From an uncultured Bacteroidia bacterium (GTDB taxonomy: Bacteria > Bacteroidota > Bacteroidia > Bacteroidales > F082), in NCBI GenBank assembly GCA_902799345.1, contig CADBZW010000011.1, forward strand, positions 1-64,000: DNA of 64,000 bases. Reading direction: 5' to 3'. The notes beneath the pieces were generated by a model. It saw only the letters and a list, made by a program, of their open reading frames with translations. It ran no database searches and had not been told where the DNA came from. Shown one piece after another: positions 1 through 64,000 of this stretch. The position numbers and the translations under genes are program-made. How positions within the stretch are numbered: the first letter of the stretch is position 1; every line of letters begins with the position of its first letter.

Positions 1-1208
1 CAATGGTCCTCGGAATAAGGGATGATGAAGCTTGACCAATTATGGGTGCGCATGATGCCGTTTCCTACCTCAAGGGTGCCGAAAGAGCCTCGTAATTGCA
101 TCGTATTACAGATTACGCCGATAGTATCGTACGCAACAAGTCTCTCGGAGGGATTGAAACCGAAATTGATGTTATCGTTGGGAATCACCAACCATTTGGA
201 TTCAGAAAAACGATCCCTCAATTCGGCATCTTCCTTGTCGCGGGCTTCAAGGCGGCTTCTTTCTTTGTTGAGATACTCTGTCAGATTATAACGCGCTGAT
301 AGTCTTTCTATTTCAGCATTGTCAACCGTGTCTGGAATGGCAATCTCCGTTGAAATCACATCGGGGATGGTTTTACCTGAACGGATGCCGTTTCTCCAAT
401 CGGGAATCATTTCATCTATCAGGAGTCCGTAGGCGGGGCCTGTGAGATAGGCGAACGAGTTGCCGAAGCCGCTACCGTCCATTCCTTTCGTAATGGCAGC
501 AGCGACCAATCCCTTTCTAATTGCTTCATTATCATTGTCCAAAGGCAACAGTTTGAAAGCAGTGTATTCCGCCATTCCTTCGTGACATTCAAATTGGTTT
601 TCGTTGCCGTTAGGGAACATCGTTTGACGATATTTGCGCACCGTCATCGCATCGCACAAACCTTCCGTTAGGTCTCTGGAATCGTTTTGCAGCAAGTCCT
701 TCAAAATGCCCAATTCGAGTTTCAGCAGCAGTTCTCCTTCCGTTTCGTCGAGGTGTTGGTTTGAAGACCCGCATGAAGGCAATCCGATTTCGTCTTGGAT
801 GCGGTGCAGACTCTCATGAATCAGAAGTTGCGTTGACGTCAGTAAATCTCGGCTGCCGTCCCATATTACGCAAGTCCAATCCTCGCCACAATAAGTTATG
901 GATGTGTTGGCGATAATGATGTCTTCAGGAAGTTGTCCGAAATAAAGGTTTCCTTTTTGGACGAGAGTGTTTTCCTTGTTTTGCTGATTGGCAACGAGAT
1001 TCCGTGTTTGAACATCGACAAACATCGTTGGGCCGTATAGTGTTTTGCCCCATAATTTGCCGTTATCCAAATCGGAAACTTTTTTCAGGTTCTCGAAACA
1101 TGGAGCGGCTTTCTGCATTGGATTGGATTTGGATTTGGATTGTGAACAGGAAGTGCTTGAAAAACAAAGGACAAGTACCAAAGCCAAACAGTAAAAAGTC
1201 TTTTTCAT
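1..1208 (-). CDS. HExxH-containing lipoprotein, C-terminus cut by window edge
   Basis: An open frame runs on the minus strand from an ATG at 1208 past the window start, giving about 402 visible residues. The N-terminus is a lipoprotein signal with a hydrophobic stretch and a lipobox ending SSTSC, so Cys21 would be lipidated and the protein exported to the envelope. Residues 131-135 read HESLH, a zinc-peptidase HExxH motif, and residues 209-215 read HEGMAEY, which resembles the second metal-binding helix of gluzincin-like peptidases. I infer a membrane-anchored metallopeptidase but I do not recognise the family. The substrate is unknown. No upstream promoter of the usual type was found, and the gene sits tail-away from the toxin-antitoxin pair with about 160 bp between. 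Confidence 0.7.
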   Translation of the reverse strand, partial: MKKTFYCLALVLVLCFSSTSCSQSKSKSNPMQKAAPCFENLKKVSDLDNGKLWGKTLYGPTMFVDVQTRNLVANQQNKENTLVQKGNLYFGQLPEDIIIANTSITYCGEDWTCVIWDGSRDLLTSTQLLIHESLHRIQDEIGLPSCGSSNQHLDETEGELLLKLELGILKDLLQNDSRDLTEGLCDAMTVRKYRQTMFPNGNENQFECHEGMAEYTAFKLLPLDNDNEAIRKGLVAAAITKGMDGSGFGNSFAYLTGPAYGLLIDEMIPDWRNGIRSGKTIPDVISTEIAIPDTVDNAEIERLSARYNLTEYLNKERSRLEARDKEDAELRDRFSESKWLVIPNDNINFGFNPSERLVAYDTIGVICNTMQLRGSFGTLEVGNGIMRTHNWSSFIIPYSEDH

Positions 1209-1370
1209 ATCGGTATTTTTTAGATGATCGTTAAGAAGAACGGAGAAAAGGTGGAAATGTTATAAAGAAGCACAAAAAATGCCACAGATTTGCAGTTTAA
1301 TTATCCCATATTACCGCCAAAGCGGTTCCTGCCACCAACCTTTCTGGAAGCCCATGGTGGAGGCATTTTA

Positions 1371-1682
1371 TCATTTCAATTTAGCCGCCTGTGCCTTTGG
1401 CTCCCTTCGGGTGTCCCAAAAAGCGGCAATTCGGATGGTGTCCCCCTTGATGTAATAGACTATTTTGTTCAGGTGATTCAAGACAACGCTTCTGTATGGC
1501 TTTGACTTTTGAGCCAGCAAAGGTTCGATTGCACCTATACAAGGGTTGCTTTCCAATAAATCCGACACATGCTGCACTTCTTGCAAGAATTCTTCACTTG
1601 CCTTTGGACCAAACTTGTCCAAAATATAAACCGAAGTTTGGACTACGGCGTTACCAGCCTTTTTTGACCATGACACCTTCAT
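1371..1682 (-). CDS. RelE/ParE-family toxin
   Basis: The 103-residue protein has the RelE/ParE superfamily pattern: a central helix pair, then a sheet with KIVYYIKGDTIRIAAF followed by a terminal WDTRREP motif, typical of these toxins (established for the family). Toxins of this superfamily cleave ribosome-bound mRNA or poison gyrase. Which applies here cannot be told from sequence. I chose the ATG at 1682 because it overlaps the antitoxin stop codon as ATGA, the usual coupling of such operons; a longer frame upstream to 1745 lies entirely within the antitoxin gene. It is expressed from the antitoxin promoter. Confidence 0.8.
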   Translation of the reverse strand: MKVSWSKKAGNAVVQTSVYILDKFGPKASEEFLQEVQHVSDLLESNPCIGAIEPLLAQKSKPYRSVVLNHLNKIVYYIKGDTIRIAAFWDTRREPKAQAAKLK

Positions 1683-2008
1683 GCCATTTGCTTTTTGGAT
1701 TGCGCCTCTCTGCACATCTGCAACACTTGCTCGGTGCTGTAGCATCTTCCCGCCTCAAAATCACGCTCCGATTCTTCCAACATGGCATCGATTTCAGCCA
1801 TCGTATATGGTTGCACAACGGATTGAGCGTGTTCGATAAGGTGTTCACCTAGCCATTGCATGCTTTTCGGTGAGAGTGTGGCATAGAGATATTCAAGCAG
1901 GCCCGCGAGGGGTGCGCCTTGCGAATAACCGTATGCTATTGTAGGCTCGGAGGCCATACTAGGCTCCGTGTTGTCTTGTTCGTACTTTTTGGGTTCGTTA
2001 TTATCCAT
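1679..2008 (-). CDS. Antitoxin partner of the RelE/ParE-type toxin
   Basis: This 109-residue acidic protein lies directly upstream of the toxin and overlaps it by 4 bp. Its position, size and order (antitoxin first) are those of a type II toxin-antitoxin operon. The C-terminal part (from about residue 65, MAEIDAMLEESERDFEAG followed by a TEQVLQMCRE helix) resembles the toxin-wrapping tail of Bacteroidota antitoxins. The N-terminal half is not an obvious known DNA-binding fold to me. A TAAATTTG box ends only 4 bp before the ATG, so the mRNA may be leaderless and the operon autoregulated (inference). Confidence 0.7.
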   Translation of the reverse strand: MDNNEPKKYEQDNTEPSMASEPTIAYGYSQGAPLAGLLEYLYATLSPKSMQWLGEHLIEHAQSVVQPYTMAEIDAMLEESERDFEAGRCYSTEQVLQMCREAQSKKQMA

Positions 2009-2012
2009 GCCG

Positions 2013-2020
2013 CAAATTTA
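2013..2020 (-). promoter_or_regulatory. -7 promoter box of the toxin-antitoxin operon
   Basis: TAAATTTG on the minus strand fits the Bacteroidota TAnnTTTG consensus. It ends 4 bp before the antitoxin ATG, placing the expected transcription start at or next to the A of ATG. Confidence 0.5.
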
Positions 2021-2065
2021 CAAACTTTTTCTTTACCCGAAACAACTTGAAGAAGATAGGTAAAC

Positions 2066-2098
2066 AAAAAAAAGCCGCTGAATGTTCTGCGGCTTTTT
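2066..2098. terminator. Bidirectional rho-independent terminator
   Basis: A GCCGC/GCGGC stem with a 10-nt loop is flanked by an A-tract on the left and a T-tract on the right, so it can terminate on either strand. It separates the sigma-factor region from the toxin-antitoxin operon. Confidence 0.7.
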
Positions 2099-2118
2099 GT
2101 CTTCATCATCCGTAAGAC

Positions 2119-2290
2119 TTAGTTGTTCATGTAGGCGACCTGCCCCATCAGTCCGGTGTTCACCGTGTCGTAGGCAGCGGCATAACCCAAAAGGAACTGC
2201 ATGACATTGCGGCTAGGTCTTTGATTCTCGCTCTCTCTCTCGAAAACGCTTTTGATTTGTGATACTAATATGTCGGTAGCTATTTCTCAT
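2119..2290 (-). pseudogene. Frameshifted small ORF downstream of the ECF sigma factor
   Basis: An ATG at 2290 opens a frame that runs into a GA-dinucleotide tract (about 2240-2251) and soon stops. The frame offset beyond the tract continues with coding-like sequence (RNVMQFLLGYAAAYDTVNT, ending AYMNN and a TAA). Adding one GA unit would join the two parts into a 57-residue protein. Small proteins with a comparable C-terminal end (hydrophobic LLxYxxAxxxV, terminal N) are, from memory, common next to sigma factors in this phylum; their function is unknown. Either it is a decayed gene, a dinucleotide slippage (phase-variable) switch, or a sequencing error. Confidence 0.4.
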
Positions 2291-2390
2291 AGGCGTTTTT
2301 TAGGTTTGACTTTACCTTAAAACGCTTCCTTTCCGATATTATTTTACAAGGGGAAAGATTTTTTCTCTTTTTTTCGGTTTTCTTTTTTTG

Positions 2391-2468
2391 ACTATGGCCA
2401 ATGGCTTATGACTATGGCCACTTTTACGGCCGTTGCAGTGGCCATAAGCCATAGCCATAGGCCATAGT
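2391..2468. repeat. Long imperfect hairpin built of ATGGCC/GGCCAT units
   Basis: Two 32-nt arms made of repeated ATGGCC and ATGGCTTATG pieces face each other around a short loop. The structure begins 9 bp past the sigma-factor stop codon, so it may act as a transcript end or mRNA-stabilising hairpin. There is no clear T-tract. The stretch 2291-2390 between it and the small frameshifted ORF holds only AT-rich sequence. Confidence 0.6.
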
Positions 2469-2476
2469 AGCGCAGG

Positions 2477-3064
2477 TCAATACGTGAGGGTCATATTATT
2501 GGCCACCATCATCTTACGCAAGTTGATCAAGGCGTAGCGCATGCGGCCCAGCGCCGTGTTGATGCTCACGTTGGTGACGTCGGCGATGTCCTTGAAACTC
2601 ATGTCGTCGAAAATGCGCATGCGGAGCACCTCGCGCTGCTCGTCGGGCAGGAAGGCGATCATGCGGTGCAGGTCGCTGTGGACTTGGTCGACGATCATGC
2701 CCTGTTCGACGGAATGGTCGGTAATCGGCACATTGTCGATGTAGTTGTAGTCCTCGCTCGACGACTCCACCGTGGGAATGCGGTTCTCCTTGCGGAAATG
2801 GTCGATGACAAGGTTGTGGGCGATGCGCATGGCGAACTGCACGAAACGTCCATCGTCCTTGTAGCCCTTCGACTTGATGGTCTGGATGACCTTCACGAAG
2901 GTATCCTGAAAGACATCGTCAGCCAACTGCTTGTCTTTCACGAGCGTGAGTATGTAGGAATAAACTTGTTTCTGGTATCTACCAATCAATAATTCAAAAC
3001 TATGAACATCACCGTCCTGGTAGCGTTCAATCAGCTCTTTGTCGCTTTTCACTATGTTGGACAT
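2477..3064 (-). CDS. RNA polymerase ECF-type sigma factor (sigma-70 family)
   Basis: The 195-residue protein has sigma region 2 at about residues 20-80 (LIGRYQKQVYSYILTLV and the ADDVFQDTFVKVI segment that binds core polymerase and the -10 element) and region 4 at about 135-185 (LPDEQREVLRMRIFDDMSF then a helix-turn-helix). It would direct RNA polymerase to a specific promoter set. I chose the ATG at 3064 because an AAGGGGG Shine-Dalgarno lies 7 nt upstream; an in-frame TTG at 3091 is upstream of this site. No anti-sigma gene is adjacent, unlike the FecI-FecR arrangement. A -7 box lies about 105 bp upstream, leaving a leader. Confidence 0.93.
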   Translation of the reverse strand: MSNIVKSDKELIERYQDGDVHSFELLIGRYQKQVYSYILTLVKDKQLADDVFQDTFVKVIQTIKSKGYKDDGRFVQFAMRIAHNLVIDHFRKENRIPTVESSSEDYNYIDNVPITDHSVEQGMIVDQVHSDLHRMIAFLPDEQREVLRMRIFDDMSFKDIADVTNVSINTALGRMRYALINLRKMMVANNMTLTY

Positions 3065-3169
3065 TTGGTCCCCCTTTCTTTGTGCACTCAACGCAAGTGC
3101 TTGTTAATAAAGGGTATAGATCTTTCGATAGCGTCTCTCCTATTGATTAGTTATTGAATTTTTACACTG

Positions 3170-3177
3170 CAAAGATA
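3170..3177 (-). promoter_or_regulatory. -7 promoter box for the ECF sigma gene
   Basis: TATCTTTG followed by C on the minus strand, with a TTTG-like upstream element in the AT-rich stretch before it. The leader to the ATG at 3064 is about 100 nt. Confidence 0.65.
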
Positions 3178-3397
3178 CGGTTTTTTTGAATTTGCAAGCA
3201 AAAAATGTACTTTTTTTCGTTTTGGGACAATAATTTTCGGGAAAAGGAGTAGCGGCAGTTCTTCCCTTCAAGCAAATTTTATTGTCTATGGACAACAAAA
3301 TTCGTGTTTTGATGGGTTTTGTGAAATATGGACAATAAATTTTAGCTGACAGCCATAATATATCATTGAATTTTGCGACCTAAATCCCTTTTCCACC

Positions 3398-3514
3398 TGC
3401 GCATTATCGGAATTTAAAGTAATTGAATACCTGCGCACTATCGGAAAAAATTTATTACCAATAGGTGCGTATTATCGGAATTTTATATATCTTTGCACCT
3501 ACGTACTATCTGAA
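3398..3514 (+). repeat. Four-copy array with exact 34-bp period upstream of AAA_14 ATPase
   Basis: A 15-bp core, consensus TGCGCAYTATCGGAA, occurs at 3398, 3432, 3466 and 3500, each start exactly 34 bp after the last. The first three copies differ at one or two positions and the last is more degenerate (TACGTACTATCTGAA). The bases between cores are AT-rich and barely conserved, but the third spacer contains the promoter -7 box. This looks like a regulatory array, not a CRISPR. Confidence 0.75.
3488..3495 (+). promoter_or_regulatory. -7 promoter box for the AAA_14 ATPase
   Basis: TATCTTTG followed by C lies between the third and fourth repeat cores and 35 bp before the ATG at 3531. The fourth core would therefore sit at the very 5' end of the transcript. 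Confidence 0.65.
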
Positions 3515-3530
3515 ATTAAAATTTAACTAT

Positions 3531-4886
3531 ATGATTTTCAAGAGAAAGATATACAAAAAGTTCCTTGAATGGAAAAGGATGGGCGGACAGAAAGCTTTGC
3601 TTGTCGAAGGAGCAAGACGAATCGGAAAGTCAACCATCGTGGAAGAGTTTGCCCGAAACGAATACAAGAGCTATATCCTTATCGATTTTGCCAAGGCCCG
3701 GGATGTGGTGAAGGAGGCTTTTGTGAACAATCTCGATGACCTCGACACATTTTTTATGCTCATTTCCAGCGAGTTCAAGGTGAAGTTGCACGAAAGGCAG
3801 TCACTGATTATTTTTGACGAAGTCCAGAAATTTCCTCGAGCACGCGAGGCCGTGAAGTATTTGGTGCAAGATGGGCGCTATGATTATATCGAAACAGGAT
3901 CGCTCATTTCCATTCATGAGAATGTCGCAGACATCGTTATCCCTTCAGAAGAGCGTTGCATAAAGATGTATCCACTTGATTTCGAGGAATTTTGTTGGGC
4001 TTTCGGAGAGGAGCAACTTCTGGATTACATTAAGCTGTGCTTCGAGAAGGAACGACCGCTCACTAATGATTTGCACCGCAAAGCCATGATGCTGTTTAGG
4101 CAATATCTGCTTGTCGGGGGTATGCCAAAGCCCTTGGATGTGTTTCTCGAAAACTCGCGTGATTTTGCCTTATGCGATGAGGAAAAGCGCGACATTTTGC
4201 GGCTGTATCGAGAGGATATTATGAAAATCGGCAATCAATACCGCTCGAAGGTGCTGGCCATTTACGACCAGATTCCCGGGCTGCTTTCCAAGCATGAAAA
4301 GCGGGTGGTTCTCAACAAGATTGTGGAAGGTTCCGATTTCATGCAATATGAGGACACTTTCTTTTGGCTTGCCGATTCGATGATTGCCAACGAGTGCTTC
4401 AACTGCGCCGACCCTAACATTGGGCTTTCCATTAACGAGGATAGGACTTACGTGAAGTGCTATATGGGAGACACTGGACTTTTAGTCAGCCATGCTTTCA
4501 GCGAAAACGATGTTTCCGATGGCGAACTGTATCGGGAAATCCTGCATGGGAAACTCTCGCTCAACGAGGGGATGTTATACGAAAACGCCATCGCACAGAT
4601 GCTGGTGGCAGCGGGTCACAAGTTGTTTTTTTATACGCATTACAACGAAACAAAGCACCGCAACGACATTGAAATTGACTTCCTCTTGTCGAACCATAGC
4701 AAATTGAAATACAAGGTTTTCCCTGTTGAGGTGAAGTCAACCGAGAACTACTCGACCACCTCGCTTGAAAGATTCAAGGAGAAATTCCACGAGCGCATTG
4801 GAGGTTGTTATGTCATTCACCCAAAGAACCTTTCTTTGAAAGGCGACATTGTGTGCATTCCGCCATATATGACGTTTTGCTTGTAG
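3531..4886 (+). CDS. AAA_14 / DUF4143 family ATP-binding protein
   Basis: The 451-residue protein has a Walker A motif GARRIGKST at residues 27-35 and a Walker B strand with SLIIFDEVQKFP near residue 95, followed by the family's ETGSLIS sensor region. The C-terminal DUF4143 part contains EIDFLL and FPVEVKS, a pattern like the PD-(D/E)XK nuclease core. These proteins are abundant and variable in Bacteroidota and their role is not settled; DNA- or defence-related activity has been proposed (inference). I chose the ATG at 3531 because upstream frame positions lie inside the repeat array and before the promoter. It stands alone, with uvrA starting 92 bp later from its own promoter. Confidence 0.88.
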   Translation: MIFKRKIYKKFLEWKRMGGQKALLVEGARRIGKSTIVEEFARNEYKSYILIDFAKARDVVKEAFVNNLDDLDTFFMLISSEFKVKLHERQSLIIFDEVQKFPRAREAVKYLVQDGRYDYIETGSLISIHENVADIVIPSEERCIKMYPLDFEEFCWAFGEEQLLDYIKLCFEKERPLTNDLHRKAMMLFRQYLLVGGMPKPLDVFLENSRDFALCDEEKRDILRLYREDIMKIGNQYRSKVLAIYDQIPGLLSKHEKRVVLNKIVEGSDFMQYEDTFFWLADSMIANECFNCADPNIGLSINEDRTYVKCYMGDTGLLVSHAFSENDVSDGELYREILHGKLSLNEGMLYENAIAQMLVAAGHKLFFYTHYNETKHRNDIEIDFLLSNHSKLKYKVFPVEVKSTENYSTTSLERFKEKFHERIGGCYVIHPKNLSLKGDIVCIPPYMTFCL

Positions 4887-4949
4887 ATTTGGCGCAGAAG
4901 ATTTCTTAATAATTTCTTCTTTCCCCTCTCCTATTTCGCGGCTTTTCCG

Positions 4950-4957
4950 TACCTTTG
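4950..4957 (+). promoter_or_regulatory. -7 promoter box for uvrA
   Basis: TACCTTTG followed by C, 21 bp before the TTG start codon at 4979. Its position rules out the in-frame TTG at 4955 as the start. Confidence 0.7.
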
Positions 4958-4978
4958 CAAATTCAATTTTTCCGAACC

Positions 4979-7786
4979 TTGAAAGAGCAAACAACTTCTT
5001 ATATCACCATCCGCAACGCGAAGGTCAACAACCTGAAGAGCATCAGTTTGCAGATTCCGAAGAACAAGCTGGTGGTCATCACCGGCCTGTCGGGATCGGG
5101 CAAATCGTCCTTGGCGTTCGACACGCTTTATGCTGAAGGGCAACGCCGCTATGTGGAGAGCCTGAGTTCATACGCGCGACAGTTCATGGGCCGCCTCAAC
5201 AAGCCCGACGTGGAAAGCATCACGGGCCTTTCGCCCGCCATCGCCATCGAGCAGAAGGTGAACTCGCACAACCCGCGCTCCACCGTGGGCACCAGCACCG
5301 AAATATACGAATACCTGAAACTCCTCTACGCCCGCATCGGCAAGACCTACTCCCCAGCCTCGGGTAAGCTGGTCAAGAAGCACCAGGTGATGGATGTGGT
5401 GAACCATATCCTTGGCCTGCCGACGGGCAGCACGGCCTATATCGTCGCGCCGCTTCACCTGCCTGAAGGCCGCAGCCTCGAAGAGCACCTCAACATCCTC
5501 ATGCAGCAGGGCTTCTACCGTATATTATATAACGGCGAGATCATCAAAATCGAGGATTTCCTCGACCAGAAGAAAAAGGTCAGCGAGAAGAAGGTGAAGC
5601 TGCTCATCGACCGCATCAAGGTCAACGAGAGCATGGACGACGCCATCGGGCGCATCTCCGACTCGGTGCAGACCGCCTTCTACGAGGGCAAGGAGACCTG
5701 CCAGGTGATCAGCGAAGTCGACGGCGAGCGCAAGGAAGCCGACTTCTCGTCGCGTTTCGAGGCCGACGGCATCACCTTCGAGCCGCCTACAGCCAACATG
5801 TTCGCCTTCAACAATCCCTACGGCGCCTGTCCCACCTGTCAAGGCTTCGGCAGCGTCATCGGAATCGACCCGGACCTGGTGGTGCCCAACAAGAGCCTGT
5901 CCATCTACGAGAACGCCATCGCCTGCTGGCGCGGCGAGAAGATGAGCGAGTGGAAAGACGCCCTCATCCGCGTGGCCGACAAGGTGGGCATCCCCATCTT
6001 CAAGCCGTTCTACGAACTCACCGACGAACAGGTGAGCCTCCTCTGGACCGGCAACCAGTATTTCGAAGGCATCGTGGACTTCTTCAACTATGTTGAGACA
6101 CAGTCGTATAAGATACAATACCGCGTGATGCTGTCGCGCTACCGCGGCAAGACGGTCTGCCCCGAATGCCACGGCACACGCCTGCGCCGACAAGCGCAAT
6201 ATGTGAAGGTGGGCGGCAAGAGCATCACCGACCTCGTGCTGATGCCCTTGGACGAACTGAAGGCCTTCTTCGACCACCTCAAACTTGACGAGACCGACAG
6301 TAAGATCGCCTCTCGCCTGCTGGTGGAAATCAACAACCGCCTGGATTTCATCATCGAGGTTGGCTTGGGTTACCTGACCCTTAACCGACTCTCCAATACG
6401 CTCTCGGGCGGTGAGTCGCAGCGCATCAACCTCGCGACTTCGTTGGGCAGCAGCTTGGTCGGCTCCACCTATATCTTGGACGAGCCTAGCATCGGCTTGC
6501 ATTCCCGCGACACCGAACAACTCATCAAGGTGCTGAAACGCCTGCGCGACATCGGCAACACCGTCATCGTGGTGGAACATGACGAGGAGATTATCCGTGC
6601 CGCCGACTACATCATCGACATCGGGCCGATGGCGGGTGCCTTTGGCGGCGAAGTCGTGTTTGAGGGCGAGATTAAAGACCTCGTCCACTGCGAGAAGAGC
6701 CTCACCACGCAATACCTCACGGGCAAGATGAGCATCCCCGTGCCGCAACGTCGGCGCAAGAGCGCCAACGCCATCGTCATCAAAGGCGCGACGCAGAACA
6801 ACCTCAAGAACCTCACCGTGCGCTTCCCGCTCAACATGATGACCGTCATCACGGGCGTGAGCGGCTCTGGCAAGTCGACCTTGGTGAAGGACGTGCTTTA
6901 TCCTGCCATGAAACGACAGTTGGGCGAGAATGCCGAGAAATGCGGCAGTTACGGTGCCTTGGAAGGCGACCTGCGCCTCATCCAAGCCGTCGAGTTCATC
7001 GACCAAAACCCCATCGGCAAGTCATCGCGCTCCAACCCAGCCACTTACTTGAAGGCCTACGATGAGATTCGAACGCTATTCTCGGAGCAAAAACTGGCCA
7101 AGCTGCGCGGCATCAAGCCTGCCTTTTTCTCGTTCAACGTGCCGGGTGGTCGCTGCGAGGAATGTGAGGGCGAGGGCGTGCAAAAGATTGAGATGCAGTT
7201 CATGGCCGACGTCTACCTGCCTTGCGAGGCCTGCCACGGCACACGCTTCAAGGAAGAGGTCTTGGAAATCAAATACGACGGCAAGCACATCGCCGACATC
7301 CTTAACATGAGTATCGAAGAGGCCATCGACTTCTTCGAAGGCTCGTCGGAAAGCAATTCGGCTGTTGTGGGACGCATCTTGGCGAGGCTCAGGCCTTTGC
7401 GCGAAGTCGGTTTGGGTTACTTGAAGCTCGGACAGTCGTCGAGTTCGCTTTCGGGCGGCGAGGCGCAACGCGTCAAGTTGGCCTATTTCCTCATCAAGGG
7501 ACAGGTGGAGAAGCCCACGCTCTTCATCTTCGACGAGCCGACCACGGGATTGCATTTCCACGATGTGAACAAGCTGCTGGAGTCGTTCAACGCCTTGATT
7601 GCCAACGGCCACAGCGTCATCATCATCGAGCACAACATGGATGTCATCAAGTCGGCTGACTGGGTCATCGACCTGGGTCCCGAGAGCGGCAACAAGGGCG
7701 GTGAGATCGTTTTTGAAGGCACGCCTGAGGACTTAGTGAAGTGCAAGGCATCATATACGGGTAAAGCGTTGAAAAGCAAGTTGTAA
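4979..7786 (+). CDS. uvrA: Excinuclease ABC subunit A (UvrA)
   Basis: UvrA is the damage-recognition ATPase of nucleotide excision repair; it loads UvrB at lesions. The 935-residue protein has two ABC ATPase modules: Walker A TGLSGSGKSS at about 35-44 and TGVSGSGKST at about 624, with signature motifs LSGGESQR near 476 and LSGGEAQR near 823, each followed by a DEP Walker B. Zinc-binding CPTC, CPEC, CEEC and CEAC pairs are present. The first half of the zinc module seen in E. coli is missing (FSSRFEADGITFEPP in its place), as I recall for other Bacteroidota UvrA. The start is a TTG at 4979, giving the usual MKEQ-type N-terminus; the promoter position supports it. Confidence 0.95.
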   Translation: MKEQTTSYITIRNAKVNNLKSISLQIPKNKLVVITGLSGSGKSSLAFDTLYAEGQRRYVESLSSYARQFMGRLNKPDVESITGLSPAIAIEQKVNSHNPRSTVGTSTEIYEYLKLLYARIGKTYSPASGKLVKKHQVMDVVNHILGLPTGSTAYIVAPLHLPEGRSLEEHLNILMQQGFYRILYNGEIIKIEDFLDQKKKVSEKKVKLLIDRIKVNESMDDAIGRISDSVQTAFYEGKETCQVISEVDGERKEADFSSRFEADGITFEPPTANMFAFNNPYGACPTCQGFGSVIGIDPDLVVPNKSLSIYENAIACWRGEKMSEWKDALIRVADKVGIPIFKPFYELTDEQVSLLWTGNQYFEGIVDFFNYVETQSYKIQYRVMLSRYRGKTVCPECHGTRLRRQAQYVKVGGKSITDLVLMPLDELKAFFDHLKLDETDSKIASRLLVEINNRLDFIIEVGLGYLTLNRLSNTLSGGESQRINLATSLGSSLVGSTYILDEPSIGLHSRDTEQLIKVLKRLRDIGNTVIVVEHDEEIIRAADYIIDIGPMAGAFGGEVVFEGEIKDLVHCEKSLTTQYLTGKMSIPVPQRRRKSANAIVIKGATQNNLKNLTVRFPLNMMTVITGVSGSGKSTLVKDVLYPAMKRQLGENAEKCGSYGALEGDLRLIQAVEFIDQNPIGKSSRSNPATYLKAYDEIRTLFSEQKLAKLRGIKPAFFSFNVPGGRCEECEGEGVQKIEMQFMADVYLPCEACHGTRFKEEVLEIKYDGKHIADILNMSIEEAIDFFEGSSESNSAVVGRILARLRPLREVGLGYLKLGQSSSSLSGGEAQRVKLAYFLIKGQVEKPTLFIFDEPTTGLHFHDVNKLLESFNALIANGHSVIIIEHNMDVIKSADWVIDLGPESGNKGGEIVFEGTPEDLVKCKASYTGKALKSKL

Positions 7787-7792
7787 TTATGC

Positions 7793-7928
7793 CACAAAAC
7801 CGACAAAACATACAAAACCATCATCTGGCGTGGGCGGCTGCGCAACCGCGTCGCCGCCGGAAAGCCGCCGGTTGGCAGGCTTTCCACAACCAAGCTCAAA
7901 GGTTTTGTCGGGTTTTGCAAGTTTTGTG
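7793..7928. repeat. Dispersed ~137-bp element, copy A (threefold CAAAAC arms, GC-rich core)
   Basis: Three CAAAAC hexamers with a 9-bp period open the element and three GTTTTG hexamers close it in inverted orientation. The GC-rich core (about 7832-7885) contains GTCGCCGCCGGAAAGCCGC and is nearly identical to copy B at 22820-22956. It starts 6 bp after the uvrA stop and ends 16 bp before the next start codon. Confidence 0.8.
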
Positions 7929-7944
7929 ATAAAAAACAAGAGCA

Positions 7945-8469
7945 ATGAAACCATCAGAAATAAACCAACCCCTGAGTGAAAGGCAGCAGAAGGTAGTAGA
8001 CACCCTGCTCGGTCTCGGCATCGACTTCGACATCAAGTTCCACCCGCCGTTGGGTTCCATCGAGGAGTCGTTGGCTTACTGGGGCAAGTTCGAGGCCACG
8101 CACTGCAAGAACCTGTTTTTCAGGAACCACAAGGGCAACAAGCACTACCTCGTCATCTTCGAGTGCATGCACCAGATGGACATCCACGACCTTGAGCAGC
8201 GTCTGCACCAAGGCAAGTTGACCTTCGCCTCGGAGGCCCGCATGGAGAAATACCTCGGCCTGAAGCCCGGCAGCGTCTCCCCTTTCGGTCTCATCAACGA
8301 CGTGAACCACGAGGTACACCTCTTCATCGACAAAAACCTATTGAATGCCCCTCGCCTGAGCTTCCATCCCAATGACAACACGGGGACGGTGATTATTAGC
8401 CGCGAGGATTTTATAAAGTTTTTGGAGGCTATGGGGAATTCTTATGAGTTTATTGAGTTGTATGATTGA
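7945..8469 (+). CDS. YbaK/ProX-type aminoacyl-tRNA deacylase (prolyl-tRNA editing domain protein)
   Basis: The 174-residue protein matches the free-standing editing-domain family related to YbaK and PrdX/ProX. Such proteins hydrolyse mischarged tRNA, for example Ala-tRNA(Pro), in the cytoplasm. Family features visible are the N-terminal helix, FHPPLGSIEES, the CKNLFFRNHKG strand that holds the conserved lysine, and the glycine-rich LGLKPGSVSPFGL loop near residues 105-118, then the HPNDNTGTVIIS end. The exact tRNA substrate is an inference from the family. It lies downstream of uvrA but is separated by the dispersed element, and ends at a strong terminator. Confidence 0.85.
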   Translation: MKPSEINQPLSERQQKVVDTLLGLGIDFDIKFHPPLGSIEESLAYWGKFEATHCKNLFFRNHKGNKHYLVIFECMHQMDIHDLEQRLHQGKLTFASEARMEKYLGLKPGSVSPFGLINDVNHEVHLFIDKNLLNAPRLSFHPNDNTGTVIISREDFIKFLEAMGNSYEFIELYD

Positions 8470-8481
8470 TGGGTACGTAAG

Positions 8482-8520
8482 AAAAAGGGCATACCTGATC
8501 AAATAAGGTATGCCCTTTTT
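8482..8520. terminator. Strong bidirectional terminator
   Basis: AAAAAGGGCATACCT pairs perfectly with AGGTATGCCCTTTTT around a 9-nt loop. It lies between two convergent genes and serves both. Confidence 0.9.
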
Positions 8521-8531
8521 CAAAAATATAG

Positions 8532-9938
8532 TTAATCTTCTATACGCGTCACTTTGTTGCCATAGAAATAAACTCTCGTTTTGTAATCATAGCACCAAAC
8601 CTCACTTTGCCCAAGCGAAGTCGTTGTACGATATGTGTTTATTGGTGCCCCCCATGCGTCACGGCACATTTCTTTAGTCATACCGACAGCAACTTGTTTA
8701 TTAGCAACAAATTCTCCAAATGGTGAGCCGTATTTTGCAATCATGTGTTTTTTGTATTCAGCCTCTTTGTTTTCCTTTTCTTTTTGATCGCGTTGCTGTT
8801 GCAATTTCAATTCTTCTTTCACCTGCTCGTTCATCTTTTTTGCTCTTGCTTCTATGGTTTTCCAATTATTCTCTTCTATTATCAAGGCAATTTCATTATC
8901 ATAATAATCTGCTCTTTTATCATAGCCAACTTTCAACACAGGAATATCCATCATATTGTTGTACTTTTTTACAATAATTGACCAATCGCTTGGTCGTTGG
9001 TCCTGTGCAACTTTTACAATCTCCTTTGAAGAATATGTAAAATATATGCTATTCGCTTTCAACGCAAATGTCCCAGTTTTTTCCCCTTTTAATACTATAT
9101 AAAAACGACAATCTCTCAGAACGGCATCAACTACTTCAAATTTTTCGTCATCCAGTTTCACCAAGTCTCCCGTTATACCATCTTTTATTATCTCTACCTT
9201 TCTCACCATCTTCATATCCACCAATCCTCCTCCATCATATTTTTTTAGAACTACTTCTTTTCCAATAAAAGCAACAAGTTGATTATAGTATCTCAATAGT
9301 AATACATTGTCATCAAAATGCTGATCATCTACATAATAAATGGTATTATCATCATCCAAAGGCGTTAGCGCAATTTGATTTAAAAAATAACCTACTAGTT
9401 CATATGTTTCAAATCTATCTCCCGAAACAAACAAACGCTCTTTAAGTTTACGAATTGAACCATTATCATCATCATAATAACCCAAATCACTATATGACCT
9501 CATCCCAGCTGCAATTCTAATGGAATCAGCACCTTCTGTGCAAAACACATAACCAGAAATCACGTAATAGCCCGGAGGTATTACCGTCATTTCTGTTCCA
9601 ACATTGTTTTTTATGGTAAATGAATAGCTCCTATAATTTGTAGGCCGTTTTATCTCTTCACATATATAAACAGTGTCACCCGTTAAATTCACATATTTAT
9701 TTTCATATCCTAAATCAACGAAACTGGGGAACATTCTAGAAAAGCGTTCTATAGGCGAAACAGCAGGAAAGTATTTGTCGAAATCCACATTTCGATCATA
9801 ATAACTCTTTGATTCCATCAGTTTTTGGGAATAATCATCTCCTGCAATTTTAATTTGAGCTATTGCAGTATTGCCACTGCTTAGAAGTGTTACCAATAGA
9901 AAGGCAACAATCCATTTGGTTGTGTTTGTAGTTTTCAT
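8532..9938 (-). CDS. Secreted protein of unknown function with BamE/SmpA-like C-terminus
   Basis: The 468-residue protein begins with a signal peptide (hydrophobic residues about 8-27, cleavage likely after AIAQ or AIA). The long middle part is not recognisable to me. Residues about 355-400 are a charged, helical, possibly coiled segment rich in K, E and Q. The last 60 residues (VGMTKEMCRDAWGAP, then EVWCYDYKTRVYFYGNKV) look like the small outer-membrane lipoprotein A/BamE fold used in several envelope proteins. The sequence is clearly richer in A and T than the flanking genes. It follows the P-loop gene with 7 bp between, so both are probably co-transcribed. No function is assigned. Confidence 0.75.
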   Translation of the reverse strand: MKTTNTTKWIVAFLLVTLLSSGNTAIAQIKIAGDDYSQKLMESKSYYDRNVDFDKYFPAVSPIERFSRMFPSFVDLGYENKYVNLTGDTVYICEEIKRPTNYRSYSFTIKNNVGTEMTVIPPGYYVISGYVFCTEGADSIRIAAGMRSYSDLGYYDDDNGSIRKLKERLFVSGDRFETYELVGYFLNQIALTPLDDDNTIYYVDDQHFDDNVLLLRYYNQLVAFIGKEVVLKKYDGGGLVDMKMVRKVEIIKDGITGDLVKLDDEKFEVVDAVLRDCRFYIVLKGEKTGTFALKANSIYFTYSSKEIVKVAQDQRPSDWSIIVKKYNNMMDIPVLKVGYDKRADYYDNEIALIIEENNWKTIEARAKKMNEQVKEELKLQQQRDQKEKENKEAEYKKHMIAKYGSPFGEFVANKQVAVGMTKEMCRDAWGAPINTYRTTTSLGQSEVWCYDYKTRVYFYGNKVTRIED

Positions 9939-9945
9939 AAGACAT

Positions 9946-10398
9946 TTATTTGTTTAAAATTGTATTCACTATTTTCTCAACAATACCTTGTTTTATTTCC
10001 ATGACCCCGTCTTGGTCTTCAATATATTCTATCCAAAACTCGTTTTCTGGTTTCATAATATCGCTGTAGTTCTCTTTCAGCATTCTGTAAGTCGAACCTT
10101 CACGGTCATAAGCTCTTGCACATACGACCATGATATCGGGACGATACTCGTATAGTAACTCTTTCATTTCAGTGGCAACAGAATCATCGTCATCACCAGC
10201 TGAAATAATAGCTATTCGTTTTTTGCCAATGTCAATTACTGACCTAAAATCAATAACATCTTTCCATACTGGTAAATAATCTCCGTTCGTTTTTAATAGT
10301 CTTATTGCAGTACTGCGACCAACTAATGCATTGTGAAGCATTGTCGCAGTTGTCGTTTTGCCATCGCTTTGGCGGCCTCTGATAATAATTAATTCCAT
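9946..10398 (-). CDS. Small P-loop NTPase of unknown function
   Basis: The 150-residue protein starts with a strand and a Walker A motif, IIIRGRQSDGKTTT (residues about 4-17). A second strand RIAIISAGDDDDSV near residues 60-73 carries acidic residues, and YRPDIMVVCARAY follows, as in nucleotide-kinase or KAP/SIMIBI-type P-loop folds. No membrane segment is seen. It is AT-rich and placed 7 bp upstream of the secreted BamE-like gene, so the two form a putative operon. I do not recognise the family; a kinase or small GTPase-like role is only an inference. Confidence 0.7.
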   Translation of the reverse strand: MELIIIRGRQSDGKTTTATMLHNALVGRSTAIRLLKTNGDYLPVWKDVIDFRSVIDIGKKRIAIISAGDDDDSVATEMKELLYEYRPDIMVVCARAYDREGSTYRMLKENYSDIMKPENEFWIEYIEDQDGVMEIKQGIVEKIVNTILNK

Positions 10399-10829
10399 AT
10401 TGTTGGGTATTTATAAAATTGTCTTGTATATCAATTCTAATTATGAACATGAAGATATCTTTATAGGCAAAAAGAAAGGCGCAAATTCCTTCCGTTATGT
10501 ATTACCTTATTCACATGACAGGTGCTGGTTTAACCTTTGGAGCAAATAAGATACGGAATAATTCACGCCATTGCGTGAACCCTCTGCATCCCATTCCCGC
10601 TCCATAAAAGTTACCAGCTTTGTCATGTGGGAACAAGAGCATCAAGCTCAATATGTTATGTAAGTTATGTCTTCTTTATGCCATAGTTTTCCTTTTAAAT
10701 TCGGGTGTAAAATTACACAAATATTTCATTCCTCTGTAATCATTCTTCTTTTTTTATTTCCTCGCCATCCAAAAACAAATCCCCTTCTCCCTGTGCAATC
10801 TGTTTGGCGTTCATCGGTGTGCTTGTCAT
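10399..10829. other. Gene-poor interval with a short hairpin and possible gene remnants
   Basis: No convincing gene is present. On the minus strand two overlapping short frames lie at about 10507-10640: one of 39 codons beginning MTKLVTFMEREWDAEG and one of 43 codons beginning MLLFPHDKAGNFYGAG. Both could be decayed coding sequence. A perfect hairpin TTCACGC-CATT-GCGTGAA is at 10562-10579. The remainder is AT-rich and must contain the promoter of the P-loop gene, but I see no clear -7 box. Confidence 0.4.
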
Positions 10830-11603
10830 TTATTTCTCTTTATTTGAATCCTCCAATATCGTCGCAATCATTTGAGAATACTCCTGACCCATAGGCAATT
10901 CCATCTCCAAATGCAATGCTTGCCTAACGAAAAACGTGGTTTCTTTGGTCATGGGATTGAAGCCCTGGCGCTGTTCGTCACGGTAATACATGCCCACACC
11001 GCGTTTTTGCCACAAAGGGAGGTCGTTGTAGTTGATGCCCCGCTCAAACAGGATTTCGTTCTTTTCACCGTTTGATATGCCCGACATCCGTTTCTGTGCC
11101 TCATCAGCCGAAACACCTTCTTTCCGCAATGTCCAGTAACAGTATGAATTAAGCGAATTGCGGTGGGCATCCTCTTGCCGCCATCTGAAATAGTCAACCA
11201 CATTCTCGGCGGTTGGCAACGGAACAAGACGGCAGTCAAACACAGCAGCTTTACCCATTTGCATAGAGAACGCCACAGAAGCTTCGGCGGCGAGAATGGA
11301 TATCAACTTTCGTTCCTTCCTCCCGAAAGTATCATCTTTCAGATGGAACAACAGCGAGATTTCGTCACTTTGTGTGTAGCCATACACCATGCGAAAACCG
11401 CAGTCCATCAGGTGTTTGGTGGTTTCAATCATGGCATCACGAAACTTGGTGTCGAAAGGCTTCTCCAAGTTCCATTCCTTTTTGGTAAGCCGCGTAAAGC
11501 CATGACCATCAAGGCGTGCCACGACATATATTCCTTCCAGCATTGTCCTGTCAAGCGACTGCTCGAAACGACTCATCTGTTTGTCAAGAGTATCGAAGTC
11601 CAT
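10830..11603 (-). CDS. Thg1-like protein (3'-5' RNA polymerase, tRNA(His) guanylyltransferase family)
   Basis: The family adds nucleotides to the 5' end of RNA in the 3'-5' direction; bacterial Thg1-like proteins repair 5'-truncated tRNAs (established for the family). The 257-residue protein has the palm motif ARLDGHGFTRLTK with Asp32 and YGYTQSDEISLLF with Asp80-Glu81, matching the two metal-binding sites, and the conserved DAHRNSLNSYCYWTLR segment. I chose the ATG at 11603: homologs as I recall them begin here, and GGGAG lies 6 nt upstream. An in-frame ATG at 11651 overlaps the upstream stop codon as ATGA and would add 16 residues. It is the second gene of an operon with an AlbA_2 protein. 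Confidence 0.9.
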   Translation of the reverse strand: MDFDTLDKQMSRFEQSLDRTMLEGIYVVARLDGHGFTRLTKKEWNLEKPFDTKFRDAMIETTKHLMDCGFRMVYGYTQSDEISLLFHLKDDTFGRKERKLISILAAEASVAFSMQMGKAAVFDCRLVPLPTAENVVDYFRWRQEDAHRNSLNSYCYWTLRKEGVSADEAQKRMSGISNGEKNEILFERGINYNDLPLWQKRGVGMYYRDEQRQGFNPMTKETTFFVRQALHLEMELPMGQEYSQMIATILEDSNKEK

Positions 11604-11647
11604 ATTATTCTCCCGTTTGCTTATGTTGGATTTATTCTGCTTGGCGT

Positions 11648-13036
11648 TCATGGTTTCTCAATCACTTCCCAATGGCCGCCTTTTTGTGGGCCTACACGTC
11701 GAATGCGCCCTGTTGCTTGTAGATTATGCAAATGTTTCGCGATACCGCTAAGTGCCATATCAAGTTCTTTCGCTATGGCCCGCGAAGTGATTCGAGGATT
11801 GCTCAAAATAAGTTGAATGATTTTGTCTTTTGTGTTTTCTGCACCACTTTCTGTACCACTTTCTGTACCACTTTCTGTTTCCTGACCACTTTTCTGCGAT
11901 GTGCCATTATTAATCGCCACAAATCGCTCCCTTGGGATGGTCGCCAACATGCCGCCACGCACCTGCTCGAATGTGGGGAATTGCAACTTCTCACTCTCAA
12001 ACGCCTTGCGTATCTTCTCATAACCTCGCCCCCACGCCTCAATGAAGCCCGCCAGATAAAACACCTTGGCAATAAGCATGTTGCGCGGACGGGAGTCGTG
12101 CTCGGCCATCAAGGTTTCAACAGTAAAGCCTTCAGGCAATGTGCCAATGTTCCACAGCTCAACACGGTCGTCCCAAACCCGCATCTGAATGAAAGTGCCT
12201 GTGTAGTCTTTATGTACGATGGCGTTACAGATGATTTCACGCAAGCCATCCTCGGGAATTTCAAGAGGTTCCTTGCGAAACAATCCCTCGTAGTGTATGG
12301 GCGAAACAAGATATTTGCTTCTCAACGTGGAAATCACCCTGTCGGGCATCATAATCAGCGGACAGATAATATTGTCTTGGATGATCAGATTGTCGCGACT
12401 CACCTGAAAACGCCCTATTCTGAAAATGGCACTCATGTTCCATCGTTCAATGTCCTTGCCAAAAAGAAGCAGTGCAGCCATCGTCAGATGTCCCTGTTCA
12501 TCAATGAGTTTCAAGTTGCGAAGGATTTTCTCTGTGCTGTCATTGCGTGTTTCCGGTTCAATACGTTGGGCCTCTATCGCGTGTCGCATGAAATAGTCAA
12601 CGGCTTCGCGATCAATGTCCTCAATAGTCGCATTGGGCTGAATCACAGCATCCCACGACAAGTTCATCTTCCGCAACAAGAAAGTTTGCAGCGCACTGCC
12701 GTTCATCTCTTGTAGTGTAGTACCTGAACGGTAATAGTACTTGCCACGATAGGAAACGGGCTGCTCCGAAGCGGAAACGCTGATGGATAGATATTCCTTA
12801 CCATCTTCTGCCAACAAATTGACAGTGGCAAGCAACCCCATTGTCTGATTGATGAGATTGGGCAACTTCTCAAGCAGTTGCTTGGCGTTTTCAATGCCAA
12901 CCACATTTCCTTTGTCATCCATACCAATATACAACGTGCCGCCTTGCGCATTGGCAAAGCCACACAATTCGGCAAGAAAATCATCGCGCCATTGCCGCTT
13001 GAATTCTATGTTTTGGGTTTCCTTCATAGGAGTCAT
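11648..13036 (-). CDS. Schlafen-type AlbA_2 domain protein with HATPase-like middle and winged-helix tail
   Basis: The 462-residue protein has three parts. Residues about 5-120 form an AlbA_2 (Schlafen-core) domain with E6-x4-E11-F-K13 and FANAQGGTLYIGMDD. About 180-370 is the HATPase_c_4-like region with LREIICNAIVHKDYTG. About 400-462 is a winged helix (ITSRAIAKELDMALSGIAKHL). Between the last two lies a low-complexity linker with repeated ESGT. In bacteria such proteins are annotated as ATP-binding regulators; in mammalian Schlafens the same core with paired glutamates is an RNase acting on tRNA or rRNA. The start (13036, or 13027) is set by a TAGTTTTG box 12 bp upstream. The stop overlaps the possible Thg1-like start at 11651. 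Confidence 0.85.
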   Translation of the reverse strand: MTPMKETQNIEFKRQWRDDFLAELCGFANAQGGTLYIGMDDKGNVVGIENAKQLLEKLPNLINQTMGLLATVNLLAEDGKEYLSISVSASEQPVSYRGKYYYRSGTTLQEMNGSALQTFLLRKMNLSWDAVIQPNATIEDIDREAVDYFMRHAIEAQRIEPETRNDSTEKILRNLKLIDEQGHLTMAALLLFGKDIERWNMSAIFRIGRFQVSRDNLIIQDNIICPLIMMPDRVISTLRSKYLVSPIHYEGLFRKEPLEIPEDGLREIICNAIVHKDYTGTFIQMRVWDDRVELWNIGTLPEGFTVETLMAEHDSRPRNMLIAKVFYLAGFIEAWGRGYEKIRKAFESEKLQFPTFEQVRGGMLATIPRERFVAINNGTSQKSGQETESGTESGTESGAENTKDKIIQLILSNPRITSRAIAKELDMALSGIAKHLHNLQATGRIRRVGPQKGGHWEVIEKP

Positions 13037-13048
13037 ATTTGCAAATTG

Positions 13049-13056
13049 CAAAACTA
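13049..13056 (-). promoter_or_regulatory. -7 promoter box for the AlbA_2/Thg1 operon
   Basis: TAGTTTTG followed by C on the minus strand, 12 bp before the ATG at 13036, so the leader is only a few bases long. Confidence 0.55.
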
Positions 13057-13157
13057 CAAATTTTCCTCCATCCATTGCCAAATGATGCTTTTTTCCATAA
13101 TTTTGCACTTGAATTGCAATCTTAAATCTTGAATCTTGATTTTTAAATCCTAAATCC

Positions 13158-13904
13158 ATGAATACCGAAAAAATCAAACAAGCCGCCGAGATCCTCTCCA
13201 AAGCGAAGAACATCGTGGGCTTCACCGGCGCAGGCACTTCCGCCGAGAGCGGCATCCCGCCTTTCCGTGGCGAGGGCGGTATCTGGAACCAGTATGACCC
13301 TAACTCCTTGGACATCGACTTCTACTACCGCCACACCAAGGAGTCGTGGAAGATCATCCGTGAGGTGTTCTATAACTTCTTCAGCAACAAGGACATCAAA
13401 CCCAATCCTGGGCATCTTATCCTGGCCAAATGGGAGAAGGAAGGCCGGCTGAGCAGCGTCATCACGCAGAACATCGATGACCTGCACACCGTGGCGGGTA
13501 ACACGGTTGTGTATGAGTTCCATGGCAACATGTCGCGCTTCGTGTGCACAAAATGCGGCCACAAGGTCGACGCCAAGAGCCTGACACTCACCGAGGAACC
13601 GCCCCGTTGCCCCCAATGCGGAGGACTGATGAAGCCCGACTTCATCTTCTTTGGCGAAGGTATCCCTGAAGACGCTTACTATGGTTCAGTGCGTGCTGCC
13701 GAGAACTGCGACGCTTTTGTCATCATCGGCACTTCGGGACAGGTCAGTCCGGCCAATATGATTCCTGGCATCGCCAAACGCAACGGTGCCAAGATCATCG
13801 AAATCAATATGGAGCCTTCGACTTATACGAACTATATCACGGATATCTATCTTGAAGGCAAATCCGGCGAGATCCTGCCAGCAATCGATGCTTTGATGAA
13901 ATAG
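13158..13904 (+). CDS. cobB: NAD-dependent protein deacylase, sirtuin (CobB/SIR2 family)
   Basis: Sirtuins remove acyl groups from protein lysines using NAD+. This 248-residue, cytoplasmic-type protein has the full set of motifs: NAD-binding GAGTSAESGIPPFRG at residues 24-38, TQNIDDLH near 110, catalytic His about 122 in FHGN, four zinc cysteines (CTKC near 130 and CPQC about 20 residues later), GTSGQVSPA and the terminal NAD-binding EINMEPS. The length is normal for bacterial CobB. It is transcribed away from the AlbA_2 operon across a 121-bp AT-rich interval containing repeated ATCTTGA/AAATC pieces. The symbol is a family assignment; substrate preference (acetyl or succinyl) was not determined. 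Confidence 0.93.
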   Translation: MNTEKIKQAAEILSKAKNIVGFTGAGTSAESGIPPFRGEGGIWNQYDPNSLDIDFYYRHTKESWKIIREVFYNFFSNKDIKPNPGHLILAKWEKEGRLSSVITQNIDDLHTVAGNTVVYEFHGNMSRFVCTKCGHKVDAKSLTLTEEPPRCPQCGGLMKPDFIFFGEGIPEDAYYGSVRAAENCDAFVIIGTSGQVSPANMIPGIAKRNGAKIIEINMEPSTYTNYITDIYLEGKSGEILPAIDALMK

Positions 13905-13919
13905 TAGGTGTAATATCCA

Positions 13920-14030
13920 GGTTTTTGAAGGCATGTCATACCGAACGGAGCAGCCCATAGATACGCTCCCTCCTTCGTCGGTCGGTATGACATGGGCTGC
14001 GGAGCGAGTGTATCTATGCCTTCAAAAACC
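13920..14030. repeat. 111-bp inverted-repeat element between convergent genes
   Basis: GGTTTTTGAAGGCAT at 13920-13934 pairs exactly with ATGCCTTCAAAAACC at 14016-14030, and inner arms (ATGTCATACCGA with TCGGTATGACAT; CATAGATACGCTCC with a GGAGCG...ATCTATG stretch) extend the pairing. The right arm includes the stop codon of the UDG-like gene. It may serve as terminator for both genes. Confidence 0.7.
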
Positions 14031-14591
14031 ACCAAACACTGCCTCAAACATCCTGCGATAAGCTTCAACCTTTTTGTCAAATGACAAAGGATAAGCACGT
14101 GAAGATGATGGCAATCTATATAGTGTCAATCCTTCCCTAAGGAGAATCTGATTATTCGGTGAAGGAACCGAATTGGTTTTGAAATATGCACAGACTTCGG
14201 TGGTGGCTTTTTCGCCCGTCGTGGCGATAGTGTGGCATTGAGGCATCTGTTTCAGTAGGGCATCAATATCGGTATGCTCAACAATCTCCAAAAAGGCATC
14301 CGAGGCATTGTCTTTCAGCCTATTGACTGCCGTAGCCGTATCGAACAGTGCTATGCCTTTCTCGTTTAGAAGCGCAATGATTTCGTTCATTTTGAAGCAT
14401 TTGCGATCATTGTCCACGAAATGGTTCTTGTCGCCGAACCAGATCTGCCCTTCGATGCGCCAGTGGTCGTTGATGAAGTTGGGGTAGAAAAAGTCCATGC
14501 ACCAGCGCTTCTTGGGCGGCGGGAAACTGCCGAGGAATAGCACTTTGGCGTTTGATGGTAGGAAAGGTTTTAGTGGGTGTTTTTCTATCAT
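14022..14591 (-). CDS. Uracil-DNA glycosylase superfamily protein
   Basis: The 189-residue protein has the superfamily's active-site strand KVLFLGSFPPPKKRW near residues 16-30 and a late ATTGEKATTEV strand followed by LPSSSRAY near 160, equivalent to the SPSxxR/HPSP region of UDG enzymes. Such enzymes excise uracil or other damaged bases from DNA in base-excision repair. Substrate specificity cannot be read here. It is the last gene of an operon with the M64 peptidase and GH29 fucosidase, 8 bp after the fucosidase stop. The terminal residues and stop lie in an inverted repeat, which may mean that the repeat inserted at and rebuilt the 3' end (inference). Confidence 0.82.
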   Translation of the reverse strand: MIEKHPLKPFLPSNAKVLFLGSFPPPKKRWCMDFFYPNFINDHWRIEGQIWFGDKNHFVDNDRKCFKMNEIIALLNEKGIALFDTATAVNRLKDNASDAFLEIVEHTDIDALLKQMPQCHTIATTGEKATTEVCAYFKTNSVPSPNNQILLREGLTLYRLPSSSRAYPLSFDKKVEAYRRMFEAVFGGF

Positions 14592-14599
14592 ATAATAAC

Positions 14600-16051
14600 T
14601 TATTCTTTTGTTTCTGCTAAATATGCTCCCACACTATTAATGCACAATGTGCCCTTAAATACCTTAAACCTAATTCTTAGCTTATCGGCCTTAACGGTCT
14701 GGAAACGAAGAAGTCGCTTGTAGCCAATGGTGGTCGTTGGCTCGTTGGTTTCGATAGGCAACCATTTGCCATTAAAGTAATAGTCTAAATAAAATGCATC
14801 AACATTCTGTCCTAAAGGAATATACTCTTGCAATAATAATCGGTTGAAAGCCGTAGTTTGAGGAAAATCGAAGATAAGTTCAGCTTGGTGAACTTCGTCC
14901 TCAGTCGCCCAGTAATGGGCGTATTCATTGTTCAACACATTCTTGGCCTTGAACCTGCATCCTCTTGTGTTGCTGGCGGTCACGTTGCAACCTTTCAGCA
15001 GGTTGTCGGCAAAATCTTTTTGCAACTTCTCATGCCATTGTACCGCATTGGCCGAGTCGATACTGGGTATCCTACCCTCTTGATTCACAGGGAAATTAAG
15101 CAAGAGATTGGTGTTATGGCCGACACTTTGGTAATACAAATCCATCAGTTGTTCCACGGTCTTCACATGGTCGTCCTCGCTCTCATGGTAGAACCATCCC
15201 GGACGAATGGAGACATCCACCTCGGCAGGCAGCCAGGCATCACCATCACGATAACCTTGTTGCAAGGCTTTTGTATCGTTAAGCGATTCAAAATCAGTTT
15301 TGTACATACACCACTGCGTGGCGTTGGCCTTGCCTTCCTCGTTGCCTATCCAACGCAAAGTCGGCACCGTACCGCCAAAGATGCTCGCTTCGGGGCTGTA
15401 TTTCCAAACGATTTCCCTTGCCTTCTCATAATCGTAGTATTGCTCTGCTACGATGGAGCGCATCTCGTCGGCGCCTCCATACCATCCTGTACCGCCATTG
15501 GCTCCATCGAACCAGAACTCAAACAAGGGTCCGTAGTTGCTCACAAGTTCCTCAATCTGTTGATGATAGATATCCACATAGCCCTTATAACCATACTCAG
15601 GTTGGTTGCGGTCCCAAGGCGAGAGATACAGTCCAAACTTCAAATTGTGCTTCTTGCATGCCTCCGACAGTTCTTTGACCAAATCCCCTTTTCCATTCTT
15701 GTAATAGGTATTCTTTATGGAATAATCGGTAGTTTCAGTTGGCCAGAGGCAGAATCCGTCGTGGTGTTTTGCGGTTAGGATAACGCCTTTCATTCCAGCA
15801 GCTTTCAAGGTCAAAACCCACTGTTCGCAGTCCAAATGGGTAGGATTGAAGGTGTAGGATGGTGTGTTGCCAAAGCCCCATTCCATGTTATTAAACGTGT
15901 TTAAGCCAAAGTGGATAAACGCATAGTTTTCAAGTTGTTGCCATTCCAGCTGTTGACGACTTGGAATGGGGCCACTTGGCTCGGGACTATGGGCACAAGA
16001 AGCCAACATCAAACAACCCATTATCACCCCTATCAAATGCCTATGATTCAT
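14600..16051 (-). CDS. Alpha-L-fucosidase, glycoside hydrolase family 29, lipoprotein
   Basis: The 483-residue enzyme carries a lipoprotein signal ending in LASC near residue 19. The GH29 barrel follows: FIHFGLNTFNNMEWG near 47, LTAKHHDGFCLWPT near 94-107, and FEFWFDGANGG with the likely nucleophile Asp182. A C-terminal beta domain (residues about 350-480) looks like the discoidin/F5-8 type found in this family. It should release terminal fucose from host or plant glycans at the cell surface or in the periplasm. The ATG overlaps the stop codon of the M64 gene as ATGA (16048-16051), so the genes are translationally coupled. Confidence 0.93.
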   Translation of the reverse strand: MNHRHLIGVIMGCLMLASCAHSPEPSGPIPSRQQLEWQQLENYAFIHFGLNTFNNMEWGFGNTPSYTFNPTHLDCEQWVLTLKAAGMKGVILTAKHHDGFCLWPTETTDYSIKNTYYKNGKGDLVKELSEACKKHNLKFGLYLSPWDRNQPEYGYKGYVDIYHQQIEELVSNYGPLFEFWFDGANGGTGWYGGADEMRSIVAEQYYDYEKAREIVWKYSPEASIFGGTVPTLRWIGNEEGKANATQWCMYKTDFESLNDTKALQQGYRDGDAWLPAEVDVSIRPGWFYHESEDDHVKTVEQLMDLYYQSVGHNTNLLLNFPVNQEGRIPSIDSANAVQWHEKLQKDFADNLLKGCNVTASNTRGCRFKAKNVLNNEYAHYWATEDEVHQAELIFDFPQTTAFNRLLLQEYIPLGQNVDAFYLDYYFNGKWLPIETNEPTTTIGYKRLLRFQTVKADKLRIRFKVFKGTLCINSVGAYLAETKE

Positions 16052-17577
16052 TGTTTCACAAATTTACGAGTCTCACCATTCGCGCGAAGTACATACATAC
16101 CCTTGGGCAAGTCGCTGATATCGATTCTATTCACCTCGTTTTCGAGTTGAACTGTCATCGTGACCTTTCCGTTCATGTCGAGGATCTCAGCTTGACCATC
16201 CGCTTGATTCACAAACACATCGACGAAATCCGTAGCGGGATTGGGGCACACACGAAACGCGGATTCGGACTCCAGCAGTTCAGGCCTCACCGCCACTGGA
16301 GTATCGGAATGAGCCTCGATCACGGCCTCAATCGTCCTGCTGCACACGGCACAGAAAGGCGCATAATTGCGCATCATGCAGTTACGTTGCGGCCGATACA
16401 TGCCTTCCTCCAAATAACCTCCGCCCTCAAAAGCCCCCACTGTATTGTTATACTGATTGGTGTTAGGCGTGGGAATAGGTGTGCCGGGAGCGACAAGGTC
16501 AGCCCACTTCGAGTCAAAGTCCACCAAAGTGGTGATATTGGGTTCCCAAGGCTCAATGTTCAGGTTATAGAGCAAGGCCAGCGGATTGTCAGGCTCCTCG
16601 TATTCGTCGGCCAGACCCGCGAAAGCATGGCCAAACTCATGCACAATGACATCGGATGTCGACATGTTACCCGCCGTGCTCATCGAATAGAAGTTGTAGA
16701 ATCCGCCGCCACCATAGTTACTGCTGTTCACCAAGATATAAATCTGGTCGTAAGGCGCATTGGCGGCCACGTCCTTCACCGAGAAGTAATCACGGGTGGT
16801 GCAATAGCGGTCAATGTAAAAGGTGTAGAAATGCGCATTGAGGATGGTACGCACCCAAAAGTGATACGCAGGAATATCGACACCGCTCTCCTCGGATGGG
16901 GCCAGCACCGCACGGAAATTGAAGTCGTTGATATGGCTTGCAAACGGCTCAGCCTGGGCGAATACATCCGCCAGATTCTGACAATCTTGTTGAAACTGAG
17001 ACATCTCTTCAGCGGTATAGCCTTCAGGCAGAATCACGATGTCCACCTTGCTTTCGGGCGTGCCGTTGACCCTGACATCATAGACCGGAAACACATAGCG
17101 CTGCTCCGTGGTGTTGAAGATTTCGTCAGGCTCATAAAGCTTTGAGAAGACTTCTTCAAACTCGCCATCGAAATTCCTGACTTCGAGGATGACATAGGCC
17201 TCGTTGCGCGGCAACGGAACACTCACGGATTCCTCATAGCAGCGTTCCATCACATGGGCTTCGTCGGTGGTCTGCCATTCCTGGAACAAGGTGTTGTAGC
17301 CTCTCGAATAAATCAAGGTATTGGTTTGTGCATCAACCACTTTTACTCTGTTGGTGCCAAAATTGAATGGGTCAATCAAATTGACTTTTGAGCCACCGAA
17401 ATACGGTTCAATAACGAAACGCTCAAACACATAATGCGAGCCTTCGGCATTACCGCATTGGAAGACATCCATACGCAGCGAGCCTTCGTCATGGAAATAC
17501 TGGTCAAAACTGATGCTTTGCGCTTTCGAAAGCAGCGAAAACGCCATGGCAAACAGTAGGATAAAGGTCTTTTTCAT
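16048..17577 (-). CDS. Secreted peptidase M64 (IgA-peptidase family) with T9SS sorting domain
   Basis: The 509-residue protein has a signal peptide (residues 1-19, ending SKAQ), an N-terminal beta domain and an M64 catalytic domain with ESKVDIVILPEGYT near 160 and the zinc motif HEFGHAFAGLADEY with His313, Glu314 and His317. A CMMRNYAPFCAVCSR motif follows, typical of M64. The last 70 residues (from VCPNPATDFVDV to a terminal KFVKQ) are a type IX secretion C-terminal domain, so the enzyme is probably exported across the outer membrane and attached or released. M64 includes a ClosTridium IgA-cleaving enzyme; the substrate here is unknown. It is the first gene of the operon with GH29 and the UDG-like gene. 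Confidence 0.92.
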   Translation of the reverse strand: MKKTFILLFAMAFSLLSKAQSISFDQYFHDEGSLRMDVFQCGNAEGSHYVFERFVIEPYFGGSKVNLIDPFNFGTNRVKVVDAQTNTLIYSRGYNTLFQEWQTTDEAHVMERCYEESVSVPLPRNEAYVILEVRNFDGEFEEVFSKLYEPDEIFNTTEQRYVFPVYDVRVNGTPESKVDIVILPEGYTAEEMSQFQQDCQNLADVFAQAEPFASHINDFNFRAVLAPSEESGVDIPAYHFWVRTILNAHFYTFYIDRYCTTRDYFSVKDVAANAPYDQIYILVNSSNYGGGGFYNFYSMSTAGNMSTSDVIVHEFGHAFAGLADEYEEPDNPLALLYNLNIEPWEPNITTLVDFDSKWADLVAPGTPIPTPNTNQYNNTVGAFEGGGYLEEGMYRPQRNCMMRNYAPFCAVCSRTIEAVIEAHSDTPVAVRPELLESESAFRVCPNPATDFVDVFVNQADGQAEILDMNGKVTMTVQLENEVNRIDISDLPKGMYVLRANGETRKFVKQ

Positions 17578-17603
17578 TATAAACGGGGTTATTAGTGAAC
17601 AAG

Positions 17604-17611
17604 CAAAAGTA
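17604..17611 (-). promoter_or_regulatory. -7 promoter box for the M64-GH29-UDG operon
   Basis: TACTTTTG followed by C on the minus strand, 26 bp before the M64 start codon; a second box-like TAATTTTG overlaps just upstream. Confidence 0.6.
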
Positions 17612-17663
17612 CAAAATTATCAAACAATCAAGGCAGAAATCGTTTTTATGTCGTCAGCGAACA

Positions 17664-17700
17664 TAAAAACGGCAGCCCCGGACAATGCCGAGGCCGCCAA
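17664..17700 (-). terminator. Rho-independent terminator of the BACON lipoprotein operon
   Basis: On the minus strand GGCGGCCTCGG pairs (with wobbles) with CCGGGGCTGCC around CATTGT and is followed by GTTTTTA. It lies 33 bp past the stop at 17733. Confidence 0.65.
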
Positions 17701-17732
17701 AAATAAAATAGACACGTACTATAGTTTATTTC

Positions 17733-19607
17733 TTATTGCTTTGCGTTGTACAAAGCTTGAACTTCGGTCGCACTCAAAGCGCGGCTATAGCTGCGGAAAT
17801 TGTCGAGCTTGCCATTGAAGTTGGTCTTGTTGTCAAGCATTCTGCAATTGCTTCCGAAATAGGTCGCGCCAGGCGTGTTCCACATATAGTCAGTATTCGT
17901 GGAGGTGGCATATAACATGCCATCAAAGTAAATCATGCCCATTGCGCCGTTGTACGTGAAGGTCACCATGTGCCATTGGTTGTTGGTATAGGCCTCAATG
18001 GTGTTGTCCGACTCAATGCGTTTACGCCAATCGGCAAAGCGCATGAAGAACTTGGAACCCGTGGTGATGGCCATGACGCATTCGTCGTACGTACCGACCA
18101 AATCGCTGCCATATTGGTCAGAACCAATCAGGTATTGACCCACGTTAGCGGTCTTGAACCAGAAGCTGATCGTGTAGTTGTTGCTGGAGGGAACGACATT
18201 GCTCTGCACGAGAATGAACGAGTTGCCGTCGAACTGCATCGACTTGCCCTGTCCGCTTGGCGTATCGGATGATGCCACAGCGCCTGCGCTAATGCCCGTG
18301 AAGTTACCGGTATAATCTACAAGGTCTTGTTCGTCGAAATTGAAGAAGCAATACAGACCTTCACCCACCACGACGGTGTTATCGAAATATTTGGCCGACA
18401 CCGCAATGCTGGCGGTGTTGCCGCCACCACTCACTGTGATGTTGGTCGATACATCGTTGCTAAACATGGAGCGGTCAATAAGGACAGTCACGAGGCTGGC
18501 GTTGCCGGCAACGGTGCTGCCCGACATGGGGCTGATGGTCAGCCAGTTTACAGCCGGAGTGCTGATGGTCCAATCCAGCACGCTGCTGTTGGTGCCAATG
18601 TTCCTCACTTGGAAAGTCATGGCTGTCTCTTGCTCGCCAAAGTCAAGCGCATTTTCGCTGAGTTGCAGAATGGCGACTCCGCTACCCTCTGACTGTGCGT
18701 TGAAGACGATGGTGGATGACATGCCAGCGCCATTCACGGTGACACTTGTGGAAACGATACCGTTGAATTTCGTGCGGTCGATGGTGGCCATCACCATGGT
18801 GGAGTTACCTCCTGCCGTGCTGCCCGAGGTGGGACTGAGCGTCAGCCAATCCACGGTGATGTTCGAGCAAGTCCAGTTGAGCGTGGTACCATTCGGACCG
18901 ACATTCATCACAGAGAAAGAAAGGTTGTTGGCCGTGGTGCCAAAGTCGAGCGTAGTCTCGCTCAGTTGTAACTGCGGGGCATTGTCGCCCGAAACGGTGA
19001 CATTGATGGGCAACACGACACTATGGTCTGCGCTACGCACGGTGATGTTGGCCGTGGTGGTTTGCGACAGCAGCGAGCGGTCGATGGCGACGTTGACGGT
19101 GGTTTCCTGTCCGCCCTGGATGCTACCCGTCGAAGGCGAGGTCTCCAACCAGTTCAGGCTTTCCACGATTTCCCAACTCATGGCATTGGTCGTGCTAACG
19201 TTGATGATCTTGAAGCTCATCTGCGTGAAGTTGGTACCGAAGTCGAGGTAATCCACGTTAAGGCGGAAGCCCGTGGCAGCGGGACGCAGCTGCATGTCGC
19301 CCGACGACACGTTACCAGATGTAATGGTGATGTTCTTCGTGTTGCTCTCGAAGCCACTCTTCGTGCCTTGCACGGTGTAGTTGCCAGGTTCGAGGTTGTT
19401 GAACTCATAGCGGCCATCACTGCCAGTGACAGCGGAAGCACCCGTGGGGCTAAGCGAGATGTTCACACCTTGGATGGGTTCCGAGGTGGCGTAGTTGGTC
19501 ACAAGACCTTGGATTTTGCCCGTGGCAACTTCTTTTTTACACGAGGTCGAGAACAGACCCAATGCGAGGACGAGAACGACGCCCATGACTAGTTTCATTT
19601 TTTTCAT
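17733..19607 (-). CDS. Surface lipoprotein: carboxypeptidase-regulatory domain, BACON repeats, LamG-like domain
   Basis: The 624-residue protein has a lipoprotein signal (GLFSTSC, Cys23). Residues about 30-110 are a carboxypeptidase-regulatory-like beta domain (GKIQGLVTNYATSEPIQGV). Three BACON-type repeats follow, each with a LDFGxxxxxxxFxxxN strand, a conserved Trp (NWLE, DWLT, NWLT) and VxIDRSxxS. The last 200 residues resemble a LamG/concanavalin-like lectin fold (YTISFWFKT, FYFDG-type and NWHMV-type motifs, here NQWHMVTFTYNG). BACON domains are associated with glycan or mucin binding at the surface of gut Bacteroidota. It is probably a carbohydrate- or matrix-binding surface protein. It is the second gene after its shorter paralog, with 28 bp between. 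Confidence 0.88.
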   Translation of the reverse strand: MKKMKLVMGVVLVLALGLFSTSCKKEVATGKIQGLVTNYATSEPIQGVNISLSPTGASAVTGSDGRYEFNNLEPGNYTVQGTKSGFESNTKNITITSGNVSSGDMQLRPAATGFRLNVDYLDFGTNFTQMSFKIINVSTTNAMSWEIVESLNWLETSPSTGSIQGGQETTVNVAIDRSLLSQTTTANITVRSADHSVVLPINVTVSGDNAPQLQLSETTLDFGTTANNLSFSVMNVGPNGTTLNWTCSNITVDWLTLSPTSGSTAGGNSTMVMATIDRTKFNGIVSTSVTVNGAGMSSTIVFNAQSEGSGVAILQLSENALDFGEQETAMTFQVRNIGTNSSVLDWTISTPAVNWLTISPMSGSTVAGNASLVTVLIDRSMFSNDVSTNITVSGGGNTASIAVSAKYFDNTVVVGEGLYCFFNFDEQDLVDYTGNFTGISAGAVASSDTPSGQGKSMQFDGNSFILVQSNVVPSSNNYTISFWFKTANVGQYLIGSDQYGSDLVGTYDECVMAITTGSKFFMRFADWRKRIESDNTIEAYTNNQWHMVTFTYNGAMGMIYFDGMLYATSTNTDYMWNTPGATYFGSNCRMLDNKTNFNGKLDNFRSYSRALSATEVQALYNAKQ

Positions 19608-19635
19608 AGGTATAAAGATTTAATAGGTTTTTAAA

Positions 19636-20274
19636 TTACAAACTCACACTGACCGGCAGCACCATCTCCATGTCAGCGGAATGAATGGTGACGTTACCCG
19701 TTGTGGTGTGGGAAAGCAAACTGCGGTCGACGGTGACGGTGAGGGTCACTTCCTGGCCACCTTGTAAATTACCTGAATTGGGGGTAACCGTCAGCCAGTT
19801 CAGGCTTTCAATAATCTCCCAACTCATCGATAAGGTCTCACTCGCGTTGATAATCTTGAAGGTCAGCGTATTAAAGGCTGAACCAAAGTCGAGGTAGTCT
19901 ACGTTGAGGCGGAAGCCCGACACGACGGGTTTCAGCATCATATCGCCCGACGACACTTGGTCTTCGACGATTTTGATGGTCTTCGTGTTGCTCTCAAAAC
20001 CATTCTTCATGCCCTGCACGGTGTAAAGACCTGGTTCCAGGTTGGCGAACTCGTAGCGTCCGTCACTGCCCGTCACGGCGGAGGCTCCCGTCGGGCTGAG
20101 CGAGATGTTCACGCCCTGGATGGGTTCTGAGGTGTTGAGGTTGGTCACAAAGCCCTGTATTTTGCCATACTTTGTCGGGTTTGTGATGTCGTTGATTTTC
20201 TTACATGAAGTCGCCACGCACAGCGCAAAGGCGAGCACTGCGAAAACGGCCGATTTTAAATGTTGTTTTCTCAT
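19636..20274 (-). CDS. Lipoprotein with carboxypeptidase-regulatory and one BACON domain (paralog of the next gene)
   Basis: This 212-residue lipoprotein (lipobox VATSC) carries the same regulatory-like domain and first BACON unit as the longer gene downstream. The two are nearly identical over about 120 residues, including ISLSPTGASAVTGSDGRYEF and GFRLNVDYLDFG, then the short one ends after VLPVSVSL. I chose the ATG at 20274 because it gives a compact signal peptide (MRKQHLKSAVFAVLAFAL); in-frame upstream ATGs exist at 20298 and 20370. It looks like a tandem duplication in which this copy lacks the extra BACON and LamG parts. Its promoter lies in the interval shared with the divergent AraC gene, where I see only an imperfect -7 box (GACATTTG). 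Confidence 0.85.
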   Translation of the reverse strand: MRKQHLKSAVFAVLAFALCVATSCKKINDITNPTKYGKIQGFVTNLNTSEPIQGVNISLSPTGASAVTGSDGRYEFANLEPGLYTVQGMKNGFESNTKTIKIVEDQVSSGDMMLKPVVSGFRLNVDYLDFGSAFNTLTFKIINASETLSMSWEIIESLNWLTVTPNSGNLQGGQEVTLTVTVDRSLLSHTTTGNVTIHSADMEMVLPVSVSL

Positions 20275-20360
20275 TTTGATTTGTTTGGGTTGATACATTT
20301 CATTCTTTTTTGCAAATGTCACCATAATTCTCCGCATCGGTCTTTCATTCGCCCAAAAAG

Positions 20361-20435
20361 CGGCTTGCAATGCGTAAAAAACAAAGGTTCAGTTTTATCA
20401 TTTCGTAAAAATTCGGTTTGCAATGCGTAAAAAAC
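20361..20435 (+). promoter_or_regulatory. Direct repeat pair, candidate operator between divergent genes
   Basis: A 22-bp sequence (core TTGCAATGCGTAAAAAAC) occurs at 20361-20382 and again at 20414-20435 with one mismatch. The start-to-start distance is 53 bp, about five helical turns. A partial third match TCGTAAAAAT lies between them at about 20403. The spot lies between the BACON lipoprotein operon and the AraC-type regulator, suiting a regulator-binding site; AraC proteins commonly bind direct repeats. Confidence 0.55.
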
Positions 20436-20478
20436 CAGGTAATTGGCGTGGTTTGTTAAATAGGGGAAATAAAAAAAG

Positions 20479-20486
20479 TACCTTTG
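20479..20486 (+). promoter_or_regulatory. -7 promoter box for the AraC-family gene
   Basis: TACCTTTG followed by C ends 5 bp before the ATG at 20492, so transcription should start at or beside the start codon. Confidence 0.65.
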
Positions 20487-20491
20487 CAAAC

Positions 20492-21586
20492 ATGAATACC
20501 GACTCATTCTACATATTGCTGCTAAGCTTCGTGTCTGGCATGACGCAATGTTTATTGACGTTATGTGGCATTTATATGCTATTGAAACACCGAAACTACC
20601 AGTTTTTGCATGGTTTTGGCTTTTTCAACAACTTTGTGGTTTTAGCTTGCAGTGAACAACCTTACTCTGAGTTCCTCAGCACCTTCTTGGTACTCTTCGA
20701 CTATGTGATTGTGGGCGGCTACATGATGTTTGCGATGTCGTTAGTGTTTCCTAATCGTTACAGAATGCGTCAGCTTCTGCTTTTGGAAATACCTTATTTA
20801 ATAGCCATGCTCTTATTTGCTATTTGCCGAAATTCCATAGTTTTGGCAGTCGTGCAAATATACACCTTAGCGGTTTCATTGGTCTTACTGGTGTATTTGG
20901 TCCGTTCCATCAAGAAGCATACTCGAATGTTACTGGACAACGTTGGAGACTTGGATTATTTCGATCTATGTTGGAGCAACGTTTTGATCATCCTTTATTT
21001 CGCTTTCCAGCTACTGTGGGCTATTGAAAGCGTTTCGCAACAGTCATGGTTTTCAGAACCCTCTACCGGAATCAACCTGCTTTTCGACACGCTCTATTGC
21101 TTCATCTGCATCGGCATTGCTTTATACGTCATGCACAAACTGATACATCAGCAGGTGTTCACCCTCTCCCCCGCCGATGAATGTGAAAACGAGCCTCAAG
21201 AGCCAGCCACTACCACTTCTCAACCCAAAGCTAGTAAGCCATTGATTGGCTGCGACATCGACAAGGTGATGAAAGAAAAGCGTTACTATCAAGACAACAC
21301 GCTGACATTGCAAAAGTTGGCGCAGCATCTGGGCACCAACCGGCAGTACCTCAGCAACCATATTAATCAAGAATGTCATATGACCTTCTACGACTACATC
21401 AACGATTTCCGTTTGGAAGAGGTCAAAGCCATGTTGGAGAGCAAAGACATTGAAAACCAACATTCTTTGGAAGACATCGCCACGATGGCAGGCTTTAATT
21501 CCTATTCTACTTTCCTTCGTTCTTTCAAGAAAAAATACGATAAAACGCCATCGCAATATTTGGCAGAAAGAGACCAAGGCAGCTGA
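20492..21586 (+). CDS. Membrane-embedded AraC-family transcriptional regulator
   Basis: The 364-residue protein has about six hydrophobic membrane segments in residues 1-215 (for example IVGGYMMFAMSLVF and LLLVYLV), a short linker with PATTTSQPK, and a C-terminal AraC domain at about 255-360. Both helix-turn-helices are visible (TLQKLAQHLGTNRQYLSNHI and SLEDIATMAGFNSYSTFLRSF), ending in the usual KTPSQYL. It probably senses a signal at the membrane and activates nearby genes. The candidate targets are the divergent BACON operon, whose intergenic region carries a direct repeat, or the galactose genes downstream. The next start codon would be M17 if the transcript is not leaderless. Confidence 0.88.
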   Translation: MNTDSFYILLLSFVSGMTQCLLTLCGIYMLLKHRNYQFLHGFGFFNNFVVLACSEQPYSEFLSTFLVLFDYVIVGGYMMFAMSLVFPNRYRMRQLLLLEIPYLIAMLLFAICRNSIVLAVVQIYTLAVSLVLLVYLVRSIKKHTRMLLDNVGDLDYFDLCWSNVLIILYFAFQLLWAIESVSQQSWFSEPSTGINLLFDTLYCFICIGIALYVMHKLIHQQVFTLSPADECENEPQEPATTTSQPKASKPLIGCDIDKVMKEKRYYQDNTLTLQKLAQHLGTNRQYLSNHINQECHMTFYDYINDFRLEEVKAMLESKDIENQHSLEDIATMAGFNSYSTFLRSFKKKYDKTPSQYLAERDQGS

Positions 21587-21669
21587 CCTTCAAAAAAAGT
21601 CAAATTTTTCGGTGGATGCTCGTGTTTTTTTCTTAACTTGCGCCCAAATTTGCAAAAACGAAAAACGCT

Positions 21670-22815
21670 ATGACCACTGAAGAATTGAAATCCATTTTCA
21701 AGCAACGCTTTGGAAACGAAGGCGTTGTCTACACTTCACCCGGACGCATCAACCTCATCGGCGAACACACTGACTACAATGGTGGCTACGTCTTCCCTGG
21801 TGCCATCGATAAAGGCATCTACGCCGTGATTAGGCTTAACGGGACCGACAAGGTACGTGCCTATTCCATTGATAAAGAGGACTATCGCGAATTTGGGCTG
21901 AAGGAAGAAGACTGCCCCAACATGCATTGGGCCAACTACATTTTCGGTGTATGCCGCGAAATACAAAAACGAGGCTACTCCATCGGCGGTTTTGACACCG
22001 TGTTCTTCGGCAATGTGCCGATTGGCGCGGGAATGTCGTCGTCGGCAGCCCTGGAAAGCACCTACGCCTTTGCCCTCAACGAGCTGTTTAACCTCAACAT
22101 CGACAAGTTCGAGTTGGCTCGCATCGGTCAAGCCACGGAACACAACTATGTCGGCGTGAAGTGCGGTATCATGGACCAGTTCGCCTCCCTCTTCGGCAAG
22201 GCCGGCCACCTGATGCGTCTCAACTGCGCCACGATGGAGTTTGAGTACTTCCCCTTCAACCCCAAGGGCTACAAGGTGGTGCTACTCGACACGGTGGTGA
22301 AGCATGAGCTAGCATCATCTGCTTACAACAAACGCCGTGAGTCGTGTGAGAACGCTTGCGCCCACATTGCCAAAAAACATCCCGAGGTGAAATATCTTAG
22401 CGATGCCACTATGGAAATGCTCAATGAAGTGAAGGCCGAGATTCCAGCCGAGGATTACATGCGTGCGGAATATGTCATCGGTGAAAAGCAACGCGTCCTC
22501 GACGTTTGCGACGCCTTGGAAAAAGGTGACTATGAGACCGTTGGCGATCGCATGTACGGCACGCACTACGGCATGAGCAAACTTTACGAAGTAAGTTGTG
22601 AGGAACTTGATTACCTCAACGACATCGCCAAGGATTGTGGCGTGACGGGTTCCCGTGTGATGGGTGGCGGCTTCGGCGGCTGCACCATCAACCTGGTGAA
22701 GGAAGACCTTTACGATGCCTTCATCGCCACAGCAAAGGAGAAATTCGCCGCCAAATTCGGCCATGAACCGAAGGTTTATGACGTAGTCATTTCTGACGGA
22801 GCGAGAAGATTATAA
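21670..22815 (+). CDS. galK: Galactokinase
   Basis: GalK phosphorylates galactose to galactose-1-phosphate with ATP, first committed step of the Leloir pathway. The 381-residue protein is of normal length and has the galactokinase signature GRINLIGEHTDYNGGYVFP at residues 25-43, the GHMP ATP-binding VPIGAGMSSSAALES near 117-131, the catalytic region VGVKCGIMDQFASLFG, and the terminal GHMP motif GGGFGGCTINLV. It starts the galactose operon, 83 bp after the AraC gene. The promoter is not certain: AAATTTG at about 21649 is an imperfect -7 box. A dispersed repeat (copy B) follows its stop codon. Confidence 0.96.
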   Translation: MTTEELKSIFKQRFGNEGVVYTSPGRINLIGEHTDYNGGYVFPGAIDKGIYAVIRLNGTDKVRAYSIDKEDYREFGLKEEDCPNMHWANYIFGVCREIQKRGYSIGGFDTVFFGNVPIGAGMSSSAALESTYAFALNELFNLNIDKFELARIGQATEHNYVGVKCGIMDQFASLFGKAGHLMRLNCATMEFEYFPFNPKGYKVVLLDTVVKHELASSAYNKRRESCENACAHIAKKHPEVKYLSDATMEMLNEVKAEIPAEDYMRAEYVIGEKQRVLDVCDALEKGDYETVGDRMYGTHYGMSKLYEVSCEELDYLNDIAKDCGVTGSRVMGGGFGGCTINLVKEDLYDAFIATAKEKFAAKFGHEPKVYDVVISDGARRL

Positions 22816-22819
22816 TTAT

Positions 22820-22956
22820 CACAAAACATTCAAAACAATGCAAAACTTCAAAGGTATTGATGTGCGGCTACACAACCGTGTCGCCGCCGGAAAGCCGCTG
22901 GTTGGCCGGCTTCCCCCAACCTTGAAATTTGTTTTGTAAGTTTTGTGGGTTTTGTA
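22820..22956. repeat. Dispersed ~137-bp element, copy B
   Basis: It has the same plan as copy A at 7793-7928: three CAAAAC hexamers spaced 9-10 bp, a nearly identical GC-rich core containing GTCGCCGCCGGAAAGCCGC, and three inverted GTTTTG hexamers. It starts 4 bp after the galK stop, so the insertion position relative to a gene end is the same as for copy A. Confidence 0.8.
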
Positions 22957-22999
22957 AAAACAACAATTAAACGATTAAACAATAAACAATTCAACATAA

Positions 23000-23902
23000 A
23001 TGAAACCTACCCTATTAGTTTTAGCCGCTGGAATGGGTTCCCGTTACGGAGCTCTGAAGCAAATGGACGGCGTCGGCCCTAACAACGAAGCCATCCTCGA
23101 TTATTCCATTTATGACGCCAAGCGCGCCGGTTTCGGCAAAGTGGTCTTCGTCATCCGCGAGGACTTCGCCGAGGCCTTCAAGAAAGTCAACAACACGGAG
23201 AAATTCGGCATCCCCGTTGAATATGTCTACCAATCCCTTGACAAACTGCCGGAAGGCTTTAGCGTCCCTGAAGGGCGCGTCAAGCCTTGGGGCACCTGCC
23301 ATGCCGTCTTGATGGCCAAGGACGTGATCCACGAGCCTTTCGCCGCCATCAACGCTGACGACTTCTATGGCAAGGAAGCCTACGAGGTCTTGGCCAAGTA
23401 TCTCATGGAATGTGAAGGCAAGAAAGGTGCTTACAGCATGGTGGCCTATAAGTTGCGCAACACCATGTCGGACTTCGGCACGGTGAGTCGTGGCATTTGC
23501 ACTGCCGATGCGGAAGGCAACCTCCAAACCATCGTAGAGCGCACGGCCATCGGTCACACCAAAGACGGCGGCGCAGCCTACACCGACGAGACAGGCTCGC
23601 ATCCGTTAGACATGGATTCGCTCGTCTCGATGAACTTCTTCGGCTTCACGCCCGACTTCTTCTCCTATTCCGAGAAGGGCTTCGTCGAGTTCCTGAAGGG
23701 ACCCGCCCAGACCAACATCAAAGCCGAGTTCTTCATCCCGCTGATGGTCAACCAAGCCATTAATGACGGAACGGCCAAGCTGAAAGTGTTGTCGAGCAAC
23801 GCCTCTTGGTTTGGCGTGACCTACAAGGAAGACAAGCCCGACGTGATGCGGAAAATCAAGGAATTGATCGAGAAGGGCGTGTACCCAGAGCATTTATGGT
23901 AA
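23000..23902 (+). CDS. Sugar nucleotidyltransferase (NTP_transferase fold) of the galactose operon
   Basis: The 300-residue protein has the GT-A-like nucleotidyltransferase fold: VLAAGMGSRYGALKQMDGVG at the nucleotide-binding loop (residues 7-26), KPWGTCHAVL near 97, INADDFYG near 115 with metal-binding acidic residues, and SMNFFGFTPDFF near 213. Family members join sugar-1-phosphates to nucleotides. Placed between galK and galM and with no galT in the window, it may act as a UTP:hexose-1-phosphate uridylyltransferase, giving UDP-galactose or UDP-glucose; this is an inference from context. It is followed by a hairpin repeat before galM. Confidence 0.85.
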   Translation: MKPTLLVLAAGMGSRYGALKQMDGVGPNNEAILDYSIYDAKRAGFGKVVFVIREDFAEAFKKVNNTEKFGIPVEYVYQSLDKLPEGFSVPEGRVKPWGTCHAVLMAKDVIHEPFAAINADDFYGKEAYEVLAKYLMECEGKKGAYSMVAYKLRNTMSDFGTVSRGICTADAEGNLQTIVERTAIGHTKDGGAAYTDETGSHPLDMDSLVSMNFFGFTPDFFSYSEKGFVEFLKGPAQTNIKAEFFIPLMVNQAINDGTAKLKVLSSNASWFGVTYKEDKPDVMRKIKELIEKGVYPEHLW

Positions 23903-23939
23903 AGTATTATTGAATGATCCACGAGACACATTCCACAAA

Positions 23940-24026
23940 GGAGTCATTGCGGACTTGATCCGCAATCTCCTAAGGCGAAGGAAATCCTTCATGCATAGGA
24001 GATGGCGGATGTCCCTCCGCCATGAC
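23940..24026. repeat. Intergenic palindromic repeat with two hairpins
   Basis: TTGCGGA-CTTGA-TCCGCAA is flanked by GGAGTCA and TCTCC, and a second hairpin around TGGCGGATGTCCCTCCGCCA follows, ending ATGAC, which pairs with the opening GTCAT. Such TTGCGGAnTTGATCCGCAATCTCC units are a common dispersed intergenic repeat (from memory). It lies between two genes of one operon. Confidence 0.65.
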
Positions 24027-24073
24027 ACAAAAAGGTCAGTGTTCCCGTTACCTTGTATTGAAACAACCATATT

Positions 24074-25129
24074 ATGAACATCGAAGTAAAAACCTGGGGC
24101 AAGACCCCTGACGGCAAAGATATCAAGCTCTACACGCTGACCAACGCCAATGGCGTCAAAGTGCAGTTGAGCGACATCGGTGCGGGCATCGTCAGCATCG
24201 TCACGCCCGACCGCAACGGACACATGGACGACATCGTGCTGGGCTATCCCAACGCCACGGATTACTATGGCGACGGTCCCTGCGCGGGCAAGACGCCTGG
24301 CCGCTACGCCAACCGCATCGCCAACGGCCGTTTCAAGATTGACGACAAGGAGTACCAACTTGAAATCAACACCGGCGACGGCAAACATCACCTCCATGGC
24401 GGCAACATCGGCTTTGCCAACCAGAAATGGGCCAGCCGCATCAACGGCGAGAGTGTGGTGTTCACCTACCTCAGTGCCGATGGCGAGGCAGGCTATCCTG
24501 CCGAACTGGTGTCGAAGGTATACTACACCCTCAACGACGAGAACGAGCTGAACATCCGTCTCTGCGCCTATTCGTCGGACACCACCATCGTCAACCTCAC
24601 CAACCACAGCTATTTCAACCTCAAAGGCGAAGGCAACGGCGACATCCTCGACCACACCCTGAAGCTCAACGCCTCACGTTTCCTGCCCGCCACCAACGAG
24701 TTGATTACCACGGGCGAGATACGGCAAGTGACCGACACTCCGATGGACTTCACCCAAGCCAAACTCATCGGTCGCGACATCAAGGAGCCTTATCCTGACC
24801 TTATTAATGGCAAGGGATACGACAGCTGCTGGGTCATCGACGGTGTGGCCAAGGACAAGATCACGCTTGCCGCAGAGCTCTCTCACGAAGGTGTGGGCCG
24901 CATGGTGAAGATCTACACCACCCAACCTGGCGTGCAGGTCTATACCGGCAACTGGCTCTCAGGTTGTCCGCAGGGCAAAAACGGTCACGTCTATGAGGAC
25001 TATTCCGGCGTAGCCTTGGAGTGCCAGGCCCTCCCCGACTCGCCCAACAAGCCCAACTTCCCCAGCACCTTCCTGCGCTCAGGCGAAGAATACAACGAAA
25101 CGATAATCTTTAAATTTTCGACCCTTTAA
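24074..25129 (+). CDS. galM: Aldose 1-epimerase (mutarotase)
   Basis: GalM interconverts alpha and beta anomers of galactose and glucose. The 351-residue protein shows the family's LSDIGAGIVSIVTPDRNG start, GRYANRIANGRF near 77-88, the catalytic histidine region NTGDGKHHLHGGNIGF, TNHSYFNLKGEG near 178 (second catalytic His), and the conserved YTGNWL and CQALPDSPN near the end with the catalytic Glu preceding it (ALECQALPDSPN). Length is normal. No signal peptide is visible, so it acts in the cytoplasm. It lies in the galactose operon between the nucleotidyltransferase and the transporter. Confidence 0.95.
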   Translation: MNIEVKTWGKTPDGKDIKLYTLTNANGVKVQLSDIGAGIVSIVTPDRNGHMDDIVLGYPNATDYYGDGPCAGKTPGRYANRIANGRFKIDDKEYQLEINTGDGKHHLHGGNIGFANQKWASRINGESVVFTYLSADGEAGYPAELVSKVYYTLNDENELNIRLCAYSSDTTIVNLTNHSYFNLKGEGNGDILDHTLKLNASRFLPATNELITTGEIRQVTDTPMDFTQAKLIGRDIKEPYPDLINGKGYDSCWVIDGVAKDKITLAAELSHEGVGRMVKIYTTQPGVQVYTGNWLSGCPQGKNGHVYEDYSGVALECQALPDSPNKPNFPSTFLRSGEEYNETIIFKFSTL

Positions 25130-25144
25130 TTATGCAACATAAAA

Positions 25145-25222
25145 AGCCGTCAGCCGTCAGCTATCAACTATCAGCAAGGTAATTCCTAAGCTGATTGCTG
25201 AATGCTGATTGCTGAAAGCTAA
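25145..25222. repeat. Simple interspersed repeat of TCAGC/GCTGA units
   Basis: CAGCCGTCAGCTATCAACTATCAGC on the left is mirrored by GCTGATTGCTG units on the right, so the interval can fold into a hairpin. It lies between galM and the transporter gene. (Left arm given at 25151-25175.). Confidence 0.5.
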
Positions 25223-25258
25223 AAAGCGAAATCTCAAATCTTTAAATCAAAATACCTT

Positions 25259-26560
25259 ATGGAAAACACTGCTAAAAAACAGAACAACATCATTCCAATC
25301 ATCGTGATGTTTCTGCTCTTCGGTATGATCTCCTTCGTGACCAACCTGGCCTCACCGATGGGTGACATCCTGAAAAACCAATTCAACATCCCCAACTGGC
25401 AAGGCACCTTAGGCGTGTTCGCCAACTTCATCGCTTATGCCGTGATGGGCATCCCCGCCGGTAGCCTGCTGCAAAAGAAAGGCTACAAGACCACGGCCTT
25501 GATTGCCATCGCCGTCGGTTTCATCGGCGTGGGCATCCAGACGCTATCAGGCGTGGCCGAGAGCTTCTTCATCTACCTGATTGGCGCTTTCATCGCCGGC
25601 TTCAGCATGTGCCTCCTCAACACGGTCGTCAACCCCATGCTGAACCGTCTGGGCGGCGGCGGCAACAAAGGCAACCAGCTCATCCAGATCGGTGGCTCCT
25701 TCAACTCGTTGTGCGGCACAGCCGTCATCATCATCACGGGCTTGCTCATCCCCAGCATCATGGATGCCAAGATTAGCGACGTCTTCCCGTTGATGTACAC
25801 GGCACTGGCTATCTTCGCCTTCGCTTTCGTTGTCATCCTGCTGACCAAGATTCCGGAGAACGAACAGCAAGCCACGGCAGCCGTCAAGGCTGAGACGGGC
25901 AAAGGCCCCATGGCGTTCCGTCACTTCGTGCTCGGTGCCATCGCCATCTTCATCTATGTCGGCGTCGAAGTCGGCATCCCGAACGTCTTGAACAAATGGC
26001 TGCAAAACCCTGACCTCCATGTCCTTGGAGAGGGCGTCAACGCCGAAGCCATCGCTGGTTCCGTAGCCGCCACCTATTGGTTCCTGATGCTCATCGGCCG
26101 TCTGATTGGCGGCATCATCGGCAGCAAAGTGTCGGCCAAGTCGATGCTTACGGTAGTTTCATGTGTTGGCATCATCCTCACCCTGCTGGCCATGTTCGGA
26201 CCTTCCAATATGGTGAAATTCCCCGCCTTCAATGGCGCACACGGCTTCGGCATGGTGAACATCCCGCTCAACGCCGCCTTCCTGGTCTGCATCGGACTCT
26301 GCACCTCTGTGATGTGGGGCGGCATCTTCAACCTCGCCGTTGAGGGACTGGGCAGATACACCGAAAAGGCTTCCGGCATCTTCATGGCCTTGGTCTGCGG
26401 CGGCGGCATCCTGCCTCTGCTTCAGAATGCCATCGTCGACGGCCTCGGCGGCATGGGTTACCTCCCGAGCTACTGGGTCATCGTGGTCGGCTTGGCCTAC
26501 ATCCTGTTCTATGCCCTCGTGGGTTCGAAGAACGTCAATAAAGACATCAAAGTAGACTGA
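25259..26560 (+). CDS. Glucose/galactose:H+ symporter-like MFS transporter (FucP/GluP family)
   Basis: The 433-residue protein has about twelve hydrophobic segments and the FucP-family features GMISFVTNLASPMGDILK in the first helix region, a MGIPAGSLLQKKGYKT loop and GRLIGGIIGSKVSAK near 280. Members of this family import fucose, glucose or galactose with protons across the inner membrane. Its location after galK, the nucleotidyltransferase and galM points to galactose (inference). The 15-bp leader AAATCTTTAAATCAA just before the ATG recurs before another gene in this window. The stop codon overlaps the next ATG by one base. Confidence 0.92.
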   Translation: MENTAKKQNNIIPIIVMFLLFGMISFVTNLASPMGDILKNQFNIPNWQGTLGVFANFIAYAVMGIPAGSLLQKKGYKTTALIAIAVGFIGVGIQTLSGVAESFFIYLIGAFIAGFSMCLLNTVVNPMLNRLGGGGNKGNQLIQIGGSFNSLCGTAVIIITGLLIPSIMDAKISDVFPLMYTALAIFAFAFVVILLTKIPENEQQATAAVKAETGKGPMAFRHFVLGAIAIFIYVGVEVGIPNVLNKWLQNPDLHVLGEGVNAEAIAGSVAATYWFLMLIGRLIGGIIGSKVSAKSMLTVVSCVGIILTLLAMFGPSNMVKFPAFNGAHGFGMVNIPLNAAFLVCIGLCTSVMWGGIFNLAVEGLGRYTEKASGIFMALVCGGGILPLLQNAIVDGLGGMGYLPSYWVIVVGLAYILFYALVGSKNVNKDIKVD

Positions 26561-27843
26561 TGTTCAAGAAGATACTGGGAACAGGAGCGACAAGGGTGGT
26601 CAGCGTGATGACACAGCTGGCCACCCTCATCATGGGTACGCGATGGCTCGGTGCCGCCGAATGGGGCAAGGCCTTCATCGCCCAGACCGACATCACCTTT
26701 TTATTAATCGGCATCGAACTCATCGCCGGTGGTGGCTTGGTGTATTTCACGCCTCGTAAGAAAGTCGCCACGCTGATGAAGATTTCCTACGGCTGGATTG
26801 CCTTCGTGATGTTGGTTTACCTCCTGTTGTTCGGCATCTTGCATCTCTTCCCTGGTTTCTACCACACCATCATCCCAGAGGGTTATGCCTGGCTCGTCCT
26901 GATAATGACCTTCGCCTACAGCCTCCATGAGTTCAACCTCAACCACTTCCTCGGAAAAGAGAAGGTGGCGATTTACAACTGGTTGTTTCTCATCCAGATC
27001 CTGACCCAAGTAAGCATGATGGCTGTGCTGATCTTCGTCTTGAACCTGCGTACGGCCCGTGCCTTGCTCTATTCGCAGCTCTGTGGCTATACCGTGGCCA
27101 CCCTCGTCGGATGGGTCCTGCTCTTCCCCACCTTGAAACACGAAGGCAGTGAGTCCTGGAAAAGCAACCTCAAGGAGATGCTGCATTACGGCGCGTTCAT
27201 GCAACTCTCCACCCTGGTCAGTACCTTAAACAAACGCCTGAGCCTCTACCTTCTGAACACCCATTGCGACGAGAAGTCCATCGGCGTCTATGCCTCGGGG
27301 ACACAAGTCACGGAAGGAGTGAACATCGTCGGACAAAGCATTGGCCTGGTGGCGTTTTCCTCGTTGAGCAACACCGAGAAAGAGCAGCGCGCCTCACAAC
27401 TTACGCTACGTTTCATGAAAGTCGCCATAACGTTGACATTCACCGCTTTGTTGGTGTTATGTCTACTCCCGACTTCTTTCTTTGAGTGGCTGTTTTCGGG
27501 TGAGTTTGCCGACATCCATCCTGTCATCCTGCTCCTCGCCCCCGGCATCGTGTTTTACTCGGCCCACACCATTTTGGCCAACTATTTCTCCGGCACCGGC
27601 CAACCGAAAATCAACCTCTACGCCTCGCTAATCGGCCTCAGCGTCACGATAGTCGCAGCCTTCATCTTGATACCATGGTTGGGCATCAGAGGCGCAGCTA
27701 TCACCGCCTCGCTGACTTACACGGCGTTGTTTGTGTACCATTGGATTGTCTTCCACAAAAAGACTGGTTGCAGCATCAAGCAGCTCATCCCTAATCGGCA
27801 AGATTGGGAATGGGTGAAAACAACAATTCACGAACTGTTTTGA
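26560..27843 (+). CDS. Polysaccharide flippase (MOP/Wzx-type oligosaccharide transporter)
   Basis: The 427-residue membrane protein has about twelve hydrophobic segments and a polysaccharide-biosynthesis C-terminal domain (NYFSGTGQPKINLYASLIGLS near 345), as in Wzx and related lipid-linked oligosaccharide flippases. It would flip a glycan precursor across the inner membrane for capsule or cell-wall synthesis. The start codon overlaps the transporter stop by one base, so it is transcribed with the galactose operon. Whether it uses UDP-galactose-derived glycans is speculation. There are no glycosyltransferase genes next to it. Confidence 0.88.
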   Translation: MFKKILGTGATRVVSVMTQLATLIMGTRWLGAAEWGKAFIAQTDITFLLIGIELIAGGGLVYFTPRKKVATLMKISYGWIAFVMLVYLLLFGILHLFPGFYHTIIPEGYAWLVLIMTFAYSLHEFNLNHFLGKEKVAIYNWLFLIQILTQVSMMAVLIFVLNLRTARALLYSQLCGYTVATLVGWVLLFPTLKHEGSESWKSNLKEMLHYGAFMQLSTLVSTLNKRLSLYLLNTHCDEKSIGVYASGTQVTEGVNIVGQSIGLVAFSSLSNTEKEQRASQLTLRFMKVAITLTFTALLVLCLLPTSFFEWLFSGEFADIHPVILLLAPGIVFYSAHTILANYFSGTGQPKINLYASLIGLSVTIVAAFILIPWLGIRGAAITASLTYTALFVYHWIVFHKKTGCSIKQLIPNRQDWEWVKTTIHELF

Positions 27844-27853
27844 CATTTTTTAG

Positions 27854-27861
27854 TACCTTTG
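27854..27861 (+). promoter_or_regulatory. -7 promoter box for parE
   Basis: TACCTTTG followed by C, 17 bp before the parE ATG and just after the flippase stop codon. Confidence 0.7.
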
Positions 27862-27877
27862 CGCAAAATCATATTCT

Positions 27878-29806
27878 ATGAGCGAAATCAACGAAGACGA
27901 CATCTTCACGCAAGATAGCGACCTTATTCCTACCACTGAAAACTACAACGACGACAGCATTGTCCACCTTGAGGACATGGAGCACATCCGTCGCCGCCCG
28001 GGTATGTATATCGGCAAGCTCGGCGACGGCGCCTCACAAGACGACGGTATTTATGTGCTTATCAAAGAGGTGATTGACAACTCCATCGACGAGTTCACCT
28101 CTGGCTTCGGCAAGAAAATCGAAGTCAAGGTGGATAAGGCCGAAAAGAAAGTCAGCATCCGCGACTATGGCCGTGGCATCCCGTTGGGCAAACTGAAAGA
28201 GGCCGTATCACAGCTAAATACTGGTGCAAAATACGACAGCAAGGTCTTCCAAAAATCGGTCGGCTTGAATGGCGTCGGTACCAAGGCTGTCAACGCACTT
28301 TCGTCTTATTTCAGGGTGCAGTCTATCCGCGAGGGGAAGACGAGAATTGTGGAGTTTGCTCAGGGAAAGTTGATTAATGATTCTGGTATCATTCCTTCCG
28401 ATGGCGACACGGGTACGCTCACCGAGTTCATCCCCGATTCCGCCTTGTTTGGCAACTACCACTATGTGGACGAGTATATCGAAAAGCGCGTGTGGAACTA
28501 CGCCTACCTCAACCGTGGCCTGAGCCTGATCTACAACGATAAGCGCTATTATTCCAAGAACGGCCTCCTCGACCTTTTGCAGAACAACATGGAAGGTGAA
28601 GGCCTCTACCCCATCATCCATATCAAGGACGGCGACTTTGAAGCCGCTTTCACGCACGTCAACGGGCAGTCGAGCGACTACTTCTATTCCTTCGTCAACG
28701 GACAGCACACCACCGAAGGCGGCACACACCAGTCGGCCTTCCGCGAAGGCTACGCCCGCGTGGTGCGCGAGTTCTATCAAAAGGAATACGAGCCTGCCGA
28801 CATCCGCCAAGGTTTGATTTGTGCCTTGTGCGTGAGGATTCAAGAGCCTGTGTTTGAGGCACAGACCAAGACCAAACTCGGCTCCACCCACCTCGTCCCC
28901 AACAACCCCGACGGCACGAACGACAGTCCCTTCCTCAAGACCTACGTCTTCGACATCCTGAAACGTCATTTGGACAACTACCTGCACAAGAACCCTGAGA
29001 CGGTCAGCGTGTTGCAGGCCAAGATCCAAGCCAACGAGAAGGAACGCAAGGAGATTGCCGGCATCAAGAAAGCCGCCCGCGAGAGCGCCAAGAAGGTCAG
29101 CCTCAACAACCGCAAGCTCCGCGACTGCCGCATCCACCTCAACACCAACCACGAGAAACGCCTCGAAAGCACCATCTTCATCACCGAGGGCGACTCCGCA
29201 TCGGGAAGCATCACCAAGAGCCGCGACGTGCAGACCCAGGCCGTGTTCAGCCTGCGCGGCAAACCGCTCAACTGCTTGGGAATGACCAAGAAAGTGTGCT
29301 ACGAGAATGAGGAGTTCAACCTGCTGCAAGCCGCCTTGAACATCGACGAGGACATTGAGAACCTGCGCTACAACAACATCGTCATCGCCACCGATGCCGA
29401 TGTGGACGGCATGCACATCCGCCTGCTGATGCTCACCTTCTTCCTGCAGTTCTATCCCGATCTTGTGCGCAATGGACATGTCTATATCCTGCAGACGCCG
29501 CTGTTCCGTGTGCGTAACAAAAAGGAGACTTACTACTGCTACACCGACGAGGAACGCATCGCCGCCAAGGAGAAATGCGGCAAGCAGGCCGAGATCACCC
29601 GATTCAAAGGCTTGGGCGAAATCTCCCCTGACGAGTTCCGTGGCTTCATCGGCCCCAACATGCGCCTCGAGCCCGTCATCCTGCGCTACGACTTCGGCAT
29701 CAAGGAACTGCTGGAATACTACATGGGCAAGAACACAATGGAGCGACAGAAGTTCATCATTGAGAATTTGAGGATTGAGGATGACTCCAACATGGACAAG
29801 ATTTGA
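27878..29806 (+). CDS. parE: DNA topoisomerase IV subunit B (ParE)
   Basis: ParE is the ATPase subunit that with ParC unlinks daughter chromosomes. The 642-residue protein has the GHKL ATPase domain ([15 protein letters not shown] near 65-79, [22 protein letters not shown] near 127-140) and the TOPRIM region with [16 protein letters not shown] near 445, [12 protein letters not shown] near 505, and the tail [24 protein letters not shown] and SLRGKPLN distinguish ParE of this phylum from GyrB (EGDSAGGS). parC does not follow; the next gene is convergent. Confidence 0.92.
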
Positions 29807-29814
29807 TGTTTTAT

Positions 29815-29841
29815 CAGTTACCGAGTTTTTCTCGGCAACTG
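29815..29841. terminator. Hairpin after parE, possible terminator
   Basis: CAGTTACCGAG pairs with CTCGGCAACTG around TTTTT, 9 bp past the parE stop. There is no T-tract after it, so termination is not certain. The rest of 29842-29930 is AT-rich and shows nothing else. Confidence 0.45.
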
Positions 29842-29930
29842 GCAAATTCAATTAGAGTGGTTATTTCCATTTTGGAAAAAACTAAATCGTATAAAACAAT
29901 TAATATTGAGAAAAACAATTCTTTGATTTC

Positions 29931-30482
29931 TCACGAAACGTGCTTCTTCACTTGATAATCCACACCTTTATGTTTTTTCTTTTCTTTAAGAAAACCTTTG
30001 ACATCATATAGTTCAAGCATGTCTTTTCTCATTTGGTTTTCTACTATGTCACGAGCATCTGCCAATTGTGAATAATAGTTTTTTGCTACTACAACATTGT
30101 TATTGATGTCATCCGTAATATTACTATTAATCTCATATAATACCTTATTCAAACCAGACAAAGCATTCTCCATATCAGAAGATAGCCAAAGTCCACTAAC
30201 CCTAGCTAACATCATGTCGTTTTGGTTGGCAGCTATGTAATCTTGATCTCCATAAAACATCGAATGATATGGCTTTGCATCTTCGTCCAATGTAGTTATC
30301 TTCATTGTTTTTAATTGATTGTCAATATATTGATATGCATTCATTCGCTTATTCAACACTTTTTTATAATAATCATTTTTGAACATCTTTTTCTGCGAAA
30401 CACTATTAATTATCAAAGTTGCGATACAGGATACAATTGTTGAGATAACAGCACTTGATAAAACAATTTCCCAAGTTTCCAT
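29931..30482 (-). CDS. Membrane-anchored protein of unknown function in the R-M cluster
   Basis: The 183-residue protein has one N-terminal membrane segment (residues about 8-28, VLSSAVISTIVSCIATLIIN), a KK-rich juxtamembrane stretch and a predicted all-helical cytoplasmic part rich in N, D and Y. It is strongly AT-rich, unlike parE next to it. It lies 52 bp after the methyltransferase and on the same strand, so it may be the tail of that operon. I do not recognise the family. It could be an accessory defence gene, but nothing in the sequence shows this directly. Confidence 0.65.
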   Translation of the reverse strand: METWEIVLSSAVISTIVSCIATLIINSVSQKKMFKNDYYKKVLNKRMNAYQYIDNQLKTMKITTLDEDAKPYHSMFYGDQDYIAANQNDMMLARVSGLWLSSDMENALSGLNKVLYEINSNITDDINNNVVVAKNYYSQLADARDIVENQMRKDMLELYDVKGFLKEKKKHKGVDYQVKKHVS

Positions 30483-30534
30483 ACTACAATTATAAGTTTC
30501 TTATTCTACAATCAATTATAAAAAAATATCGTAT

Positions 30535-31761
30535 CTATTTTAACCCTATAAAATCGCTAAGCGGTTGGATGCGCGCGACTTCGGTGTACTGGCGTTTATG
30601 AAGGTCAACAGGTTGGTCAAACGGAACTTGCTCCGAGGAATCAAAGCGCATCACAGCGTAATAAGGAGCGTTCTCTGCAGAGAAGCCTTCCTCACGCAAT
30701 GCCTCAGCCGTCCATATCTGAAAGCCTTTTTTGGTTAGTCTATACAATTGGGGATCGTCGCCTCTGGTGTGTAGGCACACATAGCCCAAACACTCAAATC
30801 CTTCTTTGACCAATAATGAGCCTTTGGCATCACCAACGCGCACATAGGTTATACCCAACTGCATCGCTTTTTCGCGATCTTTTTCGCGCATGTGATTGAT
30901 GAGCACAGTCGTTTCTTCGGGTGTAGAGCGCATCTTGTCAAACAGTTTCTTGCGCGTATTCTCGTCTTCCAAGGCTTGACGGCGACGCATGGACAACTCG
31001 CAGAACTGCTCGTCCTGCTCAATGCCAATGTATTTACGACCGAGCAAATTGGCCGCAATGCCAGTTGTTCCTGAACCGCTAAATGGATCCATGACGGTGT
31101 CGCCTTCGTTGGTAGAGGCAAGGATGATGCGATAGAGTAAACGCAAGGGCTTTTGCGTCGGGTGTTTGCCTTGCTGTTTCTCCCATAGGCTGACTGCCGG
31201 AATGCGCCAGACATCTGTCATTTGCTGCCCACCATTGAGCAGCTTCATCGTTTCATAATTGAATTTATGCGGCTTCTTCTCAAACTTGCGGGCCCAAATA
31301 ATCAGCTCGGTGGAGAAATTGAAATAACGACATGAGAGATTGGGCGGCGGGTCGGTCTTTTGCCAAGTAATGGTGTTCAGCACCTTATAGCCCAACTCTT
31401 GCAGACAGCGCATGACGACATGAATGTTGTGATGTGTTCCGCTAATCCAAATCGTGCCGTCGTCGCGCAACTTGGTACGACACAAAGCAAGCCATTGGTG
31501 GTTGAACTCGTAGATGTATTCGGGAGTGCCGCCTTTATCCCAATCGCCTTTATCGACACATACCTGCTTGCCACTATGGACACTAATACCACCGTTACTG
31601 AGAAAGTATGGCGGATCAGCAAAGATGGCGTCGATGGAGTTGTCAGGGATTCCATGTAGTAGTTGTCTGCAATCACCATGATAAATAGTGAATGATTCAA
31701 GGTGGTCAATTCCACAACTTTGATAGAAGGCCTTAATAGGCCCCAATTCATTGTAACTCAT
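30535..31761 (-). CDS. DNA adenine methyltransferase, beta class (M.DpnA/M.HinfI-like)
   Basis: The 408-residue enzyme has the methyltransferase motifs in beta-class order: the catalytic motif FADPPYFLSNGG (DPPY at 49-52) first and the SAM-binding motif MDPFSGSGTTG at about 224-234 after it. The stretches VDKGDWDK, ISGTHHNIH, TWQKTDPPPNLSCRYF and GKHPTQKP match the M.DpnA and M.HinfI group as I recall them, which make N6-methyladenine in GATC or GANTC. Specificity cannot be read from sequence. About 140 extra C-terminal residues (from about 265) are not part of the core and may bind DNA. The start at 31761 gives MSYNELG; a longer frame needs TTG or GTG. It lies downstream of a likely restriction enzyme gene. 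Confidence 0.88.
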   Translation of the reverse strand: MSYNELGPIKAFYQSCGIDHLESFTIYHGDCRQLLHGIPDNSIDAIFADPPYFLSNGGISVHSGKQVCVDKGDWDKGGTPEYIYEFNHQWLALCRTKLRDDGTIWISGTHHNIHVVMRCLQELGYKVLNTITWQKTDPPPNLSCRYFNFSTELIIWARKFEKKPHKFNYETMKLLNGGQQMTDVWRIPAVSLWEKQQGKHPTQKPLRLLYRIILASTNEGDTVMDPFSGSGTTGIAANLLGRKYIGIEQDEQFCELSMRRRQALEDENTRKKLFDKMRSTPEETTVLINHMREKDREKAMQLGITYVRVGDAKGSLLVKEGFECLGYVCLHTRGDDPQLYRLTKKGFQIWTAEALREEGFSAENAPYYAVMRFDSSEQVPFDQPVDLHKRQYTEVARIQPLSDFIGLK

Positions 31762-32047
31762 TGTAGCGTTTGTTTTATGTTTGCTACCAGTTACTATTTT
31801 GTCTTCCAAAGGACGCACAAAAACTGCGGGCAATAATTTGCTCGCATTGTGGTCCTAGGAAAACCAAGTAAAAGACAAATCACACCCGCAGTAGGGTTGC
31901 ATAACGATTTGTTCTTTTTACTATTCTTGAAATTTCCTAGGTTTCAATGCGAATAGAACAAATAGCAAACGCTTGATTATTATATGTTTGTATTACCTCT
32001 TATATTTCTAATGCTTTCATTCAAATGATTTAACTTAATCGAATAGT
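31762..32047. other. Non-coding interval between methyltransferase and restriction enzyme genes
   Basis: It must hold the methyltransferase 5' region. An inverted pair, CCTAGGAAA at about 31854 and TTTCCTAGG at 31934, flanks about 70 bp. CTGCGGGCAATAATTTGC also recurs in part as CCCGCAG at 31877. No -7 box of good quality and no gene is seen. The inverted pair could be a control site for R-M expression or a scar (inference). Confidence 0.4.
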
Positions 32048-32791
32048 CTATATAATAAAAACTAATTGTTGCATCATTAACTCTTTTTCATACTGTTTAT
32101 CAAGCGATTCGTAACTCAGAAACGCCACTCGATTATTATCGCGAAGCGTATCAAAGGCAGCATATGACAACTTATTTAAATACTCTTGATGTCTTTTTTC
32201 ATCTGCAACAATGACCATACGAACATAAAAATCTTGAAGGTCCTTATATTTCAGCAAGGAATTTTGAATATCGGTTGAGTGTTCAATCTCAAAGAAAGAA
32301 TGAGGCAACTGATTGCCATTGAACCAAATAACGTCAATAGTGGAACTGCGCTTAACAATGCCAGGATATGTATATTGTGGAATCGCATCCAAAGTGCGCA
32401 AGTCGCCCAATGGAGTTTGCAAAAACTTTTTGTTTTTATCTTGGTCAGGAACAAAGGTCAAAAGATGACGCATTTTCCCGATTTCAAGCAATAAGCCTTG
32501 GTAATAAGCGTGGTTAAAAGTTTTTACTTCATCACTATCCTTATTCTTTTCTGTTTGAACGATAATACCTTCCATTTCAAGCTGTTTGCGATGGGTTTCC
32601 AGTGCGTACAATCCAGGCTTGATTTTATAAATGCCATCAGTTAATTGGACTATACGTCGAATGCTCGCAAATGGCGTTTTTGTCCTCCAAACACAATCCT
32701 TGATTTTGAATATGTTCTGATTGATTTGGTTAAGTGTAGCAATACCACCCAATGCTTCAATTGTTTCTATAACTGCCTGTGCTTGTGTCAT
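32048..32791 (-). CDS. Probable restriction endonuclease with HARE-type winged helix and D-ExE nuclease core
   Basis: The 247-residue protein starts with a winged helix of the HARE type (TQAQAVIETIEALGGIATLNQI), found in restriction endonucleases and chromatin proteins, which usually reads DNA. The C-terminal half has STIDVIWF (Asp153) and SFFEIEHST (Glu168 and Glu170), a D-x14-ExE version of the PD-(D/E)XK nuclease active site, followed by KYKDLQDFYVRMVIV. I infer a type II-like restriction enzyme paired with the methyltransferase downstream. The ATG at 32791 overlaps as ATGA the stop of a truncated Dam-type reading frame. It is AT-rich relative to its surroundings. Confidence 0.75.
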   Translation of the reverse strand: MTQAQAVIETIEALGGIATLNQINQNIFKIKDCVWRTKTPFASIRRIVQLTDGIYKIKPGLYALETHRKQLEMEGIIVQTEKNKDSDEVKTFNHAYYQGLLLEIGKMRHLLTFVPDQDKNKKFLQTPLGDLRTLDAIPQYTYPGIVKRSSTIDVIWFNGNQLPHSFFEIEHSTDIQNSLLKYKDLQDFYVRMVIVADEKRHQEYLNKLSYAAFDTLRDNNRVAFLSYESLDKQYEKELMMQQLVFII

Positions 32792-32910
32792 ACGTTTATT
32801 ATGTCGGTGACGTTCTCCCAATTATCAAAGTCAGCAGGAAGCATTACTTCAAGTTGTTCAATGAGTTGGCCTTTCCCGCCCACCCATTTGATAAATGGTT
32901 TCGCTTTCAT
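32788..32910 (-). pseudogene. N-terminal fragment of a Dam-type (alpha class) DNA adenine methylase
   Basis: The 40-codon frame begins with KPFIKWVGGKGQLIEQL (residues 4-20), the SAM-binding motif X of Dam-family enzymes, and runs to NWENVTDIINV where family members continue with the EPFxGGG motif. The rest of a roughly 270-residue enzyme is missing. The stop codon overlaps the restriction enzyme ATG (ATGA), so the fragment is still translationally coupled and driven by a good promoter. It looks like an internal deletion that removed the Dam-type methylase but kept its ribosome-recruiting start. It has no catalytic motif left. Confidence 0.75.
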
Positions 32911-32944
32911 TGCATATAGATTAGAAGTTATGATTTCATGGGTG

Positions 32945-32952
32945 CAAAGATA
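32945..32952 (-). promoter_or_regulatory. -7 promoter box for the R-M cluster
   Basis: TATCTTTG followed by C on the minus strand, 34 bp before the ATG of the methylase fragment. Confidence 0.7.
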
Positions 32953-32982
32953 CAATTATTCCGACATATAACAAAATTATCG

Positions 32983-32990
32983 TACTTTTG
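32983..32990 (+). promoter_or_regulatory. Possible -7 promoter box for the prolyl oligopeptidase gene
   Basis: TACTTTTG on the plus strand, 149 bp before the ATG; the leader would contain the repeat at 33009-33086. A nearer box is GATCTTTG at 33091, which is off-consensus. Confidence 0.4.
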
Positions 32991-33008
32991 TCCGTCAAAT
33001 AACGTATT

Positions 33009-33086
33009 GGACTGCTTCGTCCCTCGCAGTGACGCGAAGCGACGACAGGGTTAGTCCCGAGTCTCGCGTCCCGAAGTCCCGAGTCC
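33009..33086. repeat. Intergenic repeats: GACTGCTTCGTCCCTCGCAG hairpin unit and GTCCCGAGTC copies
   Basis: GGACTGCTTCGTCCCTCGCAG at 33009-33029 resembles a widespread dispersed palindromic unit. GTCCCGAGTC occurs at 33054 and again near the end, separated by GCGTCCCGAA. It probably is a degenerate dispersed repeat in the leader of the next gene. Confidence 0.5.
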
Positions 33087-33139
33087 ATCGGATCTTTGAA
33101 TTTTAAATTTTGAATTTTAAATCTTTAAATCAACCAATA

Positions 33140-35293
33140 ATGAAAAAAAACACCTTACTGATTATGGGCAGTATCATCACCCTCTTCGGCTGCAACCAAC
33201 AACCAAAGCAGCCTGAACGTTATGCCGTCAAGGCTTACCCTGAGACGCGCATGGACACCACCGTCGTTGACGATTACTTTGGAACAAAGGTCGCAGACCC
33301 GTACCGTTGGCTGGAAAACGACACCTCCGCCGAGACCGCGAAATGGGTCAAGGAACAGAACGAGATCACACAGGACTACCTCAGCCACATCCCCTTCCGC
33401 AACGCACTCAAGGACCGTCTCACGCAATTGGTTAACTACGAGCGCTATAGTATGCCATCGAAGGAACACGGGCGCTATATCTACTCGAAGAACGACGGCC
33501 TCCAGAACCAAAGCGTCATCTACATGCAGGAGACCCTCGACGGCGAACCTACTGTCTTGTTAGACCCCAACAAACTTTCCGACGATGGCACCGTCTCGTT
33601 GGGCGGCATCAGCTTCTCCAACGACGGCAAATACATGGCCTACACCATCCAACGCAGCGGCTCCGACTGGGTCGAGATCTACGTGAAGGACATGGCCACC
33701 CTCGAACTCCTCCCCGACCACATCGAATGGGCCAAGTTCACGGGTGCCTCGTGGTACAAGGACGGCTTCTTCTATGCCGCCTACGACCGCCCAGAAGCCG
33801 GTAAGGAGTTCAGCAACGTGAACGAAAATCACAAGATCTACTACCACAAACTCGGCACACCGCAGGAACAGGATGAACTCTTCTACTCCAACCCTGCCCA
33901 GCCGCGCTATTTCCACCAGGTCGATCTCACCGAGGACGAGCATTACATGTTCCTCTTCGAGAGCGGTCAAGGTGCAGGCAGCACGCTTTGGATTCGCGAC
34001 ATGCAAGACCCGAAGGGTAAGTTCGTGCAGATTGCCGACGACATGAACTACCAATACGGTCCCATCGATGTCATCAACGACACGCTGTATATCTTCACCA
34101 ACTACAATGCGCCCAAGGGCCGCATCTGCCGCGTACCGGCCAAGACCCCTCAGATGGAGAACTGGGTCGATGTGATTCCTGAGAGCGACAATGTCATCTC
34201 CGGCATCAACCTGGCCAACGGCAAGATGATCGTCACCTACGACAAAGACGCCGCCAACCATGCCTATGTCTACACCATGGACGGCAAGCAACTCCATGAA
34301 ATCGCGCTGCCGACCTACGGCGCCGTGGGCTTCAGCAGCCGTTACGAGGAGCCAGAAGTGTTCTACGCCTTCACCTCCTTCGCCTTCCCGACCACAATCT
34401 ACCAGTACAACATCGACGACAACACCTCCACCGTGTTCCGTGCTCCTGCCATCGACTTCAAGTCGGATGACTACGTCACCGAGCAGGTCTTCGTCACCTC
34501 AAAGGACGGCACCAAGGTACCGATGTTCCTGACCTACAAGAAAGGCTTGCAGAAAGACGGCACTAACCCGACCTTCCTGTATGGCTACGGCGGCTTCAAC
34601 ATCACCCTCAACCCCGGCTTCAGCACCTCGCGCCTGCCCTTCATCGAGAACGGCGGCATCTACGCCCAGATGAACCTGCGTGGCGGCAACGAATACGGTG
34701 AGGAATGGCATATTGCCGGCACTAAGTTGCAGAAACAGAATGTCTTCGACGACTGCATCGCTTGCGCTGAATACCTTATTAATAACGGCTACACCTCGCC
34801 TAAGTACTTGGCTTTGAATGGTGGCTCCAACGGCGGTCTGCTCGTCGGTGCTGTCGTCAACCAACGTCCCGACCTCTTCGCCGTGGCCGTGCCGCAAGTC
34901 GGCGTAATGGACATGCTGCGTTACCACCTCTTCACCATCGGTTGGAACTGGGCCAGCGACTACGGCACCAGCGAGGACGATGAGGCCATGTTCAAGGCCT
35001 TGTATGCCTACTCGCCGCTGCACACCATCAAGAGCGGTGCTGATGTGCACTATCCCGCCATCATGGTCACCACTGCCGACCACGACGACCGTGTGGTGCC
35101 CGCCCACTCGTTCAAGTATGCGGCCACACTGCAGGCAGCTCAAACCGGCGACCAGCCCAAGATCATCCGCATCGACACCAAGGCCGGACACGGCGGCGGC
35201 AAGCCCATCTCCAAGGTCCTGGAAGAGCAGGCTGACATTTACTCGTTCATCCTTTACAATATGGGATTGACTTATCCGAAGGAGGTGAAATAA
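33140..35293 (+). CDS. Prolyl oligopeptidase family S9A, lipoprotein
   Basis: The enzyme cuts peptides after proline. The 717-residue protein has a lipoprotein signal (LIMGSIITLFGC, Cys19), so it acts in the periplasm or at a membrane surface. The beta-propeller begins with DDYFGTKVADPYRWLEND. The alpha/beta-hydrolase domain has the nucleophile Ser563 in NGGSNGGLL, Asp649 in ADHDDRVVP and His684 in KAGHGGG, in the order and spacing of S9A. I chose the ATG at 33140; an upstream in-frame ATG at 33110 falls in an AT-rich repeat. It ends in a clear terminator. Confidence 0.93.
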   Translation: MKKNTLLIMGSIITLFGCNQQPKQPERYAVKAYPETRMDTTVVDDYFGTKVADPYRWLENDTSAETAKWVKEQNEITQDYLSHIPFRNALKDRLTQLVNYERYSMPSKEHGRYIYSKNDGLQNQSVIYMQETLDGEPTVLLDPNKLSDDGTVSLGGISFSNDGKYMAYTIQRSGSDWVEIYVKDMATLELLPDHIEWAKFTGASWYKDGFFYAAYDRPEAGKEFSNVNENHKIYYHKLGTPQEQDELFYSNPAQPRYFHQVDLTEDEHYMFLFESGQGAGSTLWIRDMQDPKGKFVQIADDMNYQYGPIDVINDTLYIFTNYNAPKGRICRVPAKTPQMENWVDVIPESDNVISGINLANGKMIVTYDKDAANHAYVYTMDGKQLHEIALPTYGAVGFSSRYEEPEVFYAFTSFAFPTTIYQYNIDDNTSTVFRAPAIDFKSDDYVTEQVFVTSKDGTKVPMFLTYKKGLQKDGTNPTFLYGYGGFNITLNPGFSTSRLPFIENGGIYAQMNLRGGNEYGEEWHIAGTKLQKQNVFDDCIACAEYLINNGYTSPKYLALNGGSNGGLLVGAVVNQRPDLFAVAVPQVGVMDMLRYHLFTIGWNWASDYGTSEDDEAMFKALYAYSPLHTIKSGADVHYPAIMVTTADHDDRVVPAHSFKYAATLQAAQTGDQPKIIRIDTKAGHGGGKPISKVLEEQADIYSFILYNMGLTYPKEVK

Positions 35294-35310
35294 CCTCAAC
35301 TTTTATAACT

Positions 35311-35347
35311 AAAACTGCCCGTTAGGATTACTCCTGACGGGCAGTTT
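35311..35347 (+). terminator. Terminator after prolyl oligopeptidase
   Basis: AAACTGCCCGT pairs with ACGGGCAGTTT around a 14-nt loop, 18 bp past the stop codon. Confidence 0.75.
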
Positions 35348-35359
35348 GGTAATAATCCT

Positions 35360-35367
35360 TACCTTTG
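35360..35367 (+). promoter_or_regulatory. -7 promoter box for the DUF4421 gene
   Basis: TACCTTTG followed by C, 17 bp before the ATG at 35385. Confidence 0.7.
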
Positions 35368-35384
35368 CGCCAAAATTTTCACCC

Positions 35385-36539
35385 ATGAGAAGACTCCTTG
35401 TCATCACGATTCTGTTTTTTTGCACGGCTTCAATGCATGCCCAAGAAATAGAACTAACCTTTTGGCAAAAAGTCAACAACGCGTTTGTCAAACCCGCCTT
35501 AGTCGACACGACACGCATTTACCAACCGAAAGCCGGTTTCTCAATTTCCACATTTAGTACCATACAAAAGGCAGGCTTCGATGTGGATGTCGACTTCGCG
35601 ATTGATTTCGATGACGTTCATCAAATAGGTTTGTCGCAATATAGCCTTACAGAAAACCCCTGCAAGAAAATCGGCCTTGAGGTAGGCTATGGCAAAATCG
35701 TTTTAGGTTATGGCTTGGAAGTGGGACCTCGCAGCGCCTGGAAAAAGAGCTCCTTAGGCTTGGGCATCATCGGCAAGTCGTGGGGTGCGAAATTCAATTA
35801 CTTCAAGATTACCAATCCTTTCAAATCCTCGTTGATCCTTGGAGAAGCAGGTGGCGATGACTTCATCCAAGACGAATTCATCACCGAAGAAGCGGCCGTT
35901 TTGAAGAGTTTCACCATTGACGGCTACTATGCCTTCAACAACAAGCGTTTTGCCTATCCTGCCACCTATAAGGTAGTTATGGTGCAACGCCGCACCGCAG
36001 GCTCGTGGATGCTTACGACGCGCTACATGCAAGGCAGCCTTTACAATTCGCCCGAGGCCTCGTGGGATTCCTACAACCTGCTGGATTGTTTCACCACGCT
36101 GCAAGCCTCGGTGGGTGGCGGCTATTCGGTCAACTTCGTGCTTTGGCACAAAGACCCTAGCGGACCTCGCGACAAAGGCCTGCGCAACCTAACCATCAAC
36201 CTGACGGCTATGCCAATGATTACCATGGTCAATTACCTGAAAACCACGTCGTATAAATTCAACTATGATGAGGAGACAGGTGTAATGAATAATGTAAGCG
36301 AAAAGGTGTCAAAGATTTGGTGTTACCCCATGCCCAACTATATCGGCAGCGCCGCCATCGGCCTTACCCTGTGGCGCTTCTTTTTTACCACTCAGTTCAC
36401 TTACAACACGTTCTATTTCCGGAGCAGCCATGCCTTCAAAAACAACCAGCTTGACATCCCCGATTATGTTGACGACCTCACCTTCAAAGGCTCCTTCCAC
36501 GACTGGATGGTGAAAGGGCAGCTGGTCTACAGATTTTGA
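35385..36539 (+). CDS. DUF4421 family outer-membrane protein
   Basis: The 384-residue protein has a signal peptide (MRRLLVITILFFCTASMHAQ). The rest is built of alternating beta strands with aromatic ends and glycine-rich turns (for example KIVLGYGLEVGPRSAW and GSAAIGLTLWRFFFTTQF) and finishes in KGQLVYRF, with a terminal phenylalanine as in outer-membrane barrels. It matches the DUF4421 family of Bacteroidota, whose function is unknown. Export and barrel formation are inferred. I chose the ATG at 35385, which follows the promoter; the convergent SDR gene ends 8 bp after the stop. Confidence 0.85.
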   Translation: MRRLLVITILFFCTASMHAQEIELTFWQKVNNAFVKPALVDTTRIYQPKAGFSISTFSTIQKAGFDVDVDFAIDFDDVHQIGLSQYSLTENPCKKIGLEVGYGKIVLGYGLEVGPRSAWKKSSLGLGIIGKSWGAKFNYFKITNPFKSSLILGEAGGDDFIQDEFITEEAAVLKSFTIDGYYAFNNKRFAYPATYKVVMVQRRTAGSWMLTTRYMQGSLYNSPEASWDSYNLLDCFTTLQASVGGGYSVNFVLWHKDPSGPRDKGLRNLTINLTAMPMITMVNYLKTTSYKFNYDEETGVMNNVSEKVSKIWCYPMPNYIGSAAIGLTLWRFFFTTQFTYNTFYFRSSHAFKNNQLDIPDYVDDLTFKGSFHDWMVKGQLVYRF

Positions 36540-36547
36540 TTCCCGGA

Positions 36548-37393
36548 CTATTCTTTTGTCGGAGCCTTAATCTTCCCCAAGCTTCTCACCACGGCATCCC
36601 ACCAACGCGTGGGTAACAGCCAATGGAAGAACACGATTGTGTTGGCAAAGGCGCCCGTGCGGTAGCGTGCACGCGGACGGCGACTGTTGACAGCCTTGAC
36701 CATCGTCTTGGTCACGACGGAAGGCTGCGAGAGATAATTGGTGTTGTACATCCAATGGAAGTTCTTGGCCTCCTGTAGTCCCGTCTCTTCGTAAGCCGTG
36801 CCTTTCGACGACTCGGCCAGATGGTCGGCGGCGATATGCCCCCACTCCGTCTTGATGCCGCCTGGTTCTATCATCACCACGTCGATGCCGAAAGGCTGCA
36901 TCTCGATACGCAGAGCATCGCTGAAGGCCTCGACGGAGTATTTGGTCACATGATACCAGCCGCCATAATACAGCACCGACTTGCCGGCCACCGACGAGGT
37001 GTTGATGATACGTCCCGAGCCTTGGCTGCGCATGATAGGCAGCACGAGCTGACAAAGCAGCGCCAGGCCGAACACGTTGACTTCCAACTGACGGCGCGCC
37101 TCTTCCATGCTCACATTCTCGATGGCACCGAAATAGCCATAGCCTGCATTGTTGATGAGCACATCGATACGGCCTTCGGCCTCCATCACGATCTTAAGTC
37201 CCTCTTTGATGGATGCTTCGTCAGTCACATCCATCCTGATGGGCGTGGCACCTTGTTGGCGCAACGGCTCCATCTTCTCCACCCTGCGAGCGGCGGCATA
37301 TACCTTATGTCCTTGCTGGGCCAAAGCGGCAGCCGTGTCGTAGCCGATGCCGCTGCTGGCACCGGTGATGAGTATTACCTTTGGAGTCTTCAT
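36548..37393 (-). CDS. Short-chain dehydrogenase/reductase (SDR)
   Basis: The 281-residue enzyme has the classical SDR pattern: NAD(P)-binding TGASSGIGYDTAAAL at residues 10-24 with the following VYAAARR (arginines that favour NADP), INNAGYGYFG near 87, the catalytic Ser in TSSVAGKSVLYYGG and the catalytic YHVTK near 157. It most resembles the group annotated as oxidoreductases acting on lipids or retinol-like substrates; the true substrate is unknown. It is the last gene of the minus-strand operon and its ATG overlaps the thioesterase stop (ATGA at 37390-37393). Confidence 0.9.
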   Translation of the reverse strand: MKTPKVILITGASSGIGYDTAAALAQQGHKVYAAARRVEKMEPLRQQGATPIRMDVTDEASIKEGLKIVMEAEGRIDVLINNAGYGYFGAIENVSMEEARRQLEVNVFGLALLCQLVLPIMRSQGSGRIINTSSVAGKSVLYYGGWYHVTKYSVEAFSDALRIEMQPFGIDVVMIEPGGIKTEWGHIAADHLAESSKGTAYEETGLQEAKNFHWMYNTNYLSQPSVVTKTMVKAVNSRRPRARYRTGAFANTIVFFHWLLPTRWWDAVVRSLGKIKAPTKE

Positions 37394-37812
37394 TGTTGTG
37401 CTTTTATAGCGTTATACAGTTCGGGCAGGCGTTTCGAGAGGACCACGGGGCGACCGTTCTCCATGAAACAATGCAGGCTTTGTGCGGTACAGACCGTCTT
37501 TCCGCCCACGCGCATGACATAGTTGAACTCAAACTTCAGTTCCGTCACGTTGCCGATGGAGACCTCAATCTCGATGATGTCCTTGAAGGTCGTCGGGGTC
37601 TTGTAGTTACATTGGATCGAGATGACGGGCGAGACAATGCCTTCCTCTTCCACCTTGTCGAAGCCGTAGCCCAATTGGTCGAGGTAATCCACGCGGGCCT
37701 CCTCCATGAAACGGACATAGTTGGAATGGTGCGTGATGCCCATGCGGTCACACTCGTAGTATTTCACTTCGTGTTTGTAGGTATTCATGTTTATATTCAA
37801 AATCACTGTCAT
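37390..37812 (-). CDS. Acyl-CoA thioesterase, 4-hydroxybenzoyl-CoA/YbgC type
   Basis: The 140-residue hotdog-fold protein contains YYECDRMGITHHSNYVRFMEEARVD-like residues (about 18-41; the first part YYECDRMGITHHSNY holds the catalytic Asp), characteristic of 4HBT/YbgC thioesterases that hydrolyse acyl-CoA. Two starts are possible: the ATG at 37812 overlaps the upstream stop codon as ATGA, and ATG at 37788 gives MNTYKHEV, the usual family length. The catalytic motif and sheet are complete. It may work with the next gene (SDR) in lipid or acyl metabolism (inference). Confidence 0.88.
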   Translation of the reverse strand: MTVILNINMNTYKHEVKYYECDRMGITHHSNYVRFMEEARVDYLDQLGYGFDKVEEEGIVSPVISIQCNYKTPTTFKDIIEIEVSIGNVTELKFEFNYVMRVGGKTVCTAQSLHCFMENGRPVVLSKRLPELYNAIKAQQ

Positions 37813-40772
37813 TCAACTGGATAAGCCTCGTACAAAATGTCGTGCATAACGGAGCGGAGACCCGATTTCACCAATTTGTTGGGTTCGGCATCAGGATAGA
37901 CGCGGTTAGATAGGAAGATGATAACCGTGTTGTTGGCGGGGTCGGCCCAGACAAAGGTACCCGTGAAGCCCGTGTGTCCAAAGCCCTGCATGGAACCAGA
38001 CTTTGAGGCAGTGCACGATCCTTTCTTGTTGATGGGCAACTTGTCGAAGCCGATACCACGACGGTTGTCGTTGCTAGCGGCATAGGGTGCTGTAGTGAAA
38101 TAACGCACCGTCTCGGCTTTCAGGTAACGTTTTCCGTTGTAAACGCCCTTGTCGAGGAGCATCTGCATGAGTGCCGCCAAGTCATGGGCATTGGAAAACA
38201 AGCCTGCATGACCCGCCACACCACCGAACATGGCTGCCGCCTGGTCGTGGACATCGCCCCAAATCAGCTGACGGCGAAACACTGTGTCGTTTTCCGTAGG
38301 GGCGATATGCTCACGCGTGAAATGGTTGAGCGGCTTGTAGCAGATATGCGACAGGTTCATAGGATAGTAAAACTTTTCATTCAGATAGTCCTCAATGTTC
38401 TGGTTGGTAATGAGTTTCACGATTTTGGGGATGTAATAGAAGCCCATATCGCTGTACAGATACTTCTTCTTGCCCAAAGGCGTCTTCGACACCGAGTCGA
38501 AGATGCGGTCACCGTAGTCGTTGATGAGATAGAGGTTCTCCGCCACCCTGACATTATGGTTTTCGTCGATGTGGTCGGTGTAAAACTCTGACATGGGACC
38601 ATTTTCGTCCACCGTCACCTTATAGAACGGCACCCAAGCCTTCAGTCCCGCCTGATGCGTCATGAACTCGATGATTTTCAACTTGCCGTGAGGACTGTTT
38701 TTCAAATATGGAAAAAAATCCGCCAAGGTCTTGTTGAGGTCAATCAAGCCGTCGTCGTAAAGCTTCATCACGGCCAGCGTCGAGGCAAAGATCTTGGTGC
38801 AGGAGGCGATGTCGTAGAGGTCGTCGGGCTGCACATTATGGCCGCCGCCATAGGTGAACGAGCCGAAACACTTGTCGTACACCATCTTACCGTCTTTCAT
38901 CGCCACGAGCTGACAACCGGGGTAAGCCCCTTTCTTAATGCCCAACTTAGCCACGGAATCCAACTTGGCGGCATACTTTGCGTTCATCTTTCCCGTCGGC
39001 AGGGCGGCAGTCTTTTCATTCTGGACAGGAAGGTTCGACGGAGCAGGAATCTCCTTCTGCGGAACGATGTGTTCTTTGCGTTCCGGCATGGCGCTGATAA
39101 GGCCATCGCCACAGCTGAACTTACTCGTCGATACGGGAAGTGTACCATGGGCTTCGAGTTCGCCCGACAGCAGCCTCACGACGGCATCCACAGCGGGCAC
39201 CTCGTCCTGATAAGCCACCACCAAGCCCTTCACGCTGTTGTTGATACGGAACAGATCCAAGGCATAAGGGCAAGCAAAGAGATTGAGTATCACGTCGTTC
39301 TGCGCCACCAAGCGGTTGAAGAACTTCACCGTCTCATCTGTGATGCCGTAGTTTTTGTTGGCAAACATCGTGGTCTTCTCGATGTTGACCACCACCAGGT
39401 CGTAATTCTCAAGGCGCTTCAGCCAATCCGCCGACTTCGATGCGATGGCATCCTTAGCCACCACAAAGGAGGTCGTGCTGAAACCGCGAGCGATGAGGCC
39501 GTCGTTCACGTCGTTCTTGGTGTTGCCGATGGTGACCACGGCAATCTTCTTGTTGTTGGCCAACGGTATCACCTGACCCTCATTGCGCAGCATCGTGAGC
39601 GCCTCGTCATAGAGTTGTTGACGCAGCTCGGTATATGCCTTTTTCTTCAAGTCGGTCATCAAGTTAGCAGTCGGGACAGGCTTGTAATGGTTCAAGCCGG
39701 CACGGTATTTATAGCGCAGAATCTTCTTGCAACTCTCTTCGAGGCGTGCCGCCGCCTGCGGGTTGCGTTCCGCAGCCGCCTTGATGGTCTTGATGGCAAA
39801 AGGCACATTGGTAGGCAGAATCAACACGTCATTGCCAGCCATGAAGGCAACATAGGGCACGCTGTCCTGCCTGACCTTCTCCGAGACGCCCTTCATGTCG
39901 AGGCCATCGGTGAAGATAAGGCCTTCGAAGCCCATTTGTTCCTTCAGCAACTCGGTGACCACGCCGTATGACAGCGACGAAGAAGTGTTCTTCACCTTCT
40001 CAATGGCAGGGAAATAGAGGTGTCCTACCATGGCTCCATTCACGCCGTTGGCGATGAGATGGCGGAACGGCGCCAACTCGATATCACGCACCTCATCCAT
40101 CGAACGGGTCACCGTGGGCAGGGTCATGTGGGAGTCGGTGGCTGTGTTGCCATGACCAGGGAAGTGTTTCATCGTGGTAATCAAGCCTTTGCTTTGCATA
40201 CCCAGAGCATAGGCCGTGCCCTTCTCGCCCACCTTTTGGGGATTCTCACCGAAGCTACGCATCCCGATGATGGGATTCGCCGCATTGGAGTTGACATCCA
40301 CCACAGGGGCAAAGTTCACATGGATGCCCATGCGTTGGCATTGCTCCGCGATCTGTTGGCCCATCTCAAAGATAAGTTCGTCGTCGCTAATGGCGCCTAA
40401 AGTCATCTGATAAGGATAAGCCAAAGTCTTTTTCACACGCATCGCCAGACCCCATTCGGCGTCAATACTGACCATCAGCGGGGTCTTTGCCATAGCCTGC
40501 CAAGCATTGGTTTGGTTCACTTGCGCCTCGGCATCGGCACGGAAGAAACACACGCCGCCGATGTTGTACTGCTTGATGTACTTGGCCACATCTTCATAGA
40601 AGGGCTTGTCGGGCTGGTTGGCACGCATACATATTAATTGTGCCACACGCTGCTCTAAAGTAAGGCTGTTATACACCGAATCCACCCAACGGTCTTCTGC
40701 AGTTTGGGCAATACCTTGGCTGGCTGAAAAAGCCAGCACTAACAAGAAAAATAATGCTTTTATTCTATTCAT
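37809..40772 (-). CDS. GH3 beta-N-acetylglucosaminidase fused to a serine beta-lactamase-like domain
   Basis: The 987-residue protein has a signal peptide (to GIAQ). Residues about 30-360 are a GH3 barrel of NagZ type with the KHFPGHGNTATDSH motif near 200 (catalytic His-Asp pair) and IFTDGLDMKG near 289 (nucleophile Asp). The GH3 C-terminal domain follows to about 560. The last 380 residues are a beta-lactamase/DD-peptidase domain with SCTK (SxxK) near 658, YSDMGFYY and a HTGFTG box in place of KTG. The periplasmic enzyme probably trims peptidoglycan or chitin-type fragments. The fusion is common in Bacteroidota. It overlaps the thioesterase as ATGA and follows the TlpA-like gene by 24 bp. 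Confidence 0.9.
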   Translation of the reverse strand: MNRIKALFFLLVLAFSASQGIAQTAEDRWVDSVYNSLTLEQRVAQLICMRANQPDKPFYEDVAKYIKQYNIGGVCFFRADAEAQVNQTNAWQAMAKTPLMVSIDAEWGLAMRVKKTLAYPYQMTLGAISDDELIFEMGQQIAEQCQRMGIHVNFAPVVDVNSNAANPIIGMRSFGENPQKVGEKGTAYALGMQSKGLITTMKHFPGHGNTATDSHMTLPTVTRSMDEVRDIELAPFRHLIANGVNGAMVGHLYFPAIEKVKNTSSSLSYGVVTELLKEQMGFEGLIFTDGLDMKGVSEKVRQDSVPYVAFMAGNDVLILPTNVPFAIKTIKAAAERNPQAAARLEESCKKILRYKYRAGLNHYKPVPTANLMTDLKKKAYTELRQQLYDEALTMLRNEGQVIPLANNKKIAVVTIGNTKNDVNDGLIARGFSTTSFVVAKDAIASKSADWLKRLENYDLVVVNIEKTTMFANKNYGITDETVKFFNRLVAQNDVILNLFACPYALDLFRINNSVKGLVVAYQDEVPAVDAVVRLLSGELEAHGTLPVSTSKFSCGDGLISAMPERKEHIVPQKEIPAPSNLPVQNEKTAALPTGKMNAKYAAKLDSVAKLGIKKGAYPGCQLVAMKDGKMVYDKCFGSFTYGGGHNVQPDDLYDIASCTKIFASTLAVMKLYDDGLIDLNKTLADFFPYLKNSPHGKLKIIEFMTHQAGLKAWVPFYKVTVDENGPMSEFYTDHIDENHNVRVAENLYLINDYGDRIFDSVSKTPLGKKKYLYSDMGFYYIPKIVKLITNQNIEDYLNEKFYYPMNLSHICYKPLNHFTREHIAPTENDTVFRRQLIWGDVHDQAAAMFGGVAGHAGLFSNAHDLAALMQMLLDKGVYNGKRYLKAETVRYFTTAPYAASNDNRRGIGFDKLPINKKGSCTASKSGSMQGFGHTGFTGTFVWADPANNTVIIFLSNRVYPDAEPNKLVKSGLRSVMHDILYEAYPVE

Positions 40773-40796
40773 ATAACTAATTTATTATCAATCAAT

Positions 40797-41624
40797 TTAT
40801 TTACTTTTCTTCAACCATTCCTTTAACTCATTCCAATCATAGGGTTTGCAGACAATGGTGCGTTCTGCATCGAGCACCAAGACCAATGGCGTCGAGGTGA
40901 CATGGTAATCCAGAAACGGCTTACTCTCCCAACGTAACGCATCATAGAAATGGTATCCCGGCAGACGCATTTTTTTCACCGTCTGCAACACCTCGTCTTG
41001 ACTGTCGGCCAAAGCGAAGGTAACAAGCTCAAAATCAGATTTTAAGTCCAGGTTTTTACGAATGTGAACCAAAAAGTCATGGCAATACTCGCAGTCCGTC
41101 GACCAAAAAACAAGGATAATCCGTTCAGCATCAGAGCCAAACAAATGGTAATTCTTCCCATCAACAGTCACCCCTTCAACATCGGGGGCTTGGGCACCCA
41201 CTTTCACCTTCTGATAGGGTTCGGTGATGGAGTCAAGTCGCAAGCCTTCTTCCACACCAATCTCACCTTCAGCAAGTTGCGGATAATTCAAGAGATAATC
41301 CGTCACTTTATCCCGACCCATGGAGGAATAGCCATTCAAGGCAAAGTCGAGGATATACTCATACATCCGCATATTGACCTTGGCCTTATCGAGCACCACA
41401 CCGAGGCCTGCGATAGACAAACTATCAAAATGCCGCTCGTCGCCATCAGTGAAAGAATAGAAAAACGCGACCAACTTATCGGACAACGCTTGTGACGCGA
41501 CCAAGGCCGAATCGCTAAAATCCACATCGTCCCAATACCGCTGTAAATCCACGTTTTGTGCCTTCAACGGAAATGCCGAAAGCACAAAAACAAGCAATAT
41601 TGAAATATGGATTAACTTTTTCAT
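40797..41624 (-). CDS. TlpA-like thioredoxin-fold protein, exported
   Basis: The 275-residue protein has a signal peptide (to PLKAQ). The second half, from VKVGAQAPDVEGV, is a TlpA/AhpC-TSA thioredoxin fold with the redox motif WSTDCEYC near residue 170 and a cis-proline loop VTSTPLVLVLD near 245. The first half (about 25-135) is helical and of unknown fold. It probably reduces or exchanges periplasmic disulfides. It lies between rnhB (23 bp) and the GH3 gene in the long minus-strand operon. Confidence 0.88.
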   Translation of the reverse strand: MKKLIHISILLVFVLSAFPLKAQNVDLQRYWDDVDFSDSALVASQALSDKLVAFFYSFTDGDERHFDSLSIAGLGVVLDKAKVNMRMYEYILDFALNGYSSMGRDKVTDYLLNYPQLAEGEIGVEEGLRLDSITEPYQKVKVGAQAPDVEGVTVDGKNYHLFGSDAERIILVFWSTDCEYCHDFLVHIRKNLDLKSDFELVTFALADSQDEVLQTVKKMRLPGYHFYDALRWESKPFLDYHVTSTPLVLVLDAERTIVCKPYDWNELKEWLKKSK

Positions 41625-41647
41625 ATTCTTTAACTTATCCTATATCA

Positions 41648-42244
41648 TTACAAGTCTAGCTTTAACTGAATTGCCATATTAAACGTCATGCGATGCAAGG
41701 GCGTCGTGCCGTAATCGGCGATGGCTTGTTTGTGCTCGACAGTCGGATAGCCCTTGTTCTTTTTCCAATTGTAAACGGGGTATTGTGCATCGTACTCCAC
41801 CATCATCATATCCCTTGTGGTCTTGGCCAAAATGGAAGCGGCAGCAATCGACTGGTACTTGGCATCACCACCCACCACGCAGACGTGCTTTATTTTCTTA
41901 TAGGGATTGAAGCGGTTACCGTCAATCAATAGAAGTTCTGGGCGTAATGTCAGCTGATCCAAGGCCCTGTGCATCGCTAAGAATGAGGCATTTAGGATGT
42001 TAATCTCGTCAATCTCCTGCGGCGAGACGATGCCGATGCCATAAGTCAAGGCCTCCTGCATCACAAGCTCCCGCAACTGCATCCTTTTCTTCTCCGTAAG
42101 TTGCTTTGAGTCATTGAGTTCCGGGTAATCCGCATCGTTCTTCAGAATCACGGCGGCGGCCACCACTGGACCGGCCAGACAGCCTCTGCCCGCCTCGTCG
42201 CAACCCGCTTCGACCTTATCCGAATAATGTGTGAGCAAACCCAT
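41648..42244 (-). CDS. rnhB: Ribonuclease HII
   Basis: RNase HII removes ribonucleotides and RNA from RNA-DNA hybrids in the cytoplasm. The 198-residue protein has the active-site start [19 protein letters not shown] with Asp16 and Glu17, the third acidic residue in LLIDGNRF near 110, and [14 protein letters not shown] near 138. Length is typical. It lies 3 bp after the DUF6427 stop codon, so the two are co-translated. Confidence 0.95.
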
Positions 42245-42247
42245 GGT

Positions 42248-43231
42248 TTAGAGGAGTTTAAAGTAGTAATGGTTTGCGAATACTAGGACCAAAAACAATG
42301 CCAAAAACATGTTTGCCCAGCCCGTGTTGCCCAAATACGAGAAGGCATACGAAATAAGAATGGCTAGAACAATGAAGATCAATCCGTTCATCAGCACGTT
42401 GCCACCCAAAAACAGCATCACGACAGCGAAAAAGGCCATGATGATGGTCATGGAGATCTTGGTCCTCACCGCCACGGTCTTCTCGAAGTTGGCACTGCTA
42501 CCTCCGAAGAGCAAGAGTATCGTAGCCACAACAAGAGCCACTAACAACAAGATAATCTTCAAGTTAAACCCATCAACCACAAACCTTAGCGATGTGAAAT
42601 AGTCGCGGTAGCCATGTATCAAGGTGAGAAAGTCGCCAAACAAAAAGACGCTGACGAAATACACGAAATACACGAACAGGAAACCAAACAAAGGTATCAA
42701 CTGCAGGCGCAACATCCCTTTCTTGGCTATGGGCAATGCAATGAGCATCCACACTACCAACAAGATAGACGGAAAGTAACACATCGAGGCCAAGGCAGTA
42801 CACACCCCTGCCTTCAACAAAGTCATCTCGGGATTAGGTAACTGGTAGGTATCAAACAAATAACTGATTGTCAGTATGATAAATGGTACCGAGAGAACAA
42901 AAGGATAGAAATTGACCTGCGTCCGGGTGAGGCTCATCAGCAAGACAAAGACAAAGGCGCCCATGGTACTCACCTTACCCACAATCTGGTTCTTGACCAA
43001 TATATTGTTGAAAATCAAGGTCACAAGCACCAACAACAAGAAGGCCACCAGATGCTGAAGAATCGGTGAGGAGCCCAGTAGGCCGTCCACCAGATTGAAA
43101 ATCGGGGTGACCGGCTCGCCAAGGCCCATCGTCGCCTTACCCGACACAAACGATGGTATCCACAGGGCAATTGCCAACAAGGCAATCACCACATACTGAA
43201 TGACATAACTCTGTCGGAAAAACTTTATCAT
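42248..43231 (-). CDS. DUF6427 family integral membrane protein
   Basis: The 327-residue protein consists almost entirely of about eight to ten membrane helices, with short loops. The N-terminal MIKFFRQSYVIQYVV and its place between purD and rnhB match the DUF6427 group, which I recall only from Bacteroidota. Function unknown. Its ATG overlaps the purD stop (ATGA at 43228-43231). No catalytic motif is visible. Confidence 0.8.
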   Translation of the reverse strand: MIKFFRQSYVIQYVVIALLAIALWIPSFVSGKATMGLGEPVTPIFNLVDGLLGSSPILQHLVAFLLLVLVTLIFNNILVKNQIVGKVSTMGAFVFVLLMSLTRTQVNFYPFVLSVPFIILTISYLFDTYQLPNPEMTLLKAGVCTALASMCYFPSILLVVWMLIALPIAKKGMLRLQLIPLFGFLFVYFVYFVSVFLFGDFLTLIHGYRDYFTSLRFVVDGFNLKIILLLVALVVATILLLFGGSSANFEKTVAVRTKISMTIIMAFFAVVMLFLGGNVLMNGLIFIVLAILISYAFSYLGNTGWANMFLALFLVLVFANHYYFKLL

Positions 43232-44598
43232 TGCATTCTCATCAAATCAAGTCCAATGTCGTGGCGGTAGTTGACGCCCTCAAAATGTATCTTCTCCACC
43301 TCGCGATAGGCGATGCCCCTCGCCTCTTCGATGCTGTCGCCGTGGGCGGTGACAGCGATGACGCGACCGCCCGAAGTGACCACGTTGCTGTCGGCATCAA
43401 AGGCTGTGCCGGCATGGAAGGCGGCGACGTCTTTCAGTGTGTCCAAACCGCTCATTACCATGCCTTTCTTATAGGCTTCTGGATAGCCGCCCGACACCAT
43501 CATCACCGTGACTGCGGTCTTGTCGCTCTTGGCATAATGCACCTCGTTGAGTCTACCATCGGCACAAGCCATGAGCAGGTCGGCGAAGTCGCCCTCAATG
43601 CGGGTCATCACCGCCTCGGTCTCTGGGTCGCCCATGCGGACGTTGTATTCGATGACGTACGGGTCACCTCCGTCGTTCATCAAGCCCAAGAAAATGAAGC
43701 CTTTGTAGTCGATACCTTCGGCTTTCAGGCCTTTCAAGGTAGGCTTCACAATGCGTTCCTCCACCCTGTTCAAGAACTCTGGCGTGCAGAACGGTACGGG
43801 TGAGACGGCACCCATACCACCCGTGTTCAAGCCTGTGTCGCCATCGCCGATACGTTTGTAGTCCTTGGCTTCGGGCAGCAACACATAATGCTCGCCGTCG
43901 GTCAGCACGAAGACCGACACCTCGATGCCTTTGAGGAACTCCTCAATGACCACCGTGGCCGATGCCGCGCCAAACTTGCCGTCGAGCATCTTGCCTAATT
44001 CGTCTTTTGCCTCACGTAAGTCGTTAAGAATCAGCACGCCCTTACCAGCTGCAAGGCCATCAGCCTTCAACACGTATGGAGCCTTGACGCTTTCGAGGAA
44101 CTTAAAGCCCTCATCGAGGTTGTCTTTGTTGACTTTAAAGCACTTGGCTGTCGGCACGCCGTACTTCGCCATGAAATCCTTGGCGAAGGCCTTGCTGCCT
44201 TCCAATTGGGCACCGCTACCATCGGGACCGATGATCTTCACCCCTTTCAATTCGGCGTCGCCTTTGAAGAAATCGACGATGCCGTCCACCAGAGGCTGCT
44301 CGGGGCCCACCACGACGAGGTGAATCTCTTGCTTCAGGCAGAAGTCTTTTACCGCCTCAAAATCAGAGGGTTTGATATTGACGTTGACACCCACTTGTGC
44401 GGTGCCGGCATTGCCAGGAGCGACGAAGACCTGTGCGCCTTCGCTCTGGGCCAGTTTCCATGCCAGGGCATGCTCACGGCCACCCGAGCCCAGCACCAAG
44501 ATATTGCGTTTCACAGCGGTGACATGCTGCCCTTGGACCGCTTTCCAATCCAAGGTGTCTTTTCTGGCTTCGCCAGGATACATTATGATTTTAGCCAT
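43228..44598 (-). CDS. purD: Phosphoribosylamine-glycine ligase (PurD)
   Basis: PurD is the second step of purine biosynthesis: it joins glycine to phosphoribosylamine using ATP. The 456-residue protein has the N-terminal GSGGREHALAWKLAQS, the ATP-grasp region with VLKADGLAAGKGV near 180, and GMGAVSPVPF and YNVRMGDPETEAVM with the metal ligands. Compared with other PurD proteins it carries about 28 extra N-terminal residues (MAKIIMYPGEARKDT onwards) before the usual start VKRNILVLGSGG; a GTG at codon 30 could be the true start. The ATG at 44598 follows the glycosyltransferase stop by 3 bp. Confidence 0.94.
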   Translation of the reverse strand: MAKIIMYPGEARKDTLDWKAVQGQHVTAVKRNILVLGSGGREHALAWKLAQSEGAQVFVAPGNAGTAQVGVNVNIKPSDFEAVKDFCLKQEIHLVVVGPEQPLVDGIVDFFKGDAELKGVKIIGPDGSGAQLEGSKAFAKDFMAKYGVPTAKCFKVNKDNLDEGFKFLESVKAPYVLKADGLAAGKGVLILNDLREAKDELGKMLDGKFGAASATVVIEEFLKGIEVSVFVLTDGEHYVLLPEAKDYKRIGDGDTGLNTGGMGAVSPVPFCTPEFLNRVEERIVKPTLKGLKAEGIDYKGFIFLGLMNDGGDPYVIEYNVRMGDPETEAVMTRIEGDFADLLMACADGRLNEVHYAKSDKTAVTVMMVSGGYPEAYKKGMVMSGLDTLKDVAAFHAGTAFDADSNVVTSGGRVIAVTAHGDSIEEARGIAYREVEKIHFEGVNYRHDIGLDLMRMQ

Positions 44599-44601
44599 AT
44601 T

Positions 44602-45726
44602 TTATTCTTTTATTGCTTTCATTAATGAGTTCCAAATGTCATCAGCCGCCTTATCCCACGAGAAGTCCTGGGCACGCTCCCTGCCCTTCTCAATCAATGT
44701 CTCACGCACATTCTCGTCCAGCATCTCTGTCATGCCTTCGGCGATGGAGGCCTCGCTGAACGGGTCGACGAGCAAAGCCGCATCGTCAGCCACCTCGGGC
44801 ATGGAAGTGACATTGGAGGTGATGACAGGCGTGTCGCACCTGAACGCCTCCAAAATCGGGATGCCAAAGCCCTCGAAATACGAGACATACACCGATGCCA
44901 AGGCCGAAGCCGTCACCAGGTGAAGGTCCTCGGCACTCAGACGACCGGCAAATACGACATCCTCCTTGAAGCGCATCTGGCTGTAGGCCTTTTCAATAGG
45001 CTCCGACCACCAACGCTTCTCCCCTACAATCAGCAGCTTGACGTTGGATGGCGTCTGGCCCTTGAACAAGTCAAAAGCCGTAAACAGCCTCGCCAAGTTC
45101 TTACGCGGATGCAGCGAGCCGACGAACATAAAGTACGGGTTACCGTCAGTGTATTTGGCTCTAACGACTTCTTGCTCCTCCTCGGAGATGGGCGCAAAAC
45201 ACTCGTTCACACCGTTATAGGCCACGTCGATTCTCTCTGAATCGATACCGTAACACTCCACGATGTCCTGCTTCGAGAACTCCGACACCGTCACGATGCG
45301 CTTGGCCTTGCGGGCAAACTTCGGGAAAAACTTCTTGTAATGCCACAGGTGAATCTTCGGCATGTCCTTCGGGAAATGCTCGAAGTTAAGATCGTGGAAC
45401 TGAGCCACTTGTGGCACATCGGACCTTAGACTGAGATAGCCGTCAGGAGAGAAAAACAAGTTGGGCTGAATCTGCTTCAGCGCCTTCTTCACCGAGAACT
45501 CGAAGAACCAGATGAAGAGGAAGGGATGCCGTGCCTGCGGGAACAGCACTATGGGTTTCACGTTGTCGCCGAAGAGAAACATAGGGTCGGGCTCGCGGTC
45601 GAAGAGGAAATAAAACTCCACCTCGGGATGGTCCTTCACCATGCGACGCAAGGTCTCATAGGCCACCCATCCTATGCCTTCTAGCTTGTTTTTCAGCAAC
45701 AAACGTGTATTGACTGCAATTTTCAT
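44602..45726 (-). CDS. Glycosyltransferase family 4 (GT-B fold)
   Basis: The 374-residue protein has the GT4 pattern: an N-terminal Rossmann part with GIGWVAYETLRRM, the VTVSEFSKQDI and VAYNGVNECF motifs, VGSLHPRKNLARLF near 195 and the donor-binding YVSYFEGFGIPILEAFRCD near 285 (E-x7-E). It transfers a sugar from a nucleotide donor to a surface-glycan or lipid acceptor; substrates are unknown. It is the first gene of the long minus-strand operon, with a promoter 54 bp upstream. Confidence 0.9.
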   Translation of the reverse strand: MKIAVNTRLLLKNKLEGIGWVAYETLRRMVKDHPEVEFYFLFDREPDPMFLFGDNVKPIVLFPQARHPFLFIWFFEFSVKKALKQIQPNLFFSPDGYLSLRSDVPQVAQFHDLNFEHFPKDMPKIHLWHYKKFFPKFARKAKRIVTVSEFSKQDIVECYGIDSERIDVAYNGVNECFAPISEEEQEVVRAKYTDGNPYFMFVGSLHPRKNLARLFTAFDLFKGQTPSNVKLLIVGEKRWWSEPIEKAYSQMRFKEDVVFAGRLSAEDLHLVTASALASVYVSYFEGFGIPILEAFRCDTPVITSNVTSMPEVADDAALLVDPFSEASIAEGMTEMLDENVRETLIEKGRERAQDFSWDKAADDIWNSLMKAIKE

Positions 45727-45779
45727 TGTTCTGTTTTAACACTCGTTTTCATGCAGTCATCACACTGCAATTTTGTTCG

Positions 45780-45787
45780 CAAAGATA
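45780..45787 (-). promoter_or_regulatory. -7 promoter box for the eight-gene minus-strand operon
   Basis: TATCTTTG followed by C on the minus strand, 53 bp before the glycosyltransferase ATG. It is the only good box upstream of genes that are all within 25 bp of each other down to 36548. Confidence 0.7.
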
Positions 45788-45840
45788 CAAATTTTACCCA
45801 CATCAAAACTTTGTGGCCAAGAATTGATAATGTTTTTTAT

Positions 45841-45848
45841 TACTTTTG
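45841..45848 (+). promoter_or_regulatory. -7 promoter box for the DUF5060 glycoside hydrolase
   Basis: TACTTTTG followed by C on the plus strand, 22 bp before the ATG at 45871. Confidence 0.6.
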
Positions 45849-45870
45849 CTCCGAATTAACACATAATGCC

Positions 45871-47984
45871 ATGAGGAAAGCATTTTTCGTCTCCCTTGTC
45901 ACCCTTTGGTGTGCCTTCGTATATGCCCAACCGACCATCTCCGGCCTAACTTTCCCCAGCTCCGTGGATGTTTTTGGTTTATTCGAGATGTCGTTCCAAT
46001 TGGGAAAATACGACAATCCTTACGACCCCGAAGTCATCGACGTGTATGCGGAGTTCAAGGCTCCTGACGGCAAAACCTTCAAAGTCAACGGGTTCTATTA
46101 TGAAGGTTATACCTTCCAACAGAAAGACGACTATGAAGTGGCTACGGCAAGTCGCGACAAAGGTTGGCGGGTGAGGTTCACGCCCAACCAGGCAGGGAAA
46201 TGGAGTTTCAGCCTTCATGCCGTCGACCGCAAAGGTAAGACTGCCCTTTCGTCAAGCGATAAATACCCGCTCAGTTTTGAATGCAGGTCCGTCGACACCG
46301 ATCAAGGGTTCATTAGAAAAGCTAACTCGAGATATCTGAAACGTGAGGTGATGCAAAACGGCGAGTCGAAGTATCAAGCTTACTTTCCCATCGGGCCTAA
46401 CGTGGCATGGTATGATTATAAAGGCACAAGAACTTATCCCAAAGGCATTTACGACTACAACCGTTATATTGACGAATTGGCTGGAAGCGCCAATTATATG
46501 CGCATTTGGCTCTCACGCTACCAATACCTTTCGCTTTATGGGCCGGAATTCACTCAGATGAACGGCAAAAATCCCACCCTGTACTTTGACTCGTCGCTCA
46601 ACCAAAAAGACGCTGCCGAACTCGACCATATCATTGCATACGCGGCAAAGAACGGCATCACCGTCATGCCATGCTTTTTCACTTTTGGCGACTTTGGCAA
46701 CATACACAATAGTTCAAGCCGATGGGACAACAACCCTTACAACACGGTGCTTGGATTGAAGTCGCCCACAATGTTTTTCTCCGACAAAAAGGCCAAAAGG
46801 ATTGCCAAAAACCTGATTCGCTACATCGTAGCACGTTGGGGATATGCCACCAATATCGTTTGTTGGGAGTTTTGGAACGAGGTCAACAACATTCCTGCTG
46901 ACGACCAACCTGAAGCGCCGTTCCACGCCAACATCGTCAAATGGCACGGCGAGATGGCCGAATATATCCGCTCCATCGACCCCTTCGACCATCTTGTCAG
47001 CACCTCGCTTGGCACTTTTTCAGAAAAAGAATACATCGGGAGTGCAATCTACAAAAACCTCGACATCGTGCAATACCACACCTACGGCAATATCCAAAAG
47101 GCCAAGTCAACCGAACAACGCACAAGGCAATTATTCCAAAAATTCGCAACTTATCGTCCTCTCTATCCCGACAAGCCTATCTTCTGCGGAGAGTTCGGTT
47201 TCGGGCAATCCAAACCTCCCAAATACCAAGACAAAGACCCGTTTGGTTTCGACACACACAACTGCATTTGGGCTTCGCTCTTCTCGGGCACAATGGGCTC
47301 CGCTTCCTTTTGGTATTGGAACTACCTAAGCGACAAGGACTTGCTGCGCATCTATACCCCTGTTCTGGCCTACAGCAAAAACATTCCGCTCCTCCCCGAC
47401 TCCTTCACTCCTCACACCACAGTCTCGTCAAACAAAGACACCTGGATATGTCCCAACGGCATAGAGACTTATTATCTTTCCAGTGCTGACGAAGACACAA
47501 TCTATGGTTGGTGCCAGGACACCGCTTTCAGCTACCAAGCCTTGCGCCGCCTCACCGACAAAGCCATCTCGAAAGGACATTTCGTCACCGATGCCAAAGT
47601 CGACGAGAAGGGCTACATCTACACTTTGGACAAAAAAAAGAAGCCCCGACCTTGCTCAAAGAGCAACATTATCGTCTTACCGATTAGCAAACAAGACATT
47701 GGCACACAATACGTTGTAAGATGGTTCGATGGCGAAACCGGACTCGAAATCGCTGAAGAGAAAACGCAAGCCATCGTGAAACGCACAAGAAGAAAGAAAC
47801 AATTTATCGAAATCGAGTTCCCATCGTCGATTCGCGACCTGAAGAAACGTCAAATCAACAACACCTACGGCGACGCTGCTTTCATCATCATCGCTGAGAA
47901 GGACAAAAAAGAAGGGAGCAACACCCAAGGCGATGCTCCCAGAAGACGTTTGAGGATCGTTAGAACTCCAATAAACCAACCGAA

Positions 47985-47991
<7 letters not shown>
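45871..47991 (+). CDS. Secreted glycoside hydrolase with DUF5060 and GH5-like (clan A) barrel
   Basis: The 706-residue protein has a signal peptide ([20 protein letters not shown]). Residues about 25-140 form a DUF5060 immunoglobulin-like domain ([15 protein letters not shown] and [11 protein letters not shown]). The barrel follows at about 150-560 with the clan GH-A acid/base Glu337 in [10 protein letters not shown] and nucleophile Glu441 in FCGEFGFG. The C-terminal part is beta-rich and ends in a basic tail ([18 protein letters not shown]). It should cleave a beta-glycan in the periplasm or outside; the substrate is not evident. The end overlaps the convergent ahcY gene by 7 bp. Confidence 0.85.
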
Positions 47992-49415
<1,424 letters not shown>

Positions 49416-49452
49416 TGATTTATAAATTTGTTTTCGTATAATTATGAAATGG

Positions 49453-49460
49453 CAAAGATA
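49453..49460 (-). promoter_or_regulatory. -7 promoter box for ahcY
   Basis: TATCTTTG followed by C on the minus strand, 37 bp before the ahcY ATG. Confidence 0.65.
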
Positions 49461-49511
49461 AACAAAAATCTGACACCATTAAAAATTGGCGGCAAAATCA
49501 AAACAAATGTG

Positions 49512-49519
49512 TATTTTTG
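49512..49519 (+). promoter_or_regulatory. -7 promoter box for the SPFH gene
   Basis: TATTTTTG followed by C on the plus strand, 24 bp before the ATG at 49544. Confidence 0.6.
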
Positions 49520-49543
49520 CCCAAACTTAAAACTACATTAAAA

Positions 49544-50362
49544 ATGAGCCAACCTTACACTAACATTAACATCAACCCCAACTCCAAGAAAATCGGACGC
49601 TATATCCTTTGGGGTGTATTGGTACTTTTTGCACTTTTAGTTTTCTTTTCATCGTTCTACACCATTCGCTCGACGGAACGCGGCGTGCTCGCCACCTTCG
49701 GAAAGATGAGTGACGAGGTTATTGGCGACGGCCTTCACATGAAGATTCCGTTCATCCAAACCATCAAACGTGTAAACGTACAGCAGAAGAAGTTTGACGG
49801 CAAAGAAAACAGCTACACCCGCGACGTGCAGACTTCGGAGGTGGAGTATACCATCAACTACGACCTCGTGCGCGAAAACGTCAGCAAGCTGATGAAAAAC
49901 GTCGGCGACGACTACCACAACCGTATCGTGGTGCCGTTCATCCGCTCCGCCATGAAACAAAGCTTTGGTAATTTTGCGGCAACGGAAATCGTTGAAAACC
50001 GTGACGCTGTACGACGCGAAATCGAGATTTCTCTCCGGGAGGCTCTCGACAGCAACTATTTCATGAATATTCAATTCCAAATCACCAACATCGACTTCGA
50101 CGACGACTTCGAGACCGCCATCAAGGAGAAACAGGTGGCTGAACAGAATGCCCTGAAGGCTAAAAACGTTACTATCCAAGTGGAAGAACAAGCCAAGCAG
50201 ACCCGCATCAAGGCTGAGGCCGATGCCGAAGCCATGCGCATCAAGGCCAACGCTTTGGAGAGCAACCCCAAGCTGGTCAACTACGAGGCTGTTCAGAAAT
50301 GGGACGGCAAGCTGCCGCAATACATGCTTGGCAACTCAGTGCCTTTTATTGATTTGAAGTAA
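49544..50362 (+). CDS. SPFH/prohibitin-family membrane protein
   Basis: The 272-residue protein has one N-terminal membrane segment (residues about 18-38, YILWGVLVLFALLVFFS) followed by an SPFH band-7 domain (TIRSTERGVLATFGK near 42) and a long helical C-terminal part with KEKQVAEQNALKAKNV and AEADAEAMRIKANA repeats. Such proteins form ring-like membrane microdomain scaffolds. The exact partner is unknown. The start at 49544 follows the promoter. It is 22 bp upstream of the M6 protease, but that gene has no obvious promoter of its own, so they may be co-transcribed. Confidence 0.88.
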   Translation: MSQPYTNININPNSKKIGRYILWGVLVLFALLVFFSSFYTIRSTERGVLATFGKMSDEVIGDGLHMKIPFIQTIKRVNVQQKKFDGKENSYTRDVQTSEVEYTINYDLVRENVSKLMKNVGDDYHNRIVVPFIRSAMKQSFGNFAATEIVENRDAVRREIEISLREALDSNYFMNIQFQITNIDFDDDFETAIKEKQVAEQNALKAKNVTIQVEEQAKQTRIKAEADAEAMRIKANALESNPKLVNYEAVQKWDGKLPQYMLGNSVPFIDLK

Positions 50363-50384
50363 AGGGATATAATGCTATCATAAG

Positions 50385-53300
50385 ATGAAAAAAACTAAGC
50401 TTCTACTCATTCTTGCTCTCGTTTTGAGTGCCTTCCAATGGGCCTTTTCCGCTCCTTTAAAGAACATCCCCGTGCGCCTCACCCAACCCGACGGCCAGGT
50501 CATCGAATGTTTCGCCTCGGGCGACGAGTTCTACAACTATGTCCACGATGCCAACGGCTTCACCATCGTGAAAGGCGACGGCGGCTACTACTGCTATGCC
50601 ATGCGCGACAACCGTGGCGAGGTGGTGGCTTCGCCTTACCGCGTCAACAGCGTCGACCCTGCTTCGGTGGGACTGCAGCCCTACGTGATGATTTCGAAGC
50701 TAGCCTATCAGCAACGACGTCATGAACGTGAACAATACATACAACCCGTGAAAAAGCCTGCCAACCGCGAGCTCAACCACGGCCGCTACAACAATTTGGT
50801 GGTCTTCATCCGCTTTGCGGGCGACACATACCACACCACGTCGTTTTCGACCGTCGACTCCATGTTCAACGCCAACAACTATGAGTCCGTCTCAATGCAC
50901 AACTACTTCCACCACACCTCATACAACCAACTCGACCTCCGCTCCTACTTCTATCCAGAGCCTGAAGGCGAGACCATCCTCTCTTACGAGGACGACTACC
51001 CGAAAGAGTACTACATGCCTTACGACCCTGTCACCAATCCCTTGGGTTATCACGACGGGGAGACGGCAGAGCGCGAGTTCTCCTTGCTCGAGCGCGCCAT
51101 CTATTACGTCGCCGACCAGGTCTCAGACACGCTTGACCTCGACTACAACCATGACGGCAATGTCGACAACGTGGTCTTCGTCATCAAAGGCGAGCCGGGC
51201 GAATGGGCGTCGTTGCTTTGGCCACACCGTTGGAGCATCTACGACCGCTATGTATGGCTGAATGGCCTGCGCGTCTTAGACTTTAACTTGCAACTCGAAA
51301 TCGGCGAGTATTTCAATGTCAGCACGCTATGCCACGAGATGAACCACTCGTTGGGTGCTCCTGACCTCTATCATTACAACGGCGGTCCCGATGCCGTCGG
51401 TGGCTGGGACCTGATGTGCAGCAACGCCAGCCCACCGCAGCACATGGGTGCTTACATGAAATACAGATACGGCAACTGGATCGACGACATCCCCGAGATT
51501 ACCGAATACGGCACCTATGAGTTGGAAGCCACCTCATGGGAAGGCAACCGTCGCAATGTGTATAAAATCGCCAGCAACGACCCCAACCAGTTCTATCTCA
51601 TCGAATACCGCGACAAAAGACGCATGTTCGACGAGTCGCTCCCCGACGGCGGGTTACTCATCTACCGCATCGACACGCGCTTTGGCGGCAATGCCGGCTA
51701 TAACGGCGATGATCAGTTCGACGAAGTTTACATCTTCCATCCCGACGGCTATATCAACAGCTCCGGCAATACCGATGCAGCCGCCTACAGCGTCGAGCGC
51801 GGCCACACCGTGTTCAACCACCTTACCAATCCTGCACCTTTTTATACAAACGGACAGATTGACGAACACTTCTGCATCTACAACGTCAGCAACATTGGCG
51901 ACCGCATGAGTTTCAGCTATGGCCCAGTGGATTACGATGTCATTCCACGTAACCTCATCACCCACGTCAACGCGCAAAGCCAGCAGGTGGTGCTACGTTG
52001 GGACCCTGTACCCGACGTTGAGGGCTATGTCGTCTATCGCGATGGCGAACTCTTGGCCGACAACATCACCGAGCCGACTTTCAGCCATGACTATACTAGC
52101 GCCGACAACGGTTACCACACCTATCGTGTCAGCGCCATCGTTGAAGGTGATGAGTCGCCACAATGCGACCCGCAATGGATCATTTTGGGCAACTATGAGA
52201 ACCTGAGGCTTTCCATCGGCACCGACTCGCCTTGGGGCACCAAAGGCGGTGAGTTGGAAGTGGCTTTCAACAATGGGATGCCTTCACAATACCTCACCGT
52301 TTACGAAGGCTGTAACACCGCCGCCGCGGAATACTACATCCCTGCCAACACCGAAGTCTCCATCCGCTGGACTGCGGGCTTCGACCCCGAAAGCGAAGGC
52401 ATCCATGTCAGTGCCATGCGTTCCAACCAAAACGGCGAGACCGAGGTGTTCGACACCGAACGTCCCCAAACGGGCGTGTTGGCGACGTACACCGTTGCCG
52501 ACGATGGCTTGGGACTGATTGCCCCACAACATCTTCGTGCTGTCTCTGAAGGTCAGGACATCCGTCTCGACTGGACCATACCCACCGAGAACCAGACCTT
52601 CGACATCTACCGTGGCGACAGAAAAATCAAAGGCGAAGTTGACAGTTACGACTACCTCGACAACAAAATCATGCGCTCGGGCACATACCGTTATCATGTG
52701 GAGACTACGCTCAACGGCACTTCGACTTGGGCCCCTGAACTGGGTGTTCATGCCAACGCCATGAACTACTATTGCGAGCCACCACGTAACCTGGAAGGGT
52801 CGTATGACAACGGCCACATTGAGCTTACTTGGGAGGCTCCCGTGTCTGTCGGACAAGGTCTGCTGGCTTACGACGACAATACCTTTGTCAACCAAATTGG
52901 AACAAGCAACACCAAATGGGGCATCAAGATTGTCCCTGAAAACCTTGCCATGTTCGCCGGTCATCCGCTGACCCATATCGAATTGTTCGACTGCTCAGCG
53001 GGACATTACACCTTCACCATCTACAACGGCACTGCGGCCAACAACAGCACTGCGCTTTATGTGCAAACCCACGACATGGAAGGCAGCAATGAGTTCGTCA
53101 AGTTCGCCTTGGACGAGCCTGTTGACTTCGACCCCACCCTGCCCCTGTGGATTTGCGTCGCAACTTCAAACACCCAACACCCCATCCCTTGCTGCGATTT
53201 TGTTGGTGAGGACAACAGCTGCCTAGTCAAGTCGGGAGCCAATTGGAGACCAGCCACTATGTTCGACATGAACTACTCATGGCTCCTTCGTGCCTACACC

Positions 53301-53762
53301 AGCCCCATCATCGTCTGCGGCGACTTTACCTATAACGTATATTGGGGTCCAGAGGAAGGCGGGGAAGAACAACTTGTCTTGGGTTATGAGGCTCTCACCG
53401 CCACGCAAGCCGACTACAACACCACTGACAACATGAGGTACAACGTCACAGCGATGTGGGCCGGCCGCGAGACCGAGCTCTCCAACACCGTCTATCTCGG
53501 CCCTAGCGTTGATGTTGAAGAAAACGCCTCCCAAGAGCAAACCTTAACGGTATATCCCAATCCTGTCAAAGGCTACCTCACCGTGCAAGGCGAAGCTATC
53601 CAACATGTGCGCCTTTTCACCGTCACTGGGACTTGTGTTTATGAAAGCGCAACCCGCCACAACGAGGTTAAGATTGACATGACAATGCTGCCTCAAGGCT
53701 TGTATTTCTTGAGTGTTCAAGCCAAAGAAGGCATTGTGGCACGAAAAGTGGTGAAGAATTAG
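50385..53762 (+). CDS. Secreted M6-family metalloprotease with T9SS sorting domain
   Basis: The 1125-residue protein has a signal peptide (to FSAP), the M6-type N-terminal region and the zinc motif CHEMNHSLGAPDLYH with His317, Glu318 and His321, followed by the Met-turn-like GGWDLMCSN. After about residue 500 come fibronectin-III-like repeats (VVLRWDPVPDVEGYVVYRDG and similar) and a jelly-roll-like domain. The last 80 residues (VYPNPVKGYLTVQG to KVVKN) are a type IX secretion sorting domain. It is probably a surface or secreted protease, degrading host or dietary protein. The end overlaps the convergent TonB receptor gene by 4 bp. Confidence 0.92.
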   Translation: MKKTKLLLILALVLSAFQWAFSAPLKNIPVRLTQPDGQVIECFASGDEFYNYVHDANGFTIVKGDGGYYCYAMRDNRGEVVASPYRVNSVDPASVGLQPYVMISKLAYQQRRHEREQYIQPVKKPANRELNHGRYNNLVVFIRFAGDTYHTTSFSTVDSMFNANNYESVSMHNYFHHTSYNQLDLRSYFYPEPEGETILSYEDDYPKEYYMPYDPVTNPLGYHDGETAEREFSLLERAIYYVADQVSDTLDLDYNHDGNVDNVVFVIKGEPGEWASLLWPHRWSIYDRYVWLNGLRVLDFNLQLEIGEYFNVSTLCHEMNHSLGAPDLYHYNGGPDAVGGWDLMCSNASPPQHMGAYMKYRYGNWIDDIPEITEYGTYELEATSWEGNRRNVYKIASNDPNQFYLIEYRDKRRMFDESLPDGGLLIYRIDTRFGGNAGYNGDDQFDEVYIFHPDGYINSSGNTDAAAYSVERGHTVFNHLTNPAPFYTNGQIDEHFCIYNVSNIGDRMSFSYGPVDYDVIPRNLITHVNAQSQQVVLRWDPVPDVEGYVVYRDGELLADNITEPTFSHDYTSADNGYHTYRVSAIVEGDESPQCDPQWIILGNYENLRLSIGTDSPWGTKGGELEVAFNNGMPSQYLTVYEGCNTAAAEYYIPANTEVSIRWTAGFDPESEGIHVSAMRSNQNGETEVFDTERPQTGVLATYTVADDGLGLIAPQHLRAVSEGQDIRLDWTIPTENQTFDIYRGDRKIKGEVDSYDYLDNKIMRSGTYRYHVETTLNGTSTWAPELGVHANAMNYYCEPPRNLEGSYDNGHIELTWEAPVSVGQGLLAYDDNTFVNQIGTSNTKWGIKIVPENLAMFAGHPLTHIELFDCSAGHYTFTIYNGTAANNSTALYVQTHDMEGSNEFVKFALDEPVDFDPTLPLWICVATSNTQHPIPCCDFVGEDNSCLVKSGANWRPATMFDMNYSWLLRAYTSPIIVCGDFTYNVYWGPEEGGEEQLVLGYEALTATQADYNTTDNMRYNVTAMWAGRETELSNTVYLGPSVDVEENASQEQTLTVYPNPVKGYLTVQGEAIQHVRLFTVTGTCVYESATRHNEVKIDMTMLPQGLYFLSVQAKEGIVARKVVKN

Positions 53763-55681
53763 TATTTATATTCCACCATCATCTCGAAGCTACGTCCCGG
53801 CATCGCCCGCCAGATGACGTTCTGGTAATCGGTGTTGAGGAGGTTGTTGCAACGCAACTCAAGACGGAATTTGTCGATTTGCCTGCCGAGGGAGATGTGG
53901 TGCAACACATAGGGATTGAGCGGGAAGGTGTCCTCGTCATTGTAAGAGGTGCTACGCGCGCCCGTGGCCTCCATGGTGTAGCTGACGTTCCAGTCCTTCC
54001 ATTGGGCATTGAGAAACAGGTTACCATGGTGGCGCGGGATGTAGATGAGCTGCTTGCCGTTGACGCCTTGAGCCACTGCCGTCTCGCTCTCATCTGTCGT
54101 GACGGTGTAGACGTAGTTGCCAGACAGGGTGACCTTCCAATCCCCTTGCACGAAAGCCGCGCTGAGGTGGTTTTCGATGCCACGCGCGAAGACCTTGGCC
54201 ACGTTCTCAGGCTCCCAATAGCGGTAGAAGCTGGGCTTCCATTGTATCCAATTCTTCACCCACGAGCCATAGCCGCCAATGCGCAGGTCGAACTTGAAGG
54301 GACCTTTTTGCAGGCCGTATTTGAGGGCGAGGTCGACGGTGCGACCGTCTTCGGGCAGCAGGTCGGGGTTGCCGCCTGGGTACCAATAGAGGTCGTTCAG
54401 CGAGGGATTCCTATAGTTGTGGCTGTAGCCTAAAGTGAAACTCAAGGGCTTGTAGAACGGCAGCTGGTAGGAGAATGTCGCCGTGGGAAACAGCCCCATC
54501 GGCTTGCCGTCGGTCCAGTCGTAACGGGCGGTGACGTTGAGGTTGGCGCATTTGAAAGGATCGCCGTTGATAGCGACAAATGCCGACACCAGGTTGCGGT
54601 GTTTCTCCCCCACATAGTTGTTGCTCGTCACCTGCTCGTAGTCCCATTGCAGCTTGGCTTTCAGCGTCCAGCTCTTGTAGAGTTGCTGGTCGACATTAGC
54701 GATTTGGTGCAACACCAAGGCGTCGTTGAGCGAGTTGATGCCCGTCACCAGGTCGTAGGTGTCGGGATTGCGCACCTCAAGGAAATAATGCTGGTTCTCG
54801 ACGAAGGCCGCCGACTTCAGTTCAAGCTTGCCCGAATTCCAGAAGGTCTTGAACGCCACATAGTTGCGAGAGAAGTTATCCTTGGTCCACTCCTTAAAGT
54901 TTTTGTTGTTCACGTTAGTCATGATGGGCGGCAACTTGCGGTCGTTCCATTGGTTCCACGAGGAGAGCGAGAGGACACAGTTCTTGAAGAGGAAGCTCAT
55001 CTCGGGCATCACTCCGTAGTCGACGAACTCGGCATTGCGCTGCTTCATCCTTGGACGGTCTATAAGCGCGTGGTTGGTGTACTCGAAGTTGTTCTCCGAC
55101 GAGTTGCGGTAGGCTTTCACGCGGAAGGAGACGTTTTTGCCGTAATAACCAACGGTATAATAACTCCCGAAGGTATAGAAACTGCCAAAGGTGCGTTTCA
55201 CGTCGAGCAGGAAGCCATCGCCGAAATGCTGCTTGTTGTCGATGTTGACCGAGCCGCCCAAGCCACCACTGTTGTTGGAGGTGCCACTACCCCAATTGAG
55301 GCTGACGTCATCAATCAAAAACACGGGGATGGTGCTGAAGTCGACCTGACCGAGGCTCGGGGCGTTGAGTTGGAAGCCATTCCAAAGCACGAGGGTATGG
55401 CTAGCCGTCGTGCCACGGAATGATGCCGTGGATGTGCCACCAGGACCGTAGGTCTTGATAAAGACAGGGCTATGTTGAATGAGCAAATCGGAGAGGCTGG
55501 AGGTGCTTTTCGACTGGAGCACGAGTGTGTCGAGTTTCCTCGCCACCAAGGGCTTCAGCACTTCGATGTCGGCCTTTTCCGCCGTCACTTCAACTGAGTG
55601 CAGCATAATAGTATCTTGGGCTTGCAGCCGTGGCAGCAAGCCCAAGATTAAGAGTATCAAGATGTTGAAACAGCGTTTCAA
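53759..55681 (-). CDS. TonB-dependent outer-membrane receptor (BtuB-like size)
   Basis: The 640-residue protein has a signal peptide (to LQAQ), a plug domain with SVEVTAEKADIE (about 28-39, TonB-box-like region), SLSDLLIQHSPVFIKTYGPGG and NIDNK, and a 22-strand-type barrel ending in FEMMVEYKY with a terminal aromatic residue. It lacks the carboxypeptidase-like N-terminal domain and there is no SusD partner, so it belongs to the cofactor or metal uptake type; the ligand is unknown. Its ATG overlaps the YwqK-type gene stop (ATGA at 55678-55681). It is expressed together with that gene. Confidence 0.9.
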   Translation of the reverse strand: MKRCFNILILLILGLLPRLQAQDTIMLHSVEVTAEKADIEVLKPLVARKLDTLVLQSKSTSSLSDLLIQHSPVFIKTYGPGGTSTASFRGTTASHTLVLWNGFQLNAPSLGQVDFSTIPVFLIDDVSLNWGSGTSNNSGGLGGSVNIDNKQHFGDGFLLDVKRTFGSFYTFGSYYTVGYYGKNVSFRVKAYRNSSENNFEYTNHALIDRPRMKQRNAEFVDYGVMPEMSFLFKNCVLSLSSWNQWNDRKLPPIMTNVNNKNFKEWTKDNFSRNYVAFKTFWNSGKLELKSAAFVENQHYFLEVRNPDTYDLVTGINSLNDALVLHQIANVDQQLYKSWTLKAKLQWDYEQVTSNNYVGEKHRNLVSAFVAINGDPFKCANLNVTARYDWTDGKPMGLFPTATFSYQLPFYKPLSFTLGYSHNYRNPSLNDLYWYPGGNPDLLPEDGRTVDLALKYGLQKGPFKFDLRIGGYGSWVKNWIQWKPSFYRYWEPENVAKVFARGIENHLSAAFVQGDWKVTLSGNYVYTVTTDESETAVAQGVNGKQLIYIPRHHGNLFLNAQWKDWNVSYTMEATGARSTSYNDEDTFPLNPYVLHHISLGRQIDKFRLELRCNNLLNTDYQNVIWRAMPGRSFEMMVEYKY

Positions 55682-56379
55682 TTCTTTTTCTTTTCCATTT
55701 TTTCCTTTTCAGCCTTTTCCTTCTCCTTAGGATCCATCTGAGGTTTCTGCGGCTCTGAATAGGTCTTCACCTTGCCTTGGATCTTGCCGTTTTTGTAGAC
55801 AGACTCGCTCTTCAAAGAGCCATCGGGATAGTACACCAGTTGCTGACCATCAAATTGGCCGTTCTTGTAGTAGATAGTCATCTTCTTGTTGCCTTTCTCA
55901 TCGAACCAAGTCGTCTCACCGTCACGCATGCCTTCCTTGTAGTTCGACACCTCGAGGTTGCCGCCCTGCTCGTAGCAAAGGATCTGCTTACCGTCAAGTT
56001 GACCGTTTTTATAGGTGTTCAGCTTCGACAAGCGACCACCGCGATACCATTCACTGCATTGGCCATCCAGCACATTGTTCTTATACTCAGCCTTTTTAGT
56101 GATGGAACCTGTCTTGTCCAATTCGACATAAACTCCGTTCATCTGGCCTTTCTCAAAGCTCACGATTTTCTTGGGAAGATAAGGCGTGCTGGAGAAATAC
56201 TCCATCCAAGTGCCCACCTTCTGGCCGTTCAAGACCGTGCCTTCGATGACACAATCGTTTGGCGTTGTAGTATTAAAAATGCCGTCAGGGGCTTTTGAAA
56301 CGTCCACGCTTTCAACGGTTTGCGCGAACATCGGCATGGCAAACATAGCCATTGCAATGATAATCAAAGTCTTACGCAT
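55678..56379 (-). CDS. YwqK/MORN-like repeat protein, exported
   Basis: The 233-residue protein has a signal peptide (MRKTLIIIAMAMFAMPMFAQ). Residues about 55-210 are six to seven MORN-like repeats of the YwqK type with the pattern YKNGxxDGxxxxWYxxG (for example YKNGQLDGKQILCYEQGG). It ends in a highly charged coil (PKEKEKAEKEKMEKKKN). Proteins with such repeats occur next to receptors or toxins; here it precedes the TonB receptor with an ATGA overlap, so a partner role at the envelope is likely (inference). I chose ATG 56379; an in-frame GTG lies 6 bp upstream. Confidence 0.85.
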   Translation of the reverse strand: MRKTLIIIAMAMFAMPMFAQTVESVDVSKAPDGIFNTTTPNDCVIEGTVLNGQKVGTWMEYFSSTPYLPKKIVSFEKGQMNGVYVELDKTGSITKKAEYKNNVLDGQCSEWYRGGRLSKLNTYKNGQLDGKQILCYEQGGNLEVSNYKEGMRDGETTWFDEKGNKKMTIYYKNGQFDGQQLVYYPDGSLKSESVYKNGKIQGKVKTYSEPQKPQMDPKEKEKAEKEKMEKKKN

Positions 56380-56402
56380 ATTCACATAGTTTAAAGATTG
56401 TA

Positions 56403-56410
56403 CAAAATTA
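56403..56410 (-). promoter_or_regulatory. -7 promoter box for the YwqK/TonB receptor operon
   Basis: TAATTTTG on the minus strand, 23 bp before the ATG. Confidence 0.55.
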
Positions 56411-56472
56411 GAAATTTTGGTTCAAACGATTGCAAAATTCGTGCAAATTCTTCAAAAATCAGTTTTTTTTAC

Positions 56473-56480
56473 TAATTTTG
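56473..56480 (+). promoter_or_regulatory. -7 promoter box for the small acidic protein gene
   Basis: TAATTTTG on the plus strand, 31 bp before the ATG at 56512. Confidence 0.55.
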
Positions 56481-56511
56481 TAAAACAAACACACCGATTA
56501 AAGCCCATACC

Positions 56512-56811
56512 ATGAAAAAAGTCGAAGTCAAGAATTTCAAACTCTATACCACGGCGGTCATCAGCATCGAGTGGAAAGGCGACCTGCTCAACGTCAACCT
56601 CGACCTCGCCATGATGCTCAAGATGATGCACATGGAAGGCCTCACCGAAGAGAACATCGACTATTACAGCCGAGCCGGAGAGCCTATCCCCTTCAAGAAA
56701 GTGACGCTCATCCTCTTCCAGGACGACGACAAGCCTGGACAATACTATACCGACGAGTCGTTCGAGGAAGAAGACGACCCGACGGTGTTTTATGTCGAAA
56801 TCAAGGAATAA
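56512..56811 (+). CDS. Small acidic protein of unknown function
   Basis: The 99-residue protein has no signal peptide or membrane segment. It is acidic, especially the last 25 residues (DESFEEEDDPTVFYVEIKE). The middle has MMLKMMHMEGLTEENIDYY, a methionine-rich helix. It has its own promoter box, codon use like its neighbours and a palindromic element just past the stop, all of which support a real gene. I do not recognise the family. Confidence 0.7.
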   Translation: MKKVEVKNFKLYTTAVISIEWKGDLLNVNLDLAMMLKMMHMEGLTEENIDYYSRAGEPIPFKKVTLILFQDDDKPGQYYTDESFEEEDDPTVFYVEIKE

Positions 56812-56815
56812 CGAT

Positions 56816-56887
56816 TGTAGGGCCGTCACATTGTGGCAGCCGCTGGTTTTCAATTCACAGCGGCTGCCATAATATGACAGCCCTACA
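56816..56887. repeat. 30-bp inverted repeat, palindromic element between convergent genes
   Basis: Arms of 30 bp, starting TGTAGGGCCGTCACATTG and ending in CAGCCCTACA, match at 27 of 30 positions around a 12-nt AT-rich loop. It lies between two convergent genes and can act as a terminator on both strands; the TGTAGGG ends recall MITE-type terminal repeats. Confidence 0.75.
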
Positions 56888-56907
56888 TCTGTTACCAATG
56901 CAATCTA

Positions 56908-59178
56908 TCAATGCAATGATTTAATGTATTCATCAATCGCCTTGGCGGCTTTCTTGCCGGCGCCCATGGCGAGGATGACCGTGGCGGCGCCACTCACTGC
57001 ATCGCCACCGGCGAAGATGCCGGGACGTGAGGTGGCACCTACCTCATCGGCCACGATGCAGCCCTTCTTGTTCAAGTCGAGGTTGCGCGTCGTGCTGCCA
57101 ATCAGCGGGTTAGGCGAAGTTCCGAGAGCCATGATGATCATGTCAACATCAAGAACAAACTCCGAATCCTTAATCGGGACGGGGCTACGACGACCCGAAG
57201 CGTCAGGCTCGCCAAGCTCGCATTTCACGCACTTGAAGCCGTTCACCCAGCCGTTTTCGTCGCCTAAGACCTCGACAGGAGCCGTCAGCAGGTCGAAGAT
57301 GACGCCTTCTTCCTTGGCATGGTGCACCTCCTCCACCCTTGCAGGCAATTCGGCCTCGGAACGGCGGTAGACGATATGCACCTCGGCACCGAGACGCAAA
57401 GCGGTGCGTGCGGCATCCATGGCCACGTTGCCACCACCGACCACGGCGACTTTCTTGCCGACATAGTTCGGGGTCTCATAGCCTTCCTTATAGGCGAACA
57501 ACAAGTTGTTACGCGTCAGGAACTCGTTGGCCGAAACCACGCCGCAGAGGTTCTCGCCCGGCACGTTCATCATCATCGGGAAGCCAGCGCCCGAGCCGAC
57601 AAACACAGCCTCAAAGCCTTCGCGTTTCATCAGCTCGTCGATGGTGATGGTGCGGCCGACGACCACGTCCTTCTCAAACTTGGCGCCCAACTTACGCACA
57701 CTCTCCACTTCTTTCTTCACCACAGTGTCCTTTGGCAGACGGAACGACGGGATGCCATACATCAGCACGCCGCCCAACTCGTGCAAGGCCTCGAAGATGG
57801 TGACATCGTATCCCATCGAGAGCAAATCCTTGGCGCAGGTCAAGCCCGAAGGACCGCTACCGATGATGGCCACCTTGTGACCGTTCGGGATGCTCTGGCT
57901 GCTGAAATGCAAGTCGTGTTCGATGGCATAGTCGCCGACGAAACGTTCCAACTTGCCGATGGCAATAGGCTCGAACTTCTTGCCCATCACACAAGCGCCT
58001 TCACATTGAGTCTCTTGCGGGCACACACGACCACAAACGGCTGGCAGTGCCGAGTCGCAGCTGATGACACCGGCAGCACCCTCAAAGTCGCCTTTGGCAA
58101 CACGTGCGATAAAGTCAGGTATGTCGACGTTCACAGGGCAATGCTCCACACACTGCGGGTTCTTGCAATGCAGGCAACGCTGGGCTTCCATGATAGCCAT
58201 GTCGGCTGAATAGCCCAAGCACACCTCGTCAAAGTTATGGGCGCGGATTTCGGGTTTTTGCTCCGGAACGGGGACGCGTTTTTTCTTGTCGAAGGTCTCT
58301 TCAGAGATGCCTCCGATATGGCACTCATGGCCTTCGGCTTTCTCCTCGGCTTGGAGTTGCTTGCGTGTCACCACATTATTATACATAGCCTGACGTTTCA
58401 TGGCTTCGTCGAAGTCGACATCTTTGCCAAGGAACTCGGGACCGTCGATGCAGGTGAACTTGGTCTTGCCGCCGATGCTCACACGGCAGGCGCCACACAT
58501 ACCCGTGCCATCCACCATAATCGAGTTGAGCGACACCGTGCAACGGATGCCCAGTTCCTCACAGGTCTTGGTGGCAAACTTCATCATGATCATCGGGCCG
58601 ATGGCCACAGCTTCATCATACTGCTTGCCACTGGCCACCAACTGGCGGAGCACGTCGGTCACCAAGCCCTTTCGACCCGTGGAGCCGTCATCGGAGGTGA
58701 CGTACAAATTGCTGACTTCCGCCAATTCTTTTTCAAAGATGAGCAGGTCCTTGGTGCGGGCACCGATGATGCAGTCGGCCGTGGCACCATGGTCATTCAA
58801 CCACTTCACCTGGGGATAGATTGGGGCGATGCCCACGCCGCCACCGATGAACACAAACGAACGCTTGCGCAGTTCCTCAGCGGTCATCGTAGCAAATTCT
58901 GAAGGCTTGCCCAAGGGACCAACGATGTCGGCAAAGCGGTCGCCTTCCTTATACTCGGCCATCTTCTTGGTCGATTCGCCAATAGCCTTGAAGACGATGG
59001 TCACCGTTCCTCTGACACGATGGTAGTCGCTAATAGTCAAAGGGATACGTTCCGAGTTTTCTTCCATCTTGACAATCAAGAATTGTCCAGGTAACGCCGA
59101 ATGGGCGATACGCGGTGCATAGACATCCATGAGGTAGGTCTCGGCCGCGAAGGTTTCTTTATGTAAGATTTCAAACAT
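56908..59178 (-). CDS. Fused NADH/ferredoxin-type oxidoreductase subunit and NADPH-dependent glutamate-synthase-like (NfnAB/GltA type)
   Basis: The 756-residue protein joins two enzymes. Residues about 1-270 are a ferredoxin-NADP reductase/DHOD-B electron-transfer module with a FAD region (ERIPLTISDY), FVFIGGGVGIAPIYPQVKWL and a 2Fe-2S-type CGACRVSIGGKTKFTC near 230. Residues about 300-756 are a GltD/GltA-type flavoprotein with two 4Fe-4S motifs (CLHCKNPQCVEHCPVNVDIP), FAD-binding IGSGPSGLTCA, and NADPH-binding VGGGNVAMDAART. The combination resembles NfnAB or bifunctional sulfide dehydrogenase SudAB, which moves electrons between NADH, NADPH and ferredoxin. The exact reaction is an inference. 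It has its own promoter. Confidence 0.9.
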   Translation of the reverse strand: MFEILHKETFAAETYLMDVYAPRIAHSALPGQFLIVKMEENSERIPLTISDYHRVRGTVTIVFKAIGESTKKMAEYKEGDRFADIVGPLGKPSEFATMTAEELRKRSFVFIGGGVGIAPIYPQVKWLNDHGATADCIIGARTKDLLIFEKELAEVSNLYVTSDDGSTGRKGLVTDVLRQLVASGKQYDEAVAIGPMIMMKFATKTCEELGIRCTVSLNSIMVDGTGMCGACRVSIGGKTKFTCIDGPEFLGKDVDFDEAMKRQAMYNNVVTRKQLQAEEKAEGHECHIGGISEETFDKKKRVPVPEQKPEIRAHNFDEVCLGYSADMAIMEAQRCLHCKNPQCVEHCPVNVDIPDFIARVAKGDFEGAAGVISCDSALPAVCGRVCPQETQCEGACVMGKKFEPIAIGKLERFVGDYAIEHDLHFSSQSIPNGHKVAIIGSGPSGLTCAKDLLSMGYDVTIFEALHELGGVLMYGIPSFRLPKDTVVKKEVESVRKLGAKFEKDVVVGRTITIDELMKREGFEAVFVGSGAGFPMMMNVPGENLCGVVSANEFLTRNNLLFAYKEGYETPNYVGKKVAVVGGGNVAMDAARTALRLGAEVHIVYRRSEAELPARVEEVHHAKEEGVIFDLLTAPVEVLGDENGWVNGFKCVKCELGEPDASGRRSPVPIKDSEFVLDVDMIIMALGTSPNPLIGSTTRNLDLNKKGCIVADEVGATSRPGIFAGGDAVSGAATVILAMGAGKKAAKAIDEYIKSLH

Positions 59179-59222
59179 AATGTATGGAATAAGAGTTAGT
59201 TTTTCACATGGATTAATTCTTG

Positions 59223-59230
59223 CAAATATA
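59223..59230 (-). promoter_or_regulatory. -7 promoter box for the fused oxidoreductase
   Basis: TATATTTG followed by C on the minus strand, 44 bp before the ATG. Confidence 0.65.
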
Positions 59231-59272
59231 GTGATTTTCTAAAACCACAAGGAAAAACATAAAAAATTGCAT

Positions 59273-59303
59273 AAAAAAAGCCCCGCAACTGCGAGGCTTC
59301 TTT
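59273..59303 (-). terminator. Terminator after the TPR gene
   Basis: On the minus strand AAGCCTCGC pairs with GCGGGGCTT around AGTT, followed by a T-tract. It lies 21 bp beyond the TPR stop. Confidence 0.75.
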
Positions 59304-59323
59304 AAACCATTGTGAGAATTCTA

Positions 59324-60508
59324 TTATTCTCTGCCGTCCAGGGCCTTGACTTCGTCGGTCATGTTAAGTTTCACATAGATGGAACGCAACACGTTCTTCA
59401 CGTCGTCGGAAGGCTGGGCTTCGTAAGCCTGTTGCAGGTAAGGCAGACCGGTGCGGAGCAAATCGTTGGCCTGTTCGATCAGGTTGTTGTATTGTTCCTG
59501 TTCGGCCTTCGAGAAGCCAGTGATTTCGTTGGCTTGCTCGATGTACTTGTTGGCCATCGTGGTGTAAAGCACGCCGATGTTATAGATGGCATCATAGTAA
59601 TTGGGGTTGATGGCCAGGGCCTGCTCATAATACTGCTTGGCCTTGTCGGTGTCAAACACGTCCTTGTTGTTCTCGTCGCCGTAGATGGTACCCAACACGA
59701 AGAGCAGTTGGGCGTTCTCGGGGTCGAGTTCGTGGAGCTTCTGCAGGTCGGCGACGGCTTCAGCGCCCTTGCCTTCCTTCAGGTAGGCATTCACCTTTTC
59801 GAGGATGAGGTTGGCATCGCTCGGGTTGATGGCAAGACCGGCATTAATCATCTCCATGGCTTGTTCGGAGTTGCCAAGGCCATTGTAGCAAGCGGCGAGG
59901 TGCCTATAGAGTTCGGCGGTCTCTTTGCCATTGCCTTTCATCATGTTGAAATACTCCAGAGCAGTGTTGTAGTCCTCAGCTCTCAGAGCAGACGTGGCGG
60001 CGAGGTTCAGCATCTCGCTGGCTTGATCGCCACCGCCCAAAGAAGCGGCGATGTCGTAGGCCTTCTTGAACAAAGGAGCGGCTTCGGCATATTGGCCGTT
60101 ATTGTAGGCATCGGCACCTTGTGAATAATAGGAGGTCATCACAGAGGCGATACGCATGCCAATCTCCATCTGGTTTTGTTCATCTGCGCAGAAGGATTCA
60201 TTCTCCAAGCACTTCATCAGCGACTCGTAAACGATTTCCAGTGCATTAGGCACCTGGGCCTTGAGGGCCTCATCGTCGGATTGGAGGATGTTCTGGTAGA
60301 TGGCAGCGCGATACAGCCATGCCAGTGATTGTTCGTTGGGTTTCATGCCGAGGAACTGATCGTGGTTGATGCACTTCTCAATGGAGGCCATAGCCTTGGC
60401 GTATTGGCCGTTCTTGTTGTACATGAAAGCGTCGGTTCTGTCTTTCTTTTGGGCCATCATCACGTTGGCGGTGAGAGCGATGACCAGCAAAATCATTACT
60501 TTTTTCAT
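59324..60508 (-). CDS. Exported TPR-repeat protein
   Basis: The 394-residue protein has a signal peptide (MKKVMILLVIALTANVMMAQ). Several tetratricopeptide repeats are visible (for example YNNGQYAEAAPLFKKAYDIA and YEQALAINPNYYDAIYNIGV). Such proteins scaffold complexes in the periplasm or envelope. The start is the ATG at 60508; the in-frame TTG at 60517 adds only three residues. It follows gyrA by 55 bp on the same strand, so it may be co-transcribed. I do not know its partner. Confidence 0.88.
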   Translation of the reverse strand: MKKVMILLVIALTANVMMAQKKDRTDAFMYNKNGQYAKAMASIEKCINHDQFLGMKPNEQSLAWLYRAAIYQNILQSDDEALKAQVPNALEIVYESLMKCLENESFCADEQNQMEIGMRIASVMTSYYSQGADAYNNGQYAEAAPLFKKAYDIAASLGGGDQASEMLNLAATSALRAEDYNTALEYFNMMKGNGKETAELYRHLAACYNGLGNSEQAMEMINAGLAINPSDANLILEKVNAYLKEGKGAEAVADLQKLHELDPENAQLLFVLGTIYGDENNKDVFDTDKAKQYYEQALAINPNYYDAIYNIGVLYTTMANKYIEQANEITGFSKAEQEQYNNLIEQANDLLRTGLPYLQQAYEAQPSDDVKNVLRSIYVKLNMTDEVKALDGRE

Positions 60509-60563
60509 TTTTTCCAATTATTTAAAGTTTGACAATTTCGTTTGTTGGTTTATTCCTATACAA

Positions 60564-63152
60564 TTATTGTTCCAAAGTGGTTTCTGTGGGATTTTCAGCC
60601 TCAGGAGCCGGCATCTCGCCGCCTTCGACAGGCTCGACGGCCTCGGTATCTTCGGGTTCCTCTTCATGCTCCACCTTGGTGACAGCAGCGATTTCATCCG
60701 ATCCGCGCAGGTCGATGAGCTTCACGCCCTGGGTTGCACGACCCATCACACGCAACTTACTGACTTCCATACGGATGACGATGCCCGACTTGTTGATGAT
60801 CATCAGGTCTTCGTCGTCGGTCACGCCCTTGATGGCAATGAGGTCGCCAGTCTTTTCGGTGATGTTGAGGGTCTTCACGCCCTTGGCACCACGGTTGGTG
60901 ATGCGGTAGTCGTCGATGTTGGAACGCTTGCCGAAGCCCTTCTCCGAGACCACCAGGACGGTCTGTTGCGGGTCGTTGATGCACACCATGCCGATGACTT
61001 CGTCCTCAGGCGAACCCAGAGTGATGGCTTTCACACCCGTGGCGGTACGGCCCATCGGGCGGACGGTCTGCTCGTTGAAGCGGACGGCCTTACCCGAACG
61101 CACTGCCATCAGCACCTCGTCGTTGCCGCTGGTGAGGCAAGCCTCGAGCAGCTGGTCGTCTTCGCGGATGTTGACGGCGATGATGCCGTTTTGGCGGACG
61201 TTCTTATAAGCGGCCAAATTGGTCTTCTTGATGATGCCCTTCTTGGTGCAGAGGATGATATAGTTGTTTTCGAGGTACTCCTCGTCGCTCATGCTCTTCA
61301 CGTTGAGGTAGGCCATCACCTTGTTGTCCTTGTCGAGCGGCAACAGGTTCTGGATGGCGCGACCCTTGCTGTTCTTGCCCTCTTCGGGGATCTCAAAGGC
61401 ACGCAGCTTGTAGCACTTGCCTTGCTCGGTGAAGAACAGCAGATGGTTGTGGTTGGTGGCCGTGAAGATGTGTTCGATGAAGTCGGTATCGCGGGTGGCC
61501 GAGCCTTTCGAGCCCTTGCCGCCACGGCTTTGCACTCGGTATTCGGTCAGCGGGGTGCGCTTGATGTAACCGAGGTGCGAGATGGTGATGACCACGGCGT
61601 CGTCGGCGATGATGTCTTCCATGCGGAACTCACCGGCGGCGGGCACGATCTGGGTACGGCGGGCGTCGCCATATTTCTCCTTGATGACGGTCAGTTCATC
61701 CTTGATGATTTGGAACTGCAACGTCTCGTTCTCGAGAATGTCATGGTAATGCTTGATGCGCTCGTGGATTTCGTCCAACTCGTCCATGATCTTCTTGATT
61801 TCGAGGCCTGCCAACTGACCGAGGCGGTAAGCCACGATGGCGCTGGCTTGCGGGTCGTCGAAGCCGAACTTGTCCATGATGGCTTGCTTGGCTTCAGGTG
61901 TGCCGCCCTTACAGGCGCGGATGGTGGCGATGATCTCATCGACGATGTCGATGGCACGGGCCAGACCTTCCAAGATATGAGCACGGTCTTCGGCTTTCTT
62001 CAGCTCGAAGCGTGTGCGGCGCAGGACCACTTCATGGCGATGGGCCACAAAGTGTTCAATCAATTGCTTGAGGTTCAAGGTATAAGGACGACCGTTAACC
62101 AAAGCCACATTATTCACGTTGAACGAACTTTGCAGCGGGGTCATCATGAACAGTTTATTGAGCACCACGTCGGGGTTGGCGTCGCGTTTCAGTTCATACA
62201 CCACGCGGATACCCTTGCGGTCTGACTCATCGCGGATATCGGCCAAACCTTCCAGTTTCTTGTCGTTGACGAGGTCGGCTGTCTTCTTGATCATCTCGGC
62301 CTTGTTGACCTGATAAGGCACTGAGGTGGCGATGATGCGCTCGTGGCCGTTGTGTTCCTCGAAGTGGGTCTCGCCACGGAGGACGATGCGTCCCCTACCC
62401 GTCTCAAACGCCTCGCGCACGCCTTCGTAGCCATAGATGACGCCGGCTGTCGGAAAGTCGGGGGCCTTAATGTATTGCATCAGGCCGGCCGTGTCGATGT
62501 CGCGGTTGTCGATATAGGCGATGATGCCGTCGACGCATTCGCTGAGGTTATGGGGAGCCATGTTGGTAGCCATACCCACGGCGATGCCGTTGCTGCCGTT
62601 GACCAGCAGGCCCGGGATCTGCGTAGGCAGCACGGTAGGCTCTTGTGATGAGTCGTCAAAGGTATTCTGGAAGTCGACGGTGTCCTTGTCGAGGTCGTCG
62701 AGCATCTCTTCGGAAATCTTCTCCAAACGTGCCTCGGTGTAACGCATGGCGGCAGGGCTGTCGCCGTCCATCGAACCGAAGTTACCTTGCGGGTCCACCA
62801 AGGGATAGCGCAGCGACCACCATTGGGCCATACGCGCCAAAGTGTCATAGATGGCGGAGTCGCCGTGCGGGTGGTAGTTACCCATCACCTCACCCACGAT
62901 CTTGGCGGATTTACGATAGGCACCTCTCGACGTGACGCCCATGTTCTTCATGCCATACAGCACACGGCGTTGCACAGGCTTGAGGCCGTCGCGCACGTCA
63001 GGAAGGGCACGCGAGACGATGACCGACATCGAATAGTCGATGTAAGCCGACTTCATCTGGTTCTCAAGGTTGACCTTGATAATTCTTTCCCCCGTGTTTT
63101 CAGGGATGTTATCTTCCTGGTTTTCAGGATTGATGATATTATTCTCGTCCAT
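60564..63152 (-). CDS. gyrA: DNA gyrase subunit A
   Basis: GyrA is the DNA-cleaving subunit of gyrase, which introduces negative supercoils. The 862-residue protein has an acidic N-terminal start, the conserved [20 protein letters not shown] near 49-68, the quinolone region [17 protein letters not shown] at 94-110 with Ser99 and Asp103 (wild-type-like), active-site Tyr138 in [10 protein letters not shown], and the gyrase box QSRGGKG that marks GyrA from ParC. Beta-pinwheel repeats follow and an acidic tail ends the protein. The promoter box is at 63191. parE lies far away at 27878. Confidence 0.96.
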
Positions 63153-63190
63153 TTTTGGGTATTATTTTTCTCTTTTATAAAATAAGGGTG

Positions 63191-63198
63191 CAAAAATA
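63191..63198 (-). promoter_or_regulatory. -7 promoter box for gyrA
   Basis: TATTTTTG followed by C on the minus strand, 38 bp before the gyrA ATG. Confidence 0.65.
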
Positions 63199-63218
63199 GG
63201 GAAATTTTCGATACCTTT

Positions 63219-63458
63219 TTAAAATAAGGTGGATTTTGTTGTTTTGGCGTGTTTGCAGGTCACCTGCCACGCCTCGCACAGGTTTTGGGTCAACACGTCT
63301 GCGGTTGTGGTCATAAACGAGGCCACCGTGCCTGAGGCAAAAGCTACACTGAAGTTGCCGCCACGGGCATCGCTCACAAACTCGCAGCCTCCCACAAAAT
63401 TGTATTGGGTTGCTTCGATATCAAACCTGTTTGCGAACTCATATTGTATTGCGGCCAT
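63219..63458 (-). CDS. Small protein of unknown function upstream of gyrA
   Basis: The 79-residue frame starts at an ATG (MAAIQYEFANRFDIEATQY) and has coding-like codon use, with alternating polar and glycine-rich beta-like parts (FVGGCEFVSDARGGNFSVAF) and a cysteine-containing end. The frame extends upstream to 63521 (MCPLSGTKEKCLFCKKL), but that part may be promoter: its TCTATTTTGC at about 63478 is a near -7 box. It could be expressed with the membrane gene upstream (31 bp from the longer start). No family is recognised. Confidence 0.45.
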   Translation of the reverse strand: MAAIQYEFANRFDIEATQYNFVGGCEFVSDARGGNFSVAFASGTVASFMTTTADVLTQNLCEAWQVTCKHAKTTKSTLF

Positions 63459-63552
63459 TGCTCTTATGTTTAACTTCTTGCAAAATAGACATTTTTCCTT
63501 GGTTCCTGATAGTGGGCACATTTTATCACATGTTCATATTAAGATTAATCGT

Positions 63553-63945
63553 TCATTTCTCTGTTTTGCTCTTTATAAACTTGATGCATGACAGGACGAC
63601 AAAAACAAATGTATGAATCCCTGTGCAAATGTAAATGGATTGGATGGCCCATGCTTTTTCGCTGTCCGAATAAGGATAGAATCTGGTTGGTATGTTAAAT
63701 AGTAATTTCACGACCGAATAGACCAATATTAGGACTATCCAGATCAAAAGTCTAGGAAACTTTTTCATTTTCAAATACACGAAGTTAAACAACAATATCA
63801 TTAATGTCAATGCAATGGGAATGATTGTCACATTCAGATTAAAACAGAATACCGGCATGACAATCAAGTCTGTCACGATTTGGAATAATCGTATGTAGAC
63901 GAAATAAAACAGGATTCCGTAGTAAATGTTTGAGTTTTGCTGCAT
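63553..63945 (-). CDS. Small integral membrane protein of unknown function
   Basis: The 130-residue protein consists of four hydrophobic segments (about 10-33, 36-56, 66-84 and 98-120) with a basic tail (KFIKSKTEK). It is AT-rich. It starts 4 bp after the stop of a frame that runs in from the window edge, so it is probably the second gene of an operon. No motif is recognised. Confidence 0.6.
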   Translation of the reverse strand: MQQNSNIYYGILFYFVYIRLFQIVTDLIVMPVFCFNLNVTIIPIALTLMILLFNFVYLKMKKFPRLLIWIVLILVYSVVKLLFNIPTRFYPYSDSEKAWAIQSIYICTGIHTFVFVVLSCIKFIKSKTEK

Positions 63946-63949
63946 AGTA

Positions 63950-64000
63950 TTATTTGTTTTCGAGGCGGGGAATTTGCAATCTCCATATATGTGTTGTGGC
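63950..64000 (-). CDS. 3' end of a gene entering from the window edge
   Basis: An open frame with only 16 visible codons (ending WRLQIPRLENK and TAA) stops 4 bp before the next start codon. Operon-like spacing is the only support; nothing more can be said. Confidence 0.3.
   Translation of the reverse strand, partial: ATTHIWRLQIPRLENK

What the first reader, a model, noticed from the sequence alone, without database searches (positions are those of the whole stretch)
10830..13056. Schlafen-type AlbA_2 protein in an operon with a Thg1-like 3'-5' tRNA polymerase
Seen: the AlbA_2 gene (E6-x4-E11-F-K13, FANAQGG) ends at 11648-11650, overlapping a possible Thg1-like start at 11651, and one promoter serves both. 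Known: mammalian Schlafen cores with paired glutamates are RNases acting on tRNA/rRNA, and bacterial Thg1-like proteins rebuild truncated tRNA 5' ends. Inference: an RNA-damaging ATP-dependent regulator paired with a repair enzyme, possibly a defence or toxin/repair module. The wHTH tail instead allows a plain transcription regulator of the Thg1 gene. I do not know a description of this pairing.
Basis: partly seen in the sequence, partly recalled or inferred. Interest (0 to 1): 0.72.

Follow-up and report, generated by a model that had tools for sequence, protein, structure and literature searches.

The report
Schlafen and Thg1 genes sharing hotspot
In a Bacteroidales genome a Schlafen-like gene and a Thg1-like RNA 5'-end polymerase gene touch each other, but relatives carry either one without the other at the same chromosomal hotspot, so the two are likely separate swapped-in genes rather than a dedicated damage-and-repair pair.

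Summary
In detail: an AlbA_2-HATPase-wHTH gene (13036-11648, minus) overlaps a Thg1-like ORF (11651-10830) by ATGA. The interpretation mostly fails. Of 87 Thg1 loci (window included), 3 have AlbA_2 beside Thg1, all in one genus; a polynucleotide-kinase-like gene is directly upstream in 60, an association published in 2010 (PMC2904730). The pair lies in an interchangeable slot between a cobB-type sirtuin and tRNA_edit-uvrA genes. In 21 of 25 loci picked by a shared 3' tail the slot holds BRO/DinD-like, AlbA_2, AAA-ATPase and/or Thg1 genes; the tail is the coding end of the BRO/DinD-like gene. AlbA_2 without Thg1 (three genomes) and Thg1 without AlbA_2 (one) both occur there. A 16-nt repeat of the tail flanks Thg1; the overlapping ATG belongs to it, and Thg1's usual start is 11603. 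Against L006, Thg1 plus the last ~100 nt of AlbA_2 are about 99-100% identical, the AlbA_2 body 80-99%. AlbA_2 keeps the Schlafen E-x4-E-x-K signature and fold, so an RNase is plausible; this architecture is already described (PMC12839542). A newly formed functional pair is not excluded.

The parts
11648..13036 (-). AlbA_2 (Schlafen-like) - HATPase_c_4 - wHTH protein, 462 aa; orthologues in L005 and L095 start at MKETQ (13027)
12701..13021 (-). SLFN_AlbA_2 domain with E6-x4-E11-F-K13 and D40/D41
11951..12199 (-). HATPase_c_4 (GHKL-type ATP-binding) domain, residues 280-362
   Evidence: histidine-kinase-type fold matches
11699..11824 (-). C-terminal winged helix (HTH_24), residues 405-446
10830..11603 (-). 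Thg1-like protein from its usual start MDFDTLDKQM (257 aa); metal residues D48, D96, E97 in the numbering of the 273-aa ORF
11604..11651 (-). 16-codon N-terminal extension MNAKQNKSNISKRENN; its first 16 nt are the left copy of the direct repeat, which makes the ATGA overlap
11636..11651 (-). left copy of 16-nt direct repeat (ATGAACGCCAAGCAGA here, one mismatch; 16 of 16 in L005 and L006)
10755..10814 (-). conserved 3' tail of the BRO/DinD-like gene (ATGAACGCCAAACAGATTGC...), right copy of the repeat at 10814-10799
13049..13056 (-). TAGTTTTG, promoter -7-like element upstream of the AlbA_2 gene (consensus recalled)
13158..13904 (+). cobB-type sirtuin, left flank of the hotspot
14022..14591 (-). 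DNA-deoxyinosine-glycosylase-like protein (38 bits, below the NCBIfam cut-off of 80), outer left flank
8532..10398 (-). right part of the slot: 150-aa P-loop-like protein and 468-aa protein, no Pfam family over cut-off
7945..8469 (+). tRNA_edit (YbaK/ProX-like) gene, right flank
4955..7786 (+). uvrA, outer right flank

Best explanation
The AlbA_2 (Schlafen-like) gene and the Thg1-like gene are two separate cargo genes of one interchangeable slot in a chromosomal accessory-gene hotspot, likely co-transcribed but likely acting independently. SHOWN: the slot lies between a cobB sirtuin and a tRNA_edit-uvrA pair; its occupants vary among relatives (BRO/DinD-like, AlbA_2, AAA-ATPase_like with a PD-(D/E)XK domain, Thg1, combinations); in the loci examined, which were picked by that feature, they sit in front of the same tail, the 3' end of the BRO/DinD-like gene. 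SHOWN: Thg1 is bracketed by a 16-nt repeat of that tail, and three relatives have AlbA_2 with one tail copy and no Thg1. INFERRED: Thg1 entered behind AlbA_2 by recombination in the tail, leaving the repeat and so the ATGA overlap, then spread by homologous exchange through the AlbA_2 3' end and the tail. INFERRED: AlbA_2 is a Schlafen-type, metal-dependent RNase controlled by its ATP-binding and winged-helix parts, in keeping with other hotspot cargo (methylases, GmrSD type, RhuM, PIN). INFERRED: Thg1 rebuilds 5'-truncated tRNAs or similar RNAs, without the polynucleotide kinase that stands beside most of its relatives.
For: AlbA_2 near Thg1 in 3 of 87 loci, window included. Kinase directly upstream of Thg1 in 60 of 87, and upstream in 7 more outside my gap limits. 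The kinase was not found in any of six same-genus genomes with Thg1 (one of them, G018, with a Thg1 fragment only), while 4 of 4 positive-control genomes rang; RlaP not found in the window's genome. Thg1 in 6 of 99 genus genomes, own included; AlbA_2 orthologues (88% or more identical) in 6 of 99; both in 3. Tail pattern in 26 of 99 genomes, reversed-pattern control 0; in 3 of the 26 only chance matches, leaving 23. 25 hotspot loci: sirtuin on the left in 17, tRNA_edit on the right in 21, both in 15; where tRNA_edit is missing (4) the contig ends first. NAKQIA is in the last 45 residues of 112 of the 120 best BRO/DinD-like homologues. Repeat: 16 nt with one mismatch; longest in 1000 shuffles 15, and 16 or more in 0 of 993 random window pairs. 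Identity window vs L006: 98.7-100% over 11750-10851, 80-99% over the AlbA_2 body, 81% then 62% downstream; dS 0.013 for Thg1 vs 0.277 for AlbA_2. Schlafen signature and fold.
Against: Three species kept the AlbA_2-Thg1 pair, and the exchanged block includes the end of AlbA_2, so some benefit of the pair is not excluded. Against L005 the identity contrast is weak (95-100% over Thg1, 86-98% over AlbA_2). Thg1 is under purifying selection (dN/dS about 0.03 against L005 and L007). The 25 loci were chosen by the tail, so they cannot show how often the slot lacks it; in G439 no tail is seen before the contig end. In 7 of 25 the left side holds other genes than sirtuin (in an eighth, L166, the contig ends there). 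The named relatives L005-L007 are MAGs or uncultured isolates' bins and G-handle genomes are fragmented; G456 and G408 each show two left flanks (L157/L158; L176/L177), so strain mixture may blur some arrangements. In G439, G408 and G457 the contig ends at or soon after Thg1, so the right flank is not seen there. Deletion of Thg1 between the repeats in G456, G028 and G016 cannot be told from absence.
Confidence: 0.8

Rival explanations
1. Dedicated RNA damage/repair module: the Schlafen-type RNase cuts tRNA during phage attack or stress and the co-transcribed Thg1 rebuilds 5' ends afterwards. It would need no kinase, because a metal-dependent cut is expected (recalled chemistry) to leave 5'-phosphates.
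For: ATGA overlap and one promoter-like element; E-E-K signature intact; the kinase partner not found in any of six Thg1 genomes of this genus; pair kept in three species.
Against: Either gene occurs without the other at the same site; adjacency in 3 of 87 loci only; the overlap is made by a duplicated tail fragment and is absent in L005. Human SLFN11 cuts 10 nt from the tRNA 3' end (PMC9482658, passages), damage that a 5'-end polymerase would not mend.
Confidence: 0.1
2. AlbA_2 is an ATP-responsive transcription regulator of its own operon, Thg1 included, acting through its winged helix.
For: C-terminal wHTH and upstream position; two named relatives are called 'putative DNA binding domain-containing protein' or the like (P0135, P0215).
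Against: AlbA_2 occurs in the slot without Thg1; the RNase residues E6, E11, K13 are the same in 63 of 63 homologues, which a pure regulator would not need; the architecture is described as an RNase linked to BREX (PMC12839542, passages).
Confidence: 0.07
3. Thg1 and the other cargo are exchanged by a dedicated site-specific recombination at the BRO tail core (TGAACGCCAAACAGA) rather than by ordinary homologous recombination.
For: Three unrelated genes end right at this core: AlbA_2 (overlapping it), AAA-ATPase (9 nt before it, L156, L167) and Thg1 (15 nt before it); 16-nt repeat on both sides of Thg1; two loci carry two tails, 2.4 and 3.8 kb apart (L155, L156).
Against: No integrase or recombinase among the 10 cargo proteins scanned (other cargo not scanned); in L155 the second tail comes with a second full tRNA_edit copy, as in ordinary tandem duplication (not so in L156, which has one full copy between its tails); the exchange block fits homologous recombination.
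Confidence: 0.2

Closest known systems
Bacterial Thg1-like proteins (TLPs) in polynucleotide kinase-Thg1 gene neighbourhoods (PMC2904730, abstract and passages seen; TLP repair activity PMC6471195, passages)
   Same: Same Thg1/Thg1C domains and catalytic residues; relatives 75-85% identical (e.g. L008, L011, L013, L017) stand behind the kinase, L017 also with RlaP, WYL and TROVE genes
   Different: Here kinase and RlaP were not found and Thg1 stands behind AlbA_2 in a hotspot
[quoted passage not shown] it cites a preprint on bacterial Schlafens in anti-phage defence, not held)
   Same: Same three-part architecture, E-E-K signature and Schlafen fold
   Different: No BREX family among the 8 window proteins scanned with Pfam or the 5 scanned with PADLOC; neighbour is Thg1; activity untested
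DIP2311 (PDB 3lmm), AlbA_2-HATPase-type protein
   Different: 21% identity over 346 aligned residues, rmsd 15.3 (domains probably rotated); deposited as an uncharacterized protein
Defence-type chromosomal hotspots with exchangeable cargo (general concept, recalled)
   Same: Recurring flanks, variable cargo including methylases, GmrSD-type and RhuM genes
   Different: Cargo abuts a remnant 3' end of a BRO/DinD-like gene

Membership tests
Thg1-like protein (TLP) | Thg1 and Thg1C domains | tested here: met
   109 and 67.6 bits, over cut-offs
Thg1-like protein (TLP) | three metal-binding acidic residues (first motif D, then D-E) | tested here: met
   D48, D96, E97 in 13 of 13, in register with solved Thg1 3otb; that these are the metal residues is recalled
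Thg1-like protein (TLP) | 3'-5' addition / 5'-truncated tRNA repair activity | not testable with these tools
   reported for other TLPs (PMC6471195, passages)
Kinase-Thg1 RNA-repair operon | polynucleotide-kinase-like gene beside Thg1 | tested here: not met
   not upstream in the window; not found in G000 or five other Thg1 genomes of the genus, 4 of 4 controls rang
Kinase-Thg1 RNA-repair operon | RlaP nucleotidyltransferase in the genome (optional member) | tested here: not met
   no PF10127 match in G000 (90.8% complete); control rings in 3 of 14 genomes
Schlafen-type RNase (SLFN-HATPase-wHTH) | SLFN_AlbA_2 domain with Schlafen fold | tested here: met
Schlafen-type RNase (SLFN-HATPase-wHTH) | essential E, E, K of SLFN11 (E209, E214, K216) | tested here: met
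   E6, E11, K13; human numbering inferred from 9erd range 204..327 for model residues 1..97
Schlafen-type RNase (SLFN-HATPase-wHTH) | RNase activity | not testable with these tools
   none
Dedicated AlbA_2-Thg1 toxin/repair module | conserved adjacency across lineages | tested here: not met
   3 of 87 Thg1 loci, one genus
Dedicated AlbA_2-Thg1 toxin/repair module | obligate co-occurrence | tested here: not met
   AlbA_2 orthologue without a Thg1 match in G028, G016, G456 (77-88% complete, but the locus itself is seen without it); Thg1 without AlbA_2 in the slot in G439
Accessory-gene hotspot | same flanks, different cargo in related genomes | tested here: met
   25 loci, sirtuin left in 17, tRNA_edit right in 21, both in 15

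The most novel reading that the evidence does not exclude
The 3' end of a BRO/DinD-like gene is a genuine gene-exchange site in this Bacteroidales genus: unrelated single genes of conflict type (Schlafen-like RNase, AAA-ATPase with PD-(D/E)XK, BRO, Thg1 RNA polymerase) are swapped precisely at a fixed 16-nt core, and in three species this has brought a Schlafen RNase and a kinase-free RNA 5'-end rebuilder into one transcript, a young RNA-damage/repair pair caught while forming.
Probability: 0.15. Interest if true: 0.7.

Novelty: new member of a known kind. Interest (0 to 1): 0.33.

Why it matters
It shows how a convincing operon (4-nt overlap, one promoter, plausible story) can arise by cargo exchange at a hotspot, and gives the test that separates the two: empty-site relatives and a repeat made of the neighbour's tail. 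It also marks a compact hotspot between cobB and tRNA_edit-uvrA in a Bacteroidales genus whose cargo includes defence-type genes, and a set of Thg1 enzymes without their usual kinase partner, useful for asking which 5' ends they rebuild.

Tried and rejected
Gene-cassette array (integron-like): suggested by two tails 2.4 and 3.8 kb apart in G029 (L155) and G443 (L156). Not favoured: in L155 the second tail comes with a second full tRNA_edit copy, i.e. tandem duplication; in L156 only one full copy is seen, so the idea is not excluded there.

Tail as a mobile element of its own: not favoured; in 112 of the 120 best BRO/DinD-like homologues NAKQIA lies within the last 45 residues, so it is that gene's own end.

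Thg1 as essential tRNA-His G-1 enzyme: unlikely, since Thg1 is found in only 6 of 99 genus genomes (inference; the tRNA-His gene itself was not examined). No tRNA and no Rfam match over gathering score in the window.

Promoter claim: only a consensus match.

PADLOC gave for AlbA_2 only two weak hits to Argonaute-system profiles (38.5 and 24.5 bits), not pursued. NCBIfam gave nothing for Thg1 and one hit far below cut-off for AlbA_2.

Literature: searches Thg1+Schlafen (2 papers, neither on this pairing: the Thg1 mention in PMC9482658 is a docking template; the other seen in the listing only), Thg1-like+bacteria+operon+RNA repair, RlaP+Thg1 (PMC7824862 passage seen), Schlafen+bacterial+anti-phage+tRNA, tRNA repair+Thg1+bacterial, AlbA_2+Schlafen+ATPase+transcriptional regulator, Thg1+bacterial+gene neighborhood+RNA repair, AlbA_2+Bacteroides (none), SLFN11 residues, defense island+hotspot+Bacteroidales+uvrA: no description of the AlbA_2-Thg1 pair or of this hotspot was seen in these listings.
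Full report
OBSERVATION. On the minus strand an AlbA_2-HATPase_c_4-wHTH gene (462 aa, 13036-11648) is followed by a Thg1/Thg1C gene (273-aa ORF, 11651-10830), overlapping as ATGA. E6-x4-E11-F-K13 and FANAQGG are as stated. A promoter-like TAnnTTTG lies at 13056-13049 (consensus recalled). The sirtuin at 13158 is transcribed the other way.

IS THE PAIR CONSERVED? Thg1 is sparse (own genome included in each count): 4 of 60 relatives, 4 of 295 of the class, 6 of 99 of the genus, one of these (G018) a fragment. Eighty named loci from many phyla (the best 80 of 210 confirmed) plus 7 others, the window's own among them, make 87 Thg1 loci; a few look like duplicates (e.g. L002 and L012; L007 is G439), the seven extra ones hold only about 1.5 kb on each side, and several of the 80 are cut short by contig ends. 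AlbA_2 was sought in the held DNA by phmmer and by a profile of its domain: 3 of 87, namely the window, L005 and L006. A kinase profile (seeded from four such genes; the L017 member is AAA_33 by Pfam) lies directly upstream of Thg1 in 60 of 87 and upstream outside my gap limits in 7 more. RlaP-, WYL- and TROVE-like clusters occur near Thg1 in 9, 10 and 6 loci, checked by Pfam for L017 only. The kinase association was published in 2010 (PMC2904730, abstract and passages). In the genus of the window the kinase was found in 0 of 6 Thg1 genomes, while 4 of 4 positive controls rang, and RlaP was not found in the window's genome. So this Thg1 looks like an orphan of a known repair operon.

AlbA_2 genes are common: 4 in the window's genome, 29 in that of L007, and at least one in 41 of 49 Thg1-bearing genomes searched (the genomes of L054-L084 were not searched). 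Orthologues of the window's AlbA_2 (88% or more identical) are in 6 of 99 genus genomes: G000, G408 (=L005), G457 (=L006), G028, G016 and G456; Thg1 is found in the first three only.

EMPTY SITES AND REPEAT. In G028, G016 and G456 the AlbA_2 stop is followed by ATGAACGCCAAACAGATTGC, the sequence that in the window follows Thg1. The window, L005 and L006 have ATGAACGCCAAACAGA (one mismatch in the window's left copy) on both sides of Thg1. A shared stretch of 16 nt with at most one mismatch was not reached in 1000 shuffles (longest 15) or in 993 random window pairs (longest 15). The overlapping ATG belongs to this repeat; the other 12 aligned Thg1 proteins start at MDFD or its equivalent (ten) or later (two), i.e. 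11603 in the window; a few further listed proteins have other short extensions. In L005 a partly duplicated AlbA_2 end separates the genes by about 130 nt.

HOTSPOT. The 20-nt start of the tail (two mismatches allowed) is in 26 of 99 genus genomes, with none for the reversed pattern; in three of them only chance matches, leaving 23. Stretches around 24 tail loci from 22 genomes were fetched; with the window that is 25 loci. They were picked by the tail, so they say nothing about slots without it. Sirtuin lies on the left in 17, tRNA_edit on the right in 21, both in 15. In the 4 without tRNA_edit the contig ends first. Of the 8 without sirtuin one is cut by its contig end and 7 have other genes there. 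In front of the tail stand, by my reading: BRO/DinD-like gene in 11 (in pieces in L160 and L172, cut in L166); AlbA_2 alone in 3 (L158, L170, and L178 with one in-frame stop); AAA-ATPase followed by an AlbA_2 lacking its middle in 2 (L164, L171); AAA-ATPase alone in 2 (L156, L167); AlbA_2+Thg1 in 2 (window, L175); AAA+AlbA_2+Thg1 in 1 (L176); other or remnant in 4 (L155, L159, L174, L177). L179 (G439, no tail seen before the contig end) has sirtuin-AAA-Thg1. The tail is the C-terminal end of the BRO/DinD-like protein: NAKQIA is within the last 45 residues in 112 of the 120 best homologues. Scanned slot proteins include a C5 methylase, an N6 methylase, a GmrSD-type protein, RhuM, a PIN protein, an HhH-GPD protein and AAA_14-DUF4143; one of the 10 (L162:4073-4402) had no Pfam match. 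G456 and G408 each gave two left flanks, which may be strain mixture.

EXCHANGE. Window vs L006: 98.7-100% identity from 11750 to 10851, against 80-99% across the AlbA_2 body, 88-93% across 13850-13101 (mostly sirtuin), and 81% then 62% beyond Thg1. Window vs L005 shows a weaker contrast: 95-100% over Thg1, 86-98% over AlbA_2. Synonymous distance 0.013 for Thg1 vs 0.277 for AlbA_2 in the L006 pair (the AlbA_2 value rests on this one pair). I infer that Thg1 with the last ~100 nt of AlbA_2 was exchanged recently, apart from the rest of AlbA_2. dN/dS of Thg1 is about 0.03 against L005 and L007, i.e. purifying selection (0.39 for the L006 pair, with 2 synonymous and 3 other changes, too few to judge).

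VERDICT. Real overlap, mostly wrong inference: two cargo genes side by side in a hotspot. A functional pair newly formed is not excluded, but nothing here requires it.

Noticed in passing
window 4955-14591; L155-L178: Accessory-gene hotspot between a cobB sirtuin and tRNA_edit-uvrA in a Bacteroidales genus, with cargo abutting the 3' end of a BRO/DinD-like gene; includes methylases, GmrSD-type, RhuM, PIN and DUF4143 genes.
   Followed up: partly
L155 (tails at 12641 and 10206, minus) and L156 (tails at 10722 and 6908, minus): Two tails in one locus: in L155 with two full tRNA_edit copies, in L156 with one between the tails; partial extra tRNA_edit copies in L158, L166, L168, L174 and L178.
   Followed up: partly
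L164:6121-8115 and L171:6784-8577: AAA-ATPase_like gene 3 nt in front of an AlbA_2 gene that lacks its middle (its start joined to the winged-helix end); in L005 an AAA gene of the same cluster stands 3 nt before a full AlbA_2.
   Followed up: partly
L017:1546-7517: TROVE (Ro60-like) gene divergent from kinase-Thg1-RlaP-WYL in a Bacteroidales contig, a full candidate RNA-repair locus.
   Followed up: no
window 9946-10398: 150-aa protein with a P-loop-like start (GRQSDGKTTT) and no Pfam family over cut-off, downstream of Thg1 in the same hotspot.
   Followed up: no
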